Positions 1 through 21,339 of a stretch of 21,339 nucleotides of DNA are shown here, piece after piece. Each line of letters starts with the position of its first letter. Within the stretch, counting starts at the first letter, position 1. The translations under genes were made by a program, and so were the position numbers. Source of the DNA: a virus; IMG/VR virus record IMGVR_UViG_3300030406_000560, positions 1 to 21,339 of that record. One strand, written 5' to 3'. The notes beneath the pieces are model-generated. The model did no database searches. It saw only the letters and a program-made list of their open reading frames with translations, and was not told the origin of the DNA.

Positions 1-6
1 AGCCAT
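1..6 (-). CDS. First two codons of a leftward gene cut by the window edge
   Basis: An ATG followed by GCT (Met-Ala) is read leftward from position 6 and runs off the left edge. It is preceded at 13-19 by a strong Shine-Dalgarno sequence (AAAGGAG on the minus strand) with 6 nt spacing, which is why I call a start here. It would be the next gene after the UvrD-like helicase in the replication operon. Nothing can be said about the product. Confidence 0.6.
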
Positions 7-29
7 ATTATTCTCCTTTCTTAATTAGT

Positions 30-59
30 ATTTTACTTTAGCCCTTTACCGAAAGTAAA
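30..59 (-). promoter_or_regulatory. Possible leftward sigma70-like promoter
   Basis: In the 56-bp gap downstream of the helicase gene the minus strand carries TTTACT (59-54) and TAAAAT (35-30) separated by 18 bp. These resemble -35 and -10 boxes, and the predicted start would fall just upstream of the ribosome binding site at 13-19. A short inverted repeat (TTTAC / GTAAA, loop TTTCG) overlaps the -35 part. AT-rich DNA yields such matches by chance, so this is only a candidate. Confidence 0.3.
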
Positions 60-62
60 CGA

Positions 63-1559
63 CTAAAGCGGAAAGTATTTTTGCGTCTGAGGTTCTATCA
101 GATAGAGATTCTCTTTCGCCCTAGTTAGACCCACATAGAAGACACGCGACTCATCGTCTGGGTTATTTTGAAACGATTTATACACGCGACTTGATATATC
201 TGTCAGCAGTATGACATTACTTGCCTCACCTCCTTTTGCTGCATGGATCGTGGATAGTCGTATCCTTGGTTCTTTCGTAATCTTTTCACCTCTACGAAGC
301 ATCGCTCGGATATAACTCCTCTCATCTACCGAAACACCTGTAAAAACATCGTACCAATATTCATTAGGAAGATTGGGAACATGCTTCTTAGCTGTATCAT
401 ATGATATTAAAGTATCAAAGTCGATTTTCTCGAGGGAGGTAGGTGTCCGAAGCTTTAAATAATTTAAGACTTTGGTAAGTTGTGCTACGGGTATCGGCTC
501 TCCTTTCCTAAAATTTTCCCAAGATTGCACTGCCATGATCTTTCTCTCCGAAACACTAGGTTTATTTTTAGTTTGGTAAAACCATCCTTCGGATCTGCAG
601 TGTTGTTCTATACTGTTTAACAGATAATTTGTTCTTGCTAAGACTAACCAGTCATCATGTTCCATGTCTATCGTTTCGTAAGATGGCTCCCACGAAACGT
701 GGCCCTCTTCTTTTCTAGGATTCCAGGTTTTATGTACTCGAGATCCTACTTGTCCGATACAACGTTCTGCAAGAGTATGGATAGATTTAGGGATTCTATA
801 AGACTGTTTAAGAACCATCGCGTCCTTAGAGTTACGGATTAGGTAATCAACATCTGCACCAGCCCAACGATAGATAGCTTGATCATCATCCCCTGCTATA
901 TAAACACGATCCGCAGAATCACAAAGCTTTCTAACTACTGCCCACTGTAGAGGAGATAAGTCTTGTGCCTCGTCTACAAACATCACGTCTAACTTAGGGG
1001 CGTGACCACGATCTAAAAACATCTGAAGCATATCGGTGTAGTCGATAAGTAATCGGTCTCGCTTAAATAATTTTAATCCGTTAGCGAATCTTTCTAATTC
1101 AAACCAGCCTACTGCATCATCTGCTTCATGCCACTGCGTTTCTAAATCTACTTGCCTCATCCTCGCAAGGTTTTCTATAAACAGCAGTCTGTCATCTTTA
1201 GAGATACCAGAGATATGTCCTTCGTCAGTGTTTACTGCACCTTTTAATCTAAGGTTTAGTTTCTCGTTTAGATCGTAAATATCCGAGGAGGACATCACGC
1301 TATCTTTAGACAGACCTAACTGTTGAAAGCAGAGTGAATGAAGTGTTCTAAAATACGGTAGTTGGTTTTTCGTTATGGCAAACTTAGACATAGCTCGAGA
1401 CTTACCCTCTTGCACTGCCTGTTTAGTAAACGTAAAGAATCCAATATCTTCTGGACAAGTACCACGATCTAGTTCTTCTTCTAACAAACCTAACAGTGTG
1501 CTAGTCTTACCTGTTCCAGGAGGCCCAAGAATTACCTGTGTATCAGAGGAGAGCATCAC
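63..1559 (-). CDS. UvrD/Rep-like superfamily 1 DNA helicase
   Basis: This is an ATP-dependent 3'-5' helicase of the UvrD/PcrA type, probably acting in phage DNA replication or recombination in the cytoplasm. All diagnostic SF1A motifs are visible: Walker A GPPGTGKT (residues 12-19), Ia TFTKQA (43-48), Walker B with VDEAQD (195-200), motif III GDDDQAIYRWAG (223-234), motif IV SYRIP (253-257), motif V STIHAAKGGEA (436-446) and motif VI VFYVGLTRAKENLY (473-486). At 498 aa it is much shorter than the roughly 700-aa cellular UvrD, so the accessory 1B/2B domains must be reduced. The annotated start is GTG, and an ATG follows directly. The primase stop TGA overlaps it (GTGATG), so translation is probably coupled, and I see no strong ribosome binding site. 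The family is certain; the specific role in the phage is inferred. Confidence 0.93.
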   Translation of the reverse strand: MMLSSDTQVILGPPGTGKTSTLLGLLEEELDRGTCPEDIGFFTFTKQAVQEGKSRAMSKFAITKNQLPYFRTLHSLCFQQLGLSKDSVMSSSDIYDLNEKLNLRLKGAVNTDEGHISGISKDDRLLFIENLARMRQVDLETQWHEADDAVGWFELERFANGLKLFKRDRLLIDYTDMLQMFLDRGHAPKLDVMFVDEAQDLSPLQWAVVRKLCDSADRVYIAGDDDQAIYRWAGADVDYLIRNSKDAMVLKQSYRIPKSIHTLAERCIGQVGSRVHKTWNPRKEEGHVSWEPSYETIDMEHDDWLVLARTNYLLNSIEQHCRSEGWFYQTKNKPSVSERKIMAVQSWENFRKGEPIPVAQLTKVLNYLKLRTPTSLEKIDFDTLISYDTAKKHVPNLPNEYWYDVFTGVSVDERSYIRAMLRRGEKITKEPRIRLSTIHAAKGGEASNVILLTDISSRVYKSFQNNPDDESRVFYVGLTRAKENLYLIEPQTQKYFPL

Positions 1560-3079
1560 AAAATACTATCATCGAAGTCAGGTAGATTATGTGACTCTGT
1601 CTGTACCTGAAACTCTGGTATATGCCACACGTTTGCACCTTTACCTTTTATATTGAAGAAGTAAGAGTCGCCGCCTATGTTTTTCAGTTTAGCGGTCAAC
1701 TTATTTCTAGGGTAATCTCTGAAGTTTTTACGATGTAGATAATCAACTAGATCTGCTAATCTAAAATACGTCCGTCCTTTATCAGTCCAGGGTTTACCGA
1801 GTAATAGTTCATCACGTTCCCTAGCTGGTCTTTCGGTGCAAAAGGTTTCTAATAACTCGTTAAAATGACCCTCAGTCGAAGCGTCTTTTGGAACTTCAAT
1901 AATCGTAAGCGTATCTAACAACTGTTGTATTATCTGTCGCCAAACGTTATCTCTAACTTTAGGTGGAATAATATTTAAGTGATCCATACACTTTCTTTGA
2001 AACCGTGTCTGGTTTAGTAACTCTTCAGTCTCGAGTTCTAAACGACCGCCCTCGACATCTAAAAACCATATCGGTGGGTCACTATTTTGTTTGGTTAGGT
2101 TACTGAACAGGGGAGTACCGCCTGACGCACCAATACCGAACTTTCTAGTTCTACATAATGGACTATTACAATGTCCCGATATCGGTTGATCGTTACATTT
2201 ATAAAAGTAATCTTTTCGTTGCACTTGTTTCGTAACTGTTAGAACTTCTTGTGAACTTAACGGTGGGGTAAAGTGTTGATGATTAGCTTCTTCAACACGC
2301 TTCTCCCAATCGTCAGGGAACTTCTTTCTTAGAAACACCCCTAGATTAAATAACCCAGAGTTACGAGTGCCTTTAGGAAAACCCTGAGCGACTAGATGCT
2401 CGAGGCAAGGAGGAGATTGATCTAGCCACTCAGAGTCTTCTATCACTGGAACAACGTCCAGCTTATCTAATTCTTCTTCTGTTAGAACCAGAGTCTCTGC
2501 GTACTCTATAAATTCTTTAGGTGTAAGAACTTTGCCTGTAGGCCCGAAAGCATAACCAGTAGAGTTCTCTCCTCCGAAGTATGGCATGTTCAAAGAACTG
2601 CCACGATCCCCTCTTTCTAACAATAATTTAGTTTGCTTAGGAAATATCTCCGACTGCCCAAACCCTATGGCTGAAGCAACCTGCCTAAGTTTCCTTTGCA
2701 TAGTAGACGCAGGGACAGGATCGAACACGAAGATAAATAGATGTGCTCCCCCACTCTTTGATCTACAAACTACCAGTGGTAGCTTAAACTTTTTTAATTT
2801 CTTAGCGAGTCCTTTTAAATCTACAGTGAACTCATCTATATCTATCGAACCCCATACACAACTGTTGTTTTCATCTATCGGGACGATACCTAAACCTATT
2901 TCTCCTTTTAAGTGTTGACTCCAAAGATCGTTGAGCTCTTTTTGTGTGAGCTCTTTCGATATAGTTACATACTTGCCTTTTGCTTTACCGTCTTCTCTAG
3001 TTTCTTTCGTCGGGGTAAAGACACTGTAGCCTTGCCTTAACCCCGCGAAACGGTGCGCAAACTCCTCTTGTAATGACAT
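1556..3079 (-). CDS. Archaeo-eukaryotic-type (AEP) DNA primase
   Basis: This protein would synthesise primers for phage replication. The N-terminal domain has the AEP catalytic signature: DID (D80, D82) in GSIDIDEF, SGGAH (109-113) with the conserved His, then SEIFPKQ (143-149) and NMPYFGG (164-170). This arrangement matches AEP primases of the TOTE-conflict-system type that are widespread in phages. A helical region (about 223-266) looks like a PriCT-style linker. It is followed by a Cys/His cluster, C295, H303, C304, C309, in KCNDQPISGHCNSPLCRTRK, which probably binds zinc. The C-terminal 180 residues are unassigned. The start ATG is preceded by AAGGGTGA. The gene lies 16 bp from the SSB-like gene and overlaps the helicase, as expected in a primase-helicase operon. 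No polymerase domain is visible, so a PrimPol activity is possible but untested. Confidence 0.85.
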   Translation of the reverse strand: MSLQEEFAHRFAGLRQGYSVFTPTKETREDGKAKGKYVTISKELTQKELNDLWSQHLKGEIGLGIVPIDENNSCVWGSIDIDEFTVDLKGLAKKLKKFKLPLVVCRSKSGGAHLFIFVFDPVPASTMQRKLRQVASAIGFGQSEIFPKQTKLLLERGDRGSSLNMPYFGGENSTGYAFGPTGKVLTPKEFIEYAETLVLTEEELDKLDVVPVIEDSEWLDQSPPCLEHLVAQGFPKGTRNSGLFNLGVFLRKKFPDDWEKRVEEANHQHFTPPLSSQEVLTVTKQVQRKDYFYKCNDQPISGHCNSPLCRTRKFGIGASGGTPLFSNLTKQNSDPPIWFLDVEGGRLELETEELLNQTRFQRKCMDHLNIIPPKVRDNVWRQIIQQLLDTLTIIEVPKDASTEGHFNELLETFCTERPARERDELLLGKPWTDKGRTYFRLADLVDYLHRKNFRDYPRNKLTAKLKNIGGDSYFFNIKGKGANVWHIPEFQVQTESHNLPDFDDSIL

Positions 3080-3095
3080 TGCTCACCCTTATTTA

Positions 3096-3887
3096 CTAGA
3101 ACGGTATCTCTTCTTCGCCTTCCTCCGTGTTAGATACCGCTGATTCTTGTTCTTGTTGCACGTTAACTTCACCTTGTCGAGCTGCCTTCATAAACTCCAT
3201 GGCGATTTTAGCTAACGACATACTTGTAGGATGCGCTCTCTCTACGGAAAGTCCCATCCAGCTATACTGATCATTACTCTGGGGTATAGAGGTCAATCGG
3301 TATGTGTATGCGAACATCGGGGCTTGAACAGTTTCACCTACTGCAGTATTTACAGTAGCGTTATTTAGCATTGTATTCCAACGCCTACTGAATCTGAGCT
3401 GTGAAGATGTCAAACTTAACAGAACTTGTTCAGGTGCAGAGTCTTCTTCTGCTATTAAAGAATAGTATTCCGCTGTTTCTACCAGCTGATTACCGTTCTC
3501 CATGATAAACTTACCTGAGTCATCTTTTGTGCATTTCGCTAGTTCAGCTGAATCATGTTGATCACTAACGAAACCTCCTCCCTTTTCTCGAGGAATCCAC
3601 TCGATGTATTTCTTTTTATACGCACAGGGAATAATTAATACACCAGTATCACCATCGTAAACCTTATTGGTCACACTGTTGAAAAAGTTACCCTCTTGTG
3701 CTTCAGCGATATATTGACCATCGCTTTTCTTTAGTTGCGGAGACATTGATTGCAACACCCTTAGAAAAGGAATCGCATAATCACCTGCACTCGCTTCTTC
3801 TAACCCTGTGCCTCCAGACAACAAACTATCGTCGTCGAAGACAGCTACCTCGGAGCTTTCCAACTCCGCTACTTTCTTACTAGCCAT
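3096..3887 (-). CDS. Putative ssDNA-binding protein with SSB-like C-terminal tip
   Basis: The fold is not recognised, but the layout suggests a phage single-stranded DNA-binding protein. The N-terminus is acidic (about 1-35), followed by a conserved-looking GDYAIPFLRVLQSMSPQLK segment (35-53). A mixed basic/aromatic core (about 60-235) includes KKKYIEWIPR (91-100) and LRFSRRWNTML (164-174). A Gln/Glu-rich linker ends in EEGEEEIPF at the very C-terminus (255-263). Bacterial SSB proteins end in an acidic run plus IPF (E. coli DDDIPF), a tip that docks replication and repair proteins; T7 gp2.5 also ends acidic-aromatic. The gene sits directly before the primase and helicase. The ribosome binding site is AGAGG just upstream of ATG. 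The tip is seen directly; the ssDNA-binding role is inferred from tip plus context. It could instead be another replication accessory factor. Confidence 0.6.
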   Translation of the reverse strand: MASKKVAELESSEVAVFDDDSLLSGGTGLEEASAGDYAIPFLRVLQSMSPQLKKSDGQYIAEAQEGNFFNSVTNKVYDGDTGVLIIPCAYKKKYIEWIPREKGGGFVSDQHDSAELAKCTKDDSGKFIMENGNQLVETAEYYSLIAEEDSAPEQVLLSLTSSQLRFSRRWNTMLNNATVNTAVGETVQAPMFAYTYRLTSIPQSNDQYSWMGLSVERAHPTSMSLAKIAMEFMKAARQGEVNVQQEQESAVSNTEEGEEEIPF

Positions 3888-3896
3888 AGTATACCT

Positions 3897-4469
3897 CTAC
3901 TTTATTTTGGCGCGGGATCCCACGTATATCCCGAAGGTTTCAGAGGGAATATCTTTCCCTTTCGTGAGCTGCTCTTTCACAAACGCATTTAACGTCTGTG
4001 GATGAACACCTTGTTTAACAGCAGGGTCATGACCTAACTGTTTTAATTTGTTTATTGCATCGTCTGCTTTTTTATTTTCGTCTTTACCGAACTTGACAGT
4101 AACTTCGTGTTTAATAATTCCAGCGTGTCCGTTATCGACTAACCATTGATGAGCTGCTACTCTATTAGCTTCTGATATATGCGCTCTATAAAACTCTTCT
4201 ACTTTGATCGAAGAACCATCGGTCAATGTAATCTGTTTTAGATTAGCAGCTTGCATAGCTTCAGGTAAATCTACTTCTCTAACCGTTTTGAGATTATTTT
4301 TAGCTTCTTCTAATTCGAGTTCTAGTTGTTGTACAATCTTTTCGTTTTGTTGTAACAACTCCGCTAGTTGCGATATTCTATTGTATTCACCATCGGTGGT
4401 TTCTTCAGTCCAGGTTTTAGTTTCCTCACCTACTAAATCCTCGAACGTTAGTTGAGATTCCTCAGACAT
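3897..4469 (-). CDS. Conserved phage protein of unknown function, coiled coil
   Basis: I do not recognise a named family. The first 28 residues are acidic (TFEDLVGEE). Residues 29-64 form a heptad-rich Gln/Glu/Leu coiled coil. The rest (65-190) is compact, with the well-ordered stretches EFYRAHISEANRVAAHQWL (92-110), VHPQTLNAFVKEQL (155-168) and IPSETFGIYVG (174-184) that look conserved rather than low-complexity. The start has a good ribosome binding site (AGGAG, about 6 nt upstream). The gene overlaps the preceding 112-aa gene by 8 bp and lies 9 bp before the SSB-like gene, so a replication-accessory role is likely, perhaps as an oligomeric partner of the primase or helicase. No membrane segment or signal peptide is seen. 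Confidence 0.75.
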   Translation of the reverse strand: MSEESQLTFEDLVGEETKTWTEETTDGEYNRISQLAELLQQNEKIVQQLELELEEAKNNLKTVREVDLPEAMQAANLKQITLTDGSSIKVEEFYRAHISEANRVAAHQWLVDNGHAGIIKHEVTVKFGKDENKKADDAINKLKQLGHDPAVKQGVHPQTLNAFVKEQLTKGKDIPSETFGIYVGSRAKIK

Positions 4470-4800
4470 ATACTTCTCCTAAATTGTCCATATAGCCTCG
4501 ACGGATATCGAAACTAACAGGGTAATAAGTCATTTCTTGTTTATCCCACTTCAATACTTTGAAACTACCGTTACTTGCAGCAGCAACTGCGCAACATAAA
4601 CCTATGGCAGCAGGGTCTCCTATAAGTAACAAATAATCTTCGTCATTGAAATCTATGAGTTTATTCTGGACTCGTTTCACTTCTGGTCCAGTGGAGAGCA
4701 TAAGGTTAGTTCTTGCTGGGAACACAACTTCTAAGTCCCCATACTTTTGTGCAGGAACAAGGTTACGTCCAGGAACGTCTTGAACAATATATACTGTCAT
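4462..4800 (-). CDS. Small conserved phage protein, first gene of replication operon
   Basis: The function is unknown. The 112-aa protein is soluble, with the distinctive stretches GRNLVPAQKYGDLEVVFPA (11-29), a central DFNDEDYLLLIGDPAAIGLC (50-69) and KVLKWDKQEMTYYPV (81-95). I recall very similar short proteins beside replication genes in uncultured marine phages, always hypothetical. It is the promoter-proximal gene of the leftward operon and begins at the edge of the 301-bp divergent regulatory region. The start is supported by AAAGGAG on the minus strand about 8 nt upstream (around 4809-4816). The gene overlaps the downstream 190-aa gene by 8 bp. Its leading position would give it early and high expression; no DNA-binding motif is apparent. 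Confidence 0.75.
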   Translation of the reverse strand: MTVYIVQDVPGRNLVPAQKYGDLEVVFPARTNLMLSTGPEVKRVQNKLIDFNDEDYLLLIGDPAAIGLCCAVAAASNGSFKVLKWDKQEMTYYPVSFDIRRGYMDNLGEVYV

Positions 4801-4878
4801 TCTAATTTCTCCTTTATAGAAAAAAGTTTAGGCGATACGAGTCTGGAAAGTAAAGCGTTATTATTTCTATTAGCTATT

Positions 4879-4888
4879 TTCTGTAGAA
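4879..4888. repeat. Dyad site 1 (TTCTGTAGAA)
   Basis: This is a perfect TTCT-N2-AGAA dyad. It extends to a 14-bp palindrome with 6-bp arms (TTTTCT GT AGAAAA, 4877-4890). It is the exact reverse complement of site 4 and lies about 80 bp upstream of the leftward gene start at 4800. It is probably an operator half of the divergent region. Confidence 0.45.
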
Positions 4889-4904
4889 AACTTTTATGAA
4901 AAAT

Positions 4905-4914
4905 TTTTACAGAA
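4905..4914. repeat. Dyad site 2, degenerate (TTTTACAGAA)
   Basis: It matches TTCTACAGAA at 9 of 10 positions (C to T in the left arm). It lies 26 bp from site 1 and is in the same orientation as site 4. It supports a repeated site rather than a single chance palindrome, but alone it would not be notable in AT-rich DNA. Confidence 0.35.
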
Positions 4915-4965
4915 TCGTGTAATAGAGTAATAGGTCTAATAAAGTAGAGTCTAAGTAGCTGAAAT

Positions 4966-4975
4966 TACTACAGAA
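4966..4975. repeat. Dyad site 3, degenerate (TACTACAGAA)
   Basis: It matches TTCTACAGAA at 9 of 10 positions (T to A in the left arm), in the same orientation as sites 2 and 4. It lies mid-way in the divergent region and shares the ACTACAGAA/TCTACAGAA core. Confidence 0.35.
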
Positions 4976-5042
4976 ACCAAAAAAGAGAGAAGTAATAGAA
5001 TATATTAGAAATATTAAAACGGGATCTGCCCACGAAATAAAT

Positions 5043-5071
5043 TATCTATTTTATTTTTTCTCTACTATAAT
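5043..5071 (+). promoter_or_regulatory. Promoter of the SNF2 helicase gene
   Basis: A perfect TATAAT -10 box lies at 5066-5071, giving a predicted start near 5078 and a roughly 24-nt leader before the TTG start at 5102. The -35 region (about 5042-5048, TTATCTA) matches TTGACA poorly. The promoter is therefore either weak, dependent on an activator, or read by a phage-modified polymerase. Dyad site 4 covers the predicted start, which suggests repression. Confidence 0.55.
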
Positions 5072-5072
5072 C

Positions 5073-5082
5073 TTCTACAGAA
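5073..5082. repeat. Dyad site 4 overlapping the predicted transcription start
   Basis: This is an exact TTCTACAGAA (TTCT-N2-AGAA dyad), starting 1 bp after the TATAAT box and covering the predicted +1. It is the reverse complement of site 1. Placement immediately downstream of a -10 box is the classical position for a repressor operator. Confidence 0.45.
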
Positions 5083-5101
5083 TTTAGAAAGGAACAACGT
5101 C

Positions 5102-6544
5102 TTGAAATATGAATTCAAGACTGAACCGTTTGAACATCAGCGTACAGCTTTATTACGTTCATGGGATAAAAAGAAGTATGCGTTCTTCATGGAGATGGGA
5201 ACGGGGAAGTCTAAAGTCTTAATTGACACAATAGGTATCCTCTACTGTAAAGGAGCCATAGACTCTGTTGTTATCGTTGCACCCAAAGGTGTCTATAAAA
5301 ACTGGGAGTCTCGTGAAATACCAACACATTTACCTGACTATATAGATCGTCACGTAGCAGTTTGGTCTCCTGCCCCACGTAAAGAAGAAAAGAAAGCTCT
5401 TACTTCTTTGTTTGACCTGATTGATAAACTTAAAATATTTATTATCAATGTAGAAGCATTTAGCACTAAAAAAGGTGTTACGTTCACAGAGAAGTTCGTA
5501 CTAAGCCACAGACCACTGTTCGCGGTAGATGAATCTACCACTATTAAGAATCCTAAAGCAGCTAGAACAAAAGCAATAATTAAGATCAGCAAAGATGCAG
5601 CGTTTAGAAGAATCCTAACAGGATTCCCGATTACGCAATCACCTCTTGATCTATATAGCCAAACAGAAACGTTAGAGAAAAGTTTGTTAGGTTTTACTTC
5701 TTATTATTCTTTTCAAAACCATTACGGTGAGGTTGTTAATAGATATTTCGGTGGGAGAACAGTCAAACAAGTTGTAGGGTATCGGAACCTTTCTGAACTT
5801 ACAAAGAAACTAGATTCTTTTTCTTACAGAGTATTAAAGAAAGACTGTTTAGATTTACCAGATAAGATTTATCAGCGTAGGGATGTAGAACTAACTGCTG
5901 AACAAAAGAAGTTGTATTCTGAACTTAAAGATCGTGCGATTACGATTCTACAAAATCAAGAACAAATATCTGTTACGAATATACTCACCCAGTTACTAAG
6001 ACTTCATCAGATAGTTACGGGCCATGTAAAGTCTGACGATGATGTAGATATCCCTGTAGATAATAATCGCATAGACGCTATGTTCGAAGTTATCTCAGAG
6101 ATGCAAGGTAAAGTAATTATTTGGGCAAACTACAGACAAAATATCCTGGAAATTGTTGATAGTCTCAAACAAGTATTTGATCCTAATGAAGTTGCTTCTT
6201 ACTTCGGAGACACTTCTCCAGATGAACGAGAAAGAGTAATTAAAGACTTCCAGAACCCTGATTCACCGTTACGGTTTTTCGTAGGTAATACACAAACAGG
6301 TGGCTATGGTATTACATTAACAGAAGCTAAGAATGTAATTTATTACTCTAACAACTTTGATTTAGAAAAACGTTTACAGTCAGAAGATAGAGCGCACCGT
6401 ATCGGACAAGTCAACAAAGTTACTTATGTTGATCTTGTAGCTAAAGATACTGTAGACGAAAAAATAGTCGACGCTCTTAGAAATAAATTAGATCTCGCCC
6501 AAGAAGTATTAGGAGATGATAAATGGCAAAACTGGTTAGGTTAG
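5102..6544 (+). CDS. SNF2-family superfamily 2 helicase/translocase
   Basis: This is an ATP-dependent double-stranded DNA translocase that remodels protein-DNA complexes. The motifs run in order: Q-like FEHQRTAL (10-17), Walker A MGTGKSK (32-38), Ia VVIVAPKGVYKNW (56-68), motif II DEST in VDESTTIKN (142-150), motif III LTGFPITQSPLDLY (172-185), and motifs V/VI in the C-terminal lobe ending SEDRAHRIGQ. At 480 aa it is a minimal two-lobe SNF2 core without accessory domains, as is usual in phages. Motif II is DEST rather than the usual DEAH/DESH. The start is TTG, chosen because AGAAAGGA sits 8 nt upstream and the helicase fold begins directly after; an ATG at 5109 is out of frame. It is the only rightward gene, with its own promoter, and its end overlaps the convergent 106-aa gene by 9 bp. 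The exact phage role (replication restart, recombination or displacing host proteins) is open. Confidence 0.92.
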   Translation: MKYEFKTEPFEHQRTALLRSWDKKKYAFFMEMGTGKSKVLIDTIGILYCKGAIDSVVIVAPKGVYKNWESREIPTHLPDYIDRHVAVWSPAPRKEEKKALTSLFDLIDKLKIFIINVEAFSTKKGVTFTEKFVLSHRPLFAVDESTTIKNPKAARTKAIIKISKDAAFRRILTGFPITQSPLDLYSQTETLEKSLLGFTSYYSFQNHYGEVVNRYFGGRTVKQVVGYRNLSELTKKLDSFSYRVLKKDCLDLPDKIYQRRDVELTAEQKKLYSELKDRAITILQNQEQISVTNILTQLLRLHQIVTGHVKSDDDVDIPVDNNRIDAMFEVISEMQGKVIIWANYRQNILEIVDSLKQVFDPNEVASYFGDTSPDERERVIKDFQNPDSPLRFFVGNTQTGGYGITLTEAKNVIYYSNNFDLEKRLQSEDRAHRIGQVNKVTYVDLVAKDTVDEKIVDALRNKLDLAQEVLGDDKWQNWLG

Positions 6545-6856
6545 AGTTTCTCTAATTTGATCAGCTGCTTCTATTAAAGCTTTTAGTGCTTCTTCTGGAG
6601 TTCCTGAATTAGCTAATGCTGCTGAAGCTATAGCTGAAGCTACAGTAGAAGTATCATCTGCTACTGGTTCTTCTGGCATCATAGGAGCATCTTCTTCCAT
6701 ACCACCTAATAAAGCAGCTAGACGATCAAGCCCTCCGCTTTCAGGCATTGCTGGCTCATCACGCATCGGAGCAGCTGGCATTGGAGGAGTAGGTACTTCA
6801 GCTTGTGCTCTCATCATATCTAATCTATTGGGCATATCATTTAATGGTATCGCCAT
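6536..6856 (-). CDS. Met/Pro/Ala-rich small protein, last gene of late operon
   Basis: The function is unknown. The 106-aa protein has a disordered N-terminal half that is rich in Met, Pro, Ala and acidic residues (PTPPMPAAPMRDEPAMPES, 23-41). It is followed by GGLDRLAALLGGMEED (41-56) and an Ala-rich helical C-terminus with GTPEEALKALIEAADQIRETL (85-105). The start ATG has GAGGAA about 7 nt upstream, located inside the stop region of the 459-aa gene only 1 bp away. Its end overlaps the convergent SNF2 gene by 9 bp. By context it is a minor virion component or assembly factor expressed with the internal proteins. Composition resembles small marine-phage structural-block proteins that have no assigned role. 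Confidence 0.65.
   Translation of the reverse strand: MAIPLNDMPNRLDMMRAQAEVPTPPMPAAPMRDEPAMPESGGLDRLAALLGGMEEDAPMMPEEPVADDTSTVASAIASAALANSGTPEEALKALIEAADQIRETLT
6541..6555. terminator. Possible bidirectional hairpin between convergent genes
   Basis: A perfect 6-bp inverted repeat, TTAGAG / CTCTAA with a TTT loop, spans the SNF2 stop codon and the last codons of the convergent 106-aa gene. On the plus strand it is followed by a short TTT. The stem has only two G-C pairs and the T-run is short, so intrinsic termination would be weak. The location between converging operons is where a terminator is expected. Confidence 0.25.
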
Positions 6857-6857
6857 A

Positions 6858-8237
6858 TTAATTCCTCGGTACGTTAGGTCTAAAAGCGTTTTGAAAAGGA
6901 GCTACATTAGTATCAAAGTTCGTAAGATCCATAATACCGTTACTTACTTGTCCTCCTTGGCTAAATGAACCGCCAGTAAAAGGATTAGAATATTGAGTTC
7001 CTAAAAGAGGACTAGACCCTTGTCCATACTCTTCAGCAGTAAACGGTGCTTGATAACTACCATAACTAGGTGTAAATGTTTTTAAGTAAGTGCTAAATGC
7101 ATCCTGACCAAGTCCTTGACGCTGCCCACCTATCAAATTAGCCATGGGACTACCACCTGGAAGGAAAGAAGCACCACTACTAAACTGTGATGTTGACCCT
7201 GTTCGTGGACCAGTAGGCACAGCTCCTCTGAAGAAAGTATCTAAATCTTCTTTAGTGTCTTGTATTTGTTGATTAACAGCATCAGCTTCATATTGAGACT
7301 GAACATCTTGATATTTAGTTTCAAGTTGCCCTAATTTATTAGTAAGTTCTTTTATTGTAGCGTCGTAATCTGTCGCAGATGCTAATTCATCAGAAGTAAC
7401 AAATTGTTGTTGTCCTAAATAAGATTCTAATTGTTCAGGTGTTAAATAATTTTGAAATAAATTTTCTAAACCCTGAAGTTGTTCTTGAGTTGCAAACTGA
7501 CTTGTATCAAACTCTTCTAACCCTTGACTAATTAGTTGGTTTACTTGTTCTTCAGTTAATCCTGTTGTTCCTTCAGCGATAGCCTCTTCGACAGCTTCTT
7601 CTGTTTCAGCCTCTATATCTTGTATTGCTTCAGCAACTAAAGATTCTATTTCCTCTCTAGTTAAAATACCTTGTTCAAAAAGCTGTGCTAATTGATTTTC
7701 ATTTAATTCAAAACCACCTGAGATAATAGATAAAACATCATCTTTAGTTATGTCGCCCTCATCTATTCTTCTTTGTATTTCATCAGGAGTTAATGTTCCT
7801 TCAGCTAACATCTCAGCTATTGTTTGAGTAACCGTTTCTTCTGTAACGATAGGGTCAGTGCCAGTAGAAGTTTGTCCAGGAAGTGAACCAAGACCCTGAT
7901 TTAATTGATCCGTTAGGGCTTGAATATATTGCTCATATGCTCCCTCTGTAGTAGGAAAATCCCCACGAAAGACAAAATCTTCGGGACGGATAGAGAAATC
8001 TTCTCTTGAATTAGCGAAAGGAATTTCTGTAGTAGCTGTAGTAGTTGTTGCAGCAGGAACGGTCGTTGCAGCAGGGATACTTTGAGGATTACCGATACCG
8101 ACTAATAAATCTTGTAAGTTCGCTGGTAGTCGAAACTCGCTAACACCAACACCACCATTCATCATTCGCGGTGCTTCTACTTCGCTACTCTCGGACATCA
8201 TTTCAGGTAATGGTGGTTGGAATACTTCTATTTTCAT
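6858..8237 (-). CDS. Putative virion protein with helical tandem repeats
   Basis: The family is unrecognised. The N-terminus holds Met/Gly and Thr/Ala-rich linkers (PAATTVPAATTTTATT, 55-70). Residues about 131-290 form a series of degenerate 15-20-residue units with the pattern EG-x-[ILT]-T-x-[ED]-[ED]-[IVL]-x3-[IL]. Examples are EGTLTPDEIQRRI (146-158), EGDITKDDVLSII (160-172), QGILTREEIESLV (189-201), TGLTEEQVNQLI (225-236) and YLTPEQLESYL (264-274). Residues 291-336 are a coiled coil. The C-terminal 120 residues are Gly/Ser/Phe-rich and end with SQGGQVSNGIMDL (426-438). There is no signal peptide or membrane segment. It overlaps the 1120-aa gene as ATGA, so it is co-translated with the internal virion block. 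A structural or scaffold-like role is inferred from context only. Confidence 0.65.
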   Translation of the reverse strand: MKIEVFQPPLPEMMSESSEVEAPRMMNGGVGVSEFRLPANLQDLLVGIGNPQSIPAATTVPAATTTTATTEIPFANSREDFSIRPEDFVFRGDFPTTEGAYEQYIQALTDQLNQGLGSLPGQTSTGTDPIVTEETVTQTIAEMLAEGTLTPDEIQRRIDEGDITKDDVLSIISGGFELNENQLAQLFEQGILTREEIESLVAEAIQDIEAETEEAVEEAIAEGTTGLTEEQVNQLISQGLEEFDTSQFATQEQLQGLENLFQNYLTPEQLESYLGQQQFVTSDELASATDYDATIKELTNKLGQLETKYQDVQSQYEADAVNQQIQDTKEDLDTFFRGAVPTGPRTGSTSQFSSGASFLPGGSPMANLIGGQRQGLGQDAFSTYLKTFTPSYGSYQAPFTAEEYGQGSSPLLGTQYSNPFTGGSFSQGGQVSNGIMDLTNFDTNVAPFQNAFRPNVPRN

Positions 8238-11200
8238 AACGCAAAAATCCTACCAAATAAGTCAGTCAAACCTGTCACGTCACCCTGGATTCTTTTTATA
8301 GCTTTATCTTCTTTTTTCTCTCTTAACTCTGAACCTATGTCGACAGTTCTACTACCAGCTAGAGCACCAATAAATTTATAAAAATCTCGTCTACTTATCT
8401 CTTTTGATCTATCTGACAGTAAAACATCTAATTTACGAGGATCAGCTAAAACTTCTAATAAATCACTTTTAGCTTGATTACGATAACCCGCTATAAAAGC
8501 TGTAACTCTTCTTCCTAACTGTGTAAGAGGAGGAATAAACATTTTTGTACTAATAGCTATTTCTTGTAAATGATCATCTATTGTTTGATTAGCTGTCGCT
8601 CCTTGAATCATTGGGCTTCTCGACGCTCGGTTTACACCTCTATCTAATAATTGACCTAGTATTCTTAAATCTTTAGCATATTTAAGACCTTCTTTTTCAC
8701 CTAAGAGTGGTTTAAATGTTAGCGCAAATTCAGAAGTACCTTCTTGTCCCGCTCTATACCCCTCCTTCACAAAATTAATAAAGCCTTGTACATCAAAATT
8801 ACCTGTATCAAACATATCTCCGGTGCGGGTTGTTTCAAAACGGTCACGAAAGAAATTTCTAGTAATTGCAGTTACATAAGGTCGTAACTCAGGATTTTGT
8901 TTAATTAGATCACCAAATTCTTGACGAGATATTTCATTTGCACCTGTTAATCGTGCAGTCCTCCCTTGTATCAAAAAATCTCTGATAAAATTAGTTGGAG
9001 ATTTTTTAAGTCTTTTTTCTAAATCTAATAAAGTTTCAGCAGTTTGATTTATCTCTTGTAACGCTTGTTCCTGTACTTCTGAAAAATTTTTAAGTTTTAA
9101 AAACTCTGCTTCAGGAAATAATGCTTCTAGTTGTTGCTCATTCTTTTCTAAAAATTTAGCGTAAGCTTTATTTTGTTCCGCTAAAGGTAGTCCACTTAAT
9201 CCTTGACGCATATTTTCTACAACTAATTGTCGTAAGCTCTGCATTCGCACAATAGAATCAGGCAGATTATAAATCTGTGCTAGTAGTTCATTTATTTGTT
9301 TCGGACTAGAAGATAAAACAAAATCAGCTATTTCAGATGGTTCTTTATCAACTAACTGACGGATGAATTTACGTTCGATTGCCTGATTAGCTGTTTGCAA
9401 ATCACTTTGTGCTTTAATTAAAGGACCAGCTATTTCTTGAATTTTATCTCTCAATACTTTAGGAGTAGGGGATTCAATACCCTCAGCAGCTAGTTGCTTA
9501 CGTGCATTATATGTAATTAAATCGTCTATTTGATCTTCTATCGCGTCACGTAATCCAGCAGCAACTTCTCGCACACCTCTATCAGGACTTTGCATAAATA
9601 GTGTGTTTAAAGCGTTCTGCATACCAGCTAGTTGACCAAAATTTAAATCTGCTTGTTTTAAAAACTTCCCAGCTTCATCTTGACGAACACCTAAAAGTTG
9701 ACGTAAAACACTTACACCGTCACGCATGGGAATCATGCTTTTAATTACATCAGAAGCTTCGACTTCTCCTAATGTACGCATAATCGCGTCTTTATCATCG
9801 CCAGCATTAAACGCAGCTTGGAAAGCTGGGATAACCTTACTGGTTGAATCAGCTTTACGGTCATATTTTAAACCAGCTAAAGCATTTATTTCAGTGTCTA
9901 CAGCTTCTTTTGCAGCGTTGTAAGAATCATCATATTGAGATAAAAACTCAGGAGAATTACGTTTAAATATTAATCCACCTGTTTCTCTATCACGAGTAAA
10001 AGTAGAACCTAGCTCATCTATAGTAAGCATCTGTTCAGGAGCTTGTTCAGGTAAAACTTGCTCTAGTTGAGCTCCTTCTTCTATTTCTCGAGTTTTTATT
10101 TTTGCAGCTTCAGCAGCTTGCTCAGCGTAATTTTTTTGTTGTTTAGCTAAAAAATCTCTAAATTCAGTATATGAGATAGCCTGAAATTCAGGAGCGTTTT
10201 TAGTAAGTTCTGTCCAAAAATTAAACGCTGCTTCAGCATTATTATCTAAAATATCTTGGTAAGCTTGTCTACCTTTAGCCGTTGGAGATAATTGAGCAAA
10301 TAATTCTAGTTCTATGTTTTTTAATTCATTATCTTGAGTTAATTCACCAGCAGTTGGTTTATACTCTTTAAGATTATTACCTACTGCAATAGCAGCTTCG
10401 CGAGTTCTTTCTTGTAATTCTTCCGATGTAAATTCTTCAGTTGTACCTTTTGTTTTTACACTAGCTATTTTCTCTTTAAGTTTTTTTATTGTTGCTTCAG
10501 GAATTGCAGATCCTGTAATAGCTTTCCAAACCCTACCTAAAACTGCTATACCCGTTCCAACTACAGCTGACCCTGCTGTCGCATACATAGCAGCTAATTG
10601 TGCATCATCAAAAGCACGTTCTACAGAGATATCGTTAATACCTTTTGCTTTACCGTAAGCTAACTGTGCAAAACGACCATAACCCGCTGCTAAACCTGCA
10701 ACTCCTACAGAGGATGTTCCTCTAGCTACTTTTCGAAGATTACCTACTTGTTCAGCACCTTCTCCCAAAAGTTTTTGTATTCCTTTTAGACCAATAAGCT
10801 CACCAATGATTGCTGTTGTTTCTTGACCAACCCCAGTAATTAACCCTTCTATTGCTGATTCGTAACCAAATTGAGGTCGTAAGGGTACAAATTTACCCCC
10901 TGTCGTTTCATCACGAATCGCGAGTCCTGCATCAGGGTCTCTTGGGTTTATATATCTTATTTCTGCGTTAGGTGATTCTTTTTCTACTAACTTTTTTGCT
11001 TCAAAAGGTGTTAAATTTATCGGGAAAAAGAAAGCTTTGACTCTCCAAGGTGAGTTTTCATCTACAGGATCAGAACCTTGTATAAATTTTTCATAAAAGT
11101 TTTGATCTCCTTGATAAATTACGTCAGCGTCTACACCATAAGAAGCTAATTCCTGACGTTTGTTCTCATCTATTAAAGACTCAGTTACTCCAGAATAATC

Positions 11201-11596
11201 AGTTTTATCTTCTACTATTGGTATTACACCAGGAGCTGTTCTTCCAGGAAGGGGTATTTGTTTTTGTCTAGGTTGTTGATCTAAACGTTCTAATGGTTCT
11301 TTTTCGATTCCAGGAGCTGTTTGATAAGTTTGAAAATACTTAGCCATAGCATTAGCTATTTCTTTATCAGTATTATCGACAATATTAAGTGCTGTAGGAT
11401 CTCCTTCTTCAGCTTTTCTTAATAAGTATTCCGACTGTAAAAAAGCATCTCGTCTTACAGGATCAATATTAAGTATTTCTCCAATAGTAAATTTAGAATT
11501 TTCTAGTGGTTGTTTTAATACATTTTGACTAAACGCATCAAATTCTGGAGTTAGTAAAAACTCAGGCGTTTGACTTATTTGTGGTGCTGTTGCCAT
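8234..11596 (-). CDS. Large internal virion / DNA-ejection-type protein
   Basis: At 1120 aa this is the largest gene here. It has no recognisable enzyme motif. The first 245 residues are polar. Residues about 250-360 are unusually hydrophobic and Gly/Ala-rich, with candidate membrane-active helices near 251-272, 295-313 and 332-357 (AAMYATAGSAVVGTGIAVLG). The remaining roughly 750 residues are mainly charged, Gln/Glu-rich and helical. A long helical protein with a buried hydrophobic patch, placed beside other large virion proteins and downstream of the tail genes, resembles the ejection proteins of podoviruses (T7 gp15/gp16 role), which cross the envelope during infection. I see no lytic transglycosylase motif. 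The start ATG lies 7 bp after the 721-aa gene with no good ribosome binding site. The ejection role is inferred, not shown. Confidence 0.6.
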   Translation of the reverse strand: MATAPQISQTPEFLLTPEFDAFSQNVLKQPLENSKFTIGEILNIDPVRRDAFLQSEYLLRKAEEGDPTALNIVDNTDKEIANAMAKYFQTYQTAPGIEKEPLERLDQQPRQKQIPLPGRTAPGVIPIVEDKTDYSGVTESLIDENKRQELASYGVDADVIYQGDQNFYEKFIQGSDPVDENSPWRVKAFFFPINLTPFEAKKLVEKESPNAEIRYINPRDPDAGLAIRDETTGGKFVPLRPQFGYESAIEGLITGVGQETTAIIGELIGLKGIQKLLGEGAEQVGNLRKVARGTSSVGVAGLAAGYGRFAQLAYGKAKGINDISVERAFDDAQLAAMYATAGSAVVGTGIAVLGRVWKAITGSAIPEATIKKLKEKIASVKTKGTTEEFTSEELQERTREAAIAVGNNLKEYKPTAGELTQDNELKNIELELFAQLSPTAKGRQAYQDILDNNAEAAFNFWTELTKNAPEFQAISYTEFRDFLAKQQKNYAEQAAEAAKIKTREIEEGAQLEQVLPEQAPEQMLTIDELGSTFTRDRETGGLIFKRNSPEFLSQYDDSYNAAKEAVDTEINALAGLKYDRKADSTSKVIPAFQAAFNAGDDKDAIMRTLGEVEASDVIKSMIPMRDGVSVLRQLLGVRQDEAGKFLKQADLNFGQLAGMQNALNTLFMQSPDRGVREVAAGLRDAIEDQIDDLITYNARKQLAAEGIESPTPKVLRDKIQEIAGPLIKAQSDLQTANQAIERKFIRQLVDKEPSEIADFVLSSSPKQINELLAQIYNLPDSIVRMQSLRQLVVENMRQGLSGLPLAEQNKAYAKFLEKNEQQLEALFPEAEFLKLKNFSEVQEQALQEINQTAETLLDLEKRLKKSPTNFIRDFLIQGRTARLTGANEISRQEFGDLIKQNPELRPYVTAITRNFFRDRFETTRTGDMFDTGNFDVQGFINFVKEGYRAGQEGTSEFALTFKPLLGEKEGLKYAKDLRILGQLLDRGVNRASRSPMIQGATANQTIDDHLQEIAISTKMFIPPLTQLGRRVTAFIAGYRNQAKSDLLEVLADPRKLDVLLSDRSKEISRRDFYKFIGALAGSRTVDIGSELREKKEDKAIKRIQGDVTGLTDLFGRIFAL

Positions 11597-11603
11597 AATT
11601 TTA

Positions 11604-13769
11604 CTAAGGATCTACTGTTCTAACTCTAGGCACGTAAACAGGGATTTCTTCAGAGCTTACAGGGGCATAAGGATCAAAATCAGGTGCTAATTCTAAATTA
11701 ATCTCTCCTTCAGAAATGTCAAAGTAAGGCCAATATTTGTTTTTATATCGGTTATAAACACTTTGATACCCTTGTAATCTTTCTAACACAGGCTTATATC
11801 TAAACCGTTTATTAGTTGAGTCATAAATAAAATCAGAAGAAGCTGCACCGTCAGTTTCTCGGATGATTCGCCGGTTTATTTTACTAACTAATTGTTTTTC
11901 TTGAACTGAACCAGACTCAACTGTTTTTAATGTCTCTAAATCTGCGGGGTCTACTCTAAAAGTTCCTACGAGGTAATCATTAACAAAACGAACATCTTGT
12001 TCTTCATGTCTTCTTGAGGCATTAGATAAAGTTCTAAACTCTCCTGTATCAAATGTTTGTAATCTTTCTTTTACAAACTTACTAATTTTAGTTCCAATAT
12101 CTAAGGCGTTTTGAGAACCAAAACCTACTTGTTCTAAAAAGTTAGCGACGTCTCTATCAGAAAGAGATGTTCCTGTTTGTCCGTCTGCAGCTGCTGCTGC
12201 ATAAGCTAATCTTAATTGTCCGGCAGCTAACGCCCCTCTTTTTACAACAAGATCATCTAAATCCGCATCAGGAAGTTTTAACCAACTAGCAAAAGAACCT
12301 TGATCTTCAGCTTGATCTCTAACTTCTCGCAATGCGTCTACTAAATCTTGTTGGGCAGCATTTACTTGATTCGTAAGAGGGTTTTGTGGAGTTACTTGAC
12401 TTAACACCTTAGAATAGTTGTTTGAAGCAGTTAACAAGTTTCCTAAAGTTAATGCACTTTGTCCATTCTTTTTTGCTCTTACGACATCGTCAACACTTAA
12501 AAAACCATCTTTCTCAAATAAATTAAATACAGAATTTATATTGTTATAAAGTGAATTATACCATGTGCCTAATCCACCTGCGGTGGTTATTAATTCAGGG
12601 CGGTTATTATCTTTTGCTTCTATAGCAATATCTAATAGATCTGTCGCTACATTAGCAACTTCTATCAGAGCTAACTCTTTTTCTCCTCGTCCTTGATATC
12701 TTTTCGTTAAATCAGGATTAGCTGCTTCTTTTGACCTTGCTCTTAGAGCAGAATATTCTGGTCCTTCGAATAATTGAAGATTAGTGCCGTATTTACGATT
12801 ATGTTCTTGAATAGTAATTTGATTATTATTATCTTTAGTATCAGCTACTAAAATACGAACACTTCTACCTTCTGGTGTACGAGCGTATTGCGTATAGCCT
12901 ATATAAGGCATTGCATCGTTATTCATATCTAACAATCTAACAGGGGCAGATTGTCCTGGCTCCTCATCTCTTAAAGTATATTGAGGGTTGGTATAATATT
13001 TTCCTGAGGGAACTTTAATTTCTCTACCATCTGCATCAATTTGTATATCAACATCCTCTCCTCTACTTTTTACATAAGAGGTAGAACCATCTTTTGAAAT
13101 TAAAACTTCCCTAGAAAAAGGTTTAAATGTTCCGTCAGATTGTAAAACAGCACTATTACTAACTTTTTTATCGAAGTCACCGACATCTATAAGTTTTTTA
13201 CCACGTTCTGTTTGTCTAGTTAGATAAGCTTTGAGTTTAGCTTCATCTGAAGCAGCATCGACTCTTTTAGAGGCAGCAGCAGTTTTTAGAAATTGATCTA
13301 TACCCTCTGGTGAATCATCATCTAAAAAAGCAGCAGGGGCGTAAGTAAGTAACTCACTTAACGCTGTCGCTATCGCAGTTTTTTCTCGTGGTTTTTTAAG
13401 AGAAGGTAATAATTTATCTATTTCAGTTTTTCTTCTTGAAAGTTCTGCTTGAGCTGGTGAATCGTAAATACCTGTCTGTGGAATATTAGTTATATCTAAA
13501 GGTCTAGTTGTATCTGGTTTAAAAAGGAATCTCTCTAACCCAGGAATTTTAGCAAGAGCTTCTAATCCTAATTTAGCAGTAGTAGGAGCAAAAGCCCCGA
13601 AAAGAGCTCCCCGTAAGCTCTCGTCCGTATCTTTTTCTCTTCGTATAGTAGGAGTAGGGGAGAAAGAAAAACCCCGAGCAGGGGTAATCGTAGGAGCTTT
13701 TACGAGGTCTGCGATACCCCCTTTAGGGATATTAGCGAAACCGAAACCAGAGCCTTGTCGCTGAACCAC
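11604..13769 (-). CDS. Large virion protein of unknown function
   Basis: This 721-aa protein is mostly hydrophilic and has no recognised domain. Features seen are: a Gly/Phe-rich N-terminus containing IPKGGIADL (14-22), which carries the GG motif shared with its neighbours; a hydrophobic/amphipathic stretch GALFGAFAPTTAKLGLEAL (54-72); a long charged middle part; and an aromatic C-terminus rich in Tyr (QGYQSVYNRYKNKYWPYFD). The start is GTG, overlapping the TAG stop of the 517-aa gene by one base (TAGTG), which implies coupled translation. It sits between two other ejection-type proteins, so it is probably an internal or tail-associated virion component. The product is certain to be a real gene by length and spacing, but its role is unassigned. 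Confidence 0.65.
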   Translation of the reverse strand: MVQRQGSGFGFANIPKGGIADLVKAPTITPARGFSFSPTPTIRREKDTDESLRGALFGAFAPTTAKLGLEALAKIPGLERFLFKPDTTRPLDITNIPQTGIYDSPAQAELSRRKTEIDKLLPSLKKPREKTAIATALSELLTYAPAAFLDDDSPEGIDQFLKTAAASKRVDAASDEAKLKAYLTRQTERGKKLIDVGDFDKKVSNSAVLQSDGTFKPFSREVLISKDGSTSYVKSRGEDVDIQIDADGREIKVPSGKYYTNPQYTLRDEEPGQSAPVRLLDMNNDAMPYIGYTQYARTPEGRSVRILVADTKDNNNQITIQEHNRKYGTNLQLFEGPEYSALRARSKEAANPDLTKRYQGRGEKELALIEVANVATDLLDIAIEAKDNNRPELITTAGGLGTWYNSLYNNINSVFNLFEKDGFLSVDDVVRAKKNGQSALTLGNLLTASNNYSKVLSQVTPQNPLTNQVNAAQQDLVDALREVRDQAEDQGSFASWLKLPDADLDDLVVKRGALAAGQLRLAYAAAAADGQTGTSLSDRDVANFLEQVGFGSQNALDIGTKISKFVKERLQTFDTGEFRTLSNASRRHEEQDVRFVNDYLVGTFRVDPADLETLKTVESGSVQEKQLVSKINRRIIRETDGAASSDFIYDSTNKRFRYKPVLERLQGYQSVYNRYKNKYWPYFDISEGEINLELAPDFDPYAPVSSEEIPVYVPRVRTVDP

Positions 13770-15322
13770 TATGCTGCACCTAACTTACTAGATGACATTG
13801 GGAAACGTGACGCGAGTCCTCCACGTTGTGCTTTTACAGGATTAAAACCCATCTTTCTTACAACATCAGGAGCTTTTTTACTAAGAGCTGCTAACCCTTT
13901 TTGTTTTTCAGGACTTATTGGTTTTAAATTGTTAGATGCACCACCTTTGTTACCGTAACCAGCGTATCCTGTTGCTGCTGTCTGACCAAACGGTGATCTT
14001 TGTGCAGTTCCTGAGTAACCCGTTCCACCAGCAAGTGGCCCTGCCCCAGTTAAGAAATTTGCAAAACCAGACATAAGTTGTTGCGGTAAATTATATTGAC
14101 CAACAAAGTTTTGATAATTTAAATCTAGTTGTGCTTGATTCCTAGCACGATTCATTGCACCTACATTCATTAAATTACTAACATCTTGCTGTTGCAACTG
14201 AGGTAATGTAGCTGCATAACCAGACATAGCCTGAGCACCTTGTTGTTGACCGCCAGCTAGTTGACCAGCTAAACCACTAAGTTGTTGAGCAGCTTGAACA
14301 CCTGCTTGTCCTAATTGTTGTCCTGCCCCAGTCCCCATACTAAATAATTGTTGACCACCAGATTGTAATGCACCAGCGGTGCCTCTTTGTGCTGCACCTG
14401 TTTGACCAGCTAAACCAGATAATAATGAAGCAAGCCCAGTTGCTGCACTAGCTCGTTGCGCACCAAGACCTGCTATTTGAGAACCGGCACCTGCTTCAGC
14501 AGCCCGTTGTCTAGCAAATTCACCTAATGCAGCACCTCTAGCACCTTCAAACCCTCGACTACGAATACCTGCTATTGCATCAGCTAATCCACGTTGTTCT
14601 GCTATTTGTCTTTCTTGTGCCCCTAAACGTGAACGAGATCCTCCGAATGCCCCTGAAGTAACTTCAGCTGCATCACTAGCAATATCTCTTTGTGCTGCTG
14701 CTTTTTCTAAATCTTTTATTGTTTGTTGTACAACCCTATCTTCATACGGATCCATAAAACGATCAATGTCAGCTGTATCAAAACCAGCTGTACTAGCACG
14801 AGCTTTTTGTAATGCTTCTTCTATAAACGGGTTTTGTAACCCCTCGGCTCTTCGTGCAGCTGTTTCTGCCTCTCGTAACCCAGTAAGTTCAGAACCTTCT
14901 GCTTCTGAAGCTTTTCTAATCCCTTGAGTAGTAAAATCAACACCCGTATCTAATCCAGCACGTGTATAGTCTTCTCCTTGTTGCAAAGCTCTTAATAACT
15001 GTGACTTTGCTTCCGAAGTTCCACCGGCTAACGTAGCAAGAGACTCTTCTGTTAATCCTGCAGCCCTAGAAAAATATGGTTGAAAAGCTCCTAACCCTTG
15101 ATCTGCGAGTTGCATGGCAAGTTCTTCTCTAGGAGAAAACTCTGCAATCCGCTCACCTGTATAAGTAAATGGAGAGGTATCTGCTCCCCCTAACTGAGCT
15201 AATTGACTTGCATAATATTGTTCAACAAGTGGTAAGAGACCTAAACGTTCTTGCCCTCCTGTAAGAAGATTATATACAAGTCTATCGGGAGCCTGATAAC
15301 TAAATGCTGTTTCGTTAGCCAT
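13769..15322 (-). CDS. Gly/Gln/Ala-rich DNA-ejection-type virion protein
   Basis: A putative internal virion or injection protein. Residues 188-238 contain a pattern I know from many marine-phage virion proteins: FMDPYEDRVVQQTIKDL (189-205) followed by SGAFGGSRSRLGAQE (223-237). Residues about 275-370 are a low-complexity Gly/Ala/Gln repeat region (SGLAGQTGAAQRG, GAGQQLGQAGVQAAQQL). Then come DVSNLMNVGAMNRARNQAQ (380-398) and YQNFVGQYNLPQQLMSGF (403-420), also typical of this group. The C-terminus ends with VKAQRGGLASRFPM (496-509), echoing GG motifs in neighbouring proteins. No membrane helix is strong enough to call. It starts 2 bp after the 291-aa gene. The ejection role rests on family resemblance and context; homologues are usually annotated hypothetical. 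Confidence 0.65.
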   Translation of the reverse strand: MANETAFSYQAPDRLVYNLLTGGQERLGLLPLVEQYYASQLAQLGGADTSPFTYTGERIAEFSPREELAMQLADQGLGAFQPYFSRAAGLTEESLATLAGGTSEAKSQLLRALQQGEDYTRAGLDTGVDFTTQGIRKASEAEGSELTGLREAETAARRAEGLQNPFIEEALQKARASTAGFDTADIDRFMDPYEDRVVQQTIKDLEKAAAQRDIASDAAEVTSGAFGGSRSRLGAQERQIAEQRGLADAIAGIRSRGFEGARGAALGEFARQRAAEAGAGSQIAGLGAQRASAATGLASLLSGLAGQTGAAQRGTAGALQSGGQQLFSMGTGAGQQLGQAGVQAAQQLSGLAGQLAGGQQQGAQAMSGYAATLPQLQQQDVSNLMNVGAMNRARNQAQLDLNYQNFVGQYNLPQQLMSGFANFLTGAGPLAGGTGYSGTAQRSPFGQTAATGYAGYGNKGGASNNLKPISPEKQKGLAALSKKAPDVVRKMGFNPVKAQRGGLASRFPMSSSKLGAA

Positions 15323-15324
15323 GT

Positions 15325-16200
15325 TTATTTACCAAAATTTATTCTATCAAGAGCAGCGATCCCTTTGTCGAAATCACCGCCTCCCATACGTTTTACACCT
15401 TCATGCGATACAACATATTCTTTATCGCTTGCCCATATTGGGACTAAATCTTCTTTTGGGCCTCCTGGCCCATCAACCTCGCCCCCTTCTATAAACATTT
15501 TACGATTTAAGACTGTAGGCCCACCGTCTTGCATACCTATGCGTTGTGCTCGTATTTGTTTTGTTTTAAACGGCTTAGGTTTTACAGCACGGATTATCGG
15601 ATCAGGATCTTCGTCTATAGGATTAAATATTTCCTGAGCTAAAATATTACCTACAGTGGTAGCTACACTAGCAATAGCTTTTTCTTTTGCAGCTTTATCA
15701 GCTGCACTTTCTTCTAAAACTGCGTCTATAACAGGATCTGATTCACCTGTTACTACAGGTTGATTTAGCGATGGAGCTTTAAGAGGTTCTGTTGGATCAA
15801 AATCTCTCATGACGTCAGCTTTACTTAATGTTTTATCTAAAGTTCTTTGAGCACTGCCTGAGGGATTAAAAATCTCAAGCTCATCTAAAGCATCTAACAT
15901 TTCTTGGGTGACACCTCCTGGTGGTCTCCCTACACTAGCCATCTCTGACATTTCACGTAACGGTGTATCTACTGCTTTACGATATTCTTCGTTAAGAGCG
16001 TCAACTAATTTACCACCGCCTAATTCACCAATACCTGTATTAGCACCGTAAGTAGCATATTTATTTAGTATTTCAGTAGTAATATCAGGAGAGATGCCTA
16101 TCTCCTGGTTTTGTTCTATCATTTTACGAGCGTTAGATTCAGGATTAATCATAGACTCCATAAGAGAGTCACGCTGTTTATCAGTGAAGATACTACTCAT
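15325..16200 (-). CDS. Virion-block protein with conserved C-terminal Gly motif
   Basis: A 291-aa protein with a helical N-terminal half (KQRDSLMESMI, NARKMIEQNQEIG) and a Pro/acidic-rich linker (about 135-210). It ends in a highly ordered C-terminal domain: FIEGGEVDGPGGPKEDLVPI (236-255), then WASDKEYVVSHEGVKRMGGG (256-275) and DFDKGIAALDRINF (276-289). I recognise this D-x-V-P...S-D-x-E-Y-V-V...GGGD-x-D-K-G pattern as a recurring terminal module in marine-phage structural proteins, without an assigned function. The ATG overlaps the stop of the 97-aa gene as ATGA. It is likely a minor virion or assembly protein that works with the downstream ejection proteins. Confidence 0.65.
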   Translation of the reverse strand: MSSIFTDKQRDSLMESMINPESNARKMIEQNQEIGISPDITTEILNKYATYGANTGIGELGGGKLVDALNEEYRKAVDTPLREMSEMASVGRPPGGVTQEMLDALDELEIFNPSGSAQRTLDKTLSKADVMRDFDPTEPLKAPSLNQPVVTGESDPVIDAVLEESAADKAAKEKAIASVATTVGNILAQEIFNPIDEDPDPIIRAVKPKPFKTKQIRAQRIGMQDGGPTVLNRKMFIEGGEVDGPGGPKEDLVPIWASDKEYVVSHEGVKRMGGGDFDKGIAALDRINFGK

Positions 16201-16490
16201 GCTTTCTTTGTTTTCTTCGCTTTAGGTTTAGCTTTAGTTTTACTAGCAGCTTTTTTACCTTTCATAATATCTTTATCAACAGTAGCTGCTTTACCGCCTG
16301 TAAGAACAGAATTTACACGAGCCATGGCCCATTGATGTTGAGAAGCTCCAGGACGATGCCCTGTTTTATAAGCTGCTAATCCTCGTTTATATACTCTAGC
16401 AAGTTGACCAGCGGTTACGTTTTTGCCTTTTTTACGAGCTGCCTCAGCTTTGTTAGAAAGTGCTTTTTTAGTTTTTGCTGAAAGACTCAT
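16197..16490 (-). CDS. Lysine/alanine-rich basic small phage protein
   Basis: A 97-aa, strongly basic protein. Its core LARVYKRGLAAYKTGHRPGA (30-49) followed by SQHQWAMARVNSVLTGG (50-66) is a conserved-looking module that I recall from marine phages and some large viruses as a domain of unknown function; I cannot give a family number with certainty. The flanks are lysine/alanine tracts, and the last 24 residues are a KGKKAASKTKAKPKAKKTKK-type tail like that of linker histones. This predicts nucleic-acid or polyanion binding, for example in condensing packaged DNA. It overlaps both neighbours as ATGA (4 bp). The role is inferred only from composition and location in the virion operon. Confidence 0.65.
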   Translation of the reverse strand: MSLSAKTKKALSNKAEAARKKGKNVTAGQLARVYKRGLAAYKTGHRPGASQHQWAMARVNSVLTGGKAATVDKDIMKGKKAASKTKAKPKAKKTKKA

Positions 16491-16720
16491 GCTTTTGTCC
16501 CAAACCTCTCTCTAAATCTACGAGTATATTTAGACTCTATAGTTTTCCTACGCTTACCTTTTTTCTTATCAGTAGAAAATTTATAAGCAGTAGGATCATC
16601 CATCGCTTTCTTTTTGTTTTTAGCTATCTCTTTCTTTCGTCTTGCTTTTTCTTTCGAAGAAAGACCAGCTAAATATTTTGCAGGAACTTTAGGCTTTTTC
16701 TTCGTCTTTTTTACACTCAT
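16487..16720 (-). CDS. Lysine/arginine-rich basic small phage protein
   Basis: A 77-aa extremely basic protein, nearly half Lys plus Arg. It begins with a poly-basic leader (SVKKTKKKPKVP). It then contains KYLAGLSSKEKARRKKEI (15-32) and a C-terminal SKYTRRFRERFG (63-74); these hydrophobic anchors suggest a small folded or helical domain rather than pure disorder. Similar YLxGLSxKExxxR...SKYTxxF proteins occur in marine phages and large eukaryotic viruses as uncharacterised domains (recollection, no number assigned). It overlaps the 97-aa basic gene and the 108-aa tail gene by 4 bp each. Together the two basic genes form a pair that probably binds DNA inside the virion or during assembly. Confidence 0.65.
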   Translation of the reverse strand: MSVKKTKKKPKVPAKYLAGLSSKEKARRKKEIAKNKKKAMDDPTAYKFSTDKKKGKRRKTIESKYTRRFRERFGTKA

Positions 16721-17043
16721 AACGCCACTACTATGTTGCCATTATTTATGACTTGGACTGTGCCCACGCTCCCTGTTGCGCTCAGTCCAGACGTGTCTGG
16801 CGTTGAAATATTCTGCCAAACGTTGCCTAAATATACCTGAAGAACCTCCTCTGTAGTATTCCAAATTATAGACCCTGCTTGGAAACTTAACTCATCTCTT
16901 CTAGCACTAGTGAACTGTGGAGTAGCGTCAGGATCTACCGCTCCTAAACTAAGCTCTAATAAACGAACACTTTTGTTATACGTTTCTGAACGAACAGTTT
17001 CTCCTTGGGAAAACGGTAACGTGCCTTGTAATAATTTACTCAT
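16717..17043 (-). CDS. Small tail-associated protein (fibre/decoration-like)
   Basis: A 108-aa beta-rich protein. The central motif FQAGSIIWNTTEEVLQVYLG (54-73) followed by NVWQNIS is a form I know from phage tail fibre and appendage proteins (the S-I-x-W-N-T-x-x-x-x-L-x-V-Y-x-G-x-x-W pattern). The C-terminus is a short beta/Gly-Val tail (GSVGTVQVINNGNIVVAL, 91-108). It overlaps the upstream 627-aa tail gene and the downstream basic gene by 4 bp each, which supports a tail-assembly role. It is too short to be a whole fibre, so it is more likely an adaptor or tip. The precise location on the virion is unknown. Confidence 0.6.
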   Translation of the reverse strand: MSKLLQGTLPFSQGETVRSETYNKSVRLLELSLGAVDPDATPQFTSARRDELSFQAGSIIWNTTEEVLQVYLGNVWQNISTPDTSGLSATGSVGTVQVINNGNIVVAL

Positions 17044-18923
17044 CGTTTCCCGTTAGGTCTTATATCTAATCGCGTACCACCGATTCTAAAACCTACTCCT
17101 AATCGAACACCTTCCGCTGCATCGTCATCTGATTCAAAACGTAACGTAGCTTGTCTAGCTCTACCTCGCATATCTATTTTAGTAGTCGAAGCAGTAAAAC
17201 TAGTAGTTTGATCAGTGCTTAGAGATTCTCCTGGAAAATTTCGTTGTTTAAGCACAACGTTTAGTTGTTGATCGTCTCCTCCTGTCCCAGTAAATTTAAC
17301 ATCAGGAATCATCCTCCTAATAAATTGAAACTCTTCGCCATCACCAAGATCGAAGTCAGCAGATTCAATAAAGACGTTATCCATAGGAGAGCCGTCATCA
17401 TCATTACCCGTCTCATGTTGATATAAAAAGTGCGAGGATCCAGATTTTCCAGCTGCTCTCGGGAACGCAACAATGCCTTCATCGAGCCATGCCGTTCGTG
17501 ATAGTTGACCTATGCTCCATAGTTGCTCCACATAGTTATAAACAACATATCTATTCACTGACGTAGAATCAGCAGAACAATAAAACCATCCTACCTCATT
17601 AAATTGTTTATTTAAAAACGCAAATACTTGGAATGCTTGACCCTCATTTATATCGTCAAATACGTGGGCATGAACACTACACGGTAACGGGTTTACAGCT
17701 CCAGTATAATTATAAAACCCTTTTTTATCCATCCAGAAAATACCTTGAGGTGAATTAATCGCTGCATTAGGACCGATTAAACTCACCCCCTCGTTTACTA
17801 GATTTAAACCGAAAGTATTAGGAGGACCAATAAACTGTAAACTGTATAGAGCTACGTCCGTCCATATTAATGTTTCTTGCCTAGCTCTTAATCCACCAAT
17901 AATTTCTGAACCAGCTGAACATCGTAAAGAACCCGCAGTATTTGTTGCTTTAGGTTCCCAATCAGTAGCATTTTCTTGGTCAGAAAAAGCTATTAACAAA
18001 GGATCTATAGTTCCTGTTCGTGTATCACCAGTTATAGGATCAGCTCCTAATACTAAAACGTGTCTATCTACATCAGAAACAATAACTTGTAATCCTTTAG
18101 TTGGTGCAAGATTAGCCCCTGATAATGAAGATAAAGTAACAGCTCTAGTGTTCAACCCACTAGTTTTATCCCAGTAATAAATTGATCCTGCTCTTGGATT
18201 AGAGATTAAATCTTCACCAAAGTTATCCATTGACCATAAACGTAATTGATTAGCTGCTCCAAGAGAGGAAGTAGAACCCCACGTACCGTCACCCCACGGC
18301 CCCACACCCCAACCTGTTCCTTCAACAAAAACATCTAATCCACTGTTTATTTGATACACACCTACGGTAGAACCACCACCGTTGCCACTGTCACTAGCAT
18401 TGGCTGTTACTGTAGTGCCGGAGGTATCTTTTGCAGTAATTTCGTAAGTATTTGATGCTGTTACCAAATTTATTTCATATTCTTGATTTAATACAGCAGC
18501 GGTAATATTACCACCTAAAGTTGCTGCATCTGAAAAAGTAACAAAATCCCCTTGTTTTGCTCCATGTCCCGTGTCAGTAACAGTAATTGTGCTTGACTCA
18601 TTAGTAGCAGAAAAAGTGACATCTCCAGCAGAAGTTGTTGATCTAATTGGAGTTATATCGTTATAAGAAGCTCCTGCTTGTATATATAATTTACTTCGAG
18701 TTCCAAGACCTAATAATCTCGTGCCTTCTAAATCAACCCAACCGTGTAGTTTGCGACCAGTACCCTCGTAAGATGATTCGAGATATTTAGTCCATCCACC
18801 TATCTTTTCTGGAAAACCTTTTCTAAATCTAACAAGATTAGCATCGAACCAGCCGCCTTCTGCAGTGTAATCAGTGCCTTCTTTATTGATCCCAGGATTA
18901 AAGATGAACTTGGCTAAAGGCAT
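17040..18923 (-). CDS. Tail nozzle/stabilisation protein, P22 gp10-like
   Basis: A 627-aa beta-rich tail protein. The N-terminus KFIFNPGINKEGTDYTAEGG (5-24), WFDANLVRFRKGFPEKIGGW (25-44) and the repeated beta-strand pattern (HGWVDLEGTRLLGLGTRSKL, 60-79) match the phage tail stabilisation/nozzle proteins related to P22 gp10, which form a beta-propeller below the portal ring. Residues about 100-190 are an inserted beta domain with TDTGHGAKQGDFVTFSDA (116-133) and NQEYEINLVTASNTYEITA (146-164), a module common in phage tail proteins. Later Trp/Gly-rich strands (GTGWGVGPWGDGTWGS, 202-217) continue the propeller. It shares one base with the M15 gene upstream and overlaps the 108-aa gene by 4 bp. 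A short-tailed virion is inferred from it. Confidence is moderate because I rely on motif memory. Confidence 0.7.
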   Translation of the reverse strand: MPLAKFIFNPGINKEGTDYTAEGGWFDANLVRFRKGFPEKIGGWTKYLESSYEGTGRKLHGWVDLEGTRLLGLGTRSKLYIQAGASYNDITPIRSTTSAGDVTFSATNESSTITVTDTGHGAKQGDFVTFSDAATLGGNITAAVLNQEYEINLVTASNTYEITAKDTSGTTVTANASDSGNGGGSTVGVYQINSGLDVFVEGTGWGVGPWGDGTWGSTSSLGAANQLRLWSMDNFGEDLISNPRAGSIYYWDKTSGLNTRAVTLSSLSGANLAPTKGLQVIVSDVDRHVLVLGADPITGDTRTGTIDPLLIAFSDQENATDWEPKATNTAGSLRCSAGSEIIGGLRARQETLIWTDVALYSLQFIGPPNTFGLNLVNEGVSLIGPNAAINSPQGIFWMDKKGFYNYTGAVNPLPCSVHAHVFDDINEGQAFQVFAFLNKQFNEVGWFYCSADSTSVNRYVVYNYVEQLWSIGQLSRTAWLDEGIVAFPRAAGKSGSSHFLYQHETGNDDDGSPMDNVFIESADFDLGDGEEFQFIRRMIPDVKFTGTGGDDQQLNVVLKQRNFPGESLSTDQTTSFTASTTKIDMRGRARQATLRFESDDDAAEGVRLGVGFRIGGTRLDIRPNGKR

Positions 18924-19273
18924 TAGTACACCCAGAGCACAGGAGCTGTAGTTCTTATATCAACGTGGATAAAATTTTTATCTACACCCACACCTGTAAA
19001 CCCCATCTGAAGAGCTTTTTCAACTAATAATCTACGTTGTACCCCACCCACCACTTTTATATCAGCAGCTATTCCTTGAGCGTGTTGTCCAGGTTTTTCT
19101 TTTTTAGCCTCTATACTATGGTCAGGAGATCTGTAACCAGAAGTAACAATAAACGGAAACCCACACACACTACGCAAACCATCGAGCCTTTCTATAAATT
19201 CAGTAGACATTTCGTTTTCACCAGTTTCTTGGCAATCAAAGTCTTCTAATTTAAAATATTTAAACTGGCTCAT
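18923..19273 (-). CDS. M15-family peptidoglycan endopeptidase (endolysin)
   Basis: A 116-aa zinc peptidase of the M15 (VanY / D-Ala-D-Ala carboxypeptidase / L-Ala-D-Glu endopeptidase-like) type that would cut peptidoglycan cross-links at lysis. Zinc ligands are visible: H64 and D71 in GQHAQGIAAD, and H103 in FIHVD. The SGYRSP motif (45-50) is the family's hallmark. There is no signal peptide, so it depends on the adjacent holin to reach the wall. The length fits the single-domain Peptidase_M15_3 group. The start overlaps the holin stop by 4 bp. A muralytic role in a Gram-negative host is well supported by family and context; the exact bond cleaved cannot be read from sequence. Confidence 0.9.
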   Translation of the reverse strand: MSQFKYFKLEDFDCQETGENEMSTEFIERLDGLRSVCGFPFIVTSGYRSPDHSIEAKKEKPGQHAQGIAADIKVVGGVQRRLLVEKALQMGFTGVGVDKNFIHVDIRTTAPVLWVY

Positions 19274-19653
19274 TTTTCTCTACTTACTCCTTGTACTTTT
19301 TCGTATGAGCGCATAGCACCTAAACCAAGCATGCCCATCATTACAGGAACAAGAAGCGTAGTATCTATTTCTGGTACGTCTACCCATATACCAAGTATAT
19401 TTGAGAGAATCGTATTGTAAAAAAGCCCTATTGCACAAACCCAGCCGATACAAGGTCGCCATCCTGCTACAAATAAAGATTTCGACGCAGCTTCTACTTT
19501 ATTTACTTCTAACTGGCCTTTAGCAAGTTCTTGCGCATGGCGTTCTGCCATAGTGGCGATTTCGTGCGCTAACGCATTTTTCTGATCTTTATCCTCGATA
19601 ACTTTATCAAGGAGTTTAGTAGCTGGTTCTAATAAAGACCCTAATATACTCAT
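19270..19653 (-). CDS. Holin of the 3-TM gene-transfer-release type
   Basis: This 127-aa protein would form lesions in the inner membrane to release the endolysin. The N-terminal 58 residues are a charged helix (KVIEDKDQKNALAHEIATMA, 17-36). Then comes the diagnostic FVAGWRPCIGWVCAIGLF (61-78) with hydrophobic segments at about 60-80 and 82-92, and a third at 98-114 (TTLLVPVMMGMLGLGAM). The AGWRP-x-x-GW signature matches the GTA holin 3TM family (PF11351). It lies directly upstream of the M15 peptidase with a 4-bp overlap, the classic holin-endolysin order. The start ATG overlaps the EF-hand gene by 4 bp. Confidence 0.85.
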   Translation of the reverse strand: MSILGSLLEPATKLLDKVIEDKDQKNALAHEIATMAERHAQELAKGQLEVNKVEAASKSLFVAGWRPCIGWVCAIGLFYNTILSNILGIWVDVPEIDTTLLVPVMMGMLGLGAMRSYEKVQGVSREK

Positions 19654-19970
19654 CGTTTCGCCATATAAGCTGTAGCACCAAAATAAAGCCCTACAATAGA
19701 TGCTTGGCTTAAAAACAACATATCACTTATACTCGCTAAAGTGCTAAGTCTATCAGCTGGGATAAAAGGAATAACAGGCAAAATAGCGAAAACGCACATA
19801 CTGACAACAGCAGTCCAGGCCATTCTTCTTTGCGAGTCTGCTTTTTCTTCTTGGAGTTCAAGTTGTAACATCTCCTGCTGACGGGATATTTCTTCATCGG
19901 TAACAGTACCGTCACCGTCTACATCATACTCTGCGTATCTTGATTTAGGTTCTAGTTTTTTAGCATTCAT
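19650..19970 (-). CDS. EF-hand calcium-binding two-TM membrane protein
   Basis: A 106-aa membrane protein beside the holin. Residues 16-27 (DVDGDGTVTDEE) are a canonical 12-residue EF-hand loop with Asp at 1, 3 and 5, Gly at 6, a hydrophobic residue at 8 and Glu at 12. Flanking helices (RYAEYDVD and the 28-45 Gln/Glu-rich helix) support real calcium binding. Two TM segments follow at about 51-70 (AWTAVVSMCVFAILPVIPFI) and 84-103. Only one EF-hand is present, so pairing would need a dimer. Neighbouring genes overlap by 4 bp on each side. The likely place is the inner membrane with the EF-hand on one face. A role in lysis timing or in stabilising the lesion is inferred; it could instead be an antiholin-like regulator. 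Confidence 0.8.
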   Translation of the reverse strand: MNAKKLEPKSRYAEYDVDGDGTVTDEEISRQQEMLQLELQEEKADSQRRMAWTAVVSMCVFAILPVIPFIPADRLSTLASISDMLFLSQASIVGLYFGATAYMAKR

Positions 19971-20191
19971 ACAGTTACCAAAATATTCTGTCCCGTTGCT
20001 TTAGGTGTAGTGTAACTAAAAGCTCCGTTTTTATAGGCATATACTTTAGAATCATAGTAAGTTGTTACTACCTCACTTTTTCGATTAGTTTCTCTGACTT
20101 GCAACCTCTCTACTTCTATCTTTTGTATCTGGTGTTTTGCATTCGGCGGTTGAGCTTGAACACTATTTGGGAAGGGGGGTATATCAGTCAT
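19967..20191 (-). CDS. Small beta-rich protein of unknown function
   Basis: The open frame extends to 20245, but I choose the internal ATG at 20191. It has AGGAAA upstream, gives an 8-bp overlap with the preceding gene like other pairs here, and leaves a better-formed product. The 74-aa product (MTDIPPFPNSVQAQPPNA...) has a Pro-rich N-terminus, then IQKIEVERLQVRE (22-34) and an alternating polar/hydrophobic C-terminal half with several Tyr (VVTTYYDSKVYAYKNGAFSY), which suggests beta strands. No signal or TM segment is seen. It lies in the lysis cassette, overlapping the EF-hand gene by 4 bp. I do not recognise the function. Confidence 0.55.
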   Translation of the reverse strand: MTDIPPFPNSVQAQPPNAKHQIQKIEVERLQVRETNRKSEVVTTYYDSKVYAYKNGAFSYTTPKATGQNILVTV

Positions 20192-20444
20192 CGTCTTGTT
20201 TTTTCCTAGCTGGGTCTCTAAAAACATATTTAGTGCCAGCCTCACTAGCTGGAATAACTCTTACCTCGCAGTATCCATCAAACTTACTCGTTTTACTGCG
20301 CATCCAGTTGTGTTGGTGAACAGACTGATGGACTAACGCATCACGATATTCGAGGCAAGAGGTTAACTCTTGAAAATATAATTCAAGACCGGTGGGTTGA
20401 CCACCAGGAGTTAAAAGCACTAAAACAAAGATCATCAACGTCAT
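20184..20444 (-). CDS. Small exported or membrane-anchored protein
   Basis: I choose the internal ATG at 20444 rather than the upstream frame (to 20504). GAGAAG sits just upstream, the start overlaps the preceding ORF stop as ATGA, and the shorter product begins with a hydrophobic leader (MTLMIFVLVLLTPGG). The 86-aa protein then has a Cys at about 30 and 59, HQSVHQHNWMRSK and a charged C-terminus (FRDPARKKQDDD). The leader fits a signal peptide or a short N-terminal TM, placing it in the periplasm or inner membrane. There is no lipobox at the right distance, so it is not an obvious o-spanin. It belongs to the lysis cassette; its role is unknown. Confidence 0.6.
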   Translation of the reverse strand: MTLMIFVLVLLTPGGQPTGLELYFQELTSCLEYRDALVHQSVHQHNWMRSKTSKFDGYCEVRVIPASEAGTKYVFRDPARKKQDDD

Positions 20445-20725
20445 AATCTTCTCTTTTGTTTTAACGCTTGAACACGTTCTGCTTGCGGAGCAACAAGTTC
20501 CCAAGTCAACATTTCAACATCAACTTGGTGTGCTGTTCCTAAAACTCTTCGCATAGTATTACGGATATAAATATACGCCCCGTATCCACACTGTTGAAAA
20601 TTAAACTGCAACCAAGATATAGCTACTTTGTGACGTTTAGCTGGAGGTTGAACTAACTGAAGATTATTCCATTCTCTCAGGTCGCAAAATAGGTTAGGAT
20701 CTTCGGGATCGTAATCTAACCTTAC
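20441..20725 (-). CDS. Hidden ORF (94 codons) lacking a normal start codon
   Basis: Translating the minus strand gives a protein-like open frame ending TGA at 20441-20443, which overlaps the next start as ATGA. The peptide reads VRLDYDPEDPNLFCDLREWN...QPPAKRHKVAISWLQFNFQQ...YGAYIYIRNTMRRVLGTAH...QAERVQALKQKRRL, soluble and basic at the C-terminus. There is no ATG, GTG or TTG from the upstream in-frame TGA (20894-20896) down to a TTG deep inside the protein. I set the left bound at GTA (20725-20723), because it overlaps the TAA of the upstream gene (GTAA) exactly as other pairs here overlap. It could alternatively be a frameshifted extension of the upstream protein, start at a rare codon, or carry a sequence error. 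I do not recognise the family. Confidence 0.6.
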   Translation of the reverse strand, partial: VRLDYDPEDPNLFCDLREWNNLQLVQPPAKRHKVAISWLQFNFQQCGYGAYIYIRNTMRRVLGTAHQVDVEMLTWELVAPQAERVQALKQKRRL

Positions 20726-21027
20726 TGTTTCTGAAGCATTATCTGGATCAGTTGAGCCAACTTCTCGTCTGTTGACTTGAGAGTCTCCTGTTGTTGACTC
20801 AAGCTGTCCACTACTGCTTTGATCTGCGTTTGATTGACTGCCGACAATTGCCCGTTGGCTACTGCCTTCTCCGCTGTTTCCTTTACCACCTGCTCAATTC
20901 GAGCCACCTCCGAGCTAGTTGCTGCTGCTTGAGCTTGCATAGAACCCCAAGCTATCGCACCAGATAATGCAGCTGCACCTATAGGTAAAGCCCATGTCGG
21001 AACTTTAATTGAGTTACCATCACTCAT
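20722..21027 (-). CDS. TM plus coiled-coil small protein (lysis cassette)
   Basis: A 101-aa protein with one N-terminal TM helix (about 10-31, PTWALPIGAAALSGAIAWGS) and a long coiled-coil tail (38-98, with heptads in VARIEQVVKETAEKAV and VVDSLSQQQETLKSTDEKL). It has no signal peptidase site. The topology (short N-terminus in, coiled coil out) resembles inner-membrane spanins or hemolysin/holin accessory proteins, but no defining motif is present. The start has a very strong ribosome binding site, AGGAGG (21033-21038), inside the end of the XhlA-like gene, which ends 1 bp upstream. The downstream ORF overlaps its stop as GTAA. Confidence 0.75.
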   Translation of the reverse strand: MSDGNSIKVPTWALPIGAAALSGAIAWGSMQAQAAATSSEVARIEQVVKETAEKAVANGQLSAVNQTQIKAVVDSLSQQQETLKSTDEKLAQLIQIMLQKQ

Positions 21028-21028
21028 G

Positions 21029-21220
21029 TTATCCTCCTAAGAACTGAGGGACTAATATTGCCCCAATAATTAAAATTATTACTCCCCAAAGCATACGCTC
21101 TATACGATCAAACCGCCTCGAACCATCGGCTAACCTTTCCTCAATTCTTTCATATCTGAGGGCACACTCCCTTTCATGCGCATGTATTTCTTGGAGTGCT
21201 TCTTTACCCTCTTCACTCAT
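21029..21220 (-). CDS. XhlA-like hemolysin/holin-associated small membrane protein
   Basis: A 63-aa protein with a charged heptad helix (HERECALRYERIEERLADGS, 15-34, then RRFDRIERML) and a single C-terminal TM helix (about 45-60, LWGVIILIIGAILVPQF). This charged-coil plus C-terminal-TM layout, with R-x-x-R-I-E just before the membrane, matches the XhlA-type proteins that act with holins in Bacillus PBSX and are widespread in phages. The start ATG overlaps the stop of the preceding small ORF by 4 bp. A second membrane-lysis component besides the 3-TM holin is likely; assignment is by pattern only. Confidence 0.65.
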   Translation of the reverse strand: MSEEGKEALQEIHAHERECALRYERIEERLADGSRRFDRIERMLWGVIILIIGAILVPQFLGG

Positions 21221-21336
21221 GAAACTTCTTTTTCTTCCTCAACAGCTTTAACAGAGTTCTTAAGATCCATTTCTCTTTTAGCAATCGCAAGTTGAAGGTC
21301 ATGGGCATCCTCCTGCAAACCAGCTATCTGATTCAT
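21217..21336 (-). CDS. Small charged helical protein at the right edge, possibly partial
   Basis: A 39-aa frame (MNQIAGLQEDAHDLQLAIAK...EEEKEVS) ends TGA overlapping the XhlA-like start as ATGA. It is highly charged and heptad-like. The ATG at 21334-21336 is 3 bp from the window edge, so the true start may lie outside and the gene may be longer. No ribosome binding site can be seen because the sequence ends. The 4-bp overlap pattern argues that it is a real gene. Confidence 0.5.
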   Translation of the reverse strand: MNQIAGLQEDAHDLQLAIAKREMDLKNSVKAVEEEKEVS

Positions 21337-21339
21337 CGT

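What the first reader, a model, noticed from the sequence alone, without database searches (positions are those of the whole stretch)
4801..5101. Four-site dyad array in the divergent regulatory region, one on the predicted +1
TTCT-N2-AGAA-like sites occur at 4879, 4905, 4966 and 5073. Two are perfect inverse copies, one of which extends to a 14-bp palindrome, and site 4 lies immediately downstream of a TATAAT box. This suggests an undescribed phage repressor or activator, or origin iterons, controlling both the replication operon and the SNF2 gene. No regulator gene is visible in the window.
Basis: seen in the sequence. Interest (0 to 1): 0.55.

Follow-up and report, generated by a model that had tools for sequence, protein, structure and literature searches.

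The report
Paired control element in uncultured phages

Summary
The four TTCT-N2-AGAA sites exist as described, but are statistically weak once other motifs are allowed for, survive only in the two nearest relatives, and have no exact copy in the second element of G002. What is conserved in the same 301-bp gap is another array: TAATAG half-sites in three groups (C, A, B) around an A/T tract. In relatives chosen by the helicase gene alone, A and B are the most conserved stretches of the gap (about 0.8 pairwise identity; wobble sites 0.42-0.44). A homologous copy lies upstream of the small-terminase gene. Of 80 loci found with a DNA pattern alone, 33 lie in the p112/helicase gap, 44 upstream of terS, 3 elsewhere or unclear. 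In 12 contigs read in full, every helicase gene (11 of 11) and every terS (9 of 9) has one copy, none elsewhere. The genome is essentially two long operons, and the copies head them. Best reading: binding platform of a phage regulator setting early against late transcription (0.48). Main rival: paired replication origins, as in SPP1 (0.27). Binding and function were not tested.

The parts
4855..5020 (+). element 1 (e1): whole conserved noncoding element, array C, A/T tract, array A, spacer, array B
   Evidence: profile built only from terS-side copies finds it at 4855-5020, E 1.4e-7; alignments of relatives
4859..4879 (-). array C: TATTA half-sites at 4859-4863 and 4868-4872 (9 bp apart), degenerate third at 4875-4879
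   Evidence: sequence; TATT and TATTA positions kept in 27 distinct e1; identity 0.60 in four unselected sequences
4880..4907 (.). A/T tract between the inverted arrays C and A
   Evidence: A/T runs kept at near-fixed distance from array A in 27 e1 and 33 e2; identity 0.64 against wobble 0.42-0.44
4920..4942 (+). array A: TAATAG 4920, TAATAG 4928, TAATAA 4937 (8 and 9 bp apart)
   Evidence: identity 0.83 in four unselected sequences, 0.79 in five
4993..5016 (.). array B: TAATAG 4993, then inverted TATTA 5003 and TATTA 5012
   Evidence: identity 0.82 over 4990-5017 in four unselected sequences, 0.71 in five
4825..4854 (-). possible leftward promoter of the replication operon: TTTACT (4854-4849), 18 bp, TAAACT (4830-4825), next to array C
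   Evidence: read from sequence and alignment; 4843-4858 identity 0.71 in the pattern-chosen set; not found by the consensus scan; inferred
5066..5071 (+). -10 box TATAAT of the helicase gene, with a poor -35
   Evidence: sequence; similar box at this place in relatives; the consensus scan found no promoter here
   Evidence: not conserved
4462..4800 (-). p112, first gene of the leftward replication operon, Pam3_gp32-like
   Evidence: Pfam PF23992 E 7.3e-27
5102..6544 (+). SNF2-type helicase gene, rightward, TTG start
   Evidence: phrog_62 DNA helicase E 2.6e-112

Best explanation
The gap holds one of two copies of a phage control element (e1; the other, e2, lies outside this window, upstream of the small terminase gene). 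Shown: the element consists of TAATAG half-sites mostly 8-9 bp apart in three groups (C pointing left, A pointing right, B mixed) around an A/T tract, is conserved above neutral, and stands at the head of both leftward operons (early/replication at e1, late/structural at e2) and of the lone rightward helicase gene. [quoted passage not shown] The likeliest protein among those seen is a 69-86-residue helix-turn-helix protein resembling sigma-70 region 4 alone, encoded in the early operon; that it binds the element is a guess.
For: Two copies at fixed places: 33 + 44 of 80 pattern-found loci; 11 of 11 helicase and 9 of 9 terS neighbourhoods in 12 contigs, none elsewhere at E<=1 apart from the element matching itself inverted. 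In six of those contigs (G026-G029, G031, G034) the terS-side copy lacks even the 13-base core of array A, yet the profile made from helicase-side copies alone finds it at E 2e-10 or better. e1-only profile finds e2 in G002, G005, G006, G008, G010, G011 (E 1.8e-24 to 1.4e-5); e2-only finds e1 in 10 genomes including the window (E 2.9e-19 to 1.4e-7); no hit in reversed sequence. Conservation in relatives not chosen for the element. e2 begins just after a perfect intrinsic terminator in 17 of 31 distinct copies against 0 of 27 e1 and 0 of 23 / 1 of 25 control stretches, so a new transcription unit starts there. Gene order: two leftward operons, unit about 58 kb, same plan in complete DSL-LC04. 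Distance A to B is 76-79 or 88 bp, about one helical turn apart and nothing between. Sigma4-like protein: PF04545 E 7.6e-8, found in 11 of 12 contigs, the twelfth holding only about 5.6 kb of the early block; model nearest sigma region 4 and KorA/ArdK, weakly.
Against: No protein has been shown to bind the element and no transcript start is mapped. A small sigma-like gene is also annotated in DSL-LC04, whose gap has no TAATAG array, so the protein is not tied to the element. The left half alone is recognised across copies only in some genomes (e1-left profile finds e2 in G002 at 1.4e-7 and G008 at 2.6e-5, but only at 0.28-0.73 in the four others). In G007 and G008 the e2-only profile sees e1 only at E 0.15-0.23, and in G011 the e1-only profile does not list e1 at all. 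The 88-bp class may be one ancestral insertion. The pattern search chose loci for arrays A and B, so conservation numbers from that set are biased; one search is unbiased but has only five sequences. Consensus promoter scans found nothing at the helicase or terS start. AT-rich direct repeats at two places suit origins as well.
Confidence: 0.48

Rival explanations
1. The two copies are a pair of replication origins, like oriL/oriR of phage SPP1: direct repeats bound by an initiator next to an A/T-rich unwinding stretch.
For: SPP1 has two origins about 13 kb apart, each of direct repeats plus an AT-rich unwinding element (PMC6316719, passages); here two copies about 17-21 kb apart across the early block with direct repeats and an A/T tract; e1 heads the replication operon.
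Against: Coding-strand skew at third positions shows no clear switch at e1 or e2 and window skew follows gene direction. Relatives with the same replication genes (HTVC027P = W01, G016, G018) gave no credible match to the element. e2 starts at an operon boundary with a terminator.
Confidence: 0.27
2. e2 is the packaging start (pac or cosB-like) bound by the small terminase, and e1 is a second terminase-binding site that regulates or is vestigial.
For: e2 is directly upstream of terS (44 of 80 loci; 9 of 9); the SPP1 pac overlaps the promoters and start of its terS (PMC6316719, passages); lambda cosB, with sites on both sides of a bend, is recalled, not looked up.
Against: e1 is conserved too but lies about 17-21 kb from terS across the early block; two packaging sites per genome would be odd. 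HTVC027P, whose terS is 33% identical, gave no credible match to the element.
Confidence: 0.12
3. The first reader's TTCT-N2-AGAA dyads are the operators of a phage repressor or activator.
For: Four copies in 301 bp, 7 of 2000 shuffles for this motif; site 3 is exact in L002.
Against: 83 of 2000 shuffles when any dyad is allowed; 0 or 1 match in 25 of 27 distinct gaps; no exact copy in e2 of G002.
Confidence: 0.05
4. The element acts as RNA (leader or riboswitch-like).
For: Noncoding and conserved.
Against: No Rfam match at E<=1 in 4600-5300; the arrays are simple spaced half-sites and lie upstream of the -10 box.
Confidence: 0.03

Closest known systems
phage phi29 p4/p6 early-late switch (p4 sites 1-4 between promoters A2c and A3)
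   Same: several inverted sites with A-tracts between early and late promoters; the late promoter has a poor -35 (PMC3100819, passages)
   Different: phi29 has one location, here there are two copies far apart; the half-site TAATAG is not the p4 consensus CTTTTT-15-AAAATG; no p4 relative was sought with its own model
SPP1 oriL/oriR
   Same: two places, direct repeats plus an AT-rich stretch (PMC6316719, passages)
   Different: SPP1 oriL lies inside the initiator gene; no initiator of that kind was named in the Pfam and PHROGs scans of 36 proteins, mostly early
KorA/ArdK plasmid regulators and sigma-70 region 4
   Same: the candidate early protein matches sigma-70 region 4 (PF04545) and weakly KorA; its model is nearest sigma region 4, KorA-operator and ArdK-direct repeat structures
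   Different: Foldseek E-values 0.1 or worse; KorA below its Pfam cut-off; binding to the element untested
HTVC023P-type pelagiphages and DSL-LC04
   Same: same replication cassette with a divergent helicase gene
   Different: no credible match to the element in HTVC027P; short gap without TAATAG arrays in DSL-LC04 and its 10 relatives

Membership tests
phage early-late transcription switch element | stands at heads of early and late units | tested here: met
   e1 at head of early operon, e2 at head of late operon; terminator before e2 in 17 of 31
phage early-late transcription switch element | bound by a phage regulator | not testable with these tools
   only a candidate protein
phage early-late transcription switch element | changes promoter output | not testable with these tools
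   no expression data for this phage; the HTVC027P RNA-seq paper (PMC12753301, section 12 read) gives no promoter map there
[quoted passage not shown]
SPP1-type dual origin | origin-binding protein of the gp38 kind encoded | tested here: inconclusive
   none named in Pfam or PHROGs scans of 36 proteins; most proteins unassigned
SPP1-type dual origin | replication starts there | not testable with these tools
   skew shows no switch, but skew is noisy in phages
pac / cosB packaging site | adjacent to terS | tested here: inconclusive
   met for e2, not for e1
pac / cosB packaging site | virion DNA ends at the site | not tested
   contig ends near the element were seen but not measured
TTCT-N2-AGAA operator | sites conserved in relatives | tested here: not met
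   0 or 1 match in 25 of 27 distinct gaps

The most novel reading that the evidence does not exclude
A control system in which one module (two inverted triplets of TAATAG half-sites across an A/T tract, plus a third array) is duplicated at the heads of the only two long operons of a 58-kb phage genome, and the two copies are bridged by a stand-alone sigma-region-4 protein into one loop that enforces early-or-late expression and possibly couples it to replication start.
Probability: 0.13. Interest if true: 0.7.

Novelty: new variant of a known kind. Interest (0 to 1): 0.42.

Why it matters
Regulation in these uncultured phages, relatives of the abundant HTVC023P-type pelagiphages, is unmapped; the RNA-seq section on HTVC027P reports early genes of unknown function and names no promoter motif (PMC12753301, section 12 read; 'promoter' occurs 0 times in its main text). 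A strongly conserved element at both operon heads is a concrete target: it can be put on a reporter plasmid and used as bait for its protein. I found no description of it in the paper library with 'TAATAG + phage' (listing only), 'phage + intergenic + pelagiphage + conserved motif' (no paper), DSL-LC04 and HTVC023P (listings; passages of PMC9599517 and PMC10611076); that is a thin search, not proof of absence.

Tried and rejected
TTCT dyads as the operator: dropped for non-conservation. TTCTGTAGAA in DSL-LC04 first looked like conservation; it is inside the helicase gene and not kept in its relatives. AGTGTACACT, a palindrome conserved in DSL-LC04-type gaps, was tested as that group's counterpart of a two-site element; it has one exact site in each of 7 records (one record has a second site with a mismatch) and fits a -10 box. 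A paired noncoding repeat like e1/e2 in HTVC027P, 023Pt_psg01 (first 50 kb only), DSL-LC04, G016 and G018: no pair linking the helicase gap with terS among the matches shown, at most 12 each. Search with the helicase in species genomes: no relative. GC skew for an origin: uninformative. Rfam: nothing. A second DNA pattern (63 stretches) mostly returned the same loci; its new loci were not classified. Contig ends near the elements were noticed and judged, without measurement, to be assembly breaks at repeated sequence.

Dropped before counts: of 94 stretches only the 80 listed were classified; identical or short windows were dropped to give 27 e1 and 33 e2; 2 of 33 e2 lacked enough upstream sequence; one sigma-like hit (L127) whose start was uncertain and one fragment (L150) were left out of the alignment of six.

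Full report
The observation. Across the window the motif is not enriched (28 against 22.6 +/- 4.8 in shuffles). Within the gap the chosen motif is rare in shuffles (7 of 2000), but a reader looking for any dyad would find one as good in 83 of 2000, and any 10-mer family of four in 127 of 500.

Surroundings. The gap separates a leftward operon (p112, p190, p263, primase, UvrD-like helicase) from a rightward SNF2-type helicase. The first three genes match Pfam families named after phage Pam3; the primase matches the AEP-TOTE primase domain. The nearest annotated phages are the pelagiphage HTVC027P, the seawater phage 023Pt_psg01 and the lake phage DSL-LC04.

Relatives. A scan with the helicase gave 22 loci at 48-99% identity. 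In the alignment of the gap (window plus 12 relatives with a long gap) the TTCT sites are kept only in L001 and L002 (99%), while TAATAGAGTAATAG..CTAATA and TAATAGAATATATTAG..TATTA are kept, with small changes, in the 80-87% relatives and partly in the 64% relative L011. The ten relatives at 48-50% have a gap of under 100 bp without these arrays. Measured on four sequences not chosen for the element, array A has 0.83 and array B 0.82 pairwise identity, the A/T tract 0.64, array C 0.60, the spacer 0.44, wobble sites of the flanking genes 0.42-0.44, and the TTCT sites 0.53, 0.52, 0.42 and 0.62; adding L011 gives A 0.79, B 0.71. TAATAG contains two stop codons, so its rarity inside genes means nothing; conservation and position carry the argument.

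A second copy. Clusters of TAATAG appeared at a second place in G002, G005, G006, G008, G010 and G011, upstream of a small-terminase gene. The two regions align over about 170 bp. Profiles made from one copy find the other: e1-only finds e2 in those six genomes (1.8e-24 to 1.4e-5); e2-only finds e1 in ten genomes at E 2.9e-19 to 1.4e-7, the window being the weakest of these, and in G007 and G008 only at 0.15-0.23; neither hits reversed sequence. With the part left of array A alone the cross-match is good in G002, G008 and G009 and weak elsewhere.

Collection-wide test. A pattern for arrays A and B, without any protein, gave 94 stretches in IMG/VR; of the 80 listed, 33 lie in the p112/helicase gap, 44 upstream of terS, and 3 (L077, L086, L133) elsewhere or too near an end to tell. 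Twelve of these contigs were then read in full: each of 11 helicase genes and each of 9 terS genes has one copy, and there is no third. In six of them (G026-G029, G031, G034) a whole-contig search for the 13-base core of array A found only the helicase-side copy, yet the e1-only profile found the terS-side copy at E 2e-10 or better; this is the strongest independent test.

Genome plan. G005 repeats its late genes about 58.4 kb apart, so the unit is about 58 kb. Nearly all genes run left: an early block from p112 to just before terS, and a late block from terS round to the window's structural genes; the complete circular DSL-LC04 has the same plan. Thus e1 and e2 head the two blocks, about 17-21 kb apart across the early block (in G027 they are 39 kb apart on a contig that seems to be cut inside the early block). 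e2 follows a perfect intrinsic terminator in 17 of 31 distinct copies (0 of 27 e1; controls 0 of 23 and 1 of 25).

Anatomy. C (TATTA repeats, leftward), an A/T tract, A (three rightward TAATA, 8 and 9 bp apart), a spacer, B (one rightward, two leftward). A to B measures 76, 78 or 79 bp in e1 and 77 or 88 bp in e2. C and A are inverted copies of each other, seen also as weak matches of the profile to its own opposite strand. The presumed early promoter abuts C; the -10 box of the helicase and, by inspection, that of terS lie downstream of B; consensus scans find no full promoter there.

Who binds. Pfam scans of 36 proteins, mostly of the early blocks of G005 and G002, and of 43 others found one clear small DNA-binding candidate besides the terminase: a sigma-70 region-4-like protein (PF04545 7.6e-8; Mor 2e-5, just over its cut-off), present in 11 of 12 contigs, with the invariant core T-K-x-R-x-W-Q-I in six sequences. 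Its model (pLDDT 76) is nearest sigma region 4 and KorA/ArdK but at E 0.1 or worse. An early protein with a SutA RNA-polymerase-binding domain is present in G005.

Judgement. Placement at both operon heads and the terminator before e2 favour transcriptional control; direct repeats with an A/T tract at two places fit dual origins as in SPP1 nearly as well; adjacency to terS keeps packaging alive for e2. No step of binding or function has been shown here.

Noticed in passing
G008 (reverse orientation) 3926-3985, 5528-5587, 6867-6926, 10070-10127: Four dispersed 60-bp promoter-like repeats (TAGTGGTTTTTTATAGTC...TATAAT) inside the early block, found only in this one of 16 genomes at E<=0.01.
   Followed up: partly
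G016 and G018 early blocks (e.g. G018 2459, 3398, 4322, 9337): The 49%-helicase group has its own dispersed promoter-like repeats and a short gap without the element.
   Followed up: no
gap of L170-L174, L178, L179 and DSL-LC04 (record 34941-34950): Conserved palindrome AGTGTACACT at the same divergent promoter in DSL-LC04-type phages, probably including a -10 box.
   Followed up: partly
locus L041:17912-18154:+ (G005): 80-aa phage protein with a SutA RNA-polymerase-binding domain (PF20661, E 2.3e-11), perhaps a second transcription modulator.
   Followed up: no
G005, 81,920 bases: Contig carries much of the late block twice in diverged form (28-94% protein identity, about 58.4 kb apart), so it is probably a join of two strains or more than one genome unit.
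   Followed up: partly
window 1556-3079: The 'primase' matches the archaeo-eukaryotic primase domain of TOTE conflict systems (PF22548, E 6.3e-13).
   Followed up: no
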